Assembly (NCBI RefSeq): GCF_029581195.1
Contig: NZ_CP120737.1
Coordinates: 62,001 to 126,000 of the forward strand
From: Solwaraspora sp. WMMD791
Lineage (GTDB): Bacteria > Actinomycetota > Actinomycetes > Mycobacteriales > Micromonosporaceae
DNA length: 64,000 nucleotides
Direction: 5' to 3'
The position numbers and the translations under genes were made by a program. The notes under the pieces were generated by a model. It did no database searches, was not told where the DNA came from, and was given only the letters and a program-made list of their open reading frames with translations. Positions 1-64,000 of the stretch are shown here, one piece after another (positions within the stretch are counted from its first letter, which is position 1; every line of letters begins with the position of its first letter).

Positions 1-737
1 GGCCCCGCGCGCAGACGACCCTGCACCGCTGGCACCAGGTCCACCACCTGCTCGACCAGGGCGTGGGCCTGCTGGAATGCGCCCGCCGCCTCCAACTGGC
101 GCTCAACACCGTCAAACGCTACGCCCGAGCCGACCGACCCGAACGGATCCTCCGCGTCCCCAAGTACCGGCCCAGCCTCGTCGACCCCTACCGGGAGCAC
201 CTGCGTACCCGCCGGGCCGAGGACCCCGCCGTCCCCGTTGCGCACCTGTGCGACCAGATCAAGGCCCTCGGCTTCACCGGCTGCCTGAACCTGCTGCACA
301 AGTACATCAACCAGGGCCGCGCGGACGCCGACCGCAGTCACATCTCCCCACGCCGGCTCGCCCGGATGATCCTGACTCGACCCGCCACCCTCACACCCGA
401 CCACCGCGACCTGCTGGCACGGCTGACCGCGGCCTGCCCCGAGATGACCGAACTCGCCGCCACGGTCGGGCGCTTCGCCGCACTCCTGACCCCTCACGCA
501 GGAAACACCGACCGGCTCTCCCGCTGGATCGACCAGCTCCGCACCGTCGACCTGCCGCATCTGCACTCCTTCACCCGGGGCCTGGACCGCGACCGCGACG
601 CCGTGAACGCCGCGCTCACACTGCCGTACAGCAACGGCCCCACCGAAGGCGTCAACACCAAGACCAAACGCATCGCACGCCAGATGCACGGACGAGCAGG
701 CTTCACCCTGCTCCGCCACCGCATCCTCCTCGGATAG
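1..737 (+). CDS. ISL3-family transposase, C-terminal part (5' end outside window)
   Basis: This would be the DNA cut-and-paste enzyme of an ISL3-type insertion sequence. The frame (codons in phase with position 3) is open to the left edge, so the N-terminus with the zinc finger and helix-turn-helix lies outside the window; about 245 residues are visible. The C-terminal block SNGPTEGVNTKTKRIAR followed by a GRAGFTLLRHRIL-type ending is typical of the ISL3 DDE domain and contains its last acidic residue. The IS right end should lie between the stop and about 800; a small hairpin, TGTAAG at 762-767 against CTTACA at 782-787, is there, but without the left end I cannot define the terminal repeat. 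Next is an unrelated lectin gene on the other strand. Confidence 0.8.
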   Translation, partial: PRAQTTLHRWHQVHHLLDQGVGLLECARRLQLALNTVKRYARADRPERILRVPKYRPSLVDPYREHLRTRRAEDPAVPVAHLCDQIKALGFTGCLNLLHKYINQGRADADRSHISPRRLARMILTRPATLTPDHRDLLARLTAACPEMTELAATVGRFAALLTPHAGNTDRLSRWIDQLRTVDLPHLHSFTRGLDRDRDAVNAALTLPYSNGPTEGVNTKTKRIARQMHGRAGFTLLRHRILLG

Positions 738-798
738 CGAACACGTTCCGTCACCACCGGATGTAAGCCAGGGCCGTTGTTCTTACAGACCCGTGACC

Positions 799-1665
799 TC
801 AGACTGAGGTCCACGCCTGGTAAAGGCTGCCGTTACAGTCCATCACGCGGACGCCCTGCGAGATGCTGCCATCGAGGCAGCGGCCACTTTGCACGTGGCG
901 GACGGGAGAGTTGGTGGATCCCCTGTCCCAGCGCTGGTAGACGCTCCCATTGCAAGTGATCACCCGGAGTCCCTGCGAGACGCTGTAGTCAAGGCACCGT
1001 CGGGTCTGCTCGTGCTGTAGCTCCAAGGTGATCCCCCATCCCTGGTACGTGCTCCCATTGCATGTATTGAGGCGGAGTCCTTGTGAGGCGCTGTAGTCCA
1101 GGCACCGCCCGCTTTGTGAATGGATCTTGGGGACGAAGACGGGTCCAAGACGCTTGGCCGCCGTCCACCCAGGAGACGCGGTGAGCGGGGTTACGGTCGT
1201 GACTTGCCACTGCTGGTACAAACTGCCGTTGCAGGTGATCAGTCGGATGCCCTGCGAGACGCTGCCGTCCAGGCATCGCCCGCTCTGGACGTGCCGGAGC
1301 TGCTGGCTGGTGATGCTCCAACGCTGGTAGGTGCTGCCGTTGCAGGTGATCAGTCGGATGCCTTGCGAGACGCTGCCGTCCAGGCATCGCCCGCTCTGGA
1401 CGTGCCGGAGCTGCTGGCTGGTGATGCTCCAACGCTGGTAGGTGCTGCCACCGCTGCAGACGTTCAGTCGCACGCCTTGCGAGACGCTGCCGTCCAAGCA
1501 CCGTCTGCTGCTTTGCGGTTGGCTGATGTACGAGAAGGGCGCGGCCTGCGCCTGCGGCGCAAGGTGGTCGCCTTGAGACGAGGCCCGTGCGGGTGTGTTA
1601 CCGGCGACCAGTGCCGTGATGATCGACAGGGCCAAGATGCCCCAGCGGGTGAAAGTCTTTGACAT
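799..1665 (-). CDS. secreted six-repeat ricin-type (beta-trefoil) lectin
   Basis: A 288-residue exported carbohydrate-binding protein. The start is ATG at 1665, preceded by AAGGAGG. Residues 1-28 form a signal peptide ending ARA-SS. The rest is six copies of a roughly 37-residue subdomain with the pattern RCLDGS-SQG-R-CNGS-YQRW, that is, the QxW-type motif of ricin B lectins; six subdomains make two beta-trefoils. Cysteine pairs recur in every repeat and no catalytic domain is attached. Repeats 2 and 3 are almost identical at DNA level, whereas repeats 4-6 have diverged. It lies between the transposase and the LuxR regulator inside the presumed integrated element. The sugar ligand cannot be predicted. 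Confidence 0.85.
   Translation of the reverse strand: MSKTFTRWGILALSIITALVAGNTPARASSQGDHLAPQAQAAPFSYISQPQSSRRCLDGSVSQGVRLNVCSGGSTYQRWSITSQQLRHVQSGRCLDGSVSQGIRLITCNGSTYQRWSITSQQLRHVQSGRCLDGSVSQGIRLITCNGSLYQQWQVTTVTPLTASPGWTAAKRLGPVFVPKIHSQSGRCLDYSASQGLRLNTCNGSTYQGWGITLELQHEQTRRCLDYSVSQGLRVITCNGSVYQRWDRGSTNSPVRHVQSGRCLDGSISQGVRVMDCNGSLYQAWTSV
1231..1452. repeat. two near-identical 111-bp tandem units inside the lectin gene
   Basis: Copies at 1231-1341 and 1342-1452 differ at one position over the first 108 bases (gccctgcg versus gccttgcg). Each encodes 37 residues, one beta-trefoil subdomain. A third, more diverged unit with one extra glycine codon follows from 1453. The identity between synonymous positions points to a recent in-frame duplication. 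Confidence 0.9.
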
Positions 1666-2157
1666 GGATCCTCCTTGTTAATCATGGATTTTGTCTGAGG
1701 TCAACAGGATGCGGGCATACCCTGGCAGCGCCATCAACCTTGGTTGGGGCAGGCCGTATATGGTCCGCCGTCGTCCGACATTTCGGTGGTCATTTGAATG
1801 GCGAGCTCGGATGGTCACAAGCTAGAGACCTGTCTCACTCGGTGCCTTTGGCTCAGCGTCTATCGCTGATCAGGGCGCAGCTGGGGTCGGCAAAGGCTCG
1901 GAAGTGGTCGGCGTGGCTGGCCGCAGTATGCGAGTCGGTGACCAAGCCTGGGCCGGATGGTGGTTACGAGCCACCCGTACGACATCATGTGGGGTCGGCG
2001 TCCCGGTCGGTTAGCCTTCGGTGTCATGACCCCAGGATCTGTGCAGGTGCGCCGAGGTGGCATCACGGTACCCACCGAAGTGTTTGTCTACCATCGATGG
2101 TTTGTGGTCACCGGCCCGATCCGACGTGCGCAGATTCCCGGTTGGTCCGCCTGATCC
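1666..2157. other. 492-bp divergent intergenic region, no gene supported
   Basis: The region separates the lectin gene (leftwards) from the LuxR-family regulator (rightwards). Short open frames on both strands have neither recognisable protein sequence nor convincing ribosome binding sites. It must contain the promoters of both genes, but I see no well-spaced -35/-10 pair or clear palindrome. Its base composition is less GC-rich than the rest of the window, which agrees with a transferred segment. Confidence 0.6.
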
Positions 2158-4992
2158 ATGATCCTTCTTGAACGTGATCACGAGCAGGTGCGAATTCGGG
2201 AGCTCGTCGCTGGTCTTGACTCAGGGATCGGGGCCACCGTGCTGGTCGAGGGTGCTCCTGGGATCGGCAAGTCGGCGCTACTGGTTAGTGTGTGTGAGGA
2301 GGCTCGGCGGCGGCAGGTCACGGTTCTCGCAGCGCGCTGCGGCGAACTTGAACGGGACATGCCGTTCGGCGTCGTACGACAGCTGTTCGAGCCGGCTCTG
2401 CGAACCGTCGCTGCGGCGGACCGGACGGACGTCCTCAGCGGTGCGGCCCAGCTCGCTGCTGTGGTGTTCGAGAACCGCTCAACTGCTTCCGACGCACCGG
2501 TCGGCGATGTCGTACACGCTCTCTACTGGTTGTGTTCGAATCTCGCGGAGCGGGGACCGCTGCTGCTGGCGGTCGACGATGTCCACTGGGCCGATGAGGC
2601 GTCGCTGAGGTTCCTCTCTCACCTGGCCAGACGCGTCTCGCACCTACCGGTGCTGCTGGTGCTCGCCACGCGCCCGGCTTGGCGGCAAGGCCGGTCACTG
2701 GCTGCCCAAGTGCTGAGCGGCATCCCATCGCACTTCCTGCCCCTGGCTCCGCTGAGCAGTAGAGCCGTTGGCGCGATGATCCGTGAGTCCCTGTCGCAGG
2801 ACGCGGAGGAGGTCTTCTGCGAGGCGTGTACGTCGGCCAGCGGTGGCAACCCCTTCCTGGCCATCGAGGCGATCAAGACGCTTCGCGCGATCGGCATCGC
2901 TGCTCGGGCAAGCGACGTGCATCACCTGGAAGCCCTGCAGTCCGACTTCATCACGAGATCCGTACTTGAGCGCATCACCTCGGTGGGGCCCCGGGCTCTG
3001 CCGCTGGCCCGAGCAGTAGCGGTACTTGGTGGCTCGGCAACTCTGCATCGGGCCGCGACACTCTCCGGTGCCGCTAGTGGGATGGCAGACGCCTCGGAGC
3101 AGGCGGGTTCCGCCCAGGCCGCGATGATCATCGACCTACTTGTACGGGAAGGTGTCCTTGCCCCGGGGCTACCCCTCGGCTTCGTGCATCCGTTGGTCCG
3201 CACTGCGGTCTACACCGACATCAGCGGTCCGTTGCGCGCCCACCTCCACAGGGAGGCGGCCCTATTGCTGGCGGAGGAGGAATTGGCGCCCGAACATCTC
3301 GTGCCTCACCTCCTCGCGTGCGAACCCTTGCGCGACCCCTGGGTGTCCGCCGCCCTACATGCTGCGGCGCGGGCCGCCCTTGCTCGCGGTGCCATCGAGA
3401 GCGCCATCAAGTGCCTGGAACGGGCACTGGTTGAACCGCCCGAACCATCCGTCCATACCTCGATACTCGTCGACTTGATTCGGGCACTGGTTCGGTCGAA
3501 CCGGCTCGACGCTGCCGCCGACCGGCTGCAATCGCTCCTGAACGCACCCGGCGTCACAAACGTCTCCGCCGAGACCGCAGTGGAAATCGGCACGCTGCTG
3601 GTGATCGCGGGGCGGCGCTACCACGGCGGCTACTTGCTGCGGTATGCGCAAAGCGCGGCGGGCGACAGCCCGGACATCGCCACCCGAGCCCTCGCAGCTG
3701 CCGCCTTCGGTGGTCTCACCGCCATGGATCCACCTCACATGTGGATCCAACAGCTGGAACAGGCGCTGCCCGACCTCTCAGGCAGGACAGACGCCGACCG
3801 GATGGTGTACGCGACACTCGCGTTCCTTGCTGCCGCGACCGGCGACCGCCCAGCAGACGAGGTCGTCCGCCTGGCATCTATCGCCGCGACCGGCCCCTTG
3901 CCGGCCAGGAGCTTCGGCATGCTCGCCAATCTGGCCGGGGCGGCGCTCGCCATCTCGGGAGACGGCCACCACGCGCTCCAGTTACTCAGCGAGGGGATCG
4001 ACGCCGCCCGCCAGTTCGGGGACATCGCCACGTTCGGCTATCTCCTGGCCCTCCGGTCACATACCGCGATCGAAGTCGGGCAGCTCATGGAAGCCGAAGC
4101 TGACGGCCAGACAGCGGTCGAGATCTACCAGGAACGCCCCGAGGAGCTTCCACTCGCTGCTGCGGTACTCGTCGACGCGCTCGTCGCCCGTGGGGAGACA
4201 GCGGCTGCTCAGCAGCTACTCACCACCCTGGGCCTCGAAACGCACCTCCCGCTGAACTGGCTGATCTCCCACTTCTTCCACCTGGCCCGAGCCCGGCTCC
4301 GTCTCCAACAGCGCCGCCCGGCCGATGCGCTCGCCGACCTGACCATCTGCGGCGACGCACTCACCGCCGCCGGCTACACCAACCCGGCCTTCGCCAACTG
4401 GCGCTCCGAGATGGTTCAGGCGCACCTCGCCATTGGGAACACCGCCACGGCTCGTACCCTCGCCGCCGAGGAACTCGACCTCGCCCGGCGGTTCAAGGAC
4501 CCATGCTCACTTGGCATCGCCCTACGCACGGCCGGAATGGTCGCGAAGGGCACTGAACGCGTCGCCCTACTCCACGAGGCCGTAAATACCCTCGAAAGCA
4601 CCTCCGCGAGGCTCCACCACGCACATGCCCTAGTCGAGTACGGCGCTGCGTTACGCCGCGCCGGCGAACGCATCGCCGCCCAGGACCCGCTACGCCAAGC
4701 CCTCCACCATGCCAAGCGCTGCGGGGCGCAACCGCTGGCCAGCCGGGCGATCGAGGAACTGACAGCCGCAGGGGCCCGCCCCCGCCGCGCCACCCTGTCG
4801 GGATCCGACGCCTTGACCGCCCAGGAACTCCGCGTCGCCCGCCTAGCCGCGCAGGGCGCCACGAACAGAGACATCGCCCAGCAACTCTTCGTCACCCGGC
4901 GCACCATCGAAATCCACCTCACCAGCGCTTACCGCAAACTCAACATCACCTCTCGCCACCAACTCCCAGCCGCGCTCGCAACACCCAAGTGA
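2158..4992 (+). CDS. LuxR-family transcriptional regulator of the LAL type (large ATP-binding)
   Basis: A 944-residue regulator. An N-terminal AAA-type ATPase has Walker A GAPGIGKS at residues 32-39 and a Walker B-like VDDVHW at about 139-144. A long helical repeat (TPR-like) middle follows, and a C-terminal LuxR helix-turn-helix covers about residues 888-938 (LTAQELRVARLAAQG, then TNRDIAQQLFVTRRTIEIH). This matches the length and order of LAL regulators, which often act as pathway-specific activators responding to a ligand bound by the large N-terminal part. ATG 2158 is the first in-frame start before the conserved N-terminus. It has no obvious Shine-Dalgarno sequence and may be leaderless. 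No adjacent biosynthetic genes are visible, so its target is unknown. Confidence 0.9.
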   Translation: MILLERDHEQVRIRELVAGLDSGIGATVLVEGAPGIGKSALLVSVCEEARRRQVTVLAARCGELERDMPFGVVRQLFEPALRTVAAADRTDVLSGAAQLAAVVFENRSTASDAPVGDVVHALYWLCSNLAERGPLLLAVDDVHWADEASLRFLSHLARRVSHLPVLLVLATRPAWRQGRSLAAQVLSGIPSHFLPLAPLSSRAVGAMIRESLSQDAEEVFCEACTSASGGNPFLAIEAIKTLRAIGIAARASDVHHLEALQSDFITRSVLERITSVGPRALPLARAVAVLGGSATLHRAATLSGAASGMADASEQAGSAQAAMIIDLLVREGVLAPGLPLGFVHPLVRTAVYTDISGPLRAHLHREAALLLAEEELAPEHLVPHLLACEPLRDPWVSAALHAAARAALARGAIESAIKCLERALVEPPEPSVHTSILVDLIRALVRSNRLDAAADRLQSLLNAPGVTNVSAETAVEIGTLLVIAGRRYHGGYLLRYAQSAAGDSPDIATRALAAAAFGGLTAMDPPHMWIQQLEQALPDLSGRTDADRMVYATLAFLAAATGDRPADEVVRLASIAATGPLPARSFGMLANLAGAALAISGDGHHALQLLSEGIDAARQFGDIATFGYLLALRSHTAIEVGQLMEAEADGQTAVEIYQERPEELPLAAAVLVDALVARGETAAAQQLLTTLGLETHLPLNWLISHFFHLARARLRLQQRRPADALADLTICGDALTAAGYTNPAFANWRSEMVQAHLAIGNTATARTLAAEELDLARRFKDPCSLGIALRTAGMVAKGTERVALLHEAVNTLESTSARLHHAHALVEYGAALRRAGERIAAQDPLRQALHHAKRCGAQPLASRAIEELTAAGARPRRATLSGSDALTAQELRVARLAAQGATNRDIAQQLFVTRRTIEIHLTSAYRKLNITSRHQLPAALATPK

Positions 4993-5324
4993 GGCCTGAC
5001 ATTGGCGCGCAGGGCTTCCGAAGGAGGTGTTCATATCAGCACCGAAGCAGTAACGGGAAAAGCTCTGTGCTCCCGCCGGCCGAGGTGTTTGCGCTGTTCA
5101 GGTGCAGTGACCCGGGTGGGCGGGGGAGCGTTGGGCAATGTCTGTCGGGGTGATCGGGAAGTCGCGGGTGTGGTGCTCCCGGCTGTCCTGCCTGGCGGGT
5201 TGGATCATGGGGTGCGGCGACCGGGCGTGAACGGCGTCGAACGGATGTCAGCGGCGCTCAGGGGACTCGTCGTGACCTGCCCGAACCGCGTTTGAGCAGG
5301 TCGCGGCCGGTGTCCGGGCAATGT
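4993..5324. other. 332-bp non-coding stretch inside the element end
   Basis: I find no supported gene between the LuxR gene and the tRNA fragment. An AAGGAGGTG sequence near 5020 is not followed by a usable start and frame. An integrase or excisionase, often found next to such an attachment site, is not present here. Confidence 0.5.
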
Positions 5325-5368
5325 TGACACGGAAGAGGTCACTGGTTCAAACCCAGTATCGCCCACCA
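5325..5368 (+). other. 3' fragment of tRNA-Val(GAC): probable att site duplicate
   Basis: The 44 bases fold as the 3' part of a tRNA. They hold the anticodon loop remainder (GAC anticodon at 5326-5328), anticodon-stem strand GGAAG, variable loop AGGTC, T-stem ACTGG with loop TTCAAAC and CCAGT, acceptor strand ATCGCCC, discriminator A and an encoded CCA. The 5' half is absent: the bases before 5324 do not complement GGAAG or ATCGCCC. Such fragments are left where integrative elements recombine into the 3' end of a tRNA gene. The orientation puts the element to the left, with the intact tRNA-Val expected at its far end outside the window. Confidence 0.8.
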
Positions 5369-5388
5369 GCTGTACGAGCACGTCACGT

Positions 5389-5418
5389 GGCCCGTTGCCG
5401 GACATCCGGTAACGGGCC
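5389..5418 (+). terminator. hairpin downstream of the tRNA-Val fragment
   Basis: The arms GGCCCGTTGCCGG (5389-5401) and CCGGTAACGGGCC (5406-5418) pair over 13 positions with one G-U and a 4-base loop. Lying 20 bp after the CCA end, it is best read as the original tRNA gene terminator, which supports the view that the chromosomal side begins at 5369. Confidence 0.6.
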
Positions 5419-5580
5419 TGCTGCTGTCGCGGCCCTTACCGGGGGAGCGCAGGGGGAGCGGGTTCGCTCCCCAGGGGTTACCCCGCCGGCCGGTTGCAGC
5501 CAGCAGGCCGTCCTGCAGGCCCAGGCCAAGATCGGAGAAGCTGTCTCCTCGGCATGGCCTGGGCCTGCTGGCAGAGCTGG

Positions 5581-6195
5581 TCAGGCCGCCGGGAATTTCC
5601 AGGTGCGGCCCAGTGACGTGATCAGTGACTGCTCGACCGGGAACGACTCGCCGAACGCGGTGCCCACCACGGTGGCGGTCCGCCGCTGCGTGACGTAGCG
5701 GGTGCCCTCCTCGTCACTCCAACATTCCTCAACCACCTCGCCGGTTCCGGTCCAGGTGATCTTCACGCTGGTCGTATCCGTGGTGGCCGGGGCGTTCGTG
5801 CACGACTCCGGGCGTTCGCCCTCTTCGTCGACCGGCCCGTACGTGCACGTCCGGACGGTCTGCGAGTAGGTCACCACCCCGGTGGCCGAGGCACCCTGCA
5901 GCGACATCCTGGCCCGTGACGGCGTCTGGTCGTACGTGTGCCGGAAGATCGTCTCACAGGTCTCCAGGCCAGCGGATTCGGTGCAGGAGCGGGACCAGTA
6001 TTCGACGTCGAGCTGGGCCACCCCGTCGATGCGGCTGAGGTCGACGGTCAGGGTCCGGCTGGTGCCCGGGTCGTCGAAGCCGACGTGTGCGCTCTCGGAA
6101 AGCGTGGGGGCTGGCGCGGCCGTCGCGGGGGTGGCGAGGGCTGCCGTGAGGAGAGCGGCACCGATCGGCACGAGGACATGGCGGAGCAGGGTCAT
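5581..6195 (-). CDS. small secreted protein of unknown function
   Basis: A 204-residue exported protein that I do not recognise. The chosen ATG (6195) has GGAGA four bases upstream and opens a clean signal peptide, MTLLRHVLVPIGAALL to about ATA-AP at residue 27; the frame continues further upstream but without export or ribosome-binding features. The mature part has five cysteines (SCTES, TCETI, TCTYG, SCTNA, ECWSD) and acidic, threonine-rich stretches, like a small beta-rich extracellular domain. It is transcribed divergently from the CBM2-DUF3237 gene with about 240 bp between them. No enzyme motif is visible. Confidence 0.7.
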   Translation of the reverse strand: MTLLRHVLVPIGAALLTAALATPATAAPAPTLSESAHVGFDDPGTSRTLTVDLSRIDGVAQLDVEYWSRSCTESAGLETCETIFRHTYDQTPSRARMSLQGASATGVVTYSQTVRTCTYGPVDEEGERPESCTNAPATTDTTSVKITWTGTGEVVEECWSDEEGTRYVTQRRTATVVGTAFGESFPVEQSLITSLGRTWKFPAA

Positions 6196-6352
6196 CGGGT
6201 CTCCATTGGGGAGTGTCGAGGAGACCCGAATGTAATCGTCGGGTACGACTGGAACGGTCCGACCCGAGGTGTGGCACCTTCTCGATCGCCGGTTCTTGAT
6301 CTGACCGGGTCTGCTTGCTGGTCGCCGCACCATATAGATCAACGTACATCGA

Positions 6353-6381
6353 TTGACAGATTCTTGTCCGGTCGGGACACT
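6353..6381 (+). promoter_or_regulatory. possible promoter of the CBM2-DUF3237 gene
   Basis: A -35 TTGACA (6353-6358) is followed after 17 bases by GACACT (6376-6381), which matches the -10 consensus at only three positions. It lies about 55 bp before the ATG at 6437. The -35 is perfect; the -10 is weak. Confidence 0.35.
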
Positions 6382-6436
6382 TTCTGCAACGCGACCCTTC
6401 GTGCATGGCGTCGGGTCGTCGTTGCGGGAGGGTCGG

Positions 6437-7918
6437 ATGAGGATCATCGGTCGGCGCCTGGTCGCGGGAGCGATCGCCGCCGCTGCCGCTGTCGCCGTCG
6501 GTGGCATCGCCACCTCGGCGTACGCCGCCACAGGGTGCCGGGTGACCTACACGGTCACCAGCCAGTGGCCCGGCGGATTCGGTGCCAACGTCGCCGTGAC
6601 CAACCTCGGTGACCCGATCAGCGGTTGGCGGCTGACCTGGTCGTTCGCCGCCGGACAGCAGGTCACCCAGCTCTGGAACGGCTCCGTGAGTCAGGCCGGC
6701 ACCCAGGTCACCGTCGTCAACGCGGCGTGGAACGGCAACCTCGCCACCGGAGCGGGCACCGCGATCGGTTTCAACGGATCGTGGAACAACGCCAGCAATC
6801 CGGCCCCGACCGATTTCGCGCTCAACGGCACGCCGTGCACAGGTAGCGTGACCCCGTCGGGTTCACCGTCCGCGCCGCAATCGCCGACGCCGAGCTGGAC
6901 GCCGAGTCCGACGCCCACACCGAGCGGCACGCCGTCGCCGCCGACCTCGCCCACCCCGAGTACGCCGCCCGGCGGCACGGAGCCGACAATCGTGCCCGAC
7001 CCATCCTGGACGTGCAACATGCCCACCGGCATCGTGTCACCGACGCGGGGGCGACTGGTGCTTCGCGTGACAGGCCAGCTCGGTGCCGTCCGCGAGGTGG
7101 GGACCACCCCGTACGGCCAGCGCCGCCTCCTCGACGTGACGGGCGGATCGTTCGTCGGGGATCGGCTCAGCGGCAGCGTTCTCACCGGCGGGCTCGACCT
7201 GGAGCTCACCCTCACCAACGGATCGCTGGAGGTCGAGCAGATCAACGTGCTCCGCGCCAGTGACGGCACCCTCATCTATCTGCGCAGCTGCGGTGTCGCC
7301 CCCGCCGGCGACGCCCCGGTCCGGATCGTTCCCGACTTCGAGGCACCGAACTCCAGCCCGTACGCCTGGCTGAACACCGGCACGTTCGTCGGCACCCGGG
7401 TGGTCGACACCACGACCAACACCCTCGTTCTCACCATCTACGACGTCGCCGGCGTCTCCCCGACCGAACCGCGGATCCAGCTCACGGATCCCGCCGGTCT
7501 GCCCCACCAGAGCTGGAACTGCGCGACGGGCAGCGGTACGCGGGGCGCCAGCGTGTTCACCGCGTCGGTCACCCTCGGCTCCACTCTCGCGGTCGGTGCC
7601 AGCAAACGCGGCACCCGTACGATCATCCCGATCACCGGTGGGACGCTCAGCGGTCGGGTGACCGGGTCGATCCTCGCCGGCGGGGCCGACTACCAGCTCA
7701 GTGGCTCGACCACCACCCTGGACGCCCGGTACACCTTGGCGACCAGTGACGGCGAGCTGATCCTGGTCCGCAACTGCGGGCAGTTCGGCCGGCTGGTGCC
7801 GACCTTCGAGACCCGGGCGGCCGGCCCGTACGCCTTCCTCAACGCCAACACCTGGCTGAGCTCCGACCCGGGCTTCGCGCCGGGCGGGGTGAGTATCACC
7901 TTCTACGAACGCCGCTAG
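6437..7918 (+). CDS. secreted CBM2 protein with tandem DUF3237 domains
   Basis: A 493-residue exported protein. ATG 6437 is preceded by GGGAGG and starts a signal peptide ending AYA-AT (residue 30). Residues about 34-133 are a CBM2 cellulose/chitin-binding module (opening [15 protein letters not shown], later [14 protein letters not shown], closing cysteine in LNGTPC). A Pro/Ser/Thr linker runs to about 178. Two DUF3237 (UPF0311) domains follow, each with the [17 protein letters not shown]- or [15 protein letters not shown]-type core, a G-D-L/Y-Q strand, SDG-LI-LRNCG and a terminal AYAWLN or AYAFLN segment. DUF3237 proteins have no settled function and are usually single-domain and cytoplasmic. 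An extracellular, polysaccharide-anchored tandem form is unusual. Its stop codon overlaps that of the convergent xylanase gene. Confidence 0.88.
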
Positions 7919-8694
7919 CGTACGTTGGCGGAGCTCATCCGCTGCGGCTGTGCGGACCCGGCACCGCCGGGGGCACACCGTGCCGGGCCGGTCGGGTTGC
8001 CGTCCACCGTGACCTGGGACCAACCGCTGCTCTGGTAGCCCTCGGTTGCCATGATCATGTAGCCCATGGTGGTGCCGAGGCGCATCCCGGCCTGGGCCCA
8101 CGCGTCGAAGTGGTCGCCGGTGTCGATGGTGCCGGCGGAGCGCTTCTGCTGGCGGACGCTGTAGTACCGGTAGTACGGCGTGCTGCCGACGCCGAGCTGC
8201 GCGCGGTAGATGTCGTAGGTGCCGCCCTCGCTGACGACGGTGCCCATCGGCGTGCCGGTCGGTCGGTAGGTGCCCCAGTTCTCCACGATGTAGTACTCGG
8301 TGAGCGGGTTGGTCGTGTACCCGTAGAGGGCCAGGTACGAGTTGCCGCCCGGGTGGAAGGTGCCGCAGTAGTCGAAGGTCCGCCGGCCGCCGGTCGCCCA
8401 CCCCTTGCCGCCGAACCAGTTGTTGATGCCGGTCCAGCGGGCGCTGTACTGCCCCTGTGGGCCCAGGACCATGGTGCTGTCGCCCATGTCCTTCCAGTAG
8501 GCGTAGAAGTAGCCGTCGTGGGTGCCGGTCTGGTTGGTGGTGATGACCGGGCCGGTGCCGGCCGCGTCAGCGTGGGCGGTGCCGGCCGGTGCGGTCACCG
8601 TGACCGCCAGCAGGGCGGCGCAGGCGGTGCTGACCAGCATGCTGATCCGGCCGCGCCGGCTGCGGGTCGAGCTGGCACCGGGTGTCTCGCTCAT
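7915..8694 (-). CDS. GH11 endo-1,4-beta-xylanase, secreted
   Basis: A 259-residue exported xylanase that cleaves internal beta-1,4 bonds of xylan. The signal peptide ends near residue 42 (THA-DA). The GH11 jelly-roll is complete, with nucleophile Glu133 in [11 protein letters not shown] and acid/base Glu218 in [10 protein letters not shown], plus YDIYRAQ and [13 protein letters not shown] 8694 is chosen because GGAAGAG precedes it and an Arg-rich Tat-like or Sec n-region follows. After the catalytic domain only about 28 residues remain, with no CBM, unlike many actinomycete GH11 enzymes. Its TAG and the TAG of the convergent neighbour share the tetranucleotide CTAG. A perfect palindrome lies 46 bp upstream of the start. 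Confidence 0.95.
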
Positions 8695-8739
8695 CTCTTC
8701 CACCGTTCTCTCCACTCGGTCGGCCAATGGGGGAGCAGG

Positions 8740-8769
8740 CATTGCAATTGATGAACATCAATTGCAATG
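8740..8769. promoter_or_regulatory. perfect 14-bp inverted repeat upstream of the xylanase gene
   Basis: CATTGCAATTGATG (8740-8753) is repeated in inverted form at 8756-8769 with a 2-bp AA centre. It is AT-rich in a very GC-rich region and lies between the xylanase start (8694) and the end of the ABC operon (8813). No T-run follows. A repressor operator for the xylanase gene is more likely than a terminator of the ABC operon, but both are possible. Confidence 0.6.
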
Positions 8770-8812
8770 TGGCCAAGTGTCGATGGCGTCCCGGCGAGGT
8801 GTCAACGGTCGA

Positions 8813-9550
8813 CTAGGGACCCGTCGGGGCGGGAGCGGCAGTGCAGCCCGGATCCGCACCGACGGCCGGCACCGGATCGGCCAGTGCGCCGTCGCGCAGC
8901 GACACCGCCCGGTCGGCCAGTTCGATCAGCGCGGGATCGTGCGTGGCGACCACCGCGGCCATGCCACGGGCCCGGACCAACGACCGGATCAGGTCCATGA
9001 TCGACCGGCCCGTCTCGGAGTCGAGCTGGGCGGTCGGCTCGTCGGCGATCAGCAACGGCGGGTCGTTGGCGAGCGCGCGGGCGATCGCCACCCGCTGCTG
9101 CTGACCGCCGGACAGCTCGTACGGTCGCTGTCTCGCCTGGCCGCCGAGGCCGACCAGCTCCAGCAGCAGCGCGACCCGCTGTTCGCGTTCGGCGTACGAC
9201 ACCTTCGCCAGCCGCAGCGGCACCCCGACGTTCTCCGCCGCCGACAGGATCGGGATCAGACCGAACGACTGGAACACGAAGCCGATGGTCGACCGACGCA
9301 ACTCCACCAGCTGCGCCTCGGTGGCGGCGGACACCTCGCGGCCGGCGACCCGCACCGTGCCGGCGGTCGGCTGGTCCAGCCCGCCGATCAGGTTCAGCAG
9401 GGTGGTCTTGCCGGCCCCCGACCGGCCCTGTACGGCGACCAGCTCGCCCCGGCTCACCCGCAGCGAGACGTCCCGCAACGCGTGCACCACCCGACCGCCG
9501 CCGTGGAAGTCGCGGCTCACGCCGTCGACCCGGACCATCTCGTCGCTCAC
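8813..9550 (-). CDS. ABC exporter ATPase (LolD/MacB type), last gene of the operon
   Basis: A 245-residue nucleotide-binding subunit that would power the two FtsX-type permeases encoded upstream. Walker A is GRSGAGKT at residues 42-49. The Q-loop is in FVFQSFGLIP, the signature is LSGGQQQR at about 143, Walker B is LLIADEP and the H-loop is VATHD. The GTG start at 9550 overlaps the preceding stop (GTGA), so translation is coupled to the 325-residue ATPase. Substrate cannot be read from the sequence; this exporter class moves lipoproteins, peptides or antibiotics across the cytoplasmic membrane. Confidence 0.9.
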   Translation of the reverse strand: MSDEMVRVDGVSRDFHGGGRVVHALRDVSLRVSRGELVAVQGRSGAGKTTLLNLIGGLDQPTAGTVRVAGREVSAATEAQLVELRRSTIGFVFQSFGLIPILSAAENVGVPLRLAKVSYAEREQRVALLLELVGLGGQARQRPYELSGGQQQRVAIARALANDPPLLIADEPTAQLDSETGRSIMDLIRSLVRARGMAAVVATHDPALIELADRAVSLRDGALADPVPAVGADPGCTAAPAPTGP

Positions 9551-10524
9551 CGTTGCTCCTCCGTCGCGTCCGTGTCACCGGAGCGGACCTCGACATGGTC
9601 GGGTTCCAGGTTCAGCCGTACCCGGTCCCGCAGCGACAGCGCGTCGACGAACGCGGCCGGTAGCTGGAGCCGACCGCTACGGTCCAGCACGGCGTACTCC
9701 TCGGTGACGGTCTCGGTGACCCCGTCGCGACCGATGCGGGCGGACCTGCGTACCTCGGAGGCGGTCCGGCCGTCGCGGATCGCGACGGTCCGGCGGACCT
9801 GGCCGGCGACGGCGCGGTCATGGGTGACCACGACGATGGTGACCCCCAGCTCGGCGTTGATCGTCCGCAACGCCGCGAAGACCTCCCCGGCGGTGGCCTC
9901 GTCCAGCTCGCCGGTCGGCTCGTCGGCGAAGAGCACCTCCGGGTCGTTGGCCACAGCCACCGCCACCGCGCAGCGTTGCTGCTCGCCTCCGCTGAGCTGA
10001 TCCGGCCGTCGATCCGCGCGGTCCGCGACCCCGACCAGCTCCAGCAGCTCACCGGCCCTGGTCCGGGCGGCCCGGCGCCGCGCGCGACCGGCCAACGTCA
10101 TCGGCAGCGCGACGTTCTCCCGGGCGGTCAGATACGGCAGCAGGTTGCGGCTGGTCTGCTGCCAGACGAAACCGACGGTGTGCCGTCGGTACCGCAGCCG
10201 GGTGGCCGCCGACATTCCGAGCAGGTTCACCCCGGCGACCCGGGCCACCCCGGCGGTCGGCGTGTCCAACCCGGACAGGATGTTCAACAGCGTCGACTTG
10301 CCTGAGCCGGAGGCGCCGACGATGGCGAGCAGCTCGCCGCGCTCGACCGACAGGTCCAGGCCCTGCAGGGCGACGACCTCGATCCCGTCGGCCTTGAAGA
10401 TGCGGACCAGGCCCTCGCAGACGATGTGCCCGCCGAGCCGGTCCATCCCGCCGGCCCGGACGGCGGCCCGCTCGGCGGCCCGTCGCTGCAACTGTGCCAG
10501 GTCTGGCGTGTCGGTCGTGGTCAA
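9547..10524 (-). CDS. ABC exporter ATPase with C-terminal AbrB-like tail
   Basis: A 325-residue LolD/MacB-type ATPase. Walker A is GASGSGKS (70-77), the signature is LSGGEQQR, Walker B is VLFADEP and the switch is VVTHD. Roughly 40 residues precede the usual domain. After the ATPase core a basic linker leads to about 276-314 (YAVLDRSGRLQLP, then ALSLRDRVRLNLEPDHVEVR), which has the GRLQLP / hydrophobic / D-R-V pattern of a SpoVT-AbrB swapped-hairpin fold. This extension is not part of a standard LolD ATPase and could dimerise the two ATPases or bind a partner. The start is TTG 10524, overlapping the permease stop (TTGA). Confidence 0.88.
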   Translation of the reverse strand: MTTTDTPDLAQLQRRAAERAAVRAGGMDRLGGHIVCEGLVRIFKADGIEVVALQGLDLSVERGELLAIVGASGSGKSTLLNILSGLDTPTAGVARVAGVNLLGMSAATRLRYRRHTVGFVWQQTSRNLLPYLTARENVALPMTLAGRARRRAARTRAGELLELVGVADRADRRPDQLSGGEQQRCAVAVAVANDPEVLFADEPTGELDEATAGEVFAALRTINAELGVTIVVVTHDRAVAGQVRRTVAIRDGRTASEVRRSARIGRDGVTETVTEEYAVLDRSGRLQLPAAFVDALSLRDRVRLNLEPDHVEVRSGDTDATEEQR

Positions 10525-13328
10525 CGGTCGTCTCCTCCCACCCGCAGCACCCGCCCGAGTCGGGTGCTGCGGTGCACAAGATCGTCGGTCGTCAGGGCCG
10601 CCGCGAGTCCGACGGTCACGCTCGCCAGCACGCCGATGATCACCACCGGATCGAAGCGCGGCGGCGCGGCCACTCCGGCGGTGAACGCCGCCAGGCCCAG
10701 GGCCGGATCGAGCAGGCGGGGGAGGACCACCCCGACCGCGCCGCCGGCCACCACCGCCGCGCCCACCACCGGTACGAGTTCGTACACCAGCAGCAGCTGC
10801 CCCTGCCGGCGGGACAGCCCCATCGTGCGCAGCCGGGACAGCGCCCGCCCCCGGGCCGTCGACCCGGCGAGCACCGCCAACCCGACGGTGACCAGCGCCA
10901 GCACCACCGCACCGACGGTGCCCAGCGTGAAGACCAAGGTGAGCAGCTCGTTCGCGCCGGTGCGTTCCAGCGCCTGACGGTGTGCCGACCAGGTGGTGAG
11001 CGTGGCCGGCTGGGGCAGATCGTCGGGGGCGCTGCCCGCCACCTCGGCGATCCGCTGCCGCTGTCCGGCGTCGGCGAGGGCGACCACCGCGGCCGGGTCG
11101 AAGCCGTCACCGGCCAGCAGATACCGTTGCGGCACGACCGGCTGGTACGGCGGCACCGTCAGCGCCTGCATCGGCAGCACGACGAATCCGCGGGCATCCA
11201 CCGGCAGCCCCGCGAAGCCGTCGGCGACGGCCGCCACCGAGAAGCCGTGCCGGCGCCCCTGCACGTCGACCAGGACCTCCGTGGTGCCGTCGGGCAGATC
11301 CTCGGCCAGCAACCGCGCGATGTCCGGTGAGACGACCGCCGGCACCGGACCGCCGGCCGGGTCCGCCACGGCGTCGCGCAGTACGGCCGGTAGGTCGAGC
11401 CGGACCCCGCTGACCTCGGCCACCTCCGCCAGGGCGGGTACGTCGACCACCAGCACCTGGGCCTGGCCCAGCTCCTGGGCCGAGGTGCCGACGGCGGCGA
11501 CGAGTTGCCGGTTCGTCGCCAGCACCGCCGGCGCGACCGCCGCCACCCCGGGCAGTGCGGCGAGTTCGTCACCGGTGCCCACGGCGAAGCCGAAGCCGGT
11601 GACCACGGCGTCCCCGGCGACCTCCCGGTCGCTGACCCGGTCCCGGGTGTCGGTGATGGTGGTCGCCACCACCGCGCTGAACAGACCGACACTGACGGCG
11701 GTCACCAGCACGGCCAACGGACCAGGAGTGACCGGCGCGCCACGCCCCGCGCGGGCCAGCCCGAGGAAGAACACCGCTCCCCGGGCACGGGCGGCGAGCC
11801 GATCCAGCTGCCGTAACGGCCACGGGAGCGTCCGCAGGGTGACCAGCGCCGCGCCGACCGCGAGCAGCACCGGTACCGAGACCAGGAACGGGTCGACGCC
11901 GTCGTCGGCGGCGAGGCCGCGCCGCCGCAGCAGCCACAGCCCGCCGACGGCCACCAGCACCACGCTCAGTTCGGCGGTGAGCCGACCTGGCGAGGACCGC
12001 CGCCGGGCCAGATCGCCCCGGTCCGCGCCGACCGCCGACGGCGTACCGCCGCGTCGGACCGTGCCGGCGGCGGCGACCACCGTACGCACGGTCAGCAGCG
12101 CCGGCACGGCCGCGGTGGTGACCGCCGCGACGACCAGCAGCAGTGGCAACTCGCTGGCGCCGGGGCGGCCCGGCACGGCCGAGCCGAGCAGCCAGCCGGC
12201 GACGACCGCGGCCGGTGCCACCACGACGGACTCGACGAGGACGTACCGGCCGAGGGCCGTCACCGCCGCGCCCCGGGCCCGCAGCAGCGACAGTTCGTCG
12301 GCGCGGCGGCGCAGCTGCAGGCCGGCGGCCAGCCAGATCAGTCCGAACACGCAGGCGAACAACCCGGCACCGACGATGGCCAGCAGCGCCCGCGCGGCGC
12401 GGACCTGCCCGTCGAAATCGGCCAGTACGGTGTCGAGCGAACTGGTCAGCGTGGTCCCGTCCGGTGGAGTACGGCGGGCGGCGGCCGCCGCACTGGCGAG
12501 CGGCCCGGTGTGCGTGGCGTCGATCCGGTCGGTCGCGATCCGGTACCGCCACTCGTACCGGACGATGCCCAGCGTGCGGGCGGCGGCGTCGAGCCCGGTC
12601 CAGTCGGTCACCGCCGCCACGTACCAGGGATCCCGGTCGAGGACCGGGCGCAGCGGCGCCAACGCGTAGGTGAGGTCGTCCCAGACCGGGTCGGCGGCGT
12701 CCAGCGGCTCGAACAGCCCGACCAGTTCCAGCCGTGCGGTGTTGTTGCCCGCGCCGCCGGAGATCCGCAGCACGTCGCCGATCCGCAGGGACAATGTCTC
12801 GGCCGCCTGCCGGGACATGGTGATCTGGGTGGGCGCGGCATCACCTGCCGCGCCGGTGTCACCCGGGGACGCCGGCCACGCTCCGGCGACCAGCCGCGAC
12901 GCCTCCCGCACGCCGGTCTGGGCGCGGAGCCCGAACACCGGCGGCGGGTTGCGCCGAAACGGTGGCGCGTCCCCGAGGGCGTCGACGCCGTCCGGGCCGA
13001 TCGCGGCGGCGTACCAGGCGGAGCCGACCAGCTGCGGGACCGGTTGCGGCAGTTCGTCGCGCAGCGTACCGGTCCGCCGCTGCCCGGCGGCGGAGTCGAC
13101 CGGTGGGGTGACGATGCCGGGGCCGGGGGCGATGGTCGGCCGTTCGGTGAGGACGAGGTCACGGGCCAGGTGCGGCATCGCGGACAGGTGTGGACGCAGC
13201 GCCTGGTCGACGGCGGTGTTGGCCGCCCGCGGCACCGCCGTCACCATCGTGGCCGCCACCATGCCCAGCGCCGCGAGCAGCGCGATGTGGCCGGCGTACG
13301 CGCGGAGCCGGCGGCCGAGGGCGCTCAC
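10521..13328 (-). CDS. FtsX-like ABC exporter permease (second permease)
   Basis: A 935-residue membrane protein with one N-terminal transmembrane segment (IALLAALGMVAATMVTAV), a long extracellular domain, FtsX-type four-helix bundles in the middle and at the C-terminus, and hydrophobic stretches such as ALLAIVGAGLFACVFGLIW and LVFTLGTVGAVVLALVTVG. GTG 13328 is preferred: it overlaps the stop of the upstream permease (GTGA), and the open frame further upstream is Arg/Gly/Pro-rich antisense-type sequence. It pairs with the 1078-residue permease and the two ATPases to make a heterodimeric exporter. Confidence 0.85.
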   Translation of the reverse strand: MSALGRRLRAYAGHIALLAALGMVAATMVTAVPRAANTAVDQALRPHLSAMPHLARDLVLTERPTIAPGPGIVTPPVDSAAGQRRTGTLRDELPQPVPQLVGSAWYAAAIGPDGVDALGDAPPFRRNPPPVFGLRAQTGVREASRLVAGAWPASPGDTGAAGDAAPTQITMSRQAAETLSLRIGDVLRISGGAGNNTARLELVGLFEPLDAADPVWDDLTYALAPLRPVLDRDPWYVAAVTDWTGLDAAARTLGIVRYEWRYRIATDRIDATHTGPLASAAAAARRTPPDGTTLTSSLDTVLADFDGQVRAARALLAIVGAGLFACVFGLIWLAAGLQLRRRADELSLLRARGAAVTALGRYVLVESVVVAPAAVVAGWLLGSAVPGRPGASELPLLLVVAAVTTAAVPALLTVRTVVAAAGTVRRGGTPSAVGADRGDLARRRSSPGRLTAELSVVLVAVGGLWLLRRRGLAADDGVDPFLVSVPVLLAVGAALVTLRTLPWPLRQLDRLAARARGAVFFLGLARAGRGAPVTPGPLAVLVTAVSVGLFSAVVATTITDTRDRVSDREVAGDAVVTGFGFAVGTGDELAALPGVAAVAPAVLATNRQLVAAVGTSAQELGQAQVLVVDVPALAEVAEVSGVRLDLPAVLRDAVADPAGGPVPAVVSPDIARLLAEDLPDGTTEVLVDVQGRRHGFSVAAVADGFAGLPVDARGFVVLPMQALTVPPYQPVVPQRYLLAGDGFDPAAVVALADAGQRQRIAEVAGSAPDDLPQPATLTTWSAHRQALERTGANELLTLVFTLGTVGAVVLALVTVGLAVLAGSTARGRALSRLRTMGLSRRQGQLLLVYELVPVVGAAVVAGGAVGVVLPRLLDPALGLAAFTAGVAAPPRFDPVVIIGVLASVTVGLAAALTTDDLVHRSTRLGRVLRVGGDDR

Positions 13329-16300
13329 CGGTCGCCACCCGCGTTCAGGAGAGCGACGTCGATCCGGTCGCGGAGTCCGGCGGTGACCAGCAGACCCGTC
13401 GCCGACGCCAGCACGAGCAGACCGACGGCGGTCGCGGCCACCGGCAACCAGGGCACCGCCAGCACCGGCTCCGGTGTCGGTCGGTCGGCCGCCGGGGTGA
13501 GGATCACCAGTGGCGCCGTCGTGGCCGCGACGGCCAGGCCGACCACGACGCCCACCAGTACCCCCATCGCGGCCAGGAACGTCTGTTCGGCCAGCAGCGC
13601 GCGGGCCAGCATCCGACGACCGGCTCCGAGGGTACGCAGGACCGCCAGCTCGGCGAGGCGTCGGCGGGCGGTGGCCCGCAGGTCCACGACCAGGCCGATG
13701 CCGGCGAGCAGGAGCGCGCCGAGCGCGGCGGCGAACAACGCCGACTGGGCACCGACCCGGTACGGGTCCTTGGCGAGGTCGTCGGCGACGGCCCGCCGGT
13801 CGAGCACCTGCAGTCCGCCGAGGGCGGCGGCCGCGGCGGTCACCTGGTCGGCGGGCTGCGACCCGGTCCGTACCCACCACTCCTGCGGGTGTCGCACCAC
13901 GCCGTGTCCGTGGAACAGCCGCGCTGCCAGGGCGGGCAGATCGGCCAGTACGGCGGCGGGGGCGGTGTCACCCGGCAGGGCCTGCACGACGCCGGTGATC
14001 CGGACCGGCACCTGTGCGCTGGCCAGGAACAGCCGGGTGTCGTCGCCCACGGTCAGGTCGAGTGCGGTCAGCGTGGCCGGGGTCGCCAGCACCGGTACCG
14101 GCTCCGGCGGCAGTGCCCGGGCCACCCCGATCCGGATGGGTACGGCCCGCCACGTCGAGCTCACCGTGCTCCGCGACTGATAGTCGGCGGTCAGGGCGTC
14201 GCCTGTGGACCGGACCGGCTGCGCCTCTGCCCCGGCGTCGACGACCTGCCAGTCCGTGTCGGCCAGCGGCAGCGGTACGCCGTCGGCGGGTCCCGCCGCG
14301 GACACCGCCCGCAGCTGGGCCAGCCGCCAGGTCAGTACGGTGCCGGGCACGCCTTCGCCACTGGCCTGGAAACCCGCCAGGCTGACCGGGCCGGCGTCGG
14401 TGGGCACCTCCACGGCGAAGCGAAGTGGTGCCCGGTCGGCGCTGACGCCGAGCGGTATCCGGCGGTATCCGGCGGCGGTGGCGAACACCGCGTAGCTGCG
14501 GATCCGGGTGGGCCGGTCATCGTCGGTCTCGGTACGGAGCGTGGTGTCGATCCGGCCGGTCAGCCGGACCGCGTCGGCGGGAAGTTCCGTCACCGGCGCG
14601 GTGGCCCGGTCATGGGTCACACCGCTCAGCAGGGCGGCGGCGGAGCCACCGGCGAGGTCGTCGCGGACCCGCAGCACCCCGGCGGCCGCCGCGGTGTCGA
14701 TGGCGACCAGCGACGCTGCGGCGGCGACGGGACCGAGCCGCAGGGTGTCCCGCCAGGTGGGCAGTACGGTCGGCTCGCCGGGCAGGTCGGCGAGCTGCCC
14801 GAGCCGACCCTCCGGCGGGAAACCCGCCGTCTCGACGAGCCGGAGGTCGGCACCGACCAGGTGGTCGGCCTGGTCGGCCAGGGACCGTCCAGCGGTGCTC
14901 GACAGACTCCAGGCAAGCGTGCTGACCGCGACGGCCAGGGCGAGCAGCAGCACCGGCCCGGCGTGCGGTCGGCGGCTGGCCTGCCAGGTGCCGAGCAGCG
15001 CGGCCGGCCAGGTTCGCCGGTCGAGCAGTCGTTCGGCGAGCCGGGCCGCGACCGGGAGCAGCCGCAGCGCCAGTACGGTCCCGGCGAGCACCGCCAGCGT
15101 CGGTGTGGCGGCCAGCAGCGGGTCGATGCCGAGGCCGGCGCCGGTAGCGGTCAGCGGGGACGCGTACTGGCGTAGTTGCAGCCAGGCCAGCACGGCGAGG
15201 CCGACGAGGGCGAGGTCCGCGCCGGCTCGTTGCAGGACCGCCCGTCGGGGCCGGGAATGTGCTGCCAGCTCACTGGTGTACGTGCCGCCGCCGCGCAGCG
15301 CCGGTGCGACGATCGCGAGGATGCAGCCCACCGCCGCCGACCCGGCGACCAGCCAGGTGGCGCCGTCCAGCTGAGGCTGCAACCGCAGGCCGGCGGCGGT
15401 GACGGCGGGCAGCCGACCGGCGTACCCGACGATCATGACCGCGACGGGGGGCGCGATCAGCGCGGCCGGCAGCACGACCAGGGCCGCCTCGTGCAGCGCC
15501 ATGCCGGCCAGCCGGCCGGGTCCACAACCCCGGGCGCGCAGCAACGCCGTCTCGTCGCGCCGGCGCGCGACGAGCAGCAGGGCGACCAGCAGCAGGGTGT
15601 AGCCGGCGAGCATGGCCACCAGCAGCACCGGCGTCACCAACGCCGACGCACCGACCAGTCTCGCCCGGTGCAGCCGGTCGATGAGCCGAGGCAGGTCGGT
15701 GTCGACCGACGCCGCGGAGCCGAGTCCGGTGATCTCCGGTAGCTCCTGCGGCACTTCGACCGCGGCGGCCCGCAGCGGGCGGAGGTCGGCGTTGGTCAGC
15801 CCGGTCAGGTCCGGGTCGATCAGCCAGGCTGCCGACGCGTTGGCGGAGAAGTGGGTGTCGAAGTCGGTACGGTGCACGACCAGCGGACCGTAGGTGCTGC
15901 CCACGGACTGTGCGGTGGCTTCATTGCCGGTGCCGGTGACCGCGTCGGGGGCCAGCCGCCAGAAGGTGTCCTGTGGGTCGACCGCTCGCCAGACTCCGGT
16001 GACCTGCAGATCAGTGGTGCGGCCGGTGATTCGGTCCAGGATCGCGACCCGGTCCGACACCTCGATTCCGAGCAGGTCGGCGGTGGGCTCGGCGAGCGTG
16101 GTCTGGATCAGGGCACCGTCGCCGGCGGCTGATCCTGCCGGCCAGGTCCCGGCGACGAGCGTGGCGTACGTGGTCAGGTCGTCGAGGAAGCCCACCGAGG
16201 CGTAGACGACGCCGTCGGCGTCCGGGGTGGCCTCACCGGTCGGGCTGGTGAACTGGCGTCCGGTGGCGTAGCCGGCGGCGGTCACCACCGTGGGCCGGCC

Positions 16301-16561
16301 ACCGACCCCGTCGGCCACGGCCGCCCGGAGTGCGGTGTCGCGCTGGGCGAGCTCCGTCGTCGACCGGCCGGCCGGTCCCCGCACCAGGATCGAGCGCTCC
16401 CGGGTCGCGGCGGAGTCGACGGCGGTACGGGTGCCGGCGTCGACCACCTGCCGGCCGTACCCGGTCAGACCGGTCAGCGCGACGATGGCGAGCGACGCCG
16501 CTGCGGCCGCCGCGAGCAACAACCCCGCTGCTGCCCGGGCCCGCCGGTGGACCAGTCCCAT
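13325..16561 (-). CDS. FtsX-like ABC exporter permease (first gene of the operon)
   Basis: A 1078-residue permease with an N-terminal anchor (AGLLLAAAAAASLAIVALTG) after MGLVHRRAR and two FtsX regions, each following a large extracellular domain. The layout matches the neighbouring permease, from which it probably arose by duplication long ago. ATG 16561 is the first gene of a tightly overlapping four-gene operon (16561 to 8813). No substrate-modifying gene is in the operon, so the cargo is unknown. The last helices (AAMGVLVGVVVGLAVAATTA and ATAVGLLVLASATGLLVTAG) end just before the overlap. Confidence 0.85.
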   Translation of the reverse strand: MGLVHRRARAAAGLLLAAAAAASLAIVALTGLTGYGRQVVDAGTRTAVDSAATRERSILVRGPAGRSTTELAQRDTALRAAVADGVGGRPTVVTAAGYATGRQFTSPTGEATPDADGVVYASVGFLDDLTTYATLVAGTWPAGSAAGDGALIQTTLAEPTADLLGIEVSDRVAILDRITGRTTDLQVTGVWRAVDPQDTFWRLAPDAVTGTGNEATAQSVGSTYGPLVVHRTDFDTHFSANASAAWLIDPDLTGLTNADLRPLRAAAVEVPQELPEITGLGSAASVDTDLPRLIDRLHRARLVGASALVTPVLLVAMLAGYTLLLVALLLVARRRDETALLRARGCGPGRLAGMALHEAALVVLPAALIAPPVAVMIVGYAGRLPAVTAAGLRLQPQLDGATWLVAGSAAVGCILAIVAPALRGGGTYTSELAAHSRPRRAVLQRAGADLALVGLAVLAWLQLRQYASPLTATGAGLGIDPLLAATPTLAVLAGTVLALRLLPVAARLAERLLDRRTWPAALLGTWQASRRPHAGPVLLLALAVAVSTLAWSLSSTAGRSLADQADHLVGADLRLVETAGFPPEGRLGQLADLPGEPTVLPTWRDTLRLGPVAAAASLVAIDTAAAAGVLRVRDDLAGGSAAALLSGVTHDRATAPVTELPADAVRLTGRIDTTLRTETDDDRPTRIRSYAVFATAAGYRRIPLGVSADRAPLRFAVEVPTDAGPVSLAGFQASGEGVPGTVLTWRLAQLRAVSAAGPADGVPLPLADTDWQVVDAGAEAQPVRSTGDALTADYQSRSTVSSTWRAVPIRIGVARALPPEPVPVLATPATLTALDLTVGDDTRLFLASAQVPVRITGVVQALPGDTAPAAVLADLPALAARLFHGHGVVRHPQEWWVRTGSQPADQVTAAAAALGGLQVLDRRAVADDLAKDPYRVGAQSALFAAALGALLLAGIGLVVDLRATARRRLAELAVLRTLGAGRRMLARALLAEQTFLAAMGVLVGVVVGLAVAATTAPLVILTPAADRPTPEPVLAVPWLPVAATAVGLLVLASATGLLVTAGLRDRIDVALLNAGGDR

Positions 16562-16795
16562 CGATCCTCGCTCGGTGTCGGCGGCGGACCTTTGCCGGCG
16601 GCCGTGGACGACGCCGGTGCCCGCGACGGGGCATCCGCACTCCCTTCTTGATGCGGTGAGTGGGACCGAGGGTTCGCGTGGATCGTCCCCGTGACGTGAT
16701 CATGCTCGGATCGTGACCCGACCTCGTCTGAACCGAGATGGACTCGTTGTCGAAGGTGTGCAGCGGCACTGCGGGTGCCGGGTCCGCGACGCGAT

Positions 16796-16825
16796 CCGGC
16801 CCAGGACGCAGCGGTCCTGGGCCGG
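16796..16825 (-). terminator. intrinsic terminator-like hairpin after the AA10 LPMO gene
   Basis: A perfect 12-bp stem, CCGGCCCAGGAC (16796-16807) against GTCCTGGGCCGG (16814-16825), with a 6-base loop. It starts 20 bp after the LPMO stop and lies before the ABC operon promoter region. No T-run is present, as is common in high-GC actinomycetes. Confidence 0.7.
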
Positions 16826-16845
16826 AGTGGTGCAGGGTGCGTCGG

Positions 16846-17529
16846 TCAGACGATGTTGATGTCGCTGCACCACATGTACGTCTGGTCCATGTGCGACGCC
16901 TTCCAGATCACGAAGAGAACGTGGTTTCCGGAGCGCCCGGCCGGGACCGAGACGTTGAACGAGATGTTCTGCGACGGCGCGTAGCGGCCCGTCGTCGCGA
17001 TCAGGTCGAGGTTGCCCCACCCGACACGCTGGGTGGCCGGGTTGAACCCCTGCTTGGTGACGTAGGCCCGGAAGTAGTCGGCACCATGGCTGGCCTGGTC
17101 GTAGAGCTGAACCGTGAAGTTACGGCCGACGGTGGTCGTCCGCCATGCTCCGGGCTGGTTCAGGCTGTCGTTGCGGGAGAGGGCGTTGCTGCACAGCTGC
17201 CCGTCCGGGGTGCGGGCCTGGTACTGGCCGCCGAGGCCGTCGCGCAGCGCGCTCATCCAGTTCCACATGGTGTCGGGGTTGGCCTGGAACGCGCGGTAGC
17301 ACATCGGGTCCTGCTGCTGCATCGCCGGGTTGGTGTGCTGGTTGCCCCAGCTCTTCCAACACTGGTAGGCGCGGCTTGCCGGGTTGATGATCGTGCCGTG
17401 GGCCTGGGCCGCACCGGTCCAGGGCAGCATGGCGACCATCAGGGCCGACACGAGGACGAGCACTCGCAGGGACTTGCGGGCGGGGGTCCGGGTGGGTCCG
17501 TCGGACCGGTCGGACGTGAGTAGACGCAC
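16846..17529 (-). CDS. AA10 lytic polysaccharide monooxygenase, catalytic domain only
   Basis: A 227-residue secreted copper enzyme that oxidatively cleaves crystalline cellulose or chitin. GTG 17529 has GGAGG seven bases upstream. The signal peptide ends AQA before His44, which becomes the N-terminal copper ligand (mature HGTIINPASRAY); the second histidine-brace ligand is His148 in QASHGADYF. The sequence with DPMCYRAFQ, MWNWMSAL, TPDGQLCS and SHMDQTYMWCSD is closest in pattern to the Thermobifida E7-type AA10 group. There is no linker or CBM, unlike its paralogue at 60586-61668. Its promoter carries a CelR/CebR-like operator. Confidence 0.93.
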   Translation of the reverse strand: MRLLTSDRSDGPTRTPARKSLRVLVLVSALMVAMLPWTGAAQAHGTIINPASRAYQCWKSWGNQHTNPAMQQQDPMCYRAFQANPDTMWNWMSALRDGLGGQYQARTPDGQLCSNALSRNDSLNQPGAWRTTTVGRNFTVQLYDQASHGADYFRAYVTKQGFNPATQRVGWGNLDLIATTGRYAPSQNISFNVSVPAGRSGNHVLFVIWKASHMDQTYMWCSDINIV

Positions 17530-17562
17530 TGTGGATCCTCCGTTTCTCGGGACGAGATCGGG

Positions 17563-17576
17563 TGGGAACGCTCCCA
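17563..17576. promoter_or_regulatory. CelR/CebR-like operator of the LPMO gene
   Basis: TGGGAACGCTCCCA matches the well-known 14-bp cellulose-regulon palindrome TGGGAGCGCTCCCA at 13 positions. It lies 4 bp downstream of a predicted -10 element, so it would cover the transcription start. LacI-family CelR/CebR repressors release such sites when cellobiose or cellotriose is present. Confidence 0.75.
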
Positions 17577-17580
17577 CCAA

Positions 17581-17609
17581 ACTATGACATCCATGGATTC
17601 AAATATCAA
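17581..17609 (-). promoter_or_regulatory. promoter of the LPMO gene
   Basis: On the minus strand -35 TTGATA (17604-17609), a 17-base spacer and -10 CATAGT (17581-17586; four of six consensus bases) stand directly upstream of the CelR-like palindrome and about 50 bp before the GTG start. Confidence 0.6.
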
Positions 17610-17708
17610 TGATCATCTATGTCTAATCTTGACGGGTTCGCCCGACCGACGGGTGGGGGCAGGTGTGGCCTGCTGGCGGAGAGTCGGTGCTCGTACCGGT
17701 GGACCAGG

Positions 17709-18287
17709 TCAGATCCCGGCTGCCGCGTCGTAGCGACGGCGCAGGTCGGCGGCCTCGGAGTCGGTCAGCGCCTCCGCGATGGCCAGCTCCGCGTACTTCT
17801 GCGGGAACATCTGCCGTAGCCGGTCGACGAACATGACGTCGGCGGTGGCCTCGACCACCTGGATGCCCGGGGGCTCGGTGGACATGTCCAGGATCAGCGG
17901 GCCGGCCAGTTTGACCGCCACGTCCCAGGGTCGTTGCGGCTCCGCGACTCCGCAGAGGTGGAAGCCGTAGACCGTCCGCACGTCGGCGAGCGTGGTGACG
18001 TCGGCTGGCTCGTAGCCGTACACGCGGACTCCGCAGATCACCGTCTGCTGCTCCGTGGCGGCCGCCAGTTCGACGGCGTGGCCGGCGTGGTTGTGCTGCT
18101 GCGGATCGGCCTGCTCGAGCAGGACGCGCATCCGGGTCTCGATCTGGCCGACCAGATCCGCCGGTGTCGCGTCCCGGTCGGCGCCGTCGGTCAACGCGAC
18201 CGCACCGGCCGCCGTCGCCAGCAGGATCGCCACCACCCACACCGCGCGGTTGCGGTACCACCCCGCGAAGATCTTCTGGAAAGCCAT
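17709..18287 (-). CDS. single-pass membrane protein of unknown function
   Basis: A 192-residue protein starting at ATG 18287, with GAGGAG six bases upstream. A short cytoplasmic end (MAFQKIFAGWYRNR) precedes one transmembrane segment at about 13-34 (VWVVAILLATAAGAVAL); the rest is probably extracytoplasmic. It contains two cysteines (VICGVRVYG and FHLCGVAEPQ) and a C-terminal acidic/Arg helix. I do not recognise the family. It is divergent from the sugar dehydrogenase gene, with a 507-bp region between them. Confidence 0.7.
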   Translation of the reverse strand: MAFQKIFAGWYRNRAVWVVAILLATAAGAVALTDGADRDATPADLVGQIETRMRVLLEQADPQQHNHAGHAVELAAATEQQTVICGVRVYGYEPADVTTLADVRTVYGFHLCGVAEPQRPWDVAVKLAGPLILDMSTEPPGIQVVEATADVMFVDRLRQMFPQKYAELAIAEALTDSEAADLRRRYDAAAGI

Positions 18288-18794
18288 CGGTTGCTCCTCA
18301 CCCTGGTAGCCGGTTGTGGTGCGCTGGCGAACTGCGTCGATGTCGTGGCGTCGGGCCATCGAGGTACCCGGTGGATGCGCGTGGGCTCGGCAACGGCTGG
18401 CGGTCGTGGCCTCGACTGCCGGTGGGCCTGGGTGGAGTCGGGCGTCCCGGCACCGGCGGAGGCGCGGTGGTCCGGGCGCAGCCACGGTGGTCCCAGCGGG
18501 GGCGGGTGGTCCCGGTGATGGCGCTGCCCGCTCGGTGCCGTCCGCCGCCCTGTTGCAGCTCCCGCGTCTGCCGTTGCTCAGCGCGGTTGCCCCCGTGCTG
18601 CGGCGATATGAGCTATTTCAGCATGCACCGGCTTACCCTGCAACATCGATGATTGTCGACATCCGACAAGTTTGGTGCATGCTGTCGACAGTCGACGGTC
18701 ATGCCCCTGGTGACGTCGTGTGGGCTGAGCGGTGTGTCAGCCGTCGGGCGTTGCTACATTGATGAGTGTCGCTCAATCTGAGAGGTGTGTGCCC
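18288..18794. promoter_or_regulatory. 507-bp divergent intergenic region with nested repeats
   Basis: It separates the membrane-protein gene from the sugar dehydrogenase gene. A perfect 9-bp inverted repeat, GCATGCACC (18621-18629) and GGTGCATGC (18674-18682), encloses one copy of the palindrome TGTCGACA (18654-18661); a second copy follows at 18683-18690, 29 bp on. The AT-richer part around 18600-18700 is a likely regulatory region. No gene is supported here. Confidence 0.55.
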
Positions 18795-20336
18795 ATGAAG
18801 CTCAGATCCGTGGTCGGTGCCGTTCTCGCCGCAGCACTGGCGGCGACCGGGCTCGCCGCAGTGGCGACGGCCGCCACCGTCCCCGCCGCCGACCGGGCCA
18901 CCGGCCTGCTCGCCCTCGGCGACTTCGACTTCTCCCGGCCCGAGGTGGTCGCGACCGGCCTGACGGTGCCCTGGGGGATGGACTTCCTGCCGGACGGCAG
19001 TGCGTTGGTCGCCCAACGCAGCACCGGCCAGGTCGTGCGGGTCCGGCCCGGCATGCAGCCGCAGCCGGTCGTGACGATCTCCGGCATCACACCGGTCAGC
19101 GAGGGCGGACTGCTCGGTCTCGCGGTCTCGCCGACCTTCGCCCAGGACGACTACGTCTACGTCTACTTCACCACGGCCACCGACAACCGGATCGCCAGGT
19201 TCCGGCTCAGCGCGCCGCAGAACCAGCAGCCGATCCTGACCGGGCTCGTCCGGGCGAGCATCCACAACGGTGGCCGCATCGCGTTCGGCCCGGACGGAAT
19301 GCTCTACGCCGGGGTGGGCGACGCCGGTCAGACGGCCTCCGCGCAGAACCCGCAGAGCCGCAACGGCAAGATCCTGCGGATGCGTCCCGACGGGACGGTC
19401 CCGGCGGACAATCCGACGCCGGGCTCGCTGGTCTACAGCCTGGGGCACCGTCACGTACAGGGACTCGCGTGGGACGCCCAGGGCCGGCTGTACGCCACCG
19501 AGTTCGGACAGAACACCTGGGACGAGGTGAACCTGATCGTCGCGGGCGGCAACTACGGCTGGCCGACCGTCGAGGGCAGGGCCGACGATCCCCGGTTCCG
19601 GGACCCGCTGCTGGTCTGGACCCCGGCCGAGGCGTCGCCCAGCGGTGCCGCGATCGCCGGGAACCGGCTGTACGTGGCCGCGCTGCGCGGAAACCGGCTG
19701 TGGAACGTACCGCTCGACGGAGCCGGTGGGGTCGGCACCCCGACTGCGGAACTGATCGGCGCCTACGGTCGGCTGCGCACCGTCGAGTACGGTCCGGACG
19801 GCTGGCTCTGGGTGACGACCAGCAACCGGGACGGCCGGGGGACGCCGGCGGCCACCGACGACCGGATCCTGCGGTTCCCGCCCGTCGACGCCCCACCGAC
19901 CACCGCGCCACCGACGACCGCGCCACCGACGACCGCGCCGCCGACCACCGCGCCACCGACCACCGCGCCACCGACGACCGCGCCGCCCACGACCGCACCA
20001 CCGACCACCGCGCCGCCGGTCGGCGCGTGCAGCGTGTCCTGGCAGGTCAACCAGTGGAGCAACGGCTTCACCGCCGACGTGCGCGTCACCAACCGGGGCG
20101 CGTCGGTCAGCGGCTGGACGCTGACCTGGACCTTCCCCGGCAACCAGCAGATCACCAACGGGTGGAACGCCCAGATCGGCCAGTCGGGTCAGCAGGTGAC
20201 GGCGCGCAACGCCGCGTGGAACGGCAACCTGCCGGCCAACGGTACGGTGAGCTTCGGTTTCCAGGCGACGTACAGCGGAAGCAACCCGCGTCCGTCGGAC
20301 TTCCAACTCAACGGCGCCCCCTGTCAGGTGGTCTGA
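18795..20336 (+). CDS. secreted PQQ-type sugar dehydrogenase with C-terminal CBM2
   Basis: A 513-residue exported protein. The ATG at 18795 has GAGGTG upstream; the signal peptide ends ATA-AT (about 27). Residues about 45-365 are a six-bladed propeller of the glucose/sorbosone dehydrogenase family (VPWGMDFLPDGS, GGLLGLAVSPTF, NGGRIAFGPDGMLY, GHRHVQGLAWD, ATEFGQNTWDEVN), the group that uses PQQ or related cofactors to oxidise aldose sugars. Eight PPTTA repeats form the linker (about 367-406), then CBM2 runs to the C-terminus. Binding to polysaccharide while oxidising released sugars would place an electron source beside the LPMOs. Whether it uses PQQ cannot be shown from sequence alone. Confidence 0.9.
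   Translation: MKLRSVVGAVLAAALAATGLAAVATAATVPAADRATGLLALGDFDFSRPEVVATGLTVPWGMDFLPDGSALVAQRSTGQVVRVRPGMQPQPVVTISGITPVSEGGLLGLAVSPTFAQDDYVYVYFTTATDNRIARFRLSAPQNQQPILTGLVRASIHNGGRIAFGPDGMLYAGVGDAGQTASAQNPQSRNGKILRMRPDGTVPADNPTPGSLVYSLGHRHVQGLAWDAQGRLYATEFGQNTWDEVNLIVAGGNYGWPTVEGRADDPRFRDPLLVWTPAEASPSGAAIAGNRLYVAALRGNRLWNVPLDGAGGVGTPTAELIGAYGRLRTVEYGPDGWLWVTTSNRDGRGTPAATDDRILRFPPVDAPPTTAPPTTAPPTTAPPTTAPPTTAPPTTAPPTTAPPTTAPPVGACSVSWQVNQWSNGFTADVRVTNRGASVSGWTLTWTFPGNQQITNGWNAQIGQSGQQVTARNAAWNGNLPANGTVSFGFQATYSGSNPRPSDFQLNGAPCQVV
19893..20012. repeat. eight 15-bp units encoding the PPTTA linker
   Basis: Eight consecutive copies of a CCACCGACCACCGCG-like unit with wobble-position changes encode (PPTTA)8 between the propeller and CBM2. 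A typical slippage-prone linker repeat; a related PPPTTAPPTT linker occurs in the second LPMO gene. Confidence 0.95.
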
Positions 20337-20352
20337 CGGAAAAGCGCCAGTG

Positions 20353-20392
20353 TCGGCCTGGTCGGGTGTGCCTGCTGCCCTGACCAGGCCGA
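20353..20392 (+). terminator. terminator-like hairpin after the sugar dehydrogenase gene
   Basis: TCGGCCTGGTC (20353-20363) pairs perfectly with GACCAGGCCGA (20382-20392). A further GGG/CCC pair inside the loop region extends the stem with a bulge. It starts 17 bp after the stop codon. Confidence 0.7.
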
Positions 20393-20406
20393 ACTTAGTT
20401 GGTATC

Positions 20407-20435
20407 TTGACGTTAATCGATGGCGGCGCTACCTT
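20407..20435 (+). promoter_or_regulatory. promoter of the ricin-GH43 gene
   Basis: -35 TTGACG (20407-20412), a 17-base spacer and -10 TACCTT (20430-20435) lie about 75 bp before the ATG at 20510. Confidence 0.5.
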
Positions 20436-20509
20436 TCCGGTACGTCCGGGCATGACGTCACCCCGCGAGTCGACCGCGTGGTGACCCAGACCGGAAGGAA
20501 GCCGTACCG

Positions 20510-22000
20510 ATGCACCGACCGCACCCACCCCGGCGCCGGCACGCCCGGCTGGCCGGTGCCCTGGCGGCCCTGGCGGCGACCCTGACCAGCGCCGTCCTCG
20601 TCGCGCCCATTGTCGCCGCCCCGGCCGCGTACGCCGCGACCGTCGACACCTCGACCTGGTACGTCCTGCTCGCGCGGCACAGCGGCAAGGCCCTCGACCT
20701 CTACGATCTCGCCACCACCGACGATGCCCCGATCGTGCAGTGGGCCCGCAACGACGGTGCCTGGCAGCAGTGGCGGTTCGTCGACTCCGGGGACGGCTAC
20801 TACCGGCTGCGGTCCCGGCACAGCGGTAAGGTGCTCGACATCCGTGGTTCCTCGACAGCCGACGGCGCACAGGTGGTCCAGTGGGCCGACCTGAACCGGG
20901 CCAGCCAGCAGTTCCGGCTCGCCGACTCGGCCGGCGGGCACGTCCGGCTGATCAACCGGCTCAGCGGCAAGGCACTGGACGTCTGGGAACGCTCGACCGC
21001 CGACGGTGCCCGGGTCAGCCAGTGGACCGACTGGGACGGCCAGAACCAGCAGTGGCAACTGGTGCCGGTCGGCACCGTCGGCGGTACGACCCCGCCACCG
21101 ACCACGTCGCCGCCGGCGACCTACCCGGCCCCGATGCGGGTGGCCGGCGACGTCGGCGTGCACGACCCGACGATGGTGCGCCGCCCGACCGGCGGCTACC
21201 TGCTCGCCCACACCGGCACCGACATCGCGCTGAAGACCTCCACCGACCGGGTGACCTTCCGCGACGCCGGTGCGGTGTTCCCCGGCGGCGCGCCGTGGAC
21301 CACCCCGTACACCGGTGGTAGCCGCAACCTCTGGGCACCGCACCTGACGTACCGCAACAACCAGTACCACCTGTACTACTCGGCCTCCACGTTCGGCTCG
21401 AACCGGTCGGCGATCTTCCTGGCCACCAGCCCCACCGGGGCGTCCGGCAGCTGGACCGACCGGGGACTGGTGATCGAATCCCGGACCAGCGACGACTTCA
21501 ACGCGATCGACCCGCACCTGACCGTCGACGAACAGGGCCGCTGGTGGTTGAGCTTCGGCTCCTTCTGGTCCGGCATCAAGATGATCGCCATCGACCCGGC
21601 GACCGGCCGACGCGCCGACGCGACGGTGCACGCCCTCGCCGGCCGGGGCGGGGCCGCGATCGAAGCGCCCACGCTGATCCGCCGAGGTGCCTACTACTAC
21701 CTGTTCGTCTCGTTCGACCGGTGCTGCCAGGGCGCGGCCAGCACCTACCGGGTGATGGTCGGACGCTCCACCAGCGTCACCGGGCCGTTCGTCGACCGCT
21801 CCGGCACCCCGATGACCGCTGGCGGCGGCACCCAGATCCTGGCCGGACACGGCGCGATCAACGGCCCCGGGCACCAGGACGTGCTGACCGACACCGACGG
21901 TGACTACCTCGTCTACCACTACTACGCCGACAACGGGGCCGCCCTGCTCGGCATCAACCGGCTCGGCTACGACGCGGCGGGTTGGCCGTACCTCTACTGA
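20510..22000 (+). CDS. secreted ricin-lectin / GH43 arabinan-type glycosidase
   Basis: A 496-residue exported enzyme. ATG 20510 follows CGGAAGGAAGCC. The signal peptide ends AYA-AT (about residue 43). Residues about 50-190 are a ricin-type beta-trefoil with three repeats (RHSGKALDLY, RHSGKVLDIRG, RLSGKALDVWE), each ending in a QQW/QQF motif. A short PPPTTSPP linker leads to a five-bladed GH43 domain (about 208-496), with general-base Asp in VHDPTM, modulating Asp in NAIDPHL and acid Glu in AIEAPTL. This set is typical of endo-arabinanase/arabinofuranosidase-like GH43 enzymes acting on arabinan side chains of pectin. The lectin is close in pattern to that of the pectate lyase at 61988. Confidence 0.92.
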   Translation: MHRPHPPRRRHARLAGALAALAATLTSAVLVAPIVAAPAAYAATVDTSTWYVLLARHSGKALDLYDLATTDDAPIVQWARNDGAWQQWRFVDSGDGYYRLRSRHSGKVLDIRGSSTADGAQVVQWADLNRASQQFRLADSAGGHVRLINRLSGKALDVWERSTADGARVSQWTDWDGQNQQWQLVPVGTVGGTTPPPTTSPPATYPAPMRVAGDVGVHDPTMVRRPTGGYLLAHTGTDIALKTSTDRVTFRDAGAVFPGGAPWTTPYTGGSRNLWAPHLTYRNNQYHLYYSASTFGSNRSAIFLATSPTGASGSWTDRGLVIESRTSDDFNAIDPHLTVDEQGRWWLSFGSFWSGIKMIAIDPATGRRADATVHALAGRGGAAIEAPTLIRRGAYYYLFVSFDRCCQGAASTYRVMVGRSTSVTGPFVDRSGTPMTAGGGTQILAGHGAINGPGHQDVLTDTDGDYLVYHYYADNGAALLGINRLGYDAAGWPYLY

Positions 22001-22006
22001 CCGGGG

Positions 22007-22714
22007 TCACTCGGCCACGGACAGGTCGATGGTGTGCGCCGCGTGGTTGGCCTTCGCCGCCAGGTACCGCACGTTCGCCGCCGACACGTGCACGCCGGTC
22101 GGGATCTGTTCGCTGACGGTGACCCCGAGCTGGGTGAGTTGTGCCGCCTTGTCGGGGTTGTTGCTCAGCAGCGCGACCCGTCGGACGCCGAGCGCGATCA
22201 ACATCTGCGCGGCGACCGTGTAGTCCCGCTCGTCCTCGCCCCGGCCCAGCGCCACGTTGGCCTCGAACGTGTCCAGCCCGGCGTCCTGCAGCGCGTAGGC
22301 GTCCAGCTTCGCGTACAGCCCGATGCCGCGCCCCTCCTGACGCAGGTAGAGCAGGAAACCACCACTGGTGGCGATCCGTTCCACCGCCTCGCGCAGCTGC
22401 GGACCGCAGTCGCACCGCTGACTGCCGAAGGCGTCACCGGTCAGGCACTCGCTGTGCGGGCGTACCAGGGGCGGTTCGCCACCGTCGTCGGCCCGGTCCA
22501 GCACCTGGCGCCAGTCGCCCAGCCCGAGCGCGACGTGCTCGCGCCGGTCGGCCAACCCGTCGAAGGTGAACACCCGGGCCTTGGTGGTGTAGCCGTCGGC
22601 GAACCGCAGCGGCACCGTGACCTGCCGACGGACCGCAGCGGTCGACGGTACGGCGACCGTCGGGCCGGCGGTGAGCTTACCGTTGACAGGTGCGTGGGGC
22701 GGCGGTTCAAGCAT
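22007..22714 (-). CDS. ribA: GTP cyclohydrolase II (stand-alone)
   Basis: A 235-residue enzyme that opens GTP to a ribosylated diaminopyrimidinone phosphate, formate and pyrophosphate. The zinc cysteines are Cys90, Cys101 and Cys103 in HSECLTGDAFGSQRCDCG; the GTP-binding RQEGRGIGLYAKL begins at Arg125, with the catalytic-site Tyr123 kept. There is no fused DHBP synthase (RibB) domain, and no lumazine or riboflavin synthase gene nearby, so this is unlikely to be the housekeeping riboflavin copy. GAGGAAG precedes the ATG at 22714. It is convergent with the GH43 gene and divergent from the RibD-C-like reductase gene, 136 bp away. Streptomyces are known to carry several such paralogues with altered chemistry. 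Confidence 0.9.
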   Translation of the reverse strand: MLEPPPHAPVNGKLTAGPTVAVPSTAAVRRQVTVPLRFADGYTTKARVFTFDGLADRREHVALGLGDWRQVLDRADDGGEPPLVRPHSECLTGDAFGSQRCDCGPQLREAVERIATSGGFLLYLRQEGRGIGLYAKLDAYALQDAGLDTFEANVALGRGEDERDYTVAAQMLIALGVRRVALLSNNPDKAAQLTQLGVTVSEQIPTGVHVSAANVRYLAAKANHAAHTIDLSVAE

Positions 22715-22850
22715 CGGTACTTCCTCTTCGGTGACGGGGCTGCGGCGACGTCGACATCGGCATGGCCGAGGTCGGCGCGTGGGCGGTACGGAAGAATGTG
22801 TGCCGGCCTCACCTGCAGGCTATCTGTCGATCGACGCGGAGGAGCCATCA

Positions 22851-23543
22851 GTGGTTGAGCGACCCTACGTCCTGCTCAGCTGCGGCATGTCGATCGACGG
22901 GTACCTGGACGACGCCGCCGGCGAGCGGCTGCTGCTGTCCAACGACGCCGACTTCGACCGGGTCGACGCGGTGCGGGCCGACTGTGACGCGATCCTGGTC
23001 GGGGCGGGCACGATCCGTCAGGACGACCCGAGGCTGCTGGTCCGCTCGGCGGACCGGCGCCGCCGGCGGCAGGCCCGGGGGCAGCGGCCCACCCCGCTGA
23101 AGGTCACCGTCACCGGACGCGGCGACCTGGACCCCGAATCGCGGTTCTTCACCCACGGGGACGTGGACAAGCTGGTGTACTGCGCGACCGGCCATCTCGA
23201 CCGTGCCCGGCGACGGCTGTCCGCCGTCGCCACGGTCGTCGACTGCGGCGACCCGGTCGACCTGGTCCGGGTCGTCGGCGACCTGCACGAGCGCGGCGTC
23301 GGGCGGCTGATGGTCGAGGGCGGCGGCCGGATCCACACCCAGTTCCTCACCGCCGGGCTGGTCGACGAACTGCACCTGGTGGTCGCCCCGATCTTCGTCG
23401 GCGACTCGCGGGCACCCCGGTTCGTCGGTGACGGCCGGTTCCCGTGGCACGCCGACTCCCGGGCCACCCTGGCCGAGGTACGTCAGATCGGCGACGTGGC
23501 GCTGCTGCGCTACGCGATGTCGCCCCGGTTCGGCGACCGGTAG
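22851..23543 (+). CDS. RibD C-terminal-domain reductase (diaminopyrimidinone reductase-like)
   Basis: A 230-residue DHFR-fold protein of the RibD-C/RIB7 family, which uses NAD(P)H to reduce the ribosyl group of the pyrimidine made by GTP cyclohydrolase II to ribityl. Visible motifs are SCGMSIDGYLDD (about 10-21), ADCDAILVGAGTIRQDDP, RLMVEGGGRIHTQFL and LVDELHLVVAPIFVG. GTG 22851 is chosen because GGAGGAG stands just upstream. There is no deaminase domain, as in fungal and archaeal enzymes that reduce before deamination. Its place beside ribA supports a joint two-step route from GTP. Confidence 0.88.
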   Translation: MVERPYVLLSCGMSIDGYLDDAAGERLLLSNDADFDRVDAVRADCDAILVGAGTIRQDDPRLLVRSADRRRRRQARGQRPTPLKVTVTGRGDLDPESRFFTHGDVDKLVYCATGHLDRARRRLSAVATVVDCGDPVDLVRVVGDLHERGVGRLMVEGGGRIHTQFLTAGLVDELHLVVAPIFVGDSRAPRFVGDGRFPWHADSRATLAEVRQIGDVALLRYAMSPRFGDR

Positions 23544-23578
23544 CCGGCGCACCGCCGCCGCCACCGTCGCCGGTCGCG

Positions 23579-24613
23579 TCACGTCGCAGGCTGCGGTCGC
23601 AGCCGTACCCGCAGCCGTCCGACCGGGACCTTGCGCAGCCCGCGCAGGGTCAGCACGGCGGCCCCCGGCAGGCTCGCGGTCAGCGCCAGCAGACCGTAGA
23701 CGACGGCGACCGTCAGCCCCAGCTCCGCGCCGAGCCCGGCCGCGCCGAACGCCCAGGCGGTCGCCCCTTCGCGCGGTCCCCAGCCGCCGACGTTGAGCGG
23801 CACCGCCATCGCGAGAAAGGCCAGCACCATCAATGGCAGCAGCAGGTGCAGCGGCGCGGTCGCCCCGGCGGCCCGGGCGGCGACCAGGAAGGTGGCGAGG
23901 TGACCGGCGAGCGCCACCACGGACAGCAGCAGCACGCCCGGCCAGGTCCGTCGGGCCAGCAGCCCGCCGCGCAGATCGGCGGCGGTACGCCGAAGGGCCC
24001 GCCGCCACCAGCCGACCGACGTCGGCTCGTCCGCCGGCTTCAGCTGGCCTGCCGGTGCGGCCCGTGCCGCCCGTACGGATCGCGTGGTCGCCCGCCGCCG
24101 CAGCACCGCGCCCACGCCGAGCGTGACCGCGACCAGCGCCACCGTGGCCACCGTGAGCTGGGCGGCGGTGACCACACCTGCCGGCACCGGCACCGGCAGG
24201 GTCAGCAGGACACCCGCGGCGACCGCGAACAGCACGACCTGACCGGCGGTGCGCTCCAGCACCACCGCTCGGACCCCGCCACCGACGTCGGAGACCGTAC
24301 GGCCGTGCCGGACCGCGCGGTGCACGTCACCGAGCACCCCGCCGGGCAGCGCCGCGTTGAGGAAGATCGCCCGGTAGTAGTCGGCGACGGCGGTGCGTAC
24401 CGGCAGCCGTAGCCCCATGCCCCGGGCGACCAGACACCAGCGGGCCGCGCTGCAGACCGTACTGAGCAGGCCGATCCCGACGGCGAGCAGCAGCGTCTGG
24501 GCCTCGATCACCCGTACCCCGTCGAGGAAGGCCCCGGTGCCGAGCCGCCAGACCAGTACGGCCAGGATCGCGATTCCGCCGACCAGCCGCAGCCAGGGCC
24601 AGATCCTGCCCAT
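23579..24613 (-). CDS. UPF0104 / LPG-synthase-TM-like integral membrane protein
   Basis: A 344-residue polytopic membrane protein of the group annotated as lysylphosphatidylglycerol synthase transmembrane region (AglD/UPF0104), without any aminoacyl-transfer domain. About eight hydrophobic segments are visible, with conserved-looking FLNAALPGGVLGD-V, ERTAG and VPLNVGGWGPREG. Members are thought to move or present lipid-linked molecules. ATG 24613 overlaps the TGA of an 18-codon leader frame (TGATG) and has no Shine-Dalgarno of its own, so translation is probably coupled. The position after methyltransferase and glycosyltransferase genes suggests export or membrane handling of their product. 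Confidence 0.82.
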   Translation of the reverse strand: MGRIWPWLRLVGGIAILAVLVWRLGTGAFLDGVRVIEAQTLLLAVGIGLLSTVCSAARWCLVARGMGLRLPVRTAVADYYRAIFLNAALPGGVLGDVHRAVRHGRTVSDVGGGVRAVVLERTAGQVVLFAVAAGVLLTLPVPVPAGVVTAAQLTVATVALVAVTLGVGAVLRRRATTRSVRAARAAPAGQLKPADEPTSVGWWRRALRRTAADLRGGLLARRTWPGVLLLSVVALAGHLATFLVAARAAGATAPLHLLLPLMVLAFLAMAVPLNVGGWGPREGATAWAFGAAGLGAELGLTVAVVYGLLALTASLPGAAVLTLRGLRKVPVGRLRVRLRPQPAT

Positions 24614-24669
24614 CACGCCGCGCCACGGCCGATGCCGGCCGTACGCCACGGGCTGATCGCCCTGTGCAT
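24613..24669 (-). CDS. 18-codon leader ORF coupled to the membrane protein gene
   Basis: ATG 24669 follows a strong GAGGAGG with 6-base spacing and encodes MHRAISPWRTAGIGRGAA, ending at a TGA that overlaps the ATG of the membrane protein gene. The ribosome-binding site clearly belongs to this frame. It may only deliver ribosomes to the main gene, or it may be the remnant of a frame-shifted N-terminus. Confidence 0.45.
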   Translation of the reverse strand: MHRAISPWRTAGIGRGAA

Positions 24670-24725
24670 GCCTGTCCTCCTCGGTGAGCCTCCGATGTCA
24701 GATACGCGGCGACGACGCCTGCGGT

Positions 24726-25553
24726 TCACCTCGGCACCACCAGTAGGTCACGGTGCTCGACGGTGACCTGCAGCTCGCCGGCGGTAGCGGCGGCGAGCCG
24801 GCGCTGCCGGTAGCCGCCGGGCCGGCCGGCCAGTTCCGGCTGCTGCTCGTACGCCGCCGCGATCCAGCCGTCGAGCCAGCGGGAGGTCAGCTCCGCCTGC
24901 TCGGGGCCGAGCCGCCAGGGACTGGGCCGCACCAGCACGCTCGCCCCGCGCCGGGTGAACGCCTCGGTGGCGGCCTCCACGGCGTCCGGGCCCAGCAGTG
25001 GCCGGCCGGCGCTGTGCCGACGCTGGTGGTCGTTGAACGCGGCGGACAGCGCGTCGTCGAGCGGGTCGGCCGGGTGCATCCGTACCTCGCCGACCACCGT
25101 CAGGGTCAGCAGCGCCGGGCAGCCCACCGCCAGGATGGTCGCCGCCAGGGTGTCGACCTCGTCGCGGGTGAGCAGGTCCAGCAGCGCGGAGGCGGTGACC
25201 AGCCCGGCGTCGGCGAGGTCGTCGGCGGTGAGCGCCGTGACGTCGTCGCGGCGGACCGTCGCGGTGACCGGTGCGCCGTCGGCAGCCGCCGGGGGCATCG
25301 CGGCCTCCGCGTACCGCAGCAGTTCGAGGTCGCGGTCGTGCAGCACCCAGTGCTGCTGCCCGGCCAGGCGCGGCGCCAGCCACCGGCCCATCGACCCGGT
25401 GCCGCAACCGAGGTCGTGCACCTCGGTCCGGGTGCCGCCGGCGAGCAGCCGGCCCAGTTCGGCGACCAGTTCGGTCGACCGGGCCTGCGCGTCCGCCGGT
25501 TCCCGCAGCCCCAGCCAGGCCGGGCTGTACCCGGACGACTCGATCGTCTCCAC
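24726..25553 (-). CDS. class I SAM-dependent methyltransferase
   Basis: A 275-residue methyltransferase. GTG 25553 has GGAGGGAG five bases upstream; longer frames run into Arg-rich non-protein-like sequence. The SAM-binding glycine motif is VHDLGCGTGSMGRWLAP (about 47-63), followed by an acidic loop HDRDLELL and an ADLADAGLVTASALLDLL motif IV region. A long C-terminal part ends LTSRWLDGWIAAAYEQQPE. The acceptor substrate is not evident. It lies downstream of the glycosyltransferase gene after a 116-bp gap, all in one leftward direction with the pterin-type genes. Confidence 0.85.
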   Translation of the reverse strand: METIESSGYSPAWLGLREPADAQARSTELVAELGRLLAGGTRTEVHDLGCGTGSMGRWLAPRLAGQQHWVLHDRDLELLRYAEAAMPPAAADGAPVTATVRRDDVTALTADDLADAGLVTASALLDLLTRDEVDTLAATILAVGCPALLTLTVVGEVRMHPADPLDDALSAAFNDHQRRHSAGRPLLGPDAVEAATEAFTRRGASVLVRPSPWRLGPEQAELTSRWLDGWIAAAYEQQPELAGRPGGYRQRRLAAATAGELQVTVEHRDLLVVPR

Positions 25554-25669
25554 ATGCGCTCCCTCCGCCGCTGACGCGGCGCCGTGACGTTGTGGCGCCG
25601 GATCCGTGCGTGCCGGATCCATGGCACCGGGTGTGGTGCGGCCCTGGTGCGGCCTCGGTGCGGCCGACG

Positions 25670-26737
25670 TCAGCGCCGCCGCAGGTCGTGCAGCACCGCG
25701 CCGATCCCGGCGGCGGTCCGCGCCCAGTTGGGCAGCGTCGCCCGCCGCCGCACCGCCGCCGCCCGCAGCCGCTTCCGCCAGTCGGCGTCGGTCAGCCAAC
25801 GACGCACCGCCGCGCCGAGTGTCGCCGGGTCGCCCGGTGGCACCAGCAGCCCGGGCAGGCTGCCGTCGCTGTCCTGGCCGAGGGCCTGCGGCACCCCACC
25901 CACCTCGCTGGCCAGCACCGGGATGCCCCGGGCCAGTGCCTCGGTGACCACCATGCCGTACGTTTCGGCGTACGAGGCGAGGATCAACAGATCGGCGTCG
26001 GCGTAGCTGCGGGCCTGCGCGGCACCGTGGCGGGGGCCGGTGAGCGTGACCCGGTCGCCGAGGCCGTGGCGGGCGATCCGGTCGCGGACCCGCTCGACGT
26101 GCCCGGCGGCGTCCAACGCCCCCACACACCGGCAGTTCCAGTCCAGGTCGGCGACGGTGGCCAGTGCGTCGACCAGCACGTCGTGGCCTTTGCGTGGGGT
26201 GACCGATGCGACGCAGAGCAGCCGGCGGCCGGCCGGATCCGCAGCGGTCAGGTCAGCGGGCGCGACGCCGGGCACCGCCACCCGGACCCGGTGCGCGGGC
26301 AGTCCGTGCCGCTCGGCCAACTGCCGCGCGGTCCAGTCACTGGTGGCGATGACGGCCGACGCGGCGCCGAGCACGGCGCGTTCGGCCCGGTCCAGGTCGG
26401 CGGCGTCGGCGGGGTCCAGCCCGGTCTCGTCGGCCAACGGCAGGTGCACCAGCACCGCCAGCCGCAGTCGGTCGGCGTGCGGCGTGACCACCTCGGGCAC
26501 CCCGCAGGCGACCAGCCCGTCGAGCATTACCACCGTCGCGTCCGGCAGCCCGGCGAGCGTCTCGCCCAGCGCGGCCCGGGCCGTCGCGTCCGGGCGCGGC
26601 CACCGACCGGGCAGCGCCACCTCGCGGACCGGCCAGCCGGCGGCGACCAGCTCGGCGCAGACCTGCCGGTCGTAGACGTTGCCACCGCTGGGCGTCGCCG
26701 GATCGTCCACGTTGCCGGGCAGGAGCACGACGACCAT
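25670..26737 (-). CDS. GT4-type glycosyltransferase
   Basis: A 355-residue GT-B glycosyltransferase. ATG 26737 opens MVVVLLPGNVDDPATPSGG, the N-terminal nucleotide-fold glycine loop. The C-terminal half has the retaining-GT4 set LLCVASVTPRKGHDVL, ADLLILASYAETYGMVVTEALARGIPVLAS (E-x7-E) and a final LPGLLVPPGD. The start lies 5 bp after the stop of the pterin-synthase-like gene, so the two are co-transcribed. In this setting it may glycosylate a pterin- or pyrimidine-derived product; that is inference. Known GT4 enzymes use UDP- or GDP-sugars. Confidence 0.88.
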   Translation of the reverse strand: MVVVLLPGNVDDPATPSGGNVYDRQVCAELVAAGWPVREVALPGRWPRPDATARAALGETLAGLPDATVVMLDGLVACGVPEVVTPHADRLRLAVLVHLPLADETGLDPADAADLDRAERAVLGAASAVIATSDWTARQLAERHGLPAHRVRVAVPGVAPADLTAADPAGRRLLCVASVTPRKGHDVLVDALATVADLDWNCRCVGALDAAGHVERVRDRIARHGLGDRVTLTGPRHGAAQARSYADADLLILASYAETYGMVVTEALARGIPVLASEVGGVPQALGQDSDGSLPGLLVPPGDPATLGAAVRRWLTDADWRKRLRAAAVRRRATLPNWARTAAGIGAVLHDLRRR

Positions 26738-26742
26738 CCGGG

Positions 26743-27141
26743 TCAGAGCGCCCGCTCGTAGCTCGCCCACGCGACGTGCGACTCGTGCAGCGTGACGCTG
26801 ATCCCGGCCAGGCCGTGGGCCCCGGCGCCGAGGTCACCGGCGTGTACCCGGTCGGCCAGTCGGTCGGCGATCAGCTTGGCCAGCCACTCGGTGGAGGTGT
26901 TGACCCCCGCGAACGCGGGTTCGTCGTCGAGGTTGCGGTAGTTCAACTCTGCCAGTACGGCCTTGAGCTGCTCGGTGGCCAGGCCGATGTCGACGACGAT
27001 GTTGTCGCTGTCGAGGTCGGTGCGCTTGAACGTCGCGTCGACGACGAAGGTGGCCCCGTGCAGTCGTTGCGCCGGCCCGAACACGTCACCGGTGAAACTG
27101 TGGGCGACCATGATGTGGTCACGGACGGTGACGCTGAACAT
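26743..27141 (-). CDS. 6-pyruvoyl-tetrahydropterin synthase / QueD homologue lacking key residues
   Basis: A 132-residue T-fold protein. The PTPS/QueD pattern is clear: an AHSF motif (His14) at the start, LHGA at 27-30, [13 protein letters not shown] and [12 protein letters not shown] near the end. Two residues usual for the family are replaced. The catalytic cysteine four residues before the first histidine of HGH is Ala24, and the second zinc histidine of HGH is Ala30. Classical chemistry on dihydroneopterin triphosphate is therefore doubtful. GGAGG, inside the end of the dehydrogenase gene, precedes ATG 27141. Co-location with GTP cyclohydrolase II suggests a related substrate. Confidence 0.85.
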
Positions 27142-27144
27142 TTC

Positions 27145-28128
27145 TCATCCTCCAGTCGGGTAACGGATCACATGGCACGACGCCGGTAGCTCGCCGGCCG
27201 CGAGCCGGGACAGCACCCGCGGCAGGTCGGCGAAGTCGCTCTCGCCGGTCAGCAGGGCGTCGAACCGGTCGTCGGCGAGCAGGTCCAGGGCGACGGCGAG
27301 CCGGCCGGCGTACCCGCGCCGGTCGCGGCGCGCCGGCGACACCAGGCCGACCTGGCTGCTACGGACGGTCAACCGGCGGGAGTGGAAGTGCTCGCCGAGC
27401 GGTACGGTGATCGGGCGGTCGCCGTACCAGCTGAGGTCGACCACCGTGCCCTCGACGGCGAGCAACTCCAGCGACCGGGCCAGCCCGGCAGCCGTGGCGC
27501 TGGCGTGCAGCACCAGGTCGCAGTCGCCGGTGGCGGTGTCGGGGTGGGCGAACCCGACGCCGAGCGCGGCGGCGACCCGCGCCCGGTCGGGGTCGACGTC
27601 GACCAGTTCGACCCGGACGCCGGGGAATCCGGCGGCGAGCGCGGCGACCGTCGCACCGACCATCCCGGCGCCGACCACGGCGATCCGGTCGCCGAGCAGG
27701 GGAGCGGCGTCCCACAGCGCGTTGACTGCGGTCTCCACCGTGCCGGCGAGCACGGCGCGGCGGGCCGGCACGGTCTCCGGCACCACGGTGACCGCGTCGG
27801 CCGGCACCACGTAGCGGGTCTGGTGCGGGTAGAGACAGAAGACGGTACGCCCGACGAGCGTGGCCGGGCCCTGCTCGACCCGTCCGACGTTCAGGTAGCC
27901 GTACTTGACCGGGGCGGGAAAGTCGCCCTCCTGGTACGGGGCGCGCATCACCGCGTACTGGCTGGGTGGCACCTCGCCGCGGAAGACCAGCGTCTCGGTG
28001 CCCCGGCTCAACCCGCTGAACAGGGTGCGGACCAGCACCTCACCGGGGCCGGGCGGGCCGACCTCGACCGGTCTGATCTCCCCGTCGCCGGGCGCGCGCA
28101 GCCAGAACGCGTGGTCGCGCGGTGTCAT
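27145..28128 (-). CDS. MDR-family (zinc-type alcohol dehydrogenase-like) oxidoreductase
   Basis: A 327-residue medium-chain dehydrogenase, first gene of the leftward part of the cluster. An N-terminal GroES-like domain (VLVRTLFSGLSRGTETLVF, then GYLNVGRVEQGP) is followed by a Rossmann domain with VVGAGMVGATVAALAA (about 156-171) and an acidic LVDVDPDR after strand 2, suggesting NAD over NADP. The classical catalytic cysteine of zinc alcohol dehydrogenases is replaced by serine/glycine-rich sequence. The pattern is close to the group related to BchC. ATG 28128 follows GAAGGGACG. The substrate is unknown. Confidence 0.83.
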   Translation of the reverse strand: MTPRDHAFWLRAPGDGEIRPVEVGPPGPGEVLVRTLFSGLSRGTETLVFRGEVPPSQYAVMRAPYQEGDFPAPVKYGYLNVGRVEQGPATLVGRTVFCLYPHQTRYVVPADAVTVVPETVPARRAVLAGTVETAVNALWDAAPLLGDRIAVVGAGMVGATVAALAAGFPGVRVELVDVDPDRARVAAALGVGFAHPDTATGDCDLVLHASATAAGLARSLELLAVEGTVVDLSWYGDRPITVPLGEHFHSRRLTVRSSQVGLVSPARRDRRGYAGRLAVALDLLADDRFDALLTGESDFADLPRVLSRLAAGELPASCHVIRYPTGG

Positions 28129-28310
28129 CGGCGTCCCTTCGTCGTCCCGGCCGGCCTCGGTAACCATACGCAGGACACGCAGGGTGACGAATGGTGATCG
28201 ATCAGCGCGTCCGTCCGCCCGGTCGTGCGTCGTGGCCTTGACGGACGGCACGCGGCAGACGACCATCGGGAATTAAAGTGATTCTGATCAATGTAACGGG
28301 GGTAATTCAA

Positions 28311-30014
28311 TTGCGACGGATCATCGCCGCGCTGGTCGCCGTCCTCCTGACCGTCACCGGCACGGTGCTCGGGTTCGCGCTGCGCCCGGCGCACGCCGCG
28401 CCCGCCTGCACCGTCGACTACCAACTGACCCGGGAGTGGTCCAGCGGCTTCGTCGCCGACCTCACCCTGACCAACCTCGGTGCCCCGCTGTCGAGTTGGG
28501 TACTGCAGTTCCGACTGGCCTATGGTCAGCAGGCCGACTACGAGCTGTCGGTGCTTCCACCAGGGGTCCGGATGAACACCGTCTTCGGCCCGGTGGTGCT
28601 GTCCGCCCCGGACGGTCCCGAACTGCCCACCGGCGGCACCGTCCGGATCCAACTCGGCGGGCACTACCAGGGGGACAACCCGGCCCCGTCGGAGTTCCTC
28701 TTCAACGAACTGCGGTGCAACGCCGCCGACCCGACTGCCAGCCCGCCACGGCCCAGTCCCGAACCGAGCTACCTCCATCCGCCGACCGTGGCGGTGACCA
28801 GCCCGCTGCCGAACGAGGTGTTCCCCGCCCCGGCCAGCATCCCGGTCACCGCGGCCGTCACCCCGGCGCCGGGCCGGCAGATCACCAAGGTGGAGTTCCA
28901 CGCCAACGGAACCCTGCTGCACACCGACGTCACCGCGCCGTACGGCTTCATCTGGCGGGGAGCCGCCGCGACGGAGGTGCTGCGGATCACCGCCACCGCG
29001 CAGGACGACACCGGCTCCCGGGGCTCCGCTACGGTCCGTGGGCTCCGGGTGATCGATCCGGTGCCCGCCGGCGCGGCACCGCCGCTGGTCGTGTCGGGCA
29101 ACCGATTGGTCACCCTGGACCGCGCTGCCCGGCCGTACCAGCTGCGCGGCGTGGTCCGGGCCGGCGCGCACGCGCGATGTGTCGCCGGGACCGGCATCTG
29201 GGACGGACCCGCCGACGACGCGTCGGTCCGCGCCATCCGCAACTGGCGGGCCAACGCGGTACGGATCCTGGTCGACAGGACCTGCTGGCTCGGTACGGCG
29301 GCGGAGCCCTCGCCGTACCAGGGATCGGCCTACCGGGCCGCGATCGTCGACTACGTTCAGCGGTTGGCCCGGCACGGCGTCACCCCGATCATCGCGCTGC
29401 ACGGTGCCAGCACCGGTGACGCCAAGGACTTCTGGGGGAGCGTGGCCCGGCACCTGGGTACCGACCGTTCGGTGCTGTTCGATCTGCGGTCCACCGGGTA
29501 CCCGCCGGCCGACGACGCCGACCCGGCGACCGCGTGGCGCTGCTGGCGCGACGCGACCGACTGCGGTACCGGAGTGCCGTACCCGGGCATGCAGGAACTG
29601 GTCCGGACCGTACGGGTCTACGGTGCCTTCAACACACTGCTCGTCGGTGGCCTCGACGAATCGAACGACCTGCGCGGCTGGCTGGCGTACCGGCCGGACG
29701 ACCCGGCCGGCCGCAATCTCGCCGCCGCCTGGCGGGTCGACGACGACGCGGCCTGCGCCACCCCGACCTGCTGGCAGCAGCAGGTCGCGCCGGTCGCCGC
29801 CGAGGTGCCGGTGGTCGCGGTCGAGGTGAGTGAGGACACCGGCGGGCACCGGTTCGTCGGTACGGCGATCGACTGGCTCGACGAGCGCCGGATCGGCTTC
29901 CTCGCCTCGGTGTGGCACACCGGCGGCTACCCGGGCGTACCGCCGTTGATCCGTGACTACGACGGCCGACCGACCCCGTACGGGGTCGGGGTGAAGGATC
30001 GTCTGCGTCGGTGA
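28311..30014 (+). CDS. secreted CBM2 / Ig-like / GH5-like protein, probably catalytically inactive
   Basis: A 567-residue exported protein. TTG 28311 is preferred over an upstream GTG (28278) because a GGGGG stands 8 bases before it and a signal peptide (RRIIAALVAVLLTVTGTVLG to AHA-AP) starts at once. Residues about 33-140 form a CBM2, about 157-250 a bacterial Ig-like domain (VAVTSPLPNEVFPAPASIPV), and about 260-567 a GH5-type barrel (YQLRGVVRAGAH, VRAIRNWRANAVRI, TPIIALHGAS, VLFDL, LLVGGLDESNDLRGWL). The Asn-Glu-Pro motif expected after VLFDL is RSTGYPP, and the usual His-Tyr pair later is absent. A Glu remains at VVAVEVSED. It may be a binding-only pseudoenzyme. Confidence 0.85.
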   Translation: MRRIIAALVAVLLTVTGTVLGFALRPAHAAPACTVDYQLTREWSSGFVADLTLTNLGAPLSSWVLQFRLAYGQQADYELSVLPPGVRMNTVFGPVVLSAPDGPELPTGGTVRIQLGGHYQGDNPAPSEFLFNELRCNAADPTASPPRPSPEPSYLHPPTVAVTSPLPNEVFPAPASIPVTAAVTPAPGRQITKVEFHANGTLLHTDVTAPYGFIWRGAAATEVLRITATAQDDTGSRGSATVRGLRVIDPVPAGAAPPLVVSGNRLVTLDRAARPYQLRGVVRAGAHARCVAGTGIWDGPADDASVRAIRNWRANAVRILVDRTCWLGTAAEPSPYQGSAYRAAIVDYVQRLARHGVTPIIALHGASTGDAKDFWGSVARHLGTDRSVLFDLRSTGYPPADDADPATAWRCWRDATDCGTGVPYPGMQELVRTVRVYGAFNTLLVGGLDESNDLRGWLAYRPDDPAGRNLAAAWRVDDDAACATPTCWQQQVAPVAAEVPVVAVEVSEDTGGHRFVGTAIDWLDERRIGFLASVWHTGGYPGVPPLIRDYDGRPTPYGVGVKDRLRR

Positions 30015-30188
30015 CGCCGACCGGCCCAGGTGGTTGCCGGGTACCGCCGCCGCCGGGGACCACTCGGGGCAGCGGATTGCGGTAACCTGCCCCGTCGTCG
30101 TCCGGATCGATGCTCCGGTCGGCGGCTCAACCCCCACCTCGGCCCGGCGGTGGTGCCGGCCGGGAGTTCATTCTTGGAAGGAAACACA

Positions 30189-30422
30189 ATGTCGCAGACC
30201 ATGGCGGGGCCGGCAACCGAGCAGAAGTCCTGGCTCGTCGCGCTGCTGCTCAGCTTCTTCCTCGGTGGGTTCGGTGCGCACCGGTTCTACGTTGGCAAGA
30301 TCGGTACCGGCGTGCTGATGCTGGTCACCTTCGGTGGGCTGGGAATCTGGGCCCTGATCGACTTCATCATGATCCTGATCGGCAAGTTCAGCGACAAGCA
30401 GGGCCAGCCGCTCGCCAAGTGA
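30189..30422 (+). CDS. TM2-domain membrane protein
   Basis: A 77-residue protein with GGAAGG seven bases before ATG 30189. It has the TM2 domain pattern: [24 protein letters not shown], a short turn with GKIGTG and a second helix [22 protein letters not shown]2 proteins are small inner-membrane proteins found widely in bacteria with no firm biochemical role. It stands alone between two secreted-enzyme genes and ends just before a strong bidirectional hairpin. Confidence 0.9.
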
Positions 30423-30433
30423 CCCACGACGGC

Positions 30434-30479
30434 GATCGGGCCGACGCGCAGCCGGCCACGGCTGCGCGTCGGCCCGATC
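30434..30479. terminator. bidirectional terminator, 21-bp perfect stem
   Basis: The arms 30434-30454 and 30459-30479 are perfectly complementary with a 4-base loop GCCA; the left arm begins GATCGGGCCGACGCG. It lies between the convergent TM2 and double-GH43 genes. A second, imperfect hairpin (30498-30532, CCGGGTCG arms) adds to it. Confidence 0.85.
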
Positions 30480-30539
30480 CCGACACAGATCAGCTGACCG
30501 GGTCGCCTCCCCGCCACGGGGAGACGACCCGGTCGTGCG

Positions 30540-33500
30540 TCACCCCAGTGCGACGACGACCGCGCCACCGCCGAGCGCGGTGGTGGTGGCGTTGGTCCGG
30601 CTGTCGTAGACGACCGTCCCGGTGGCCGTGTCGGTGATCCGGATCCAGAACCGGTCCTTGCCACCGTCGCCCGGTGCGGGCTCCCGCAGCGCCTCGTCGT
30701 TCAACCCGACCATGTACGTGTAGTCACCGGCACCGTTGACGGTGCCCCGACCGTTGAACCGCACCTGCGGCCCGTCGACCACGTACCCCCGGTGGCGGGT
30801 GGCGGCGAACTCCCAGTCCCCGAGCCGCAGCCGCAGCGCCACCGCGCCCGGCCCGGTCGCGTCCGGACCGGCCGCCGCGACGAAGCCGAACTCGGCCCGC
30901 CCGGCCACCTGTTCGTCCGCGACGTACGCCCCGGCAGGCGAGGTGAACCAGCCGGATCCGGCGACGTGCCCGCCGTCGGCACGGTGCACCGCCACGTAAC
31001 CGGCGGCCAGGGTGTGCGCGGCACCCCGGTCGTCGATCACCGTGACCGTCGGCCGGTACACGCCCGGCTCGGCGTAGCGGTGGCCGGCGACACAGGTGGA
31101 CCCGTCGAGGGTGCCGGTGCCGGTGGCACCGTCGCCCCAGACCAGGACACACCGGTGGGTGTCGTCGGCACCGGAGTCGGTGAAGGTCGCGGTGACCCGT
31201 ACCTCGGTGCCGGCCGCGACCGGCCCGGCCGGCCCGGTCGCGGCGGTGACCACCGGGGCGGTGTTGATCGGCCGGATCGGCGCGACGCTCTCCAGGGTCG
31301 GCACCACCGGGACGATGGAGCCGTCGGCGGCGAACTCCAGCCGGTCGATGGTGGTCTCCCGGTGGGTGCCGTCGCCGTCGGGGATGGCGAACCGGTGGTA
31401 CGCGACGTACCAGTCGTCGGTGCCCGGCACCCGCACCACCGAGTGGTGCCCGGTGCCCTTGATGCCCAGCGACAGGTCCTTGCGCAGGATCGTGCCGCGC
31501 CGCTCGCTCCACGGCCCCAGCGGCGAGTCGCCGACGGCGTACGCCACCTGGTAGTCCTCGCTGCGGGTGTCGTTCTCCGACCACATGAAGTAGTAGCGGC
31601 CGTCCCGCTTGATGACGAAGGCGCCCTCGTTGTACCCGGCCGGCCGGTGCGAGGTGACCTGCGCCGGATCGAACGACACCATGTCGTCGTTGAGCTCGAC
31701 CTGGTAGGCGTAGCCGTTGCCCCAGTACAGGTAGGAGCGGCCGTCGTCGTCGGTGAAGACCGCCGGGTCGATCATCTGACCGGGGTACGTCCCGGCCGGC
31801 ACCAGCGGCTCGCCGAGCGCGTCGCGGAACGGCCCGGTCGGCGAGTCGGCGACGGCGACCCCGAGGTGCTTACCGGTGTCCCCGGTGGCCTTCCCACCGC
31901 TGAAGTAGAAGTACCACTTCCCGTCGCGTTCGGCGATGGTCGGCGCCCAGGCGCTGTTGTCCGCCCAGGAGATGTCCGTCTCCAGATCCAGGATGACTCC
32001 GTGGTCGGTCCAGTTCACCAGGTCGGCCGAGGAGAACACCGAGAACTTGGTGCCGCTCCAGCCGGCGAACCCGTCGGTGGTGGCGTAGAGGTAGAACCGG
32101 TCGCCGAAGACCGCGATGTTCGGGTCGGCGTACAGGCCGGGCAGCACCGGGGAGCGCATCAGCCGGGCCTCGACGGTCCAGGTCGCGGTGGCACCGTCGG
32201 CTCCGGTGACCGTGTACGTCACCGGTGCGCTCAGGTCCCGGACGGTGCCCGACGCGGGTGCGACGGTGGCGCCGGGGGCCAGGGTGAACTCCGGTGCCAG
32301 GGCGGTCAGGTCGGCGTCCGGGCGGACCGGCAGGATCACCCGACGGTCGTCGGTGTCGACGATCGCGTCGACCTTGAGCTGCGCCAGGGTCGCGCCGGTG
32401 ATCGCCGCCGGGTCGCCGCCGAGGGCGTACACCTCGTCGGCGGTCAACGCCCGGCCGTAGATCCGGAAGTCGTCGACCTCGCCGGCGAAGTACGGGTCGG
32501 CACCGTACAGCGACCGTCCGATGTATCCGGCGTGGTCGCGGGTCGCGTCGTGCAGGTCCGCCGGGCGCACGCCCACGTCGGTGGCCCGGGCGATCGCGAC
32601 GCCGTCGAGATACATCACGGCGGTACGGCTGCCCGAGTCGACGGTCACCGCGAGGTGCTTCCACTCGCCGCCGGTCAGCGCCGCCGACGCCCGCAGCTGC
32701 TTCTCGGCCTGCCAACTGCCGGTGGTGATCGCCGAGAACAGTACTCCGCCGCCGTTTCGGGGCGTGCTGAACAGGTAACGGTCGCTGTTCGGGCCGAGCC
32801 CGTAGATCCACTGGTTGGCGGTGCTGGAGGCGTCCCATTTGACCCAGGTCGCCACGGTGGTGCTGGTGACCCCGGCGAACACGCCGTTGGGGATGGTGAC
32901 GTACGGCGCGGTGGTGGAGTTGTTGGCGCCACCGCTCATCCGGAACGAGCCGCCGTGCACTCCGGTGCCGAAGGCGGGGGTCCGTTCGTAGCGGCCGTGC
33001 CGGCCCTGGCCGGAGGAGTCGGTGGCGACGCTGCCGCCGGTCTCGTCGAACGCGTAGTGCACCAGCAGTCCGTCGGTCGGCTCCGGCCCGGGGTCCGGTC
33101 CGTACGCGGCGAGCAGCGCGTCGTACTCGGCCTGGGTGACCGGCAGCACGGTGCCGTGCCGGGGGCTGGTCGGCAGCGCGTAGTCACTCGACGGCGTCCA
33201 CACCCCGGAGGCGAGGTCGGTGGTCTCGAACGGGATGTAGCCGCGCCCGCCGAACTCGTCGATGAACAGGTACCACTTCTCCTCGGTGTTCGACTTGAAG
33301 ATCGTCGGTCCCTCGCCCTGGGACATCGCGTCCCGGCCGATGCAGTCGGCCAGGAACTCCCAGCCGGTGTCGCGCAGCGACGTCGACGTCTCGGCCAGGA
33401 TGAACTTGCTGCACGGCGTCGACGACGAGTTGTTGCGTTCGTCCTTGGTGAACCGGTAGTAGACGCCGTCGTGGTCGATCACCGTCGAGTCGATGACCGA

Positions 33501-35351
33501 GTAGCCGGGGTCGACCCACACCTGCGGCTCGGAGAAGGTGTGGAAGTCGCGGGTGGTGGCGTACAACATCTTGTTGTAGGTGTTGCCGGTGTGGTCCGGG
33601 TCGTCGTCGGCGTACAGCTTGGAGGCCCAGAAGACGACGTACGCGCCGATCGTGGGGTCGTAGTACGCCTCCGGTGCCCAGGTGTTGCCGGCGGTGTCCG
33701 GGGAGACCTGCACGAGTCGCTGGTCGGTCCAGTTGACCAGGTCGGTGGACTCCCAGACCATGATCGACTTGCTGCCGTGGCGCTGCGCGCCGTCCCAGTT
33801 TCCGTTGCCGTGGATCCGCAGGTCGGTGGCGATCTGGTAGAACTTGTCGCCCTCCGGGGAGCGGATGATGAACGGGTCCCGCAGGCCCTGCTCGCCCAGC
33901 GTGGAGGTCAGCACCGGCCGGCCGTCGTTGAGCTGCTGCCAGTGCAGCGGGTCGTTGCCCTGGCTGAGCGCGAAGTAGACCTGCTCGCCGGTGGCGGTGC
34001 CCTCGCCGGTGAAGTAGCTGAACAGGTAGCCGGTGCGGTCGGCCGGTGCCGGCAGCGCGGGCACGGTGGCGGTGAACTCCCGGGTGGCGCTGGCCGCGTT
34101 GCGGGTGACGGTGGCGGTCAGAGTGACGGTGGTGCCGCCGGCGCCGGGTGCCGGTCGGTGGACCACCCCGTCGGTGGCGATCACCGCCGGGTCGTCCGAC
34201 GCCCAGGTCACGGTCGTGCCGTCGGCGCCCGTCGTGGGCAGGGTCAGGTTCCCGCGTACGTCGTCGACGTCGTGCACGGTCAGCGCCGCAGCGGCGGCGG
34301 CGACGATCCGCGCGTCGTCGAATTCGGCCAGTACGGTCACCTCGAACGTCTTCGTGTCGGTGACCGACCCTCGGGCCAGGGTCGCGGTGAGGGTGGCGGT
34401 GGCGTCCGGCTGCCCCAGCGCCGGGCGGGTCACCCGACCGGTCGTCGATACCACGTCGGGGTCGCTGCTGGCCCAGGTGATCGTGGAGCCGGCGGCGCCG
34501 GCGGTCGGCAGGGTCAGGTCGGCGGTGACGGCGCTGGTGTCGCCGAGGTCCAGTGCGGCCGTGTCGTGGGCGACGACCCCGGCGGCCGCGCGGGCACCGA
34601 GCGCCGCGGCCTCGTCGGCGTCGACCGCCCGGTCGTAGATGCGGAAGTCGCGGACCCGGCCGTCGAGGTAGCGGTCGGCGGTGTAGACGGAGCGTCCGAT
34701 GTAGTTGGCGGTGGTGGCGCCGCCGCCGATCGAGGCGGGGGTGATGGTCACCGCGGTGTTGCGGCCGACCTCGACACCGTCCTCGTAGAGCACCCCGGTG
34801 CTGCCGGTCTGGGTGTAGGTGAGGTGCTTCCAGACGCCCCGGGCGAGGTTACGGGCGGGGGCGGGCCGGGTGTTCTGCTCGGTGGACCAGTTGCCGCTGG
34901 CGATCGCGGTGCGCAGCTGGTCGCCGGTGGCGAACAGGTAGCCGTCACCGGTGCCGCCGCTGGTGTTGCCGAGCCCGTAGATGAAGTACGGCGTGGCCTG
35001 CGCCGGGTCGACGTACACGTCGAACGCGACGGTCACCGAGGTCAGGTCGCGCAGGACGTCGTCGGGCAGCCGTACGTAGGTGTCGGTGCCGTTGAACCCG
35101 AGCCCGCCGTCGCCGGACCAGTCGGTGGCACCGTGGACGGTGCCGTGCCGGGCGTTGCCCGAGGCGTCGGTGGCGACCGTCCCGGCGGCGGCGTCCAGCT
35201 TGTACCACAGCACGAGGCCGTCGGTGAGCTCGGCGGCGGTGGCGGCGGTCGGTCCGGCGGCCAGCAGACCGGCGGTCAGGGCGAGGGTGGCCAGGGACGC
35301 CAGCGCTGTTCGCGCCGGTCTGACGGCCGGCGGTCGGGCACGTCGGGGCAT
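30540..35351 (-). CDS. secreted double-GH43 multidomain enzyme with two LamG domains and PKD
   Basis: A 1603-residue exported protein from ATG 35351 (GGAGGAAC upstream), with a signal peptide ending at about 40 (TAATAAE). Order: LamG/concanavalin-like (about 40-235); two Ig-like repeats (LTLPTAGAAGSTITWASSDP and LTLPTTGADGTTVTWASDDP, to about 430); first GH43-like domain (to about 770; GLRDPFIIR, VIDSTVI, QGEGPTIF); second LamG (about 780-985); an Ig-like stretch; second GH43 (about 1070-1385; YADPNIAVF, MIDPAVF, NEGAFVIKRDG, with the expected Asp-Asp-Glu set); PKD (about 1390-1475); and a C-terminal domain. Two different propellers in one chain suggest attack on branched arabinan or arabinoxylan. 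A LacI-type palindrome lies upstream. Confidence 0.9.
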   Translation of the reverse strand: MPRRARPPAVRPARTALASLATLALTAGLLAAGPTAATAAELTDGLVLWYKLDAAAGTVATDASGNARHGTVHGATDWSGDGGLGFNGTDTYVRLPDDVLRDLTSVTVAFDVYVDPAQATPYFIYGLGNTSGGTGDGYLFATGDQLRTAIASGNWSTEQNTRPAPARNLARGVWKHLTYTQTGSTGVLYEDGVEVGRNTAVTITPASIGGGATTANYIGRSVYTADRYLDGRVRDFRIYDRAVDADEAAALGARAAAGVVAHDTAALDLGDTSAVTADLTLPTAGAAGSTITWASSDPDVVSTTGRVTRPALGQPDATATLTATLARGSVTDTKTFEVTVLAEFDDARIVAAAAAALTVHDVDDVRGNLTLPTTGADGTTVTWASDDPAVIATDGVVHRPAPGAGGTTVTLTATVTRNAASATREFTATVPALPAPADRTGYLFSYFTGEGTATGEQVYFALSQGNDPLHWQQLNDGRPVLTSTLGEQGLRDPFIIRSPEGDKFYQIATDLRIHGNGNWDGAQRHGSKSIMVWESTDLVNWTDQRLVQVSPDTAGNTWAPEAYYDPTIGAYVVFWASKLYADDDPDHTGNTYNKMLYATTRDFHTFSEPQVWVDPGYSVIDSTVIDHDGVYYRFTKDERNNSSSTPCSKFILAETSTSLRDTGWEFLADCIGRDAMSQGEGPTIFKSNTEEKWYLFIDEFGGRGYIPFETTDLASGVWTPSSDYALPTSPRHGTVLPVTQAEYDALLAAYGPDPGPEPTDGLLVHYAFDETGGSVATDSSGQGRHGRYERTPAFGTGVHGGSFRMSGGANNSTTAPYVTIPNGVFAGVTSTTVATWVKWDASSTANQWIYGLGPNSDRYLFSTPRNGGGVLFSAITTGSWQAEKQLRASAALTGGEWKHLAVTVDSGSRTAVMYLDGVAIARATDVGVRPADLHDATRDHAGYIGRSLYGADPYFAGEVDDFRIYGRALTADEVYALGGDPAAITGATLAQLKVDAIVDTDDRRVILPVRPDADLTALAPEFTLAPGATVAPASGTVRDLSAPVTYTVTGADGATATWTVEARLMRSPVLPGLYADPNIAVFGDRFYLYATTDGFAGWSGTKFSVFSSADLVNWTDHGVILDLETDISWADNSAWAPTIAERDGKWYFYFSGGKATGDTGKHLGVAVADSPTGPFRDALGEPLVPAGTYPGQMIDPAVFTDDDGRSYLYWGNGYAYQVELNDDMVSFDPAQVTSHRPAGYNEGAFVIKRDGRYYFMWSENDTRSEDYQVAYAVGDSPLGPWSERRGTILRKDLSLGIKGTGHHSVVRVPGTDDWYVAYHRFAIPDGDGTHRETTIDRLEFAADGSIVPVVPTLESVAPIRPINTAPVVTAATGPAGPVAAGTEVRVTATFTDSGADDTHRCVLVWGDGATGTGTLDGSTCVAGHRYAEPGVYRPTVTVIDDRGAAHTLAAGYVAVHRADGGHVAGSGWFTSPAGAYVADEQVAGRAEFGFVAAAGPDATGPGAVALRLRLGDWEFAATRHRGYVVDGPQVRFNGRGTVNGAGDYTYMVGLNDEALREPAPGDGGKDRFWIRITDTATGTVVYDSRTNATTTALGGGAVVVALG

Positions 35352-35705
35352 AGGGTGTTCCTCCTGATCGGTCCAGGCATGCGGTGGACGGTCGGTCCCC
35401 CAACACGCGCCGAGCTCGATGGATGTTTGCGTTAACATCACGGGGTGCGGTGCTGCCAGGTCGTCGAACGGTCACAGGGCTGGGCCGCCGGACGGGGGCG
35501 ACAGACGGGCGGCGCTGCCGGCTCTCTCCCCGAGATGCCGGTCCTGACCTCGCCCGATTCGTCGCTGTCACGTGGCGGTTGCGAGAGTGTTAACCGCCTC
35601 GACCCTCGACGTCAAGGGGCAACCTCGGCCCACGACCCGCCACCGACCACCGATCAGCCAGCCATCCGGTGAACTGATCGGCGTCGGTCACCCGTACCGG
35701 AGGGT
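35352..35705. other. 354-bp intergenic region with an operator, no gene supported
   Basis: It holds the promoter of the double-GH43 gene (leftward), with the palindrome at 35422-35439, and the region before the truncated-haemoglobin-like gene (rightward). A GTGTTAACC sequence near 35587 resembles half of the same operator. Short frames here do not look like proteins. Confidence 0.5.
35422..35439. promoter_or_regulatory. LacI-family-like palindrome upstream of the double-GH43 gene
   Basis: GATGTTTGCGTTAACATC has 6-bp perfect outer arms (GATGTT/AACATC) and a TGCG centre. It resembles the ATGTTAGCGCTAACAT type of operator used by sugar-responsive LacI repressors, with two mismatches. It lies 71 bp before the ATG at 35351. 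Confidence 0.55.
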
Positions 35706-36065
35706 GTGCGGACGAAAGAGTTGGTGGCCTGCCCCCGTGATCCGGTCGACCGGCTCGGCCCGGCTGGTGTGAGAGGCGTGGTGATCCGCTGGCTACGGCT
35801 GGTCGCCGCCGACGCCGAACTTGCCCCGTACCTGATCGGGATCGACCGACCACACCTCGTGGGCCGTCTCACCGAGCAGCTCGGTGCCGCCTTCGGCGGC
35901 CCGGTGGCCACCCGGCGGCCCACCGGCGGGCACTGGCGGCGCCTCGGCCTCACCGAGGAGCAGCACCTGCGGGTGCTGGACTACCTGGCGGCGAGCCTCT
36001 ACCGGCACGACGTACCGTTCGACGTCATCGTCGTCGCCCAGCGGATCGCCGCCGGGCGCGGCTGA
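35706..36065 (+). CDS. truncated haemoglobin-like protein
   Basis: A 119-residue protein whose pattern fits group I truncated haemoglobins: an N-terminal DRLGPAGVRGVV helix, then LRLVAADAELAPYLIGID, HLVGRLTEQLGAAFGG, and a candidate proximal histidine in PTGGHWRRLGLTEEQH followed by LDYLAASLYRHDVPFDVI. The match is by eye, with weak identity at the distal helix, so haem binding is inferred. GTG 35706 is chosen because it keeps the first helix; GGAGG lies only 3 bases upstream. It is monocistronic between a regulatory region and an unrelated membrane protein gene. Confidence 0.6.
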   Translation: MRTKELVACPRDPVDRLGPAGVRGVVIRWLRLVAADAELAPYLIGIDRPHLVGRLTEQLGAAFGGPVATRRPTGGHWRRLGLTEEQHLRVLDYLAASLYRHDVPFDVIVVAQRIAAGRG

Positions 36066-36149
36066 GCACTGGCGGGAGCCGGGCACTGCTGATACGGCCG
36101 CCTCGGGCGACTGACCGCAGGCTGGCGGGTGGCATCTAGCATCCGCATC

Positions 36150-36611
36150 ATGAGCTACCCCCCGCCCCCCGCGTCGCCGCCCGAGCCGAAGTCCGGCCGG
36201 GGCAGGCGCACCACGATCATCGTCGTGGCGATCGTGCTCGCCGTCGTCCTGCTCTGCTGTGTCGGTGCCGCCGGCGTCGGCTTCTGGCTGTACCAGACCA
36301 TCTCGGCGGCCACCACCCCGGTCCGGGACGCGGCCAGCGCCCATCTCGACGCGCTGCGCGCCGGCGACCACGCCGAGGCGTACCAGCGGCTCTGCGCCCA
36401 GCAGCAGGCCCTGCTGACCGAGGCCGAGTTCGTCGACCGGGAGTCGGCCGGCCCGCAGATCACCGAGTACGACATCGTCGGCACCACCGTGTCCAGCACC
36501 AACGGACAGGCCACCGGCGTGGTCACCGTCGACATCACCGACGACAGTGGCGCCGAACGCCAGGAAGTGATCACACTGGTCGAGGAGAACGGCCAGTGGC
36601 GGGTGTGCTGA
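36150..36611 (+). CDS. membrane-anchored protein with NTF2-like/DUF4878-type ectodomain
   Basis: A 153-residue protein from ATG 36150. A proline-rich N-terminus (MSYPPPPASPPEPK) and a basic stretch precede one transmembrane helix (about 24-46, TIIVVAIVLAVVLLCC). The outside domain, ATTPVRDAASAHLDALRAGDHAEAYQRLC to LVEENGQWRVC, has the helix-then-sheet pattern of NTF2-like DUF4878 proteins, where two cysteines may pair. Its role is unknown. It is followed after 30 bp by the PPTase gene on the same strand. Confidence 0.75.
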   Translation: MSYPPPPASPPEPKSGRGRRTTIIVVAIVLAVVLLCCVGAAGVGFWLYQTISAATTPVRDAASAHLDALRAGDHAEAYQRLCAQQQALLTEAEFVDRESAGPQITEYDIVGTTVSSTNGQATGVVTVDITDDSGAERQEVITLVEENGQWRVC

Positions 36612-36641
36612 TCAGCCCGACCCGGTGACACGGAGGGCCAG

Positions 36642-37331
36642 ATGATCGAGAACTTGCTGCCGACCGCGGTCATCGCCCGCGAGGCGTTCGACGACACCGT
36701 TCCGGTCACCCTGTACCCCGAGGAGGAGGCGGCGCTGGGCACCCCGGTCGACAAACGTCGCCGGGAGTTCGGCACCGCCCGGCGGTGCGCCCACGAGGCC
36801 CTCGCCGAGCTGGGCTTCGTCGGCGTCGGGGTGCCGGCCGGACCCCGCCGGGAGCCGCGCTGGCCGGCCGGCGTCGTCGGCAGCATCACCCACTGCGCCG
36901 GCTACCGGGCCGCCGTGGTCGCCCGGTCCACCGACCTCGTCACGGTCGGCATCGACGCCGAGCCGCACGAGCCGCTGCCGGCCGGCGTGCTGGACAGCAT
37001 CACCGTGCCCGACGAGTTGACCTGGCTGGCCGCCCGCCGCGCCAGCCACCCGCAGGTGCACTGGGAACGGCTGCTGTTCTGCGCCAAGGAAGCCGTCTAC
37101 AAGGCCTGGTACCCGTTGGCCCAGCGGTGGCTCGGCTTCGAGCAGGCGTACGTCGAGGCGACCCCCGGCGCCGATGCCGCCGCCACCGGCGGTGACTTCA
37201 CCGCCCAGCTGCTGGTCCCCGGGCCCGAGCTGCCTGGCGGCGGCCAGCTGACCGGCTTCACCGGCCGGTGGCTGGTCCGCAACGGCCTGATTCTCGCCGC
37301 GATCAGCGTCCCGGCCGCGCCCGCCGCTTGA
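36642..37331 (+). CDS. 4'-phosphopantetheinyl transferase (EntD/PptT type)
   Basis: A 229-residue enzyme that transfers phosphopantetheine from CoA to carrier proteins of fatty acid, polyketide or peptide synthases. Motifs: KRRREFGTARRCAHEAL (about 38-54), VVGSITHCAGYRAAV (P-loop-type CoA site), VGIDAEPHEPL with the magnesium Asp and Glu, and WERLLFCAKEAVYKAWYPL, whose Glu and Lys are catalytic. This is the two-lobed Sfp/EntD class, not AcpS. No synthase genes are in the window, so it probably serves clusters elsewhere. The 3' end overlaps the convergent DUF1707 gene by 29 bp. GGAGGG lies upstream of ATG 36642. Confidence 0.92.
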   Translation: MIENLLPTAVIAREAFDDTVPVTLYPEEEAALGTPVDKRRREFGTARRCAHEALAELGFVGVGVPAGPRREPRWPAGVVGSITHCAGYRAAVVARSTDLVTVGIDAEPHEPLPAGVLDSITVPDELTWLAARRASHPQVHWERLLFCAKEAVYKAWYPLAQRWLGFEQAYVEATPGADAAATGGDFTAQLLVPGPELPGGGQLTGFTGRWLVRNGLILAAISVPAAPAA

Positions 37332-37902
37332 CCGAGACACCACCCCAGAACGCCAACCCGTCGATGTGGATCCTCGGCCCACCCGGGCTGCCCAACCCGG
37401 CTGCCCGCTGATCGAAGCCACCCATCAGTCCGAGGCCGTTGATCGACACCTCGGCGTCGTCCGGCACCACGATGTCGATACCCCCCATGATCGCCCAGGC
37501 CCGGATCCGGATCACGTTCGCGTCGAACTGCGCCTCCCGCAGGTCGATGCGGCCGCCGCCCCAGAACGCCAGCGCCCGCAGGACGCCCGGTGCGGCCCAC
37601 CGGCCCCGCCGGTCGAACCCGCTCATCACCGCGACCGCCCAGGTCGCCGGGCGGGACACGGCGACGTCACCGCCGCCACGGCGCGCCACCGCGTCGGAGA
37701 CCGCGCGGGGGATGTCCCGGGTGAGGGGCTCCAGATCGGCGTACGTGCGGGCCGCGTACACCCGGGTGAGCCGCTCGTCCAACTCGGGCAGGTCGATCCG
37801 ACCCTCGGCCGCCGCCGCCCGCAGCACCTCGGCCACCCGTTCACGGTCGGCGTCGGAGGCCCGCAGCCGCTCGGCGGGCAGCCGGTCAGGAACGTCGTTC
37901 AC
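37303..37902 (-). CDS. DUF1707 / LiaF-like C-terminal domain protein
   Basis: A 199-residue protein. Residues about 9-62 are DUF1707 (LRASDADRERVAEVLRAAAAEGRIDLPELDERL, then YADLEPLTRDIP), a short helical domain common in actinomycetes. The C-terminal part is the beta-helical domain of cell-wall-active antibiotic response proteins (VLRALAFWGGGRIDLREAQF, IMGGIDIVVPDDAEVSINGLGLMGGFD). There is no transmembrane segment. GTG 37902 overlaps the stop of the Nudix gene (GTGA), so the two are coupled. The family is linked to envelope-stress sensing, but the exact role is not known. Confidence 0.85.
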   Translation of the reverse strand: MNDVPDRLPAERLRASDADRERVAEVLRAAAAEGRIDLPELDERLTRVYAARTYADLEPLTRDIPRAVSDAVARRGGGDVAVSRPATWAVAVMSGFDRRGRWAAPGVLRALAFWGGGRIDLREAQFDANVIRIRAWAIMGGIDIVVPDDAEVSINGLGLMGGFDQRAAGLGSPGGPRIHIDGLAFWGGVSVKRRARPGR

Positions 37903-38438
37903 GTCGTCAGGGTACCGACCGCCGCCACCCCTGACGCCTCGTCGAGCACCCGGGTCAGCACCTCGGTGTGCAACGGGAACGCCAGCTCGACCGGCTCGGT
38001 CGTCACCAGCCACTCGGTCGCCTCGTCGGTCGGCGCCGACACCGGCAGCGCCTGCGCGGGCCGGGGCGGCAGCATGCCGAAGATCAGCAGACTGGCGCCG
38101 CTCGGCACGCTGCGCACGTCGTAGAGCCGTACCTGCTCGGCCGCGCCGTCCAGCCCGGTCTCCTCGCGCAACTCGCGGACCACCGCGGTACGCCAGTCCT
38201 CGCCGTACTCGATGAAGCCGCCGGGCAGCGCCAACTGCCCGCGCGCCGGCTCGATGTCGCGGCGCTGCACCACCACACCGAGCCCCTGCGTGGTGACGAC
38301 CGGGACCACGGCGACCGCCACCGGCGTCGGATTGCGCCACACCAATTGCCCACAGTGGCCACACTGGCGGGGCCAGCCGGCGTCGGGCGGATAGCCGGCA
38401 CCACAGGACGAGCAGAACGAGTACGGCACACCAGTCAC
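37899..38438 (-). CDS. Nudix hydrolase with N-terminal zinc ribbon
   Basis: A 179-residue enzyme. The N-terminus has a zinc ribbon (FCSSCGAGYPPDAGWPRQCGHCG), as in NADH-pyrophosphatase-like Nudix proteins. The Nudix box, GGFIEYGEDWRTAVVRELREE with TG following (about 88-110), has all the required Gly, Glu and Arg residues for magnesium binding. The likely substrate is a nucleoside-diphosphate-linked molecule; which one is not clear. GTG 38438 is taken as start because it precedes the ribbon directly; an alternative GTG lies three codons downstream. It is translationally coupled to the DUF1707 gene. Confidence 0.88.
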   Translation of the reverse strand: MTGVPYSFCSSCGAGYPPDAGWPRQCGHCGQLVWRNPTPVAVAVVPVVTTQGLGVVVQRRDIEPARGQLALPGGFIEYGEDWRTAVVRELREETGLDGAAEQVRLYDVRSVPSGASLLIFGMLPPRPAQALPVSAPTDEATEWLVTTEPVELAFPLHTEVLTRVLDEASGVAAVGTLTT

Positions 38439-38566
38439 AGCGCCCGACGATACGCCTGCCGTGACCCCGTGGCCTCTGTCACCTATCCGACCGGCGCGCG
38501 GCACCCGGCGACGGTCGCCATCGGTGATCCTGACCGTAGCGATCGCGCGGGGGAGGTGCGTGCCGG

Positions 38567-39213
38567 ATGCTGTTGAGCGCCGCGTGCCCGGTCCGGGAGA
38601 CCGAGCGGGACTGGATCGACGGGTCGATGTCCTGGCTGATTCGCGAGTTCGGCGAGCCGGCGCTGCGCGGGCCGGTCGTGCTACCCACCGACGAGTTCTT
38701 CCCCGGCGCCTACCACGGCAGCGAGGCAGACGTGGCGGCCGTGCTGCACGGCGTAGCTCGGCACATGGCAGTCGACCCCGACCGGGTCGAACTGGTCTTC
38801 GAGCCGGACGACGACACCGAAGCAGCGCTACTTGCCAGCCTGCCGGCGTACGCGCAGGCCAGCTCCGGCGCCGCTGGTCACTACGTACGCCGGGGTGGCC
38901 GGGGCGTGATCACCATCGCCGGGGCGCAGGCCCGCCAACCGACGGCGCCGACCACGAGCCGCTCACCGACCTCACCACCGTCTTCTTCGGACTCGGCATC
39001 TTCACCGCCAACGCCGCCTTCGACCACCGGGGCCGGGCCGGCGGCTGGCAGTCGAGCCGGCTCGGCTACCTCACCGAGCCGATGTACGGCTACGCCCTGG
39101 GCCGGTACGCCTGGCTGCGCGACGACCTGCCGCCCCGCTGGGCCAGGTACCTCGACACCAATCCCCGCAGCTACCTGCGGCGGTCGCTGCGCTACCTGGC
39201 CCGTCGGCGGTAG
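38567..39213 (+). pseudogene. decayed conserved actinobacterial protein (internal deletion and frameshift)
   Basis: From ATG 38567 (GGGAGGTG upstream) the frame encodes MLLSAACPVRETERDWIDGS through RGVITIAGAQARQPTA. It then loses homology-like sequence at about 38940-38950, while the -1 frame carries on with DGADHEPLTDLTTVFFGLGIF through YLRRSLRYLARRR to the stop at 39213. From memory of intact family members, the segment between these blocks contains a helix with a HELxH-type motif; here it is missing. The deletion is not a multiple of three. A sequencing error alone would not explain the missing residues. Confidence 0.65.
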
Positions 39214-39249
39214 CTGCGGCACCCGGCCCGCCGCCGGTAGCCTGCCCCG

Positions 39250-40176
39250 ATGCGGCACACCCTGGAGCCGGACGCCCGGACCCTGCACGGCTACTTCTCA
39301 CCCGACCATCCGCCGGTGCTCACCATCGACCCCGGTGACACGGTCACCGTCCGTACCCTCGACTGCTGGTGGTCGGCCGGGCCGTACCCGGGTGGACCGC
39401 ACGACCAGCGGCCCCGGCACGCCGCGTACCGGCCGGGGTTCGGCCATGCGCTGGTCGGACCGGTCGCGGTCCGCGGCGCCCGGCCGGGGACGACCCTGTC
39501 GGTACGGATCGACGAGGTGGTGCCGGCCAGCTGGGGCACCACGCTCGCCGGCAGCGCGTCGACCCCGCACAGCGACCGGTACGGCATCGCCGGCACCGAG
39601 ACGGTCCACGCCTGGCAGCTGGACCCGGTCGCCGGCACCGGCCGCAACCAGCTCGGCCACACGGTGACCCTGCGGCCGTTCCTCGGGGTGCTCGGCATGC
39701 CGCCGGCGCAGCCCGGCGAACACTCGACGATCCCGCCCCGGCGCTGTGGCGGCAACCTGGACTGCAAGGACCTGGTCGCTGGTAGCACCCTGCTGCTGCC
39801 GGTCAGCGTCGACGGCGCACTCTTCTCCGTCGGCGACGGACACGCCGCCCAGGGTGACGGCGAGATCTGCGGTACGGCGATCGAATGCCCGATGGACCGG
39901 GTGCGGCTCACCATCGACCTGGTCGACGACCAGCCGCTGACCGGCCCGGTGGCCCGGGTCGACGGTGCCTGGCTGACCCTGGGTCTGGGCGACACGCTCG
40001 ACGCCGCCACCGCCGACGCCCTCGACGCGATGATCACCCTGATGGCCCGCCGGCACGGACTGTCCCGGGGCGACGCGGTCGCCCTGGCCAGCGTCGTCGT
40101 CGACGTACGGGTGACGCAGATCGTCAACGGCGTCGTCGGCGTGCACGCCCGACTCGCCGACGACGCCCTCCGCTGA
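39250..40176 (+). CDS. acetamidase/formamidase family amidohydrolase
   Basis: A 308-residue FmdA/AmdA-family enzyme that releases ammonia from formamide or short amides. Family signs are the opening HTLEPDARTLHGYFSPDHPPVLTI-type segment (start near residue 3), RPGFGHALVGPVAVRGARPG, a central GVLGMPPAQPGEHSTIPPRRCGGN with the metal-site region, DCKDLVAGSTLLLPVSVDGALFSVGDGHAAQGDGE, and a C-terminal ARRHGLSRGDAVALAS. ATG 39250 lies 34 bp after the decayed gene. It is a single gene, convergent with the acyltransferase gene. Confidence 0.9.
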   Translation: MRHTLEPDARTLHGYFSPDHPPVLTIDPGDTVTVRTLDCWWSAGPYPGGPHDQRPRHAAYRPGFGHALVGPVAVRGARPGTTLSVRIDEVVPASWGTTLAGSASTPHSDRYGIAGTETVHAWQLDPVAGTGRNQLGHTVTLRPFLGVLGMPPAQPGEHSTIPPRRCGGNLDCKDLVAGSTLLLPVSVDGALFSVGDGHAAQGDGEICGTAIECPMDRVRLTIDLVDDQPLTGPVARVDGAWLTLGLGDTLDAATADALDAMITLMARRHGLSRGDAVALASVVVDVRVTQIVNGVVGVHARLADDALR

Positions 40177-40190
40177 CGGTGCCGGCGGCC

Positions 40191-41246
40191 TCAGCTGGGC
40201 GGTAGCAGCGACGGGCGGCGGCGGGCGGCGAGGTCCTCGACCCAGCCGAGGGCCAGCACCACCGCGACCAGCAGCACGGTGCCGACGCCGAGAATGGTCG
40301 ACTTGCCGGCGTAGAGGCCGGCCAGGGTGAGCAGCCCGGCGGCGGCCCACAGCACCGGCAGATGCCAGATGTAGATGGTCACCGCGCGGGCGTTGATCAT
40401 GCGGATGAGTCGGGCCAGCCACGGCACCTGGGCCAGCCAGTCCAGCCGGGGCCGGGCCCGCATCAGCAGCAGCACCACCGCCCAACCCCAGACCAGCCCG
40501 CCGAGCTGGTCGTCCTCGCCCCGGTCGGCCAGCCACATCATCGCGCCGAGCGCCAGCACGCCGACGCCGAGCACGTACCATCTCAGCGACACCCGGTCGA
40601 GCAGCCCGGTGTGCCGGGCGTAGCCGATCAGCCAGCAGCTGCCGTACGCGGCCATCGACCAGATCACGTCGGTGACCGGGTTGACCGGCAGGTCGACCAG
40701 CGGCGACGTCAGCAGTACGGCGAGCCCGGACAGGCCCAGCAGCGCGCCGACCGGCCAGCGGCGGAACACCCACCACAGCAGCGGGGAGAACAGCACCAGC
40801 CACAGATAGGCGCGGATGTACCACAGCCCGAGGGAGAACGGCCCGCCCCACTCGCCGGACGGCGGGTTGCGTAGCGGCACCACCCACCAGGTGACGTCCG
40901 GCAGGCTGGGCCGCCAGCCGAACAGGACCATCAGCGGTACGGCGACCACGGCGAGCGCCCACAGCGGTGGCAGCAGCCGGCGCAGCCGGGAGCCGACCAC
41001 CCGCAGCGGCGCGCCCCGGTCCAGCGACACGGCCGTGAGGTAGCCGGCCAGCGCGAACATCACCGGCATCGCCGGGAACGCCATCGGCAGCCAGGTCAGC
41101 CACAGGCTGTGCAGCAGGTAGACCCGCAGGATCGCCAACGCCCGCAACGCGTCGATGTACGGGCTGCGCTCGCGTGCCCGGACCGGCGTACGCGCCGAGG
41201 GAGCGGTCCCCTCGGAACGATCGCTCAGGGACCCGCTGACACGCAT
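40191..41246 (-). CDS. acyltransferase-3 family integral membrane protein
   Basis: A 351-residue protein with about ten transmembrane helices. The N-terminal YIDALRALAILRVYLLHSL carries the Arg and His positions of the acyltransferase-3 motif; FALAGYLTAVSLDRG is the second typical block. Such enzymes O-acylate sugars, peptidoglycan or lipid-linked substrates at the membrane. A 30-residue Ser/Arg-rich cytoplasmic N-terminus precedes the first helix. It is alone on its strand; the target molecule is unknown. Confidence 0.85.
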   Translation of the reverse strand: MRVSGSLSDRSEGTAPSARTPVRARERSPYIDALRALAILRVYLLHSLWLTWLPMAFPAMPVMFALAGYLTAVSLDRGAPLRVVGSRLRRLLPPLWALAVVAVPLMVLFGWRPSLPDVTWWVVPLRNPPSGEWGGPFSLGLWYIRAYLWLVLFSPLLWWVFRRWPVGALLGLSGLAVLLTSPLVDLPVNPVTDVIWSMAAYGSCWLIGYARHTGLLDRVSLRWYVLGVGVLALGAMMWLADRGEDDQLGGLVWGWAVVLLLMRARPRLDWLAQVPWLARLIRMINARAVTIYIWHLPVLWAAAGLLTLAGLYAGKSTILGVGTVLLVAVVLALGWVEDLAARRRPSLLPPS

Positions 41247-41350
41247 AGCGCCCGAACCTAGCCCGGGAATCTGGGTGTTCCCGCAACATACGGTTGCGCA
41301 ACGGCGACGATCCGGTTAATGGCGGCGGTGGATCGTGCCGAACTGGTGGC

Positions 41351-41390
41351 CGGGGGTGCGGGGTGTCCGATCGGGCACCCCGCACCCCCG
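41351..41390 (-). terminator. 15-bp perfect hairpin after the S8 protease gene
   Basis: CGGGGGTGCGGGGTG (41351-41365) pairs with CACCCCGCACCCCCG (41376-41390) over a 10-base loop. It begins 7 bp after the protease stop codon (41397). Confidence 0.85.
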
Positions 41391-41396
41391 GTCGAC

Positions 41397-44300
41397 CTAC
41401 CGCTGCCGCACCGTCAACTCCACCGGCACGGTCGGCACCGGGTACGGGGTCTGCGCCCGCAGCGCCACCGTGGCGATGTACCGGCCTGGCCCGTCGACCC
41501 CGGTCGCGGCGTCAGCGGTGAACCGCAGCGTGACGGCCTTCGACGCACCCGGTGCCAACGTGAAGCTGGCCGGCCGTACCCGCAGCCAGGGCACCTCGGC
41601 GGGCGGCGCGCAGCCGTCCGCCGCCCCGGACCACCGGGAGATCGATGGCAGCGCCGCCCACTGCGGCGACATGCCGCCGATCGCCAGACCGCCGCAGGCG
41701 CCGGCACCCCGGAACGCGGCGTGCCCGGTCGGGGCCAGCTCCTGCCAGGCGTCGGCCACCGGGTCGTACCCGATGGTCCGGTCGGTGATCTCCCCGGCGG
41801 AGAGCATCCCGCCGGCCAGCACCAGGCGACCGGCCGCCACCGAGTACGCCATGCTGGTCACGTGCTCCGGCATGGCCGCGCGGGCCGACCAGCGGTCGGT
41901 GTCCGGATCGTAGGCGAGGGTGTCGGCGTAGTCGCCGTCGTGGCTGAACCCGCCGGCGCAGTAGATCCGCAGGTCGATCGCCCCGCAGGCATGCCACGCC
42001 ACCTCGTGCGGGTAGTCGGCGCGGGCCCGGAACGTGCCGGTCGTCGGGTCGAACGCCAGCACGTCGGCCGATGCCCGGCACAGCTCGTCCCGGCAGCCGC
42101 CGACCAGGTAGATCAGCCCTTCGACGACCACCGCCGCGGCCGCCGCCCGAGGTGCCGGGTTGGTCACCCCGGCGAGGGTCTGCCACACCCCGGTCGCCGG
42201 GTCGAACACGTCGACCGCCGACTGTGGCCGGAACTCGGTGTCCCAGCCGCCGAACACGTACACCTTGCCGTCGACCGCCGCCACCGCCGGTTTGCCCCGG
42301 TCGCGGGGCAGGTCCGGCAGCCGTTGCCAGCTGTCGGCGGCCAGGTCGTAGGCCCACGCCTGCCGGGTCGTGCCCAGGTGGGTGCCGCCGCCGATCGAGT
42401 AGACGATGCCGTCGAGCACCACGGCGGCGTTGTCGGACAGCCCGTCCGGGGCGTCGGCCAGCCGCTGCCACGGCGGCTGACCGGACAGCGGCGGCGTCGC
42501 CGCCGGGGCGGGGCGCGCCAGCACCTCCACCGTCACCGGCGCGGTCCCGGTGTTGCGGACGGTGAACTCGGCGCTGCCGCTGCCGCCGTCCGTCAGCTCC
42601 GCCTCGACCGGTGCGCCGCTCACCGTCAACTGCCCGCTGCGCAGGTCGAAGTCGACCCGCCGGGCACCGCCGGCGACCACCGACGCGGTCCGCTTCCGCT
42701 GCTGGTACGGGGCCGCCTCAGCGACGAACGACCGCTGCTGCCCGGCTCCGCTGGCGAAGAACCAGTAGAACCCGTCCGGCACCGTCTCGTCGGCCGGGGT
42801 GGCCGCCGACGTGCCGTACTCGTCCGGGCGTTGCGGGTCGGCGACCCGCGCCCCGACGACCGGCTCCCCGGTGTTCGCGTCGCTGGTGAACCCGGCGATC
42901 AGCCCGCCCTCGACCGGCGTGCAGGTGCGGTCGACGATCGCCACGTCGTCGACCTGCCACCACCAGCTGTACCCGCCCCGGTAACGGAACCGGACCTGCA
43001 CCTGGTCGGCGCCGGCCACCGGGGCCAGCGGAATCTCCACCAACCGCGGACCGCGCACGCTCTCGGTCACCTGGGAGACGTTGACCCATTCGGTGCCGTT
43101 GGTCGAGACGTCGATCGCGGCGACGTCGCCGTTGCCGGCGATCCGCGCGTCGGTGCGGAACCGCAGCACCGGGGCCGCGATCTGCGAGATGTCGACCATC
43201 GGCGTGTGCAGCAGGGTGTCCTGGCTGCGGCCGAGGCCGTGGCCGTCGCTGTCGACGATGGCGAACCCGCCGGCACCGCCGGTCAGGTTGCCCCGCTGGT
43301 GGTGGTCGGTGAAGGTCCAGCCGCCGCCGTCGGTGCGGTCCACGACCGTCCAGCCGGCCGGCTCGGTGGCGAAGTCGGCGGCGAACACCGTGGCGCCGGT
43401 GTCGGCCGTGTAGCCGGCGGCGGTGCAGGCGATGTGCGCCGCCACCGCCAGGTTCGCCGTCCGGGCCTGGCCGCCGACCGCCACCTCGGTGGTCACCGTC
43501 CGGTAGCCGGGGTACAGCGCGGTCACCGTCACCTGGTACGTGCCGTGCCGGGGCACCTGGACGGCGTACCGGCCGCTGGTCGGGTCGGTGAAGACCGGGC
43601 GGCCGGGCCGCCCGGCGATGTCGATCCGCGCGTACAGCGGCCAGCCCTGCCCGGAGCCGTCGGTGACCCGACCGGAGAGGGTGACCAGCGGCACCGCGTC
43701 GAGGGCGACGTCCAGATTCACCGGTACGGTGCCGACGGTCACCGGCAGCGTCCGGGTGGTCCAGCCGAATCCGGAGACGGTGAGGGTGTGTGTGCCGGCC
43801 GGCAGGTACGTCGCGTACCCGCCGGTGGGTCCGGTCTGCACACTGCGCCCGGCGACCGTCACGGTCACCCCGGCGACCGGGGAGCCGTCCGCCGCGTCGG
43901 TCACCGTGCCCGTCAGCCGGCCGGTCTGCGCGCGAGGCGACTGCGCCACCAGCTGGTACGCGTCCAGCCGGCCCTCGCCGGCCAGGTTGTTGTCCGCGAC
44001 GGTGCCGCCGCACTCGGTGGCGTCGACGTCGATCGCGGTACGGTCCAGCAACGCGACCGTCGCGTCGTAGTCGTTACGCAGCGCCGGCGCGGCCGACCAC
44101 AGCAGCGCGACCGTGCCGGCGACGTGCGGTGCCGCCATCGACGTACCGTCGGCGGTGCCGTACTGGCTGCCCGGGATCGCCGAGACGGTGCCGACGCCGG
44201 GGGCGGCGATGTCCGGCGTGATGTGGCCGTCCACCCCGGAGGCGCCCCGGCTGGAGAAGTCCGCGATCGTGCCGTCGACGTCGTGCGCGCCGACGGTGTA

Positions 44301-45428
44301 GACGCCCGGGTAGTCGCCGGGGGAGCTGGCGGTGTTGCACGCCGGCCCGTCGTTGCCGGCCGAGAAGACCGGGAAGATGCCGGCCGCCCGCCAGGCGGTG
44401 ACCACCTGCTCGTACCAGAGGTCGGCCTGGCCGCCGCCCCAGGAGTTGTTCACGATGTCCGGTCGCAGGTCCGGGCGCGGGTTCTCACCGTTGCGGTCGG
44501 TCGGCGCCAACACCCACTGGCCGGCGGCCAGCAGCGCCGGGTCGGAGCAGCTTCGGGCCTCGCAGCCCTTCGCCGCGATCCACCGCGCCCCCGGCGCCAC
44601 CCCGATCCGGGCGCCGGCGCCGTCGTCACCGACCATCGTGCCCACGGTGTGGCTGCCGTGCCCCTGGTTGTCGCAGGGCGTCGGGTCCGGGCACACCCCG
44701 GACGGGTCGAACCAGTTGTAGTCGTGGTCGAAGGTGCCGTCCCCGAGGTTCCCCCGGTAGCTGGCGACCAGCGCCGGATGGTCGAACTGGACTCCGGTGT
44801 CGATGCTGGCGATCACCACGGTCTCGCCGCGTACGCCGAACTCCGACCAGACCCGGGGCGCGCCGATCTGCTCCACCCCCCAGGTGGTCTGCGGGTCGTC
44901 GGCGACGGACGGCTGCGTGACCGGCTCGATCAGCTCGTGGCTGCGCACCGGTTCCACCCGCGCCACCTCCGGCCGGGCGGCGATCGCGTCGACCAGCGCC
45001 CGGTCCCCGGTGACCTGCACCGCGTTGGCGATCCAGAAGCTGGTGTGCGGCACCTTGCGCCGGGTCAGGTCGGCGGTCAGCTCTCGCTGGCTGCGCTCGG
45101 CGAACTCGGTCAACTGCTCGTACGCGACAGTGGAGCGCCGGGCCCGGTCACTGATCCGGGCTGCGGCGTCCAGGGTGGCCGTCTCTCGCAGGTAGACCAT
45201 GAAGCTGGTGGTGCCGTCGGCGGCCAGGTCGGCCAGCAGTTCGGCACTGACCGCCGCCGGGGCGTCGCCGTTGCCGCCGATCGGGGCCGCCGACGCGGCA
45301 GGGGCTGCCGCGGTGGCGGCGGTGACGCCGAGCACGATCGCCAGCGTCGCGGCGACGGCCCGGGCGGTCACGGCGGCGTACCGGATACCCGCTGGTGGCG
45401 GGCCGGTGCGTCCAGGTGGATGGATCAT
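41397..45428 (-). CDS. secreted subtilisin-like (S8) protease with CarboxypepD-reg and kelch domains
   Basis: A 1343-residue exported protease. ATG 45428 has GAGGAG upstream; a long basic signal peptide ends SAA-PI (about 48). An I9-like propeptide follows (about 60-165). The S8 domain (about 185-480) has the triad Asp in ASIDTGVQFDH, His in NQGHGSHTVGTM and Ser in GTSMAAPHVAG, and resembles bacillopeptidase F. Next come two carboxypeptidase-regulatory-like repeats, a jelly-roll region (TVFAADFATEPAGW to SWWWQVDDVAIVD), another such repeat, about five kelch repeats (AAVVLDGIVYSIGGG, PAVAAVDGKVYVFGGWD, LIYLVGGCRD) and a final Ig-like domain. Kelch propellers on a subtilase suggest substrate or surface targeting. 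A cellulose-regulon-like palindrome lies 120 bp upstream. Confidence 0.92.
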   Translation of the reverse strand: MIHPPGRTGPPPAGIRYAAVTARAVAATLAIVLGVTAATAAAPAASAAPIGGNGDAPAAVSAELLADLAADGTTSFMVYLRETATLDAAARISDRARRSTVAYEQLTEFAERSQRELTADLTRRKVPHTSFWIANAVQVTGDRALVDAIAARPEVARVEPVRSHELIEPVTQPSVADDPQTTWGVEQIGAPRVWSEFGVRGETVVIASIDTGVQFDHPALVASYRGNLGDGTFDHDYNWFDPSGVCPDPTPCDNQGHGSHTVGTMVGDDGAGARIGVAPGARWIAAKGCEARSCSDPALLAAGQWVLAPTDRNGENPRPDLRPDIVNNSWGGGQADLWYEQVVTAWRAAGIFPVFSAGNDGPACNTASSPGDYPGVYTVGAHDVDGTIADFSSRGASGVDGHITPDIAAPGVGTVSAIPGSQYGTADGTSMAAPHVAGTVALLWSAAPALRNDYDATVALLDRTAIDVDATECGGTVADNNLAGEGRLDAYQLVAQSPRAQTGRLTGTVTDAADGSPVAGVTVTVAGRSVQTGPTGGYATYLPAGTHTLTVSGFGWTTRTLPVTVGTVPVNLDVALDAVPLVTLSGRVTDGSGQGWPLYARIDIAGRPGRPVFTDPTSGRYAVQVPRHGTYQVTVTALYPGYRTVTTEVAVGGQARTANLAVAAHIACTAAGYTADTGATVFAADFATEPAGWTVVDRTDGGGWTFTDHHQRGNLTGGAGGFAIVDSDGHGLGRSQDTLLHTPMVDISQIAAPVLRFRTDARIAGNGDVAAIDVSTNGTEWVNVSQVTESVRGPRLVEIPLAPVAGADQVQVRFRYRGGYSWWWQVDDVAIVDRTCTPVEGGLIAGFTSDANTGEPVVGARVADPQRPDEYGTSAATPADETVPDGFYWFFASGAGQQRSFVAEAAPYQQRKRTASVVAGGARRVDFDLRSGQLTVSGAPVEAELTDGGSGSAEFTVRNTGTAPVTVEVLARPAPAATPPLSGQPPWQRLADAPDGLSDNAAVVLDGIVYSIGGGTHLGTTRQAWAYDLAADSWQRLPDLPRDRGKPAVAAVDGKVYVFGGWDTEFRPQSAVDVFDPATGVWQTLAGVTNPAPRAAAAAVVVEGLIYLVGGCRDELCRASADVLAFDPTTGTFRARADYPHEVAWHACGAIDLRIYCAGGFSHDGDYADTLAYDPDTDRWSARAAMPEHVTSMAYSVAAGRLVLAGGMLSAGEITDRTIGYDPVADAWQELAPTGHAAFRGAGACGGLAIGGMSPQWAALPSISRWSGAADGCAPPAEVPWLRVRPASFTLAPGASKAVTLRFTADAATGVDGPGRYIATVALRAQTPYPVPTVPVELTVRQR

Positions 45429-45547
45429 CGTTCTCCTCACAGTGGTGACAGGCGGATCCCGCCTGCCGGCCATGCTCGGCGTGCCGATGACCAGGTGAAA
45501 GCACCAAGGTGGGCAATCGCCGGACAATCATGGGACAGCGGCGGCGC

Positions 45548-45561
45548 TGGGAGTGCTCCCA
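45548..45561. promoter_or_regulatory. CelR/CebR-like palindrome between the S8 protease and regulator genes
   Basis: TGGGAGTGCTCCCA matches TGGGAGCGCTCCCA at 13 of 14 positions. It lies in the 200-bp divergent region, 120 bp before the protease ATG and 68 bp before the regulator GTG. No strong promoter pair was found on either side, so which gene it controls is open. Confidence 0.6.
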
Positions 45562-45628
45562 TAGGGCCGTTGACGTGGGCCGGTTCACCCGGTTGGCTGG
45601 CCTCCGGGGACAGCTGGGGGGAGCAGCG

Positions 45629-46111
45629 GTGACGGGTGGCGAGGTGCCGTTGGTGGTGTGCGTGTCCACGGACCCGGCGGTACGCGAGCAGTTGGTGTCC
45701 CGCGTCGACGACCTCGGCGCCGTACTGATCGTCAACACCCTGACCGAGCTGCGGACCATGCTGCTGTCGGCGGCCGATGAGCCGGCGGTGGCTGCCGGTC
45801 CGTCGCGGGCCGGGCTGACCCGTCTCGGTGACCTGTTGCTTGATCCGGTCTCCACCGAGGTCACCTGGCGCGGCGAGGCACTGGCGCTCACCCCGTTGGA
45901 ACGGGAGACGCTGCTGCGACTGGCCGGCCCACCGCTGCGGCTGTGGACGTACCGGCAGCTGTTCGAAGCGGTCTGGGGCGGCGCCTATCTGGGCGACCGG
46001 GCCGCGCTGCACGCCACCGTGAAACGACTACGGCGCAAGCTCGCCGCGTTGCCGAACGGGCCACGGGTACGCACCGTCCGAGGCGCCGGCTACCACCTGG
46101 TGTCCGAGTAG
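45629..46111 (+). CDS. winged-helix (OmpR-type) DNA-binding regulator
   Basis: A 160-residue regulator from GTG 45629, with GGGGGAG upstream. The C-terminal half is a Trans_reg_C winged helix (about 64-158): LGDLLLDPVSTEVTWRGEALALTPLERETLL, YRQLFEAVWGGAY, HATVKRLRRKL and VRTVRGAGYHLV. The N-terminal about 55 residues (PLVVCVSTDPAVREQLVSRV) look like the start of a receiver domain, but the chain is too short and lacks the phosphoacceptor Asp region. It is not an ordinary response regulator and no kinase gene is adjacent. It is divergent from the S8 protease gene and may control it. Confidence 0.85.
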   Translation: MTGGEVPLVVCVSTDPAVREQLVSRVDDLGAVLIVNTLTELRTMLLSAADEPAVAAGPSRAGLTRLGDLLLDPVSTEVTWRGEALALTPLERETLLRLAGPPLRLWTYRQLFEAVWGGAYLGDRAALHATVKRLRRKLAALPNGPRVRTVRGAGYHLVSE

Positions 46112-46134
46112 TCGGCGCGCCGGTTCGCCTGGAG

Positions 46135-46533
46135 TCAGTGCGCGCGTCCGCCCGCCGGTAGCTTGCAGAGCGGTTCCCCGGAGGCGATGTCGTCGAGCGC
46201 CTCGTGAAGCTCGGCGATGCGGCGCTCCGCTTCGGCGACGAGCGCCCGGGTGAGCCCTTGCCAGTCGGCCTCGGTCGGGTCGGCCGGCAGGGCGGCGAAC
46301 AGCGCGACGATCTCCTGCACGCTGAGTCCGACCCGTTGGGCCACCCGGCAGATCCGCACCACGCAGGGGGCGAACTCGTCGTAGCGGCGCTGGTTGCCGC
46401 TGGTGCGGACCGAGGTCAACAACCCCTGACGTTCGTAGAACCGGATGGCGGAGGTGGCGACTCCGCTGGCTGCCGCGACCTCACCCACGCTCAGGGTCGC
46501 CGGGGAGACGGTGGCGTTGGACATGGGACACAT
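46135..46533 (-). CDS. MerR-family transcriptional regulator (SoxR-like)
   Basis: A 132-residue MerR regulator. The winged helix is LSVGEVAAASGVATSAIRFYERQGLL with the RTSGNQRRY wing. A long dimerisation helix includes VVRICRVAQRVGLSVQEIVALFAAL. The C-terminal end EPLCKLPAGGRAH has one cysteine, not the CxxCxxC iron-sulphur cluster set of true SoxR. A start at 46524 is equally possible; neither has a good Shine-Dalgarno. It is divergent from the FMN reductase gene, and the shared 44-bp region holds a MerR-type operator-promoter. Confidence 0.88.
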   Translation of the reverse strand: MCPMSNATVSPATLSVGEVAAASGVATSAIRFYERQGLLTSVRTSGNQRRYDEFAPCVVRICRVAQRVGLSVQEIVALFAALPADPTEADWQGLTRALVAEAERRIAELHEALDDIASGEPLCKLPAGGRAH

Positions 46534-46539
46534 CGTCGC

Positions 46540-46570
46540 TTGACTTCAACCATTGTTCAAGTTCTAGCGT
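46540..46570 (+). promoter_or_regulatory. MerR-type promoter with operator in a 19-bp spacer; probable leaderless start
   Basis: -35 TTGACT (46540-46545) and -10 TAGCGT (46565-46570) are 19 bp apart, the stretched spacing that MerR activators correct. The imperfect palindrome ACTTCAACCATTGTTCAAGT (46543-46562) fills the spacer. The -10 ends 7 bp before ATG 46578, so the transcript would begin at or near the start codon. Confidence 0.65.
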
Positions 46571-46577
46571 CGGCTGC

Positions 46578-47171
46578 ATGGAAACGGACAACGTCGCCGT
46601 CCCGAGCGGACCGCTGCGGGTAGGAGTGATCGCCGGCAGCACCCGCCCCAGCCGGCGGTCACCCGCCATCGCCCAGTGGGTGGCATCGGACAGCAGCCAG
46701 CCGGAGCTCCGCCTGGAGGTGATCGACCTGGCCACCTTCGCCCTGCCGATGCTGGGCGAGCCGCTCGCCGCCGTATTCGGCAGCTACGAACACGAGACCA
46801 CCCGCCGCTGGGCCGCCGCGATCGCCAGCTACCAGGCGTACGTCATCGTCGTTCCCGAGTACAACGCCTCCTTCCCGGGCGTGCTGAAGAACGCCCTGGA
46901 CCACCTGTACGCCGAGTGGAACGACAAGCCGGTGGCCTTCGTCGGCTATGGCATGTCCGGCGGCGGCCGAGCCGTGGCGCAGCTGCGTCAGGTGGCCGAG
47001 GAGCTACGGATGCATCCCGTCGCCACCTCGCTGAGCCTCACCCCTCATCAGGTCGTCGACGGCCGGTACGCGGCCAGGCCGGGCGATTCCGAGGCCCGCG
47101 CCCGCCTACTGGTCGAACTGGCGCGGGCGCTGCAGGCCGCGCCTGCCCGTGCCGGCGGGATCACCCGATGA
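46578..47171 (+). CDS. NADPH-dependent FMN reductase family protein
   Basis: A 197-residue flavodoxin-like protein of the FMN-reductase/azoreductase group that reduces flavin or quinones with NAD(P)H. The phosphate-binding loop is VGVIAGSTRPSRRSPAI (about 15-31), and the flavin motif is VVPEYNASFPGVLKNALDHL (about 94-113), followed by KPVAFVGYGMSGGGRA. ATG 46578 lies at the predicted transcription start. Its TGA overlaps the ATG of the Ere-like gene (ATGA). Control by a divergent MerR suggests induction by a redox-active or toxic compound. Confidence 0.92.
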   Translation: METDNVAVPSGPLRVGVIAGSTRPSRRSPAIAQWVASDSSQPELRLEVIDLATFALPMLGEPLAAVFGSYEHETTRRWAAAIASYQAYVIVVPEYNASFPGVLKNALDHLYAEWNDKPVAFVGYGMSGGGRAVAQLRQVAEELRMHPVATSLSLTPHQVVDGRYAARPGDSEARARLLVELARALQAAPARAGGITR

Positions 47172-48367
47172 GCGCAGTGGCACCGGCTGCGGTCGTCGAC
47201 TGGCTGTCCACACACGCCCGACCCATGCGGCCGTACGGCGACACACCGTGGCGCGACGTCGTGACCGGCGTCGCCGACGGCTTGCTGCCGCGCCGAGCGG
47301 GCCGCGACGCGCCTGCCGCGCCGACGGTCATCGGCCTCGCGCCGACGACCCGGGAGAGTGTCGAGGTCAGCGAGCTGCAGGTCGACCTGCTCCAGGCGCT
47401 GGTGATCCGAGGCGTGCGTACCGTCGTCCTGCAGGACACCACCGAGATCGGTGCACGGCTCGACCGCTGGGCCAGGGCCGGAGACCGGTCGACGAACGGC
47501 CCCGAGGCGATCCTCGCCGACGCCTGGGGGCCGTGGCGCACCGAGTCGCTGCGCCGCGCACTGATCTGGTTACGTGTCCACAACGCCACCCACCCGGCAG
47601 ACCAGGTGGAGATCCGCGGAATCACCCGTCCCACGGCGGAGCCCGCCGACTACGACCGGGTCCTCGCCCTGACGGCGGGCACCCGCGACCACGAGCGGAT
47701 AGCGGCGCTGCTGGCGACGATCCGGGTCGCACACGACGGCGGCGAACACGTCGAGCGCGCCCACGGCAGGTGGACCGGTGCGCCCTTCGTCGACCTGGCC
47801 CGGCAGGCCCGGACCGCGACGGCAGAGGTGCTCGAACCCGGCTCCGACGCCACGACCCGTGCACTCGCGGCGCTCGACCGCATCGTGCGATTCCACGCCG
47901 CCCCACTCAGCCGGGGCCGCAGCGGCGACGACGAAGAGACGACTGCGGCAGACCAGCTCGTCGAACACCTGCGGGCCACCGGCCGGCGAGCCGTCGTCTG
48001 GGACGGGCTCGGTCACCTCGCCGCCCGGCGGACCAGCTTCGGCTCCCGACTCCGCGAACACCTCGGGACGGGCTACCGCTGCGCGCTGACCACCTTCGGG
48101 TGCGGCCGCATCCGGGACTTCCACCTGCCGGCACCCCGCCCCGGCAGCCTGGACCAGACGCTCGACCACGTCGCGGCCAAGCTGGGCGCGGGGTACGCAG
48201 TCGACCTGACCGCCGCGCCGAAACCCGAAGCCGTCGGGCGGTGGCTGGCCAGCCGGCACGCCGTACGCCTGATCTCGGGCATGTACCGCCCCGACGAGGA
48301 CGAGCGGCACTACTTCGCGCTCGACGACCTCGCCGGATCCGTGGACGTCCTCCTGCACCTGCCGTAG
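47168..48367 (+). CDS. erythromycin-esterase-like protein lacking the usual catalytic residues
   Basis: A 399-residue protein with the EreA/EreB fold pattern: VIGLAPTTRESVEVSELQVDLLQALVI (about 56-82), VRTVVLQDTTE, a helical insertion and RRAVVWDGLGHLAARRTSFGSRLRE. In active Ere enzymes the first segment contains the Glu and His of GEATH, here LAPTT, and the later segment contains HNxH, here GLGH with one histidine lost. Hydrolysis of macrolides is therefore unlikely; binding or another reaction is possible. It overlaps the FMN reductase stop by 4 bp and is co-transcribed with it. Confidence 0.75.
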   Translation: MSAVAPAAVVDWLSTHARPMRPYGDTPWRDVVTGVADGLLPRRAGRDAPAAPTVIGLAPTTRESVEVSELQVDLLQALVIRGVRTVVLQDTTEIGARLDRWARAGDRSTNGPEAILADAWGPWRTESLRRALIWLRVHNATHPADQVEIRGITRPTAEPADYDRVLALTAGTRDHERIAALLATIRVAHDGGEHVERAHGRWTGAPFVDLARQARTATAEVLEPGSDATTRALAALDRIVRFHAAPLSRGRSGDDEETTAADQLVEHLRATGRRAVVWDGLGHLAARRTSFGSRLREHLGTGYRCALTTFGCGRIRDFHLPAPRPGSLDQTLDHVAAKLGAGYAVDLTAAPKPEAVGRWLASRHAVRLISGMYRPDEDERHYFALDDLAGSVDVLLHLP

Positions 48368-48399
48368 ATCCGTCCGGTCAGGTGGGTCGAGGATCCAAA

Positions 48400-48430
48400 G
48401 ACGTAGGACTGATCCGATCAGTCCTACGTC
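48400..48430. terminator. bidirectional terminator, 15-bp perfect stem
   Basis: GACGTAGGACTGATC (48400-48414), one C, and its exact reverse complement (48416-48430). It lies between two convergent genes and includes the stop codon of the CPT-like gene (48424-48426). Confidence 0.8.
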
Positions 48431-48948
48431 GCGGCGGTCACCCGTGCGGCGATGACCCGGGCGCAGTCCAGCGACTCCAGGTGGCTGGTGTCCACCTCGA
48501 TGTCGTACTCGACTCCCTGGTGGACTATCTCGGCCTGCGACACAGCCATCCCGACCACCCGATCACCACGGGCGATCTCCCGCGCCGCCGCGACATCCGC
48601 AGCACACCGCACCCCGACCGACAGCACGGTCAGGCCGTCCAGATATCGACGCGCCTGCTCCTGGGAGACGCCGCCGCCGAGGAAGACCTCGTCGATGATG
48701 ATGTGCGCCCCGGCTTTCGCCATCGCCGCGACGCCCACCCGCCAGGCGTGCTGCAGCTCGTCGAAGCCGTCGCCGAGAATGACCTCGCCCTGCGCGCCGA
48801 ACGCCACCATGGCCGGCGGCAACCGCTCGATCAGGTCGTCGACGCCGAGGCTGATCCACGGCTCAGGCAACAGGTGCTTGAGACACCGGACGATCCCGGA
48901 TTTGCCGGAGCTGGATCCGCCGTTGAGCACGATGACCTGCGTCGCCAT
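48424..48948 (-). CDS. chloramphenicol phosphotransferase-like (CPT) P-loop kinase
   Basis: A 174-residue P-loop protein from ATG 48948. Walker A is [10 protein letters not shown] (about 7-16). [15 protein letters not shown] carries the catalytic-type Asp as in Streptomyces CPT, which phosphorylates the 3-hydroxyl of chloramphenicol. [12 protein letters not shown] gives the Walker B-like element, and [21 protein letters not shown] fits the lid region. Length and order fit CPT-family kinases, many of which have unknown substrates. It is convergent with the Ere-like gene and divergent from the GNAT gene; the grouping has an antibiotic-modification flavour. Confidence 0.85.
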
Positions 48949-49082
48949 GTGGTCGGCTCGCCTTCTCCGTTGGGCTGCGGGGTGGCCGTGTTCGACCCTA
49001 TCGAAGGTCCGGCCACCGGCCCGGCATGGTCGCTGACCGTGTGCCACCCTGAAGGCAGTGCTCGAGAAGCGGGAGAGTCAGC

Positions 49083-49595
49083 GTGCTGTTGCGCGACGTA
49101 CGGCCGGACGATGTCGACGCGTACGTCCGGATGCGCTGCGACCCGGTGATGATGGCCGACCTCGGCGGGCCGCTGCCGGTCGACGGCATCGCGGCCAAGG
49201 TCGAGCGGGATGTCCAGTCGGCGGCCGCCGATACCCAGTGGATCAAGATAATTGTGCCGGACGGGGCCGACCCGGCTACGGTCGCCGGTTCGGTGGCTCT
49301 GTGGACCCATGACCTCGACGACGGGCCGGTGTCCGAGATCGGGTGGATGGTGCTGCCCGAGTTCCAGGGCCGAGGGCTGGCCAGGTGGGCGGCGCGTGCG
49401 CTGCTGCGCCGGGCTGCCGCCGACGGCCGTTGGGGCACCGTGCACGCCTATCCGGCGGTGACCAACGCCGCGTCGAACGGCGTCTGCCGTAGCCTCGGTT
49501 TCACCCTGCTCGGCGAGACCAGCGTGCCGTTCGCCGACCGTGTCATCCGGTCGCACCACTGGGTGATCGACCCCCGCGCCGACCTGGTCGACTGA
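49083..49595 (+). CDS. GNAT family N-acetyltransferase
   Basis: A 170-residue acetyltransferase from GTG 49083, with GGAGAG six bases upstream. The fold is complete: LLRDVRPDDVDAYVRMRCDP, the beta-4 EIGWMVLPEFQGRGLARWA with acetyl-CoA pyrophosphate loop QGRGLA (about 98-103), the ALLRRAAADGRW helix and TNAASNGVCRSLGFTLLGE. This RimJ/RimL-like pattern acetylates amino groups of small molecules or proteins; the substrate is unknown. Confidence 0.92.
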   Translation: MLLRDVRPDDVDAYVRMRCDPVMMADLGGPLPVDGIAAKVERDVQSAAADTQWIKIIVPDGADPATVAGSVALWTHDLDDGPVSEIGWMVLPEFQGRGLARWAARALLRRAAADGRWGTVHAYPAVTNAASNGVCRSLGFTLLGETSVPFADRVIRSHHWVIDPRADLVD

Positions 49596-49675
49596 CTGTT
49601 GGACGCGCCGGACCGCCCTCGATCATGGTGCTGACTCTTGCTGCCCTGCAACGGCAGGGTTGTCGGGTTCGTCGG

Positions 49676-50167
49676 TCATGCGGGTAGGACCTGCATCTGG
49701 TAGGTGTGGCCGGTGGAGCGGCTGGTCACGGTGCGCATGACGGCGTACTCGACGGGTTGGCCGGTGGCGGCGCGGCTGATGCGGGTGAGGACGAGGAGTG
49801 GTTCGTCGGTGGGGATGTCGAGGAGTTCCTGTTCCTGATCGGTCGGCCGTCGTGCGGTGACGTGTTCGCTGACCTGGTGCGGTGTGAGGCCGAGGTCAGC
49901 GAGGACCCGTACCGCTCCGCCCTTGATCTTGTGGTTGTCGGCGAGTGGGGTGCCGGCGGCGATGGGCTCCGGGTAGTAGGAGTCGGCGAGTTCGACGGCG
50001 GCGAGTCCGAGCGCGCGTCTGACCTGTGTGTCCGCGTCGACGGTCTCGACGCCGAGAAGCTGTTGCGTGCCGACGCGTCCCCGGCCGGCGGCCTCGGCGG
50101 ACCACGCGTCGTGCTGCTGCGCGACGAGGTACGGGTCTGAGCTGCTGGTCCAGCCTGGTTCTGTCAT
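49676..50167 (-). CDS. UTRA-domain protein without DNA-binding domain (GntR-like)
   Basis: A 163-residue protein with GGGAGG before ATG 50167. It is the ligand-binding UTRA domain of HutC-type GntR regulators (ELADSYYPEPIAAGTPL, GGAVRVLADLGLTP, VTARRPTDQEQELLDIP, PLLVLTRI, PVEYAVMRT) with only a short MTEPGWTSSSDPYLV leader and no winged helix. Such UTRA-only proteins recur in actinomycete accessory islets. The strand before ELADSYYP (VRRALGLAAVELADS) is shorter than in usual UTRA domains, so a small in-frame deletion may have occurred. It lies 27 bp downstream of the 126-residue gene and is probably co-transcribed. Confidence 0.82.
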   Translation of the reverse strand: MTEPGWTSSSDPYLVAQQHDAWSAEAAGRGRVGTQQLLGVETVDADTQVRRALGLAAVELADSYYPEPIAAGTPLADNHKIKGGAVRVLADLGLTPHQVSEHVTARRPTDQEQELLDIPTDEPLLVLTRISRAATGQPVEYAVMRTVTSRSTGHTYQMQVLPA

Positions 50168-50193
50168 GGTTGCCTCCCGGTCGCTTCCTCCGA

Positions 50194-50574
50194 TCATGGT
50201 GCTGATTGACGCTGAGACGGATAGGCGGCGGTCTCGACGAACTGTGCGACCGTGAGCAGGTCCCGCGTCCGGAAGTAGGCAACAGGGTCGTCATGCCACT
50301 GGTGTGTCGCAACGCGTTGTTGAAGCGCATCGATGGCGCTGATGAGCCGCTGGTGTTCGGCAGGTGTGAGTGTTCCTTCTGCTGCGAGGCAGGCGGTGAC
50401 GGCGGAGTCGACTTCTGCGGCGATCGGATCTGGCCAGGTCAGCAGGGTGGGCATGCGCCTGCGTTTCCAGAACGTCAAGGCGTGTAGGGCTGCTTGCTGT
50501 GGTGCGCCGCACCAGTGTCGGGGGCCGTGGTTCGGATTCGGATCTTTCGGCTTCGGGCTCCGCTGCCCCTTCAT
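50194..50574 (-). CDS. hypothetical protein, 126 residues
   Basis: Starts at ATG 50574 with a basic, proline-rich MKGQRSPKPKDPNPN, then HWCGAPQQAALHALTFWKRRR and a helical region (TPAEHQRLISAIDALQQRVATHQW, DDPVAYFRTRDLLTVAQFVETA). The composition is protein-like, with regular hydrophobic spacing. I recognise no family. The stop lies 27 bp before the UTRA gene on the same strand. Confidence 0.6.
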   Translation of the reverse strand: MKGQRSPKPKDPNPNHGPRHWCGAPQQAALHALTFWKRRRMPTLLTWPDPIAAEVDSAVTACLAAEGTLTPAEHQRLISAIDALQQRVATHQWHDDPVAYFRTRDLLTVAQFVETAAYPSQRQSAP

Positions 50575-50741
50575 GGCCCGGCCGCGAGTCGGAGGAAACC
50601 CCGGGTCGCGTGGAAGCCGATCGGTCGGTACAGCTGTACGCAGGATCGGAGCGCTGAGACGCGGCGTCGATGGGGTAGTGCTGGATCGCGTACGTGCCGG
50701 GCGTAGGCGTTGAAACTCACGTCGCTCGCTCACCCCTGCTG

Positions 50742-51464
50742 TCAGGCGGTCGTCGCCGGTGAGGTCGCGGCTTCCCAGAGGTGTTCAACGTGGTTGGCGT
50801 ACTGGTCGAAGAGTCCGCCGGGGCTGCGGCGGCGGACGTGCAGGGTGGGGGAGGCGTGTCCGAGTTGGTCGGCGAGGTGGGTGCTGACGAGGGCTTCGTC
50901 GTCGAAGACCCAGACGGACAGGCTGATGTGGCGGTCGGTGTGGCGTACCTGTGGGGTGGGTTCGATCTTGGCGAGTTCGGCGGTGGTGATGTCGATGCGG
51001 GTGGAGATCGACAGGGCGGCGTCTTCGATGCGTTCGCGGTCGCGGGTGACGGGTGAGTCCTTGTGGCCGAGGAGGAAGCGCAGGTCGAGCCCGGATACGG
51101 CCTTGTTGCGCAGGGTGGCTGTGATGCCGGGGACCTCGGTCCAGAGGAAGTAGGAGGTGTAGCCGGCGCACCAGATGCGGAACGTGGCGCGGTGGACGAG
51201 GTCGTTCCACAGCTCCCGGGGGACGGCTGAGCGTGTCGGCCATGCGGCGCGGATCTCCCGGTCGTATCCGCGTTTGACCAAGCCAGACCAGATCACGTCT
51301 TCATCTTCTCTCAACACCTGGGCGACCTGCGACCGGTGGCGGGGGTGGGGAACGCGACCGCCGAGCCACCGGGCGACGGTCTTGGGGTCGACGCCGACCT
51401 TGCCGGCCAGGGTCGCCGGTGTCATGCCGTTCCGGCTCATCGCCACATGCAGCGCTGTGTTCAT
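50742..51464 (-). CDS. XRE-family helix-turn-helix regulator
   Basis: A 240-residue protein. Residues about 4-58 are an XRE helix-turn-helix (HVAMSRNGMTPATLAGKVGVDPKTVARWLGG), followed by HPRHRSQVAQVL and DEDVIWSGL. The rest has the pattern FRIWCAGYTSYFLWTEVPGI, RFLLGHKDSPVTRDRERIEDA and ISLSVWVFDDEALVSTHLADQLGH seen in many actinomycete XRE proteins of unknown ligand. A palindrome with 8-bp arms lies 15 bp before the ATG at 51464, so autoregulation is likely. It is divergent from the three-gene small-protein operon. Confidence 0.88.
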   Translation of the reverse strand: MNTALHVAMSRNGMTPATLAGKVGVDPKTVARWLGGRVPHPRHRSQVAQVLREDEDVIWSGLVKRGYDREIRAAWPTRSAVPRELWNDLVHRATFRIWCAGYTSYFLWTEVPGITATLRNKAVSGLDLRFLLGHKDSPVTRDRERIEDAALSISTRIDITTAELAKIEPTPQVRHTDRHISLSVWVFDDEALVSTHLADQLGHASPTLHVRRRSPGGLFDQYANHVEHLWEAATSPATTA

Positions 51465-51478
51465 GGTTGATCACTCCT

Positions 51479-51498
51479 GGGACGTTTATGAACGTCCC
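51479..51498. promoter_or_regulatory. palindromic operator before the XRE gene
   Basis: GGGACGTT (51479-51486), a TATG centre and AACGTCCC (51491-51498) form perfect 8-bp arms 15 bp upstream of the XRE start and 94 bp before the divergent operon. A dimeric XRE regulator could control both directions here. Confidence 0.6.
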
Positions 51499-51591
51499 TA
51501 GGTTACCTGACGTAGAGGTCCCGGCATCCCCTCCACACAGGAAGAGTCCACAACAGATCCTTCAACAGTCCTCCCCACGAAGGAGAAGCTC

Positions 51592-52065
51592 TTGACCAGG
51601 AACCAGAGCCCTCGCAGTAGGTATGGCGGGTTGCCGTACGTCGTTCGCAATGCAGGTCCGACGCCGAACCGGCCACCGTTGCCGCGACGGACGCCGGGCC
51701 AGACGGACATCGGGCGTGATCCGCGTTTCCGGCTGTTGGCCGCGCGTGGGGTGGCGTCTGCGCCGGATGCCGAGCGTCCGGTTGTTGACGCCGAGCAGGT
51801 GGTGCTGGATGAGGTGGCGGCGGCGATGCGGAACCGGCCGGGCGTCGACGTGTTGGGCCGGGCGCGGGAGACGGTCGCCGAGCACATGCCGAGTCGGTTG
51901 GCGGAGTGTCGGGTGTGTGACGTGGCGGCGTTCTGCCCGCCGTTCACCAGCGCGTTGGCGGTGTTGGACCGGTGGGATCAGGTCAAGGCGCGTCGGGTGC
52001 GGGCGGTGTTGCAGTACGCCGGGCTCTGGCCGGACGGGTACGTCCATGACGGGCGGGACGACTGA
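51592..52065 (+). CDS. hypothetical protein with cysteine motif, 157 residues
   Basis: TTG 51592 is preceded by AAGGAG with 6-base spacing. A basic proline-rich N-terminus (MTRNQSPRSRYGGLPYVV) leads to a helical C-terminal part with ECRVCDVAAFCPPF, whose three cysteines could bind metal. The family is not recognised. It is the first gene of a small operon divergent from the XRE regulator; its TGA overlaps the next ATG (TGATG). Confidence 0.65.
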   Translation: MTRNQSPRSRYGGLPYVVRNAGPTPNRPPLPRRTPGQTDIGRDPRFRLLAARGVASAPDAERPVVDAEQVVLDEVAAAMRNRPGVDVLGRARETVAEHMPSRLAECRVCDVAAFCPPFTSALAVLDRWDQVKARRVRAVLQYAGLWPDGYVHDGRDD

Positions 52066-52436
52066 TGGCCGACGGGGAACTCCTGCGGGTCGGTGACACC
52101 CTGCATCTCGGTAAGGCCGACTGGGTGTTCGGCGACCGGTCGATGACGGTCCGGGTCTCCGACATCCGGTACGGCCTCGATGACGGCGATTCCCCGGTGG
52201 TCGGCGTCCTTGCCACGATCACGTTGGCGGGGCGGGACGGGCGGATGGCTGCGATCGGCGTCTACAAGTCGGCGTTGACCCGTCCCGGTGTGTTGCAGCG
52301 GCACCGGCCGCCCAACGGTGTCGACCCCTTCCCGGCCGCGCGCCCGTACGACCCGCCCGTCGTTTCTGTGAGCCGGGGTCGGGCCGGTGGCGGCAACCAC
52401 CAGCCCGACCCCATTCCAACCTGCGATGGAAGGTAG
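52065..52436 (+). CDS. hypothetical protein, 123 residues
   Basis: Translationally coupled to the upstream gene. The first 70 residues look like a small beta-barrel (LLRVGDTLHLGKADWVFG, MTVRVSDIRYG, VVGVLATITLAGRDGR), followed by a low-complexity Pro/Arg tail. I do not recognise the family. The stop is 6 bp before the next small gene. Confidence 0.65.
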   Translation: MADGELLRVGDTLHLGKADWVFGDRSMTVRVSDIRYGLDDGDSPVVGVLATITLAGRDGRMAAIGVYKSALTRPGVLQRHRPPNGVDPFPAARPYDPPVVSVSRGRAGGGNHQPDPIPTCDGR

Positions 52437-52442
52437 CTGACC

Positions 52443-52568
52443 GTGGACGTTTGTGCCCTGACCAGTGCCGTGTTGCTTGGCTTCCTCGCCGGGCTGTTCT
52501 CGTTCAAGGTAAAGAGCCGCTGGTGCCCCCGCTGCGGCGAACTGACCACCACCCAACTGCCGCACTGA
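52443..52568 (+). CDS. 41-residue membrane peptide with CxxC zinc-ribbon half
   Basis: GTG 52443 follows GGAAGG by nine bases. The product has a single hydrophobic helix (VCALTSAVLLGFLAGLFSF), a basic KVKSR and then WCPRCGELTTTQLPH, one CxxC knuckle. It is very short but has a good ribosome-binding site and position at the end of the operon. It is probably a membrane-anchored small protein of unknown role. Confidence 0.6.
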   Translation: MDVCALTSAVLLGFLAGLFSFKVKSRWCPRCGELTTTQLPH

Positions 52569-52687
52569 CAAGTTTGGCCACGATCGACCAGCGACGGCGA
52601 ACGACTCCGCCGAATCCAACACGCAGCTACATCGGGTTGTGGGACGTTGAGCCGATCACGAAGAAAGCGGCGGCCGACCTGGGCGGC

Positions 52688-52834
52688 TCACGAGTAGACG
52701 TCCTTGCGGTGCCCCAAGGCGTGGATGGTCAGCTCGTCGCCGTCGAGACGGTATAGGACCTGATAGTCACCGACGCGTAGCCGGTGCCCTGATCCGTCGC
52801 GCATCTCGGTGGCATTCTGTGGTGCTGGGTTCAC
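52688..52834 (-). pseudogene. RelE/ParE-type toxin, N-terminally truncated
   Basis: GTG 52834 overlaps the antitoxin stop (GTGA) and opens a 48-residue frame reading NPAPQNATEMRDGSGHRLRV, then GDYQVLYRLDGDELTIHALG and HRKDVYS. This is the C-terminal half of a RelE/ParE mRNA-interferase, including the HRLRVGDYQVLY strand and the final HRKDVY. The N-terminal helices of the usual 85-90 residue toxin are missing, although the coupling to the antitoxin is intact. It is probably inactive; a shortened functional form cannot be ruled out. Confidence 0.7.
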
Positions 52835-53130
52835 GCAGCCTCACCGCCGGCACGGTCGGCTAGCAGCGCTTCGACCTCGCGAGGGTCGACCCCGAGCGAC
52901 TCCAGGGCCGCCGACAGTGGTACGAACTCTCCCTCGGCCCGGGATCGGGCGATCGTCGCGGCGTCCCGGCGGTCGCGGAACGCCTCGATCTCTTCCCACT
53001 CGTCGATGCCGATCAGCACGGCCACCGGCCGCTCGTACTTGGTGATGATGACCGGCTCGCCGGTCCGTTCCACGCCGTCCAGCACCCGACCCGCGCCGTC
53101 GCGGAACTCCCGCAGCGTAATCGTCGTCAT
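52831..53130 (-). CDS. Phd/YefM-type antitoxin
   Basis: A 99-residue antitoxin from ATG 53130. The N-terminal DNA-binding fold has the Phd/YefM pattern TLREFRDGAGRVLDGVERTG, then EPVIITKYERPVAVLIGIDEWEEI. The acidic C-terminus (GVDPREVEALLADRAGGEAA) would wrap the toxin. Three GTACCG repeats directly upstream are a likely self-operator. The toxin it should neutralise is truncated. Confidence 0.9.
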   Translation of the reverse strand: MTTITLREFRDGAGRVLDGVERTGEPVIITKYERPVAVLIGIDEWEEIEAFRDRRDAATIARSRAEGEFVPLSAALESLGVDPREVEALLADRAGGEAA

Positions 53131-53156
53131 GTACCGAACGGTACCGTGAGGTACCG
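53131..53156. promoter_or_regulatory. three GTACCG repeats at 10-bp spacing (antitoxin operator)
   Basis: GTACCG begins at 53131, 53141 and 53151, exactly one helical turn apart, starting at the base after the antitoxin start codon. The first two copies also form GTACCG-AA-CGGTAC. Antitoxin dimers binding side by side on one DNA face would repress the operon. Confidence 0.65.
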
Positions 53157-53208
53157 CTTTCTTCGGGAATCCGCCCGCAAGCGGTGCTGGCTTGAGCTGG
53201 GTTAGGAG

Positions 53209-53269
53209 GATCAGTTGACGAAAAACCGGGCGACGCGCCGGTGCCGTCCCGGTTTTTCGTCAACTGATC
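53209..53269 (-). terminator. 22-bp perfect inverted repeat after the pyrimidine operon
   Basis: The arms 53209-53230 and 53248-53269 are fully complementary, with a 17-base GC-rich loop. The arms contain GACGAAAAACCGGG and CCCGGTTTTTCGTC, giving a run of T after the GC stem in either direction. It lies 38 bp past the last gene of the operon (stop 53307) and before the antitoxin promoter. Confidence 0.75.
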
Positions 53270-53306
53270 ATGGTGAGTAGGTGCGCGGTCGGCTGCCCGC
53301 CTCGGC

Positions 53307-54446
53307 TCAGGCGCCGCCGGGGTTGAGGGTCACGGTCAGCGGGGTGAAGTCGGCCCCGGTCACGTCCACGCCGTCGGCCTTCGCCGCTTCGAGCGCCTGG
53401 TTGATGTAGTCGTTGGTGTAGGCCAACCCCTCCGGCTCGGCGGTCAGCACCGTCTGGCCGTCCTGGTTCTTCGTGGCCAGGGACAACTCGACGGTACGGG
53501 CCCAGTCCGCCTCGTCGATCAGCCCGATCCCGCCGGTCGACGGCCAGATCAGCTTGTTGACCTCGTTGACCTGCCACAGCTGGTGGCTGGCACCCAGCGT
53601 CGACCCGGCCGCGACGGAGAGATCCCGGCACTCCTCCGGGTTGTCCCGGCAGTACGCCCAGCCCTTGATCGTGCCGGTGAGGAACTTGACCGTCTGCTCC
53701 TGGTACGCCGGGTCGTCGAGCTTGGTGGTGTCGGCCCAGATGGCGTCCTGCAGCATCGCGGTCCCGACCTCGTTCCAGTCGAGCACCGTGAAATCGTCCG
53801 GCGTGTACAGCTCACCGGTGTCCGGGTTCTCCGCCTCCAGCAGCTGCGCGTACTCGTTGTAGCTCATCGCCTGGGCGGCGTCGATGTCGCCGCGCAGCAG
53901 CGCCTGCATGTCGAACTGCTGCTGCACCAGGGTCACGTCCGACCCCGGGTCCAGCCCGGCCTGGGTCATCGCGGCGAACAGTTCGAACTCGTTGCCGAAG
54001 CCCCAGTTGCCGACCTTCTTGCCACGCAGGTCCGCGGGGGAGCTGATGCCGGAGTCGGCGAACGCCACCTGGTAGGTGCCGGAGCGAGCGAAGATCTGCC
54101 CGACGTCGGTGATCTCGGCACCCTGTTCCCGCGACGCGAGCGCCTTCGGCACCCAGGCGATCGCGTAGTCGGCCTGCCCCTGGGCGAGCACCGTCTGCGG
54201 GACGATGTCCACCCCACCTTCGATCAGCTCGACGTCGAGCCCTTCCTCCTCGTAGAAGCCCTTCTCGACGGCCGCGATGTAGCCGGCGAACTGGGCCTGG
54301 AAGAACCACTGCAACTGGACCTTCACCGTGGTGGTGCCGTCGGTGGCACCACCACCGGCGTCCGGTTCGGCGTCCGCCGTACCGCAGGCGCTGATCAGCA
54401 GCGCGGCACCCGTCAGCGCCGCCGCGGCGGCCAACCGTCTTCTCAT
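53307..54446 (-). CDS. ABC substrate-binding lipoprotein (NMT1/THI5-like)
   Basis: A 379-residue solute-binding protein with a lipobox LISACG (Cys21). The mature part opens VKVQLQWFFQAQFAGYIAAVEKG, the hallmark of NMT1/THI5-like proteins that bind pyrimidines, thiamine precursors or similar rings. GKKVGNWGFGNEFELFAAM and FDMQALLRGDIDAAQAMSYNE are the typical ligand-loop areas. Its place in an operon with dihydropyrimidinase and ureidopropionase suggests uptake of a pyrimidine, hydantoin or ureido compound. It is the last gene of the operon, 77 bp after the permease. Confidence 0.9.
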   Translation of the reverse strand: MRRRLAAAAALTGAALLISACGTADAEPDAGGGATDGTTTVKVQLQWFFQAQFAGYIAAVEKGFYEEEGLDVELIEGGVDIVPQTVLAQGQADYAIAWVPKALASREQGAEITDVGQIFARSGTYQVAFADSGISSPADLRGKKVGNWGFGNEFELFAAMTQAGLDPGSDVTLVQQQFDMQALLRGDIDAAQAMSYNEYAQLLEAENPDTGELYTPDDFTVLDWNEVGTAMLQDAIWADTTKLDDPAYQEQTVKFLTGTIKGWAYCRDNPEECRDLSVAAGSTLGASHQLWQVNEVNKLIWPSTGGIGLIDEADWARTVELSLATKNQDGQTVLTAEPEGLAYTNDYINQALEAAKADGVDVTGADFTPLTVTLNPGGA

Positions 54447-54523
54447 GTCCGCTGTTCCTCCTGGTCGCGATGATGGAGCGGGGGACTACGGCGCGAGGAC
54501 GGGTGCGCCAGGGGAGGTGGGGG

Positions 54524-55288
54524 TCACGGGGTCTGGCCGGTGCGCCAGGGCATCGCGAGGCGTTCCAGCAGCAGGGTCGCCAGGTAGAAGACCAGGCCGA
54601 GCAGGCAGGCGCCGACGACGAACGCCCAGGCCCGGGGGTACGCGGTAAGCGACGCCGCCGAGGTGATCCGCGCCCCCAGCCCGTCCTGCAGCCCGCCGAA
54701 GTACTCGGCGACCACGGCCGCGATCACCGCCAACGACGACGCCTGCCGCAGCCCGGTGAAGACGAACGGCAGCGCGCCGGGCAGCCGGACCAGCCGGGCG
54801 AACGTCGCGCCGCTGGCGGCGTAGCTGTCCATCAGCTCCCGGTGGATCGGCTGCACCTGGCGCAGCCCGCGCAGCGTGTTGACGAAGACCGGGAAGAACG
54901 CGACCAGGCCGACCACGATCCGCCGTGGCACGCTGCTGGCCGCGTCGAACATGTTGTTGAGCACCGGGGCGAGCGCGATGATCGGCAGCGCGTTGACCAG
55001 CGCCGCCAGCGGCACCGACACCTCGCTGAGCAGCCGCAGCCGGCTGACCGCCAACGCCACCAGCACCCCGAGCGTCGCCCCGGCGAGCAGCCCGATCAGC
55101 GCGTTGGTGCCGCTGGCCAGCCCGGCGGTCAGCACCACCGTACGGCTGGCCCAGAACTGTTCGGCGATCGCCGACGGGGCCGGCAGCACGTACGAGGCGA
55201 CCCGGCCCAGCCGTACCGTCGCTTCCCACAGCGCCAGCCCGGCGAGCCCGACAGCGACCGGCGGCCCGGCCGCCCGCAACGATCTCAC
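54524..55288 (-). CDS. ABC permease of the pyrimidine-type transporter
   Basis: A 254-residue SsuC/TauC-type permease with about six helices. The EAA loop is ELMDSYAASGATFARLVRLPGALPFVFTGL (about 145-174), which contacts the ATPase. LVNALPIIALAPVLNNMFD is also typical. GTG 55288 overlaps the ATPase stop (GTGA). With the 301-residue permease it makes a heterodimeric channel. Confidence 0.88.
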   Translation of the reverse strand: MRSLRAAGPPVAVGLAGLALWEATVRLGRVASYVLPAPSAIAEQFWASRTVVLTAGLASGTNALIGLLAGATLGVLVALAVSRLRLLSEVSVPLAALVNALPIIALAPVLNNMFDAASSVPRRIVVGLVAFFPVFVNTLRGLRQVQPIHRELMDSYAASGATFARLVRLPGALPFVFTGLRQASSLAVIAAVVAEYFGGLQDGLGARITSAASLTAYPRAWAFVVGACLLGLVFYLATLLLERLAMPWRTGQTP

Positions 55289-56100
55289 GACGCCGCCGGC
55301 CCGGCTGCCGCCGATTCCACAGCCGGAGCGCCGGTGCCGCGCAGCGCCCGGCGGACCTCGGTGACGGCGGCGAAGAACTCCGCCGACTGCCGGGTCTGCT
55401 CGGTGCGCTCGCCGAGGTCGACGTCGACGACGGCGGTGATCCGACCCGGCCGGGCCGACATCACCACCACCCGGTCGGACAGGTACACCGCCTCGGAGAT
55501 CGAGTGGGTGACGAAGACGGTGCTGGTCGCGGTGCGGGCGCAGATGCCGAGCAGCTCGTCCTGCAGGCGTTCGCGGGTCATCTCGTCGAGGGCACCGAAC
55601 GGTTCGTCCATCAACAGCAACGGCGGGTGTACGGCGAGCGCCCGCGCGATCGCCACCCGCTGCTGCATGCCGCCGGAGAGCTGGGCCGGGTAGTGGCCGG
55701 CGAAGTCGGCCAACCCGACCAGGGCCAGCATCTCGTCGACCCGTTCCCGCCGCTGCGCCCGCCGGACCCCGCGCAACTCCAACGGCAGTTCGACGTTGCG
55801 CCGCACGGTCCGCCAGTCGAAGAGGCCGGCCTGCTGGAAGGCGATGCCGTACTCCTGGTCCAGTCTGGCCTGCCGGGCGGGCTTGCCGTTGACGGTGACC
55901 GTGCCGGCGGTCGGGGTGATCAGGTCGGCGATCAGCCGCAGCAGGGTGCTCTTGCCGCAGCCGGACGGCCCGATCAGCGACACGAACTCGCCCCGGCCGA
56001 TGGTCAGATCCACCCCGGTCAGCGCGGTGACCGCGTCGGCCCGGCCGGCGTTGAAGACCTTGTCGACTCCGCTGAGAGTCACCGCGTGTTCGGTGCTCAT
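55285..56100 (-). CDS. ABC ATPase of the pyrimidine-type transporter
   Basis: A 271-residue SsuB/TauB/ThiZ-type ATPase: Walker A GPSGCGKS (44-51), GIAFQQAGLFDWRTV Q-loop, signature LSGGMQQR, Walker B LLLMDEPFGALDEMTR and FVTHSISEAV switch. ATG 56100 overlaps the stop of the upstream permease (ATGA). A 25-residue Ala/Thr-rich tail ends the chain. Confidence 0.92.
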   Translation of the reverse strand: MSTEHAVTLSGVDKVFNAGRADAVTALTGVDLTIGRGEFVSLIGPSGCGKSTLLRLIADLITPTAGTVTVNGKPARQARLDQEYGIAFQQAGLFDWRTVRRNVELPLELRGVRRAQRRERVDEMLALVGLADFAGHYPAQLSGGMQQRVAIARALAVHPPLLLMDEPFGALDEMTRERLQDELLGICARTATSTVFVTHSISEAVYLSDRVVVMSARPGRITAVVDVDLGERTEQTRQSAEFFAAVTEVRRALRGTGAPAVESAAAGPAAS

Positions 56101-57002
56101 CCGGTCACCGCCACTCGCCGCTGGTGCCGCGTCAGCCCCAGCTCCAGCAGGGTCACCGTGGCGGCGACGACCAGGCCGAGCGCGGCGGCACCGAGGATCG
56201 CCGCGTACACCTTCGCCGGGGCGCTGGTCGCCTGCCGGGAGTACTCCAGGATCAGCCGGCCGATGCCGCCCCGGGTGCCGGTGGAGATCTCCCCGACGAC
56301 CGCGCCGACCACGGCGGCCGCCCCGGCCAGCCGCAGCGCCGGGAACAGGTACGGCAGCGCGGCCGGGGCCCGCAGCTTCCACAGGGTGCGCCACCAGCCG
56401 GCCGCGTAGCTGCGCATCAGCTCCACCCCGGCGGCCGGCGGCGACTGCAGGCCGCGCAGCATGCCGACGGCGACCGGGAAGAACGCCAGGTACGCGGCGA
56501 TCACCGCGACCGACATCCACGGCTGCCACGGGTAGGCACCGATCGACAGCCGCCCGCCCCAGCCGGCGATCACCGGGGCGAGGGCGACGAGCGGCACGGT
56601 CTGCGACAGCACCACGTACGGCAGCAGTCCCCGTTCGACGATCCGCAGCCGCTGCATCGCCACCGCCAGGATCAGCCCGACCAGCGTGCCGGCGGCGAAC
56701 CCGACGCCGGTCACCCCGAGGGTGAACAGGCAGGCGTCGACGACGACCCGCCACACCGGCTGGCCGGCGGCGACGTCGACGGCACCGAGGCCGGCGACCA
56801 CATCGGCCAGGTGCGGCATGGCGGCGTCGTCGGCGCGCGGCAGCAGCGGTACGCCGAACAGATCCGTACCGTCGGGGTCGCCGACCAGTTTGTAGCCTTC
56901 CCAGGCTGCGGCGGCGAGGGCGAGCGCCGCCAACGCGGCCCCGGCGACGCCGACCCGGCGCGCCCAGCCGCTGGTCGGGCCGATGGTCCGGCCGCTGGTC
57001 AA
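56097..57002 (-). CDS. ABC permease of the pyrimidine-type transporter
   Basis: A 301-residue permease with an N-terminal helix (VGVAGAALAALALAAAAW), a long periplasmic stretch and five further helices. The EAA loop is ELMRSYAAGWWRTLWKLRAPAALPYLFPAL. Its TTG start (57002) overlaps the stop of the LLM oxidoreductase gene (TTGA), showing that uptake and catabolism genes form one unit. Confidence 0.87.
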   Translation of the reverse strand: MTSGRTIGPTSGWARRVGVAGAALAALALAAAAWEGYKLVGDPDGTDLFGVPLLPRADDAAMPHLADVVAGLGAVDVAAGQPVWRVVVDACLFTLGVTGVGFAAGTLVGLILAVAMQRLRIVERGLLPYVVLSQTVPLVALAPVIAGWGGRLSIGAYPWQPWMSVAVIAAYLAFFPVAVGMLRGLQSPPAAGVELMRSYAAGWWRTLWKLRAPAALPYLFPALRLAGAAAVVGAVVGEISTGTRGGIGRLILEYSRQATSAPAKVYAAILGAAALGLVVAATVTLLELGLTRHQRRVAVTG

Positions 57003-58012
57003 GACGCGACCACCTGGCGGTACGCGGGGATGATCTGCTCGCCGTACGCGGCCAGGGTTTCCTGCTTGGCGTCGTGTTGCAGGTAGACGGCGAACTGGTC
57101 GACGCCGAGGTCACGTAGCTCGGCGAGCCGCCGCAGGTGCTCGTCGACCGGGCCGAGCAGGCAGAACCGGTCGACGATCTCGTCCGGTACGAAGTCGGTG
57201 TGGGTGTTGCCGGCCCGGCCGTGTTCGGCGTAGTCGTAGCCCTGGCGGCCGGCGATGTAGTCGGTGAGCACCTTCGGCACCGCGCTGCCGTCACCGCCGT
57301 AACGGGCGACGATGTCGGCGATGTGGTTGCCGACCATGCCGCCGAACCAGCGGGTCTGCTCCCGCTGGTGGGCCAGGTCGTCGCCGACGTAGGCGGGGGC
57401 GGCGACGCAGAAGGTGACCGCGTCCGGGTCACGGCCGGCCCGCTGCGCGGCGGCCCGGACCGCGCCGATCATCCAGGCGGCGATGTCCGGGTCGGCGAGC
57501 TGCAGGATGTAGCCGTCGCCGACCTCGCCGGCCAGGGCGAGCGCCTTCGGCCCGTACGCGGCGACCCACACCTCCAGCGCCCCGTCGCTGACCCACGGCA
57601 GGGTGATGTCCCGGTCGCGGTAGCGTACGGTCCGCCCGGCGGCCAGGTCACGGATGACGGTGACGCATTCGCGCAGCTCGGCGAGGGTGGTGGGGCGGGC
57701 ACCGAGGACCCGTACCGCCGAGTCGCCCCGGCCGATGCCGCAGACCGTGCGGTTGCCGTACATCTCGTTGAGGGTGGCGAACGTCGACGCGGTGACGGTC
57801 CAGTCCCGGGTGCTGGGGTTGGTCACCATCGGCCCGACCGTCACCGACGAGGTGGCGGCGAGGATCTGGCTGTAGATGACGAACGGCTCCTGCCACAGTA
57901 CGTGCGAGTCGAACGTCCACACGTGACTGAAGCCGGCCTGTTCGGCCTGCTGGGCCAGCGACACCAGCTCCCGGCCGGGCGGGTCACACTGGAACACGAC
58001 GCCGAAGTCCAT
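56999..58012 (-). CDS. LLM-class, probably F420-dependent, oxidoreductase
   Basis: A 337-residue TIM-barrel flavin/F420 enzyme: MDFGVVFQCDPPGRELVSLA at the start, FSHVWTFDSHVLWQEPF, TSSVTVGPMVTNPSTRDWTV, GNRTVCGIGRGDSAVRVLG and a final GVDQFAVYLQHDAKQETLAAY. It resembles the LLM subgroup often annotated as TIGR03842. The position between dihydropyrimidinase and the transporter suggests a redox step on a ring substrate, perhaps in place of dihydropyrimidine dehydrogenase, whose genes are absent here. That role is inference. GGGGG lies upstream of ATG 58012. Confidence 0.85.
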   Translation of the reverse strand: MDFGVVFQCDPPGRELVSLAQQAEQAGFSHVWTFDSHVLWQEPFVIYSQILAATSSVTVGPMVTNPSTRDWTVTASTFATLNEMYGNRTVCGIGRGDSAVRVLGARPTTLAELRECVTVIRDLAAGRTVRYRDRDITLPWVSDGALEVWVAAYGPKALALAGEVGDGYILQLADPDIAAWMIGAVRAAAQRAGRDPDAVTFCVAAPAYVGDDLAHQREQTRWFGGMVGNHIADIVARYGGDGSAVPKVLTDYIAGRQGYDYAEHGRAGNTHTDFVPDEIVDRFCLLGPVDEHLRRLAELRDLGVDQFAVYLQHDAKQETLAAYGEQIIPAYRQVVAS

Positions 58013-58026
58013 CTGGCGTACCCCCT

Positions 58027-59433
58027 TCAGAGCAGGTAGTCCGACAGGCCACGGCGCAGGTAGCGGCCGTGGCCGGCGCGCCCGTGGTACGCCCCGTCGC
58101 CGCTGACCAGCACGGTGCCGCGCGACAGCACGGTGTCGACCTTGCCGGCGATCTCGAACCCTTCGTACGCCGAGTGGTCCATGTTCATGTGGTGGGTGGC
58201 CGCCGAGATGGTGGTCCGCCCGGCCGGGTCGTAGACGACGATGTCGGCGTCGGAGCCGGGGGCGATGACGCCCTTGCGCGGGTAGAGGCCGAACATTCGG
58301 GCCGGGGTGGTGGCGATCGTCTCCACCCAGCGGGCCAGGGACAGTTTGCCGTCGACGACACCCTGGTAGACCAGGTCGACCCGGTGTTCGACGCCGCCGA
58401 TCCCGTTGGGGATCTTGGAGAAGTCGCCGAGACCGAGTTCCTTCTGGTCCTTGAAGCAGAACGGGCAGTGGTCGGTGGAGACCACCGCCAGGTCGTTGGT
58501 GCGCAGCCCCCGCCACAGGTCGGCGCGGTGTGGTTCGTGCTTGCTGCGCAGCGGCGTGGAGCAGACCCACTTGGCACCTTCGAAACCGGGCGCGCCGAGC
58601 TGGTCCTCCAGGGTCAGGTAGAGGTACTGCGGGCAGGTCTCGGCGAAGACGTTGCGGCCGGTGTCGCGGGCGGACGCGACGGCGGCGAGGGCTTCGCTGG
58701 CGGACAGGTGCACGATGTAGAGCGGGCAGTCGGCGGCGACCCCGGCCAGCGCGATGGCCCGGTGCGTCGCTTCGGCCTCCAACGCGGCCGGGCGGGTCAG
58801 CCCGTGGTGGACCGGGTCGGTCTCACCCCGGGCCAGGGCCTGACCGATGAGGACGTCGATCGCGATGCCGTTCTCCGCGTGCATCATGATCATGGCGCCG
58901 TTGTCGCGGGCCTTCTGCATCGCCCGCAGGATCTGCCCGTCGTCGCTGTAGAACACCCCCGGGTACGCCATGAACAGCTTGAAGCTGGTGATCCCCTCGG
59001 TGGCGACCAGCGAGTCCATCGCCTTGAGCGACTCGTCGTCCACCCCGCCGATGATCATGTGGAAGCCGTAGTCGACGTGGCAGTTGCCCTGCGCCTTGGC
59101 GTGCCAGGCGGCCAGCCCGTCGCCGACCACCTCACCGGCGCGCTGCACCGCGAAGTCGATGATGGTGGTGGTGCCGCCGAAGGCCGCGGCCTTCGTACCG
59201 GTGTCGAAAGTGTCGCTGGCGAAGGTGCCGCCGAACGGCAGCTCCATGTGGGTGTGCACGTCGACGCCGCCGGGGATGACGTACTTGCCGGCCGCGTCGA
59301 GGACCTCGACCCCGTCGGCCGGGCCGGCGCCGGGGGCGTAGATCGCGGCGATCGTCTCGCCGTCGACGAGCACGTCGGCGGCGTACGGCCCGGTGGGTCC
59401 GACGACGGTGCCGCCGGTGATCAGCAGACTCAT
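58027..59433 (-). CDS. hydA: dihydropyrimidinase / hydantoinase
   Basis: A 468-residue amidohydrolase that opens dihydrouracil, dihydrothymine or hydantoins to N-carbamoyl-amino acids. Metal ligands are His60 and His62 in VDVHTHMELPFGG, carboxylated Lys152 in EGITSFKLFMAYPG, histidines in MIMMHAENG and LYIVHLSASEA, and Asp in VVSTDHCPF. Full family length. It begins 16 bp after the nitrilase-family gene and is followed 14 bp later by the LLM oxidoreductase gene. Confidence 0.94.
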   Translation of the reverse strand: MSLLITGGTVVGPTGPYAADVLVDGETIAAIYAPGAGPADGVEVLDAAGKYVIPGGVDVHTHMELPFGGTFASDTFDTGTKAAAFGGTTTIIDFAVQRAGEVVGDGLAAWHAKAQGNCHVDYGFHMIIGGVDDESLKAMDSLVATEGITSFKLFMAYPGVFYSDDGQILRAMQKARDNGAMIMMHAENGIAIDVLIGQALARGETDPVHHGLTRPAALEAEATHRAIALAGVAADCPLYIVHLSASEALAAVASARDTGRNVFAETCPQYLYLTLEDQLGAPGFEGAKWVCSTPLRSKHEPHRADLWRGLRTNDLAVVSTDHCPFCFKDQKELGLGDFSKIPNGIGGVEHRVDLVYQGVVDGKLSLARWVETIATTPARMFGLYPRKGVIAPGSDADIVVYDPAGRTTISAATHHMNMDHSAYEGFEIAGKVDTVLSRGTVLVSGDGAYHGRAGHGRYLRRGLSDYLL

Positions 59434-59449
59434 GGCTTCCTCCGCCGGC

Positions 59450-60292
59450 TCAGGGCTGGACCAGGTCGCCGTAGGCGTCCGGGCGGCGGTCGCGGTAGAA
59501 GGCCCAGCGGTTGCGGACCGTCTCGATCAGACCGAGGTCGAGGTCCCGGACGATCAACTCCGGCTGGTACGGGTCCCCGGTGTCGCCGACGAACTTGCCT
59601 TCCGGGTCGACGAAGTACGACGTGCCGTAGAAGTCGTTGTCGCCGTAGTCGGCCTCGACGCCGACCCGGTTGATCGCGGCGATGAAGTACTCGTTGGCCA
59701 CGGCGGCGGCCGGCTGTTCCAGCTTCCACAGGTACGACGACAGGCTGCGGCTGGTCGCCGACGGGTTGAACACGATCTGCGCGCCGGCCAGGCCCAGTGC
59801 CCGCCAGCCTTCGGGGAAGTGCCGGTCGTAGCAGATGTAGACGCCGATGCGGCCGACGGCGGTGTCGAAGACCGGGTAGCCGAGGTTGCCGGGGCGGAAG
59901 TAGAACTTCTCCCAGAAGCCTTTGACGTTGGGGATGTGGGTCTTGCGGAACTTGCCGAGGTAGCTGCCGTCGGCGTCGATCACGGCGGCGGTGTTGTAGA
60001 GCAGGCCGGCCTGCTCCCGTTCGTACATCGGCAGCACCATCACCATGCCGTGTTCGGCGGCGAGAGCCGCGAAGCGTTCGGTGGTCGGCCCGGGGATCGA
60101 CTCGGCGTACGCGTAGTACTCGCTCTCCTGCACCTGGCAGAAGTACGGCCCGTAGAACAGCTCCTGGAAGCAGATGATCTTGGCGCCCTGGGCGGCGGCC
60201 CGCCGGACGTACTCCTCGTGCGCTTTGATCATGGATTCCTTGTCGCCGGTCCAGGCGGTCTGGACGATGGCGGCGCGGACGACTCCTGACAT
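59450..60292 (-). CDS. beta-ureidopropionase / N-carbamoyl amidohydrolase (nitrilase superfamily)
   Basis: A 280-residue enzyme that hydrolyses N-carbamoyl-beta-alanine to beta-alanine, carbon dioxide and ammonia. The catalytic triad is Glu44 (FQELFYG), Lys117 (KFRKTHIPN) and Cys154 (VYICYDRHFPE). NPSATSRSLSSYLWKLEQ and FYGTSYFVDPEGK are typical of the ureidopropionase branch. ATG 60292 is the first gene of the operon. Together with dihydropyrimidinase it covers steps two and three of reductive pyrimidine breakdown. Confidence 0.92.
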   Translation of the reverse strand: MSGVVRAAIVQTAWTGDKESMIKAHEEYVRRAAAQGAKIICFQELFYGPYFCQVQESEYYAYAESIPGPTTERFAALAAEHGMVMVLPMYEREQAGLLYNTAAVIDADGSYLGKFRKTHIPNVKGFWEKFYFRPGNLGYPVFDTAVGRIGVYICYDRHFPEGWRALGLAGAQIVFNPSATSRSLSSYLWKLEQPAAAVANEYFIAAINRVGVEADYGDNDFYGTSYFVDPEGKFVGDTGDPYQPELIVRDLDLGLIETVRNRWAFYRDRRPDAYGDLVQP

Positions 60293-60472
60293 GGGCGGAT
60301 CCCTTCTGCGGCACCGGTTTCGCGGCACCGTCGATCCACTGGAGAACAGCATGCTGATCCCGGCTCACCGGCCGTGATCTGCGCTTCCCGGCTGGCGAGA
60401 AGGTACGACTGTAACCACGCCGGCAATGGCAGACAATCATGTCCGTGTTACCGCTTGTTTCGGATGTGTTAT

Positions 60473-60484
60473 GTGGTCGACCAC
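60473..60484. promoter_or_regulatory. GntR/FadR-type palindrome upstream of the pyrimidine operon
   Basis: GTGGTCGACCAC is a perfect 12-bp palindrome with the TGGT-N2-ACCA core of FadR-subfamily GntR operators. It lies 180 bp before the operon start and 40 bp after the end of the LPMO terminator region. No GntR gene is adjacent. Confidence 0.45.
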
Positions 60485-60522
60485 TGTCGACGTGAGTCAA
60501 TCTCTGGTGGGCCGGACATGAC

Positions 60523-60561
60523 GACCGGGGCGGCGTCGCGACTCGCGACGCCGCCCCGGTC
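60523..60561 (-). terminator. 18-bp perfect hairpin after the CBM2-LPMO gene
   Basis: The arms 60523-60540 and 60544-60561 are exactly complementary around a 3-base ACT loop (left arm begins GACCGGGGCGGCG). It begins 24 bp beyond the LPMO stop. Confidence 0.85.
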
Positions 60562-60585
60562 GGGGGGTGCTGGACTGGTACGCCG

Positions 60586-61668
60586 TCAGGAGGCGCTGCA
60601 GGTCACCGACGGGGTGCCGCCGGACGACGAGCCGATGAACCCGAAGCTGGTGCTGGCACCGGCGCCGAGGCTGCCGTTGTAGCTGACGTTACGGGCGGTC
60701 ACCGTCGACCCGCTGGCCGAAACGGTGGCGTTCCACGCCTGCTGCACGGTCTGCCCGCTCGGGTAGGCCAGGGTCACCGTCCAGCCGCTGATCGCCGAGG
60801 AGCCGGCGGTCACCCGCACCTCGCCCTGGAATCCGCCGGACCAGGTCGAGGCGACGCTGTAGGTGGCGGTGCAGCCGGCCGAGCCGGGCGGCGGGGTGGT
60901 CGGCGGGGGAGTGGTCGGCGGGGCGGTGGTGGGCGGCGGAGTGGTCGGCGGGGCCGTGGTCGGCGGCGGGGTGCTGCTGCCGCCGAAGTTCACGTCGCTA
61001 CAGAAGTAGTAGGACTGGTCGAAGTGGCTGGCCTGCCAGATGGTGTAGACCATGTGCCGGCCGGTGCGCCCCGGGGCGGTCGCCGGGATGTCGATCTGCA
61101 CCCCGCTGGTCACGCTCTGCCAGCGCGAGGCCGGGGTGTTGCCGATCTGCGCGACGAGTTCCAGATCGCTCCACCGCAGGGCCTGGGTGACCGGGTTGAA
61201 GCCCTGCCGGGTGACGTACACCCGGATGTAGTCGGCACCGTGGCTGGCCCCGTCGAACAGTCGGACGTTGAACGAGTTGTTGATCGAGGTGGCCTGCCAG
61301 TTGCCGATGGTGTCCATCGCGTTGTAGCGGCCGCCCTGGGTGCGCCCGGCGCTGCAGAGCTGCCCGTCCGGGATGGCGCCCTGGTGGTTGCCGCCGACGC
61401 CTTCGCGGAAGAGGCCGTTCCAGTTCCACATGGCTTGGGGGTCTGCTTGCCAGGCCTGGTAACACATCGGGTCCTGGGTGGCCATTTCCGGTGCCATGTG
61501 GCGGTCGCCCCAGCGTTCGAAGCAGCCGTACGCGCGGGACGCGGGGCTGACGACCGAGCCGTGCGCGGAGGCGACGTTGGCCAGCGCGGTGGTGAGCAGC
61601 AGCGCGGCCGTGACAGCGACGACCAGGGCGTACAGCGCCAATGGTCGACGGACGGTGGTTGCGGACAT
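60586..61668 (-). CDS. AA10 lytic polysaccharide monooxygenase with C-terminal CBM2
   Basis: A 360-residue secreted copper enzyme. ATG 61668 has GGAG six bases upstream. The signal peptide ends ASA before the first copper histidine (HGSVVSPASRAYGCF); the second is in GASHGADYIRVYVT. MWNWNGLFREGVGGNHQGAIPDGQLCS and ASHFDQSYYFCSDVNF are close in pattern to Thermobifida E7-type AA10. A PPPTTAPPTT linker (about 227-258) leads to a CBM2 (CTATYSVASTWSGGFQG to VTCSAS). Binding to crystalline cellulose or chitin is expected. Its catalytic domain is a paralogue of the one at 16846-17529. Confidence 0.94.
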   Translation of the reverse strand: MSATTVRRPLALYALVVAVTAALLLTTALANVASAHGSVVSPASRAYGCFERWGDRHMAPEMATQDPMCYQAWQADPQAMWNWNGLFREGVGGNHQGAIPDGQLCSAGRTQGGRYNAMDTIGNWQATSINNSFNVRLFDGASHGADYIRVYVTRQGFNPVTQALRWSDLELVAQIGNTPASRWQSVTSGVQIDIPATAPGRTGRHMVYTIWQASHFDQSYYFCSDVNFGGSSTPPPTTAPPTTPPPTTAPPTTPPPTTPPPGSAGCTATYSVASTWSGGFQGEVRVTAGSSAISGWTVTLAYPSGQTVQQAWNATVSASGSTVTARNVSYNGSLGAGASTSFGFIGSSSGGTPSVTCSAS

Positions 61669-61987
61669 CTGGAACTCCAACATCGGTTGGTTCGCACCGC
61701 GTCGACCAGCGGCTGACACCGGGTCCGCGCGGGCGCGAATGGGAACTGCCTGGATGTATGACCCCGACCGGAGTGCGCATCGACGCACCTCACGGTCCAG
61801 CGGAGAGTTGCCCTGCTCCCCGCGCAGCCGTCGACTCCCGAAGCCGTGCTGCCATGAGGCTGACAGTGAAATCGATTTTTGTCAATCATTGATGGGGTGT
61901 CGGTACCGGCCGGGGTGCGGTCACCGGTGACCGGGGCATCGACGGTGGTGCGCCGTCGATGCCCCGGCCGGTGTGTCGGAGTGTCGT
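61669..61987. other. 319-bp intergenic region: LPMO promoter area and terminator
   Basis: The LPMO gene starts at 61668 and the pectate lyase gene ends at 61988, both leftward. A minus-strand -35 TTGACA (61880-61885) with a 17-base spacer to CAGCCT (61857-61862) is a possible but weak promoter, and would leave a leader of nearly 200 bases. A TCAATCATTGA palindrome overlaps this -35. No gene is supported. Confidence 0.45.
61931..61967 (-). terminator. 15-bp perfect hairpin after the pectate lyase gene
   Basis: CCGGGGCATCGACGG (61931-61945) pairs with CCGTCGATGCCCCGG (61953-61967) over a 7-base loop, starting 21 bp past the stop codon at 61988. Confidence 0.85.
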
Positions 61988-63448
61988 TCAGAGGCCGATC
62001 CGGCCGGTGCCGGCGCCGTTGGTGACGACCGACTTGACCTGGCTCGCGGTGGTGAGGGTGTAGCCGTACGGGATGCCGGCGACGCTGCCGCCGGTCTGTC
62101 CGCTGCCGGAGTTGACGAAGTGGTTGTTACGGGCGACGAGGCTGCCGGGTCCCGAGGAACCTTCGCCGAGGTGGAACGGGTCGGAGGTGTTCTCGAAGTA
62201 GTTGCCTTCGACGAGGACGCCGGCGTTCATGGTGGAGGCGACGCCGTAGCCGCCGATGTTGCTGTAGAAGTTGTTGAAGACGTGGACCGGGTTGCCGAAG
62301 CGGACCCGGGGGTGACGCTGGTTGCTGCCGTCGAACCAGTTGTGGTGGTACGTGACCCGCAGGTGGCCGACGTCCTGGCTGGCGTTGCTGTCGGAGTGGC
62401 CGAGCAGCATCGACTTGTCGTGGCCGAAGACGCGGTTCCACGACACGGTGATGAAGTCTGAGCCGCGTTTGATGTCGACCGCGCCGTCGTACCCGTTGGT
62501 GAAGCTGTTGTGGTCGATCCAGATGTTGGTGGCGCTGCCTTCGACGTTGATGGCGTCGTCGTCCCAGTTACGGAAGTTGACGTTGCGGATGATGACGTTG
62601 CGGTTGCCGTTGATCGTGAACCCGCAGCCGGAGAGGGTGGCGCCGGAGCCGACACCGAGGATGGTCTTGTTGTCGCGGACCCGGATCATGCCGGAGCAGC
62701 TGATGGTGCCGGAGATCCGGATCACCGCCGCGCCGGAGGCGCCGACGGCGGAGGTGAGCGCGGACGCGCTGGTGACGGTGGTGGCCGATGCGCTGCCGCC
62801 GCCGGTGGTGCCGCCGTTCTGGGTGGCCCAGCCGACGATGCCGGTCGGGGTCTGGCCCGGCGGCGGTGTGGTCGGGGCGGGGTTGCCGCCGCCGACGGTG
62901 ATCAGCTGCCACTGCTGGTTCCACCCGTTGAGGTCGGTGTAGCCGGCGAGGTAGCCGCCGTCGGCGGTGGACCACTCCCAGACGTCGATGGTCTTGTTGG
63001 AGTGCCGGTTGATGAACCGGACGTAGCCGCTGTCGGAGTCGGCGAGCCGCCAGTGCTGGCGGGTGGTGCCGTTGTCCGAGTTCTGCACCAGGCGGGTGCC
63101 GTCGCTGGCGTTGGGCAGTTCGAGGAACTTTCCGGAGTGTTCGGAGCGGATCTTGTAGTAGCCGCTGCCGACGTCGACGAACTGCCAGCGTTGGACGGCG
63201 GAGTCGTTGCGGCTCCACTGGCGGATCTCGGCGCCGTCGTTGGTCGCCCAGTTGTAGACGTCCATCGCCTTGTTGCTGTGCCGGCTGACGAAGACGTAGG
63301 TGGCGCTGGTGCTGACGGTGGCGGCGGATGCGGTGGTGATGCCGACGGCACCGATCGCGGCGGCGGCGATGGCGGCGGTGGCGCCGGCAAGGACGGCCAG
63401 CCGGCGTCGACGGCGGGTGCCGCTGGCGGCGGCGGTGGGTGTGGTCAT
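61988..63448 (-). CDS. secreted ricin-lectin / PL1 pectate lyase
   Basis: A 486-residue exported enzyme. ATG 63448 has GGAGG nine bases upstream; an Arg-rich n-region and signal peptide end ASA-AT (about 43). Residues about 50-190 are a ricin-type trefoil (RHSNKAMDVYN, EHSGKFLELPN, RHSNKTIDVWE). A PPPGQTP linker leads to the PL1 beta-helix (about 205-486), with NVNFRNWDDDAINVEG, WIDHNSF, YDGAVDIKRGSDFITVSWN and the catalytic-type Arg in NQRHPRVRFGNPVHVFNN. It cleaves polygalacturonate by beta-elimination, needing calcium. Promoter and LacI-type operator are clear upstream. Confidence 0.93.
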   Translation of the reverse strand: MTTPTAAASGTRRRRRLAVLAGATAAIAAAAIGAVGITTASAATVSTSATYVFVSRHSNKAMDVYNWATNDGAEIRQWSRNDSAVQRWQFVDVGSGYYKIRSEHSGKFLELPNASDGTRLVQNSDNGTTRQHWRLADSDSGYVRFINRHSNKTIDVWEWSTADGGYLAGYTDLNGWNQQWQLITVGGGNPAPTTPPPGQTPTGIVGWATQNGGTTGGGSASATTVTSASALTSAVGASGAAVIRISGTISCSGMIRVRDNKTILGVGSGATLSGCGFTINGNRNVIIRNVNFRNWDDDAINVEGSATNIWIDHNSFTNGYDGAVDIKRGSDFITVSWNRVFGHDKSMLLGHSDSNASQDVGHLRVTYHHNWFDGSNQRHPRVRFGNPVHVFNNFYSNIGGYGVASTMNAGVLVEGNYFENTSDPFHLGEGSSGPGSLVARNNHFVNSGSGQTGGSVAGIPYGYTLTTASQVKSVVTNGAGTGRIGL

Positions 63449-63496
63449 CTGTGCGTACCTCCGGGACGGACCGTGATCGTACGGATCAGGGCTGGA

Positions 63497-63508
63497 GAAA
63501 GCGCTTTC
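63497..63508. promoter_or_regulatory. LacI-type operator at the pectate lyase promoter
   Basis: GAAAGCGCTTTC is a perfect 12-bp palindrome with the central GCGC of LacI-family operators. It starts 5 bp downstream of the predicted -10, covering the transcription start, the same layout as at the LPMO gene. Confidence 0.7.
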
Positions 63509-63513
63509 CTCGC

Positions 63514-63542
63514 AGGGTATTGACATCTACCGATCAAGTCAA
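63514..63542 (-). promoter_or_regulatory. promoter of the pectate lyase gene
   Basis: On the minus strand -35 TTGACT (63537-63542), a 17-base spacer and -10 TACCCT (63514-63519), about 65 bp before the ATG at 63448. Confidence 0.6.
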
Positions 63543-63690
63543 CACGTCGGCCGGCCGGAACAGGGCACCCGAACAGGCCGTGTCGGCGTCGTCGCCAGGC
63601 ACCCTGCCGGGTGATTTCCGACGCAACCGCCCGTGCCCCGCCGGCAAGACAGGGAAGCTCGCCTGGGTAGCGGACGACGGAGGTGGCGGA

Positions 63691-64000
63691 TTGTCAGCGA
63701 CCACGGAGGCCTTCTTCGCCGGTCTCGGTGCCGGCGCTCTCCGGCTGCCGCCGACGATCGACGCCACGCTCCGGTTCGACGTGCGGTACTCCGACCACAC
63801 CGAGCAGTGGTGGCTGCGCTTCGCGGCCGGCACCGTCGCGGCCGAGCAGTCCGGTGCCGACGCGGACTGCGTCGCCGTCATCGACGGCCCGCTGTTCGAA
63901 CGGCTACTACGTGGTGAGGAACGACTGACTCCGGCGTTCGTCCGGTACGCGTTCACCATCGAAGGCGACTTCACCATGGTGCCGGCCTTCGAGTGGCTGC
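63691..64000 (+). CDS. SCP2 sterol-binding-like protein, 5' part (runs off the window)
   Basis: TTG 63691 follows GGAGG with 7-base spacing. The visible 103 residues (SATTEAFFAGLGAGALRLPP, IDATLRFDVRYSDHTEQWWLRFAAG, DADCVAVIDGPLFERLLRGEERL, YAFTIEGDFTMVPAF) have the SCP2-fold pattern: a strand binding region with W-x-R-F, a D-C-V turn and G-x-F-x3-P. It probably binds a lipid or acts as an accessory domain. The 3' end is outside the window; the antisense open frame over the same bases is not protein-like. Confidence 0.72.
   Translation, partial: MSATTEAFFAGLGAGALRLPPTIDATLRFDVRYSDHTEQWWLRFAAGTVAAEQSGADADCVAVIDGPLFERLLRGEERLTPAFVRYAFTIEGDFTMVPAFEWL

Follow-up and report, generated by a model that had tools for sequence, protein, structure and literature searches.

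What is made by a gene run that combines two riboflavin-type enzymes with a PTPS-like protein, a dehydrogenase, a glycosyltransferase, a methyltransferase and a flippase-like membrane protein? Such a run lies in the 64,000-nucleotide stretch of Solwaraspora sp. WMMD791 DNA analysed here (the window; contig NZ_CP120737.1, positions 62,001 to 126,000). Two Streptomyces coelicolor proteins of the set were reportedly studied some two decades ago, and their purpose was left open. The comparison described here links those two proteins with the other members of a conserved set and suggests which protein probably removes formate from the formyl compound of GTP opening. It also points to lipids for the product. 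The pairing with a creatininase-family gene, the lipid-type partner genes and the lack of a catalytic triad in the PTPS-like protein are new in this analysis. Gene families, linkage, co-occurrence and residue pairing were all established at the sequence level.

The gene run and its recurrence

The initial annotation had described seven adjacent genes, and all seven were found in place from their open reading frames and Pfam matches. RibA, a stand-alone GTP cyclohydrolase II of the Tyr type (22007-22714, minus strand, with 22615 as a possible alternative start; PF00925 GTP_cyclohydro2, 9e-55), is followed by a RibD-C reductase that is of archaeal type by best score (22851-23543, plus strand; PF01872 RibD_C, 8e-43). 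The other five genes, all on the minus strand, encode a flippase-like membrane protein of the UPF0104/LPG_synthase_TM family (23579-24649; PF03706, 3e-29, with TIGR00374 slightly under its cut-off), a class I SAM methyltransferase (24726-25553; PF13649 Methyltransf_25, 2e-6), a GT4 glycosyltransferase (25670-26737, with 26770 as an alternative start; PF00534 Glycos_transf_1, 7e-26), a PTPS-like protein orthologous to SCO6650 (26743-27141; PF01242 PTPS, 4e-23) and an MDR dehydrogenase (27145-28128, with upstream starts possible at 28167 or 28266). One strand needed correction: the RibD-C gene runs opposite to the other six, converging on the membrane protein gene and diverging from ribA. From the MDR gene through the PTPS-like, GT4 and methyltransferase genes to the membrane protein gene, the genes are closely packed as one run, the successive spacings being 3, 5, 116 and 76 bases. 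A defence system was considered and rejected, its sole match being mad2 (9e-5), a weak, generic methyltransferase hit.

The MDR assignment was made from conserved motifs in the family alignment (SxGTE, PHQ, ETA, SWY and SQVG) and from the nearest solved relatives, which are threonine, butanediol, xylitol and sorbitol dehydrogenases. The family profile matched MDR dehydrogenases of known structure, the strongest at 9.5e-27, while the library matches were weak and both under cut-off (Pfam ADH_zinc_N, 6e-4; NCBIfam BchC, 2e-13).

The same set recurs in other genomes, and it is therefore not a chance association. Among the named actinobacterial loci, of which the best-scoring 80 of at least 578 were compared, so that near relatives dominate, the MDR, PTPS-like and GT4 genes lie side by side in 75 of the 80, and the methyltransferase gene is likewise present in 75. 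The set was found in at least 16 named genera, with similar gene order. In another, distant family of the phylum, the MDR, PTPS-like and GT4 genes occur together in the 10 loci compared, at 29-40% identity, and all 10 also have the RibD-C and methyltransferase genes; three contain a GT4-methyltransferase fusion, judged by ORF length and in one case confirmed by Pfam. The co-occurrence expected of a dedicated gene set is thus conserved in both the named and the distant loci. Phosphatase-like genes were seen beside some loci, and the Streptomyces loci have an oxidase and other genes as neighbours.

Cyclohydrolase, reductase and PTPS-like protein

A Tyr at the position of E. coli Tyr105 is presumably the mark of a GTP cyclohydrolase II that makes the diamino product. 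The window RibA has this residue (Tyr140), which places it with the diamino-product type, and it shares 50% identity with the GCHII portion of the same genome's RibBA. Met is found at residue 120 in the Streptomyces cluster RibA, as it presumably is in SCO6655, which in work ascribed to Spoonamore in 2006 is said to make the formyl compound. In a survey of 76 cluster-type cyclohydrolases, drawn from the best-scoring loci, 61 had Met or His at the Tyr105 position. A creatininase-family gene adjoins all 61 of the Met/His cyclohydrolases and none of 14 Tyr ones, a pairing that amounts to two changes on the tree rather than 75 independent cases; an independent-pairs test has one to two pairs to draw on and cannot reach 0.05. 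The window's own cluster, with its Tyr-type RibA, has no creatininase gene. In the relatives, this gene belongs to Pfam PF02633 and scores nearest to MftE (139 bits, below the cut-off of 172), and its product is a likely candidate for the formamidase acting on the formyl compound. The pairing fits the creatininase-type formamidase BrbF of Sinorhizobium, which is of the same family and strips formate from the same formyl compound (PMC9478397).

A deaminase domain was not detected in RibD-C by Pfam, in agreement with the initial description of a reductase without deaminase. Its best NCBIfam model is the archaeal TIGR01508 (141 bits, below the cut-off of 186), which describes a reductase acting before deamination, and its best solved relatives are 5xux and 6p8c. 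The top score of the archaeal model strengthens the earlier suggestion that GTP is opened and the ribose reduced. Of the 65 full-length named loci, 40, mostly those of Streptomyces, have no RibD-C gene in the surrounding 9 kb or so, a count that covers the loci only, and this absence weighs against the main reading given below.

The assignment of the third protein as a PTPS/QueD homologue held in part: it belongs to the PF01242 family and has a conserved Glu that we take to be the ring-binding residue, but residues of the known PTPS/QueD reaction are absent. A motif survey of 97 aligned sequences showed that the catalytic Cys is missing from all 97 and that the His of the Asp-His pair is replaced in all 97, while two Glu are conserved throughout. 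In a separate motif survey, Ala was seen at the Cys position. Among the actinomycete rows, 86 extend over the position of the third zinc His, and all of these, including that of the window's protein, have Ala there; the His is kept in 10 of the 10 rows from the distant family. Judged by these residues, the protein is PTPS-like without the catalytic triad of 6-pyruvoyl or 6-carboxy tetrahydropterin synthase. It scores 36 bits against the QueD model, whose cut-off is 89, and in the PDB the family profile matched 3d7j best (3e-55), which is SCO6650.

Lipid-type partner genes and a possible pathway

A CDP-alcohol phosphotransferase gene (PF01066, 4e-12) is present in 79 of the 80 best-scoring named loci (of at least 578), in 78 of them at most 370 bases from the MDR gene, and the motif DxxDGxxAR-x7/9-GxxxDxxxD is intact in all 85 phosphotransferase loci. 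When 296 genomes were surveyed, 43 with the PTPS-like gene and 253 without, the phosphotransferase was found in 39 of the 43 and in three of the 253; the mismatches were four genomes with the PTPS-like gene alone and three with the reverse. It is linked to the cluster in 35 of the 39 cases, a linkage that is partly due to common descent, and is unlinked in this genome, at C1:499 kb. The Fisher value for the association likewise takes no account of descent.

A gene for an LtaS/EptA-like membrane enzyme, located at C1:3.096 Mb in this genome, was found in 32 genomes, all 32 of which have the phosphotransferase and 30 the PTPS-like gene; in 16 of these 30 it lies far from the PTPS-like gene or on another contig. 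There are 11 fusions of this enzyme with the phosphotransferase. All three strict motifs occur in 8 of 15 matched stretches, and the Glu, Ser/Thr and Asp-His motifs are present in 11 aligned whole proteins with two single-letter departures. Confidence in the predicted model is low (pLDDT 61.5), and its TM values to the best matches are 0.26-0.35. Neither gene was found in the loci of the distant family. The dedicated GTP-derived pathway proposed in the initial annotation is supported, but that account was incomplete, since the phosphotransferase and LtaS/EptA-like partners are encoded elsewhere in the genome, and it missed the creatininase-type gene added in many relatives.

We give roughly an even chance to the reading that the locus encodes those steps of a conserved actinobacterial pathway that take place in the cytoplasm, about half of the whole, and that its product would be a glycosylated, methylated, lipid-attached 2-amino-pyrimidine or pterin derived from GTP. 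We infer the activities, all substrates beyond the ribityl compound, the attachment to lipid and the sequence in which the late steps occur. RibA would convert GTP to 2,5-diamino-6-ribosylamino-4(3H)-pyrimidinone 5'-phosphate; in many relatives, GTP opening would take two proteins, a Met/His cyclohydrolase that stops at the formyl compound and the creatininase-type formamidase acting next. RibD-C would reduce the ribose, giving a ribityl chain, and in the absence of a deaminase the 2-amino group would be retained. A hydroxyl on the ribityl chain may then be oxidised by the MDR enzyme, and the PTPS-like protein may bind the 2-amino-4-oxo ring and assist in shaping or closing a second ring. The product would be glycosylated by the GT4 enzyme, methylated by the methyltransferase, coupled to lipid by the CDP-alcohol phosphotransferase, taken across the membrane by the UPF0104 protein and worked on outside the cell by the LtaS/EptA-like enzyme. 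If this is right, bacteria known as the source of many antibiotics contain a further class of lipid-bound molecule derived from GTP, and the old question becomes open to gene deletions and lipid mass spectrometry.

A narrower proposal, which is speculative and unlikely, is that the product is a membrane lipid with a methylated, glycosylated pterin head group, made by a new route in filamentous actinobacteria and laid down in aerial hyphae and spores. After the action of GTP cyclohydrolase II and conversion of the ribose to a ribityl chain, the 2'-hydroxyl would be oxidised and the 5-amino group would close a dihydropterin ring, the same ring type as in the GTP cyclohydrolase I product, reached differently. 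Such a pterin lipid might serve as a light screen or antioxidant.

Alternative readings and known systems

That the set serves as an additional source of flavin or folate is highly improbable. RibA and RibD-C are riboflavin-type enzymes, and in the distant family FolB is a direct neighbour of the cluster at all 10 loci; this is the sole FolB found in 11 of 12 genomes of that family, so it is possibly a mere neighbour. However, a complete riboflavin set (RibD, RibE, RibBA and RibH) lies near C1:1.506 Mb, while DHBP synthase, lumazine synthase and riboflavin synthase are absent from the window's gene run, and no deaminase was seen there. In line with the initial annotation, the run is thus not the riboflavin operon, nor is its ribA the housekeeping copy. 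GTP cyclohydrolase I is present here and in 14 of 14 relatives tested, and an alternative folate route was rejected on that ground. A deazapurine route, dismissed earlier, was rejected on gene content as well: the QueD model is below cut-off, and a separate preQ0-like set is encoded some 42 kb from the run. With this set and the complete riboflavin operon both lying elsewhere, the window genes represent a separate pathway. A route to ribitol-phosphate or teichoic acid, considered in view of the MDR and LtaS-like enzymes, was rejected because it has no place for cyclohydrolase II and the formamidase.

On balance doubtful is an exported, soluble, glycosylated and methylated pterin similar to cyanopterin or limipterin, the phosphotransferase and LtaS/EptA-like enzyme then belonging to a neighbouring, separate envelope pathway. 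The GT4 and methyltransferase core is found in both clades, in the distant one without lipid genes, and bacterial pteridine glycosyltransferases exist (PMC5683033). Against this stands the phosphotransferase, both in its presence in 79 of the best 80 of at least 578 named loci and in the genome survey, where 39 of 43 genomes carrying the PTPS-like gene also have it, including this one, in which it is unlinked. It is quite improbable that the cyclohydrolase II product is turned into a diffusible secondary metabolite resembling an antibiotic. Toxoflavin is made from that product, this branch of GTP metabolism being used for such compounds, and the set includes a methyltransferase gene and a membrane gene of exporter-like type; however, at least 16 named genera share the set with much the same gene order, as do two distant clades, and next to the window's set neither a resistance gene nor a regulator was noticed.

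No description of the function of the whole set was found in the literature searched. S. coelicolor SCO6650 (PDB 3d7j) is the orthologue of the window's PTPS-like protein, and by gene order the orthologous S. coelicolor cluster spans SCO6649-SCO6655. The window RibA differs from SCO6655 in having Tyr instead of Met and in lacking a creatininase partner. The LtaS/EptA-like model is nearest to MCR-1, LtaP and LtaS, with 11-14% identity in the best matches listed; sulfatases are also among its matches, and the confidence of the model is low. As in the case of BrbF, the relatives' creatininase-family gene adjoins a riboflavin branch-point enzyme, but BrbF serves riboflavin (PMC9478397), while the cluster gene is nearest to MftE, and the likeness of the two is one of family and pairing. 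The archaeal start of the riboflavin pathway (GCHIII, ArfB and diaminopyrimidine reductase) is similar in that opening, deformylation and reduction precede deamination; it differs in its cyclohydrolase, since the window's run has a bacterial cyclohydrolase II, and in the flavin genes of later steps, which the run lacks.

Toxoflavin and vicine, a pyrimidine glucoside, are side products of the cyclohydrolase II branch, and we know of no PTPS-like, MDR or lipid genes in their routes. The pterin glycoside routes, namely those of cyanopterin (which is also methylated), limipterin and Chlorobium PGT, begin with GTP cyclohydrolase I. These routes, among them that of Chlorobium PGT (PMC5683033), resemble the present set in having a pterin-type binding protein together with a glycosyltransferase. 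The set described here differs from them in having cyclohydrolase II and a reductase, with lipid genes alongside.

Locus layout and conservation

The seven genes lie at 22007–28128 of the window (C1:62001–126000 of a single-contig genome of 6.93 Mb), where the initial annotation had placed them. Five form a minus-strand run in the order MDR dehydrogenase, PTPS-like protein, GT4 glycosyltransferase, methyltransferase and UPF0104 membrane protein, with intergenic gaps of 3, 5, 116 and 76 bases counted from the MDR gene on; RibD-C reductase follows on the plus strand, and then RibA (cyclohydrolase II) on the minus strand. On both sides the locus is flanked by genes for secreted-type proteins that carry CBM2, or GH43 and ricin-type, domains and have no evident link to it. 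A secreted-type protein at 18789–20336 carries a run of repeated Pro-Pro-Thr-Thr-Ala linker units ahead of its C-terminal part.

The genome contains two cyclohydrolase II genes, the second of which sits in a complete riboflavin operon near C1:1.506 Mb with RibD, riboflavin synthase, RibBA and lumazine synthase. GTP cyclohydrolase I is also present in two copies. A preQ0-like set at C1:39.7–42.3 kb (5707–8294 of L137, the G000 locus C1:34000–48000), about 42 kb from the seven-gene locus, comprises GTP cyclohydrolase I and a QueD-type gene, both assigned by Pfam, and QueC-like and QueE-like ORFs read by eye. Since both sets stand elsewhere in the genome, the window locus is neither the riboflavin operon nor a deazapurine route, in agreement with what had been proposed from the sequence.

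PTPS-like matches at E 1e-3 were found in 71 of 296 genomes of the phylum and were mostly weak. GT4 adjoined all of the eight best matches outside the genome itself (2e-27 or better), and MDR seven, the remaining one being at a contig end. Named actinobacterial genomes were scanned with an MDR alignment, which gave at least 578 relatives; the best 80 loci, a sample biased toward near relatives, were kept. The expected co-occurrence in other genomes was found: these 80 contained PTPS-like (78), GT4 (75), methyltransferase (75), membrane (73), RibA (66), creatininase-family (57) and RibD-C (27) genes, and the 65 of them whose flanks are almost complete (at least 18 kb) had 65, 62, 63, 62, 57, 48 and 25, respectively. 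They represent 16 named genera, with 48 loci from Streptomyces and others from Actinoplanes, Actinomadura, Amycolatopsis and Saccharothrix, among others, plus unclassified MAGs, two of which are labelled Thermoleophilia. The MDR genes of these two (L122 and L128) are 70% identical to that of the window, reflecting either transfer or mis-binning.

In a distant family of the same phylum (f18), all ten loci read (L041–L050) combine MDR, PTPS-like, GT4, a methyltransferase, RibD-C and FolB, with 29–40% identity to the window. Three have a GT4–methyltransferase fusion, judged by ORF length and checked with Pfam in one; the window methyltransferase as query did not match the f18 methyltransferase. 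RibA occurs in only one of the ten, and 10 of 12 f18 genomes have a single cyclohydrolase II, so that the branch would there draw on the housekeeping enzyme. In all ten loci FolB is divergent from the adjoining RibD-C and lies next to a PlsC-like acyltransferase; in 11 of the 12 genomes no other FolB was found.

Active-site residues and the proposed first steps

The PTPS-like motifs of 97 cluster proteins were compared to the QueD-type protein of the Solwaraspora genome. All 97 lack both the catalytic Cys and the catalytic His, the latter being replaced in every case, by Tyr in 95. Two Glu residues, of which one is the ring anchor, are kept throughout. At the position of the third zinc His, the 86 actinomycete rows with coverage have Ala, and all ten f18 rows retain His. 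The solved structure nearest to the family profile is 3d7j, "Uncharacterized protein SCO6650", which was reportedly described in 2008 as lacking zinc and PTPS activity and having a pterin-like pocket. The solved proteins nearest to the MDR family are threonine, butanediol, xylitol and sorbitol dehydrogenases, a relationship that would fit a polyol chain.

In the alignment, Tyr140 of the window RibA falls on Tyr105 of the E. coli cyclohydrolase II enzyme. In 2006, Spoonamore et al. reportedly found that Met120 at this position makes SCO6655 halt at the formyl compound. Three of four Streptomyces cluster RibA proteins inspected have Met at residue 120, and the fourth, with a longer start, at 124. 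Among 76 RibA rows, one of which could not be aligned, the residue is Met in 50, His in 11 and Tyr in 14. All 61 Met/His rows have a creatininase-family gene, a candidate formamidase, in the same locus, compared to none of the 14 Tyr rows; RibD-C accompanies all 14 Tyr rows and 14 of the 61 others, being absent from 47. L052, one of the Tyr rows, is an ordinary riboflavin/QueD-type locus, which leaves 13 clusters, including the window. The pairing is chemically sensible; BrbF is a creatininase-family formamidase that acts on the formyl compound (PMC9478397). On a tree of 96 loci, two changes suffice to explain Tyr versus non-Tyr RibA.

In many Streptomyces loci (L034, L037, L063, L072 and others), RibA is followed by one gene resembling FAD amine oxidases and two resembling dehydrogenases. 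In Actinomadura and Amycolatopsis (L055, L065, L114), an inositol monophosphatase-like gene, read by eye, adjoins RibA or MDR and could be the missing phosphatase.

Putative lipid partner genes

A CDP-alcohol phosphotransferase gene was present in 79 of the best 80 of at least 578 loci, the sole miss being a short locus. It is divergent from MDR in 75 and in the same direction in four, and lies within 370 bases in 78 and at 6 kb in one. In all 85 loci examined for it, the phosphotransferase motif is preserved. Among 296 genomes of the class, PTPS-like (E 1e-20) occurred in 43, phosphotransferase (E 1e-25) in 42 and both in 39 (Fisher 1.6e-40, which ignores descent), each being found in 21 of 115 genera. 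The two are no more than 12 kb apart in 35 of the 39; the other four are Solwaraspora itself, with the phosphotransferase at C1:499 kb, and three unfinished assemblies with the genes on different contigs.

At E 1e-40, an LtaS/EptA-like membrane protein that has a sulfatase-type domain was found in 32 of the 296 genomes; all 32 have the phosphotransferase, and 30 the PTPS-like gene. It is away from the latter in 16 of the 30 (same contig in six), forms one open frame with the phosphotransferase in 11 of the 32, and falls inside the flanks of 14 of the best 80 of at least 578 loci. By Pfam, the long ORF of L120 has both domains, the sulfatase one just below cut-off, and that of L122 only the first, phosphotransferase domain. 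A predicted model (pLDDT 61.5) is nearest to MCR-1, LtaP and LtaS at low TM-scores, followed by sulfatases. Neither partner gene is in the f18 loci.

Proposed product and comparison with known pathways

We take the product to be a glycosylated, methylated 2-amino-pyrimidine or pterin that is lipid-linked. Family membership and residues would indicate the first two steps, linkage and co-occurrence suggest the lipid part, and the ring chemistry is proposed on plausibility alone. Against this reading count the bias in the 80 loci, the absence of RibD-C near most Streptomyces loci, the f18 loci without lipid genes, and the few tree changes behind the RibA residue pairing.

SCO6652 is, by gene order, the methyltransferase of the set in Streptomyces coelicolor. 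It is up relative to first mycelium by log2 0.8, 4.3 and 4.1 at the substrate, aerial and spore stages (PMC3610822), and SCO6655 is listed among genes mostly rising in stationary phase (PMC2853524). Any role in aerial hyphae or spores would be a reasonable conjecture at most.

A term search of a 2026 review of bacterial pterins (PMC13259868) gave no occurrence of Streptomyces, actinobacter-, actinomyce- or lipid. In the open-access literature searched, no paper was found that treats the entire cluster. The complete set matches no pathway known to us, while all its enzymes belong to known kinds and two orthologues have been published.
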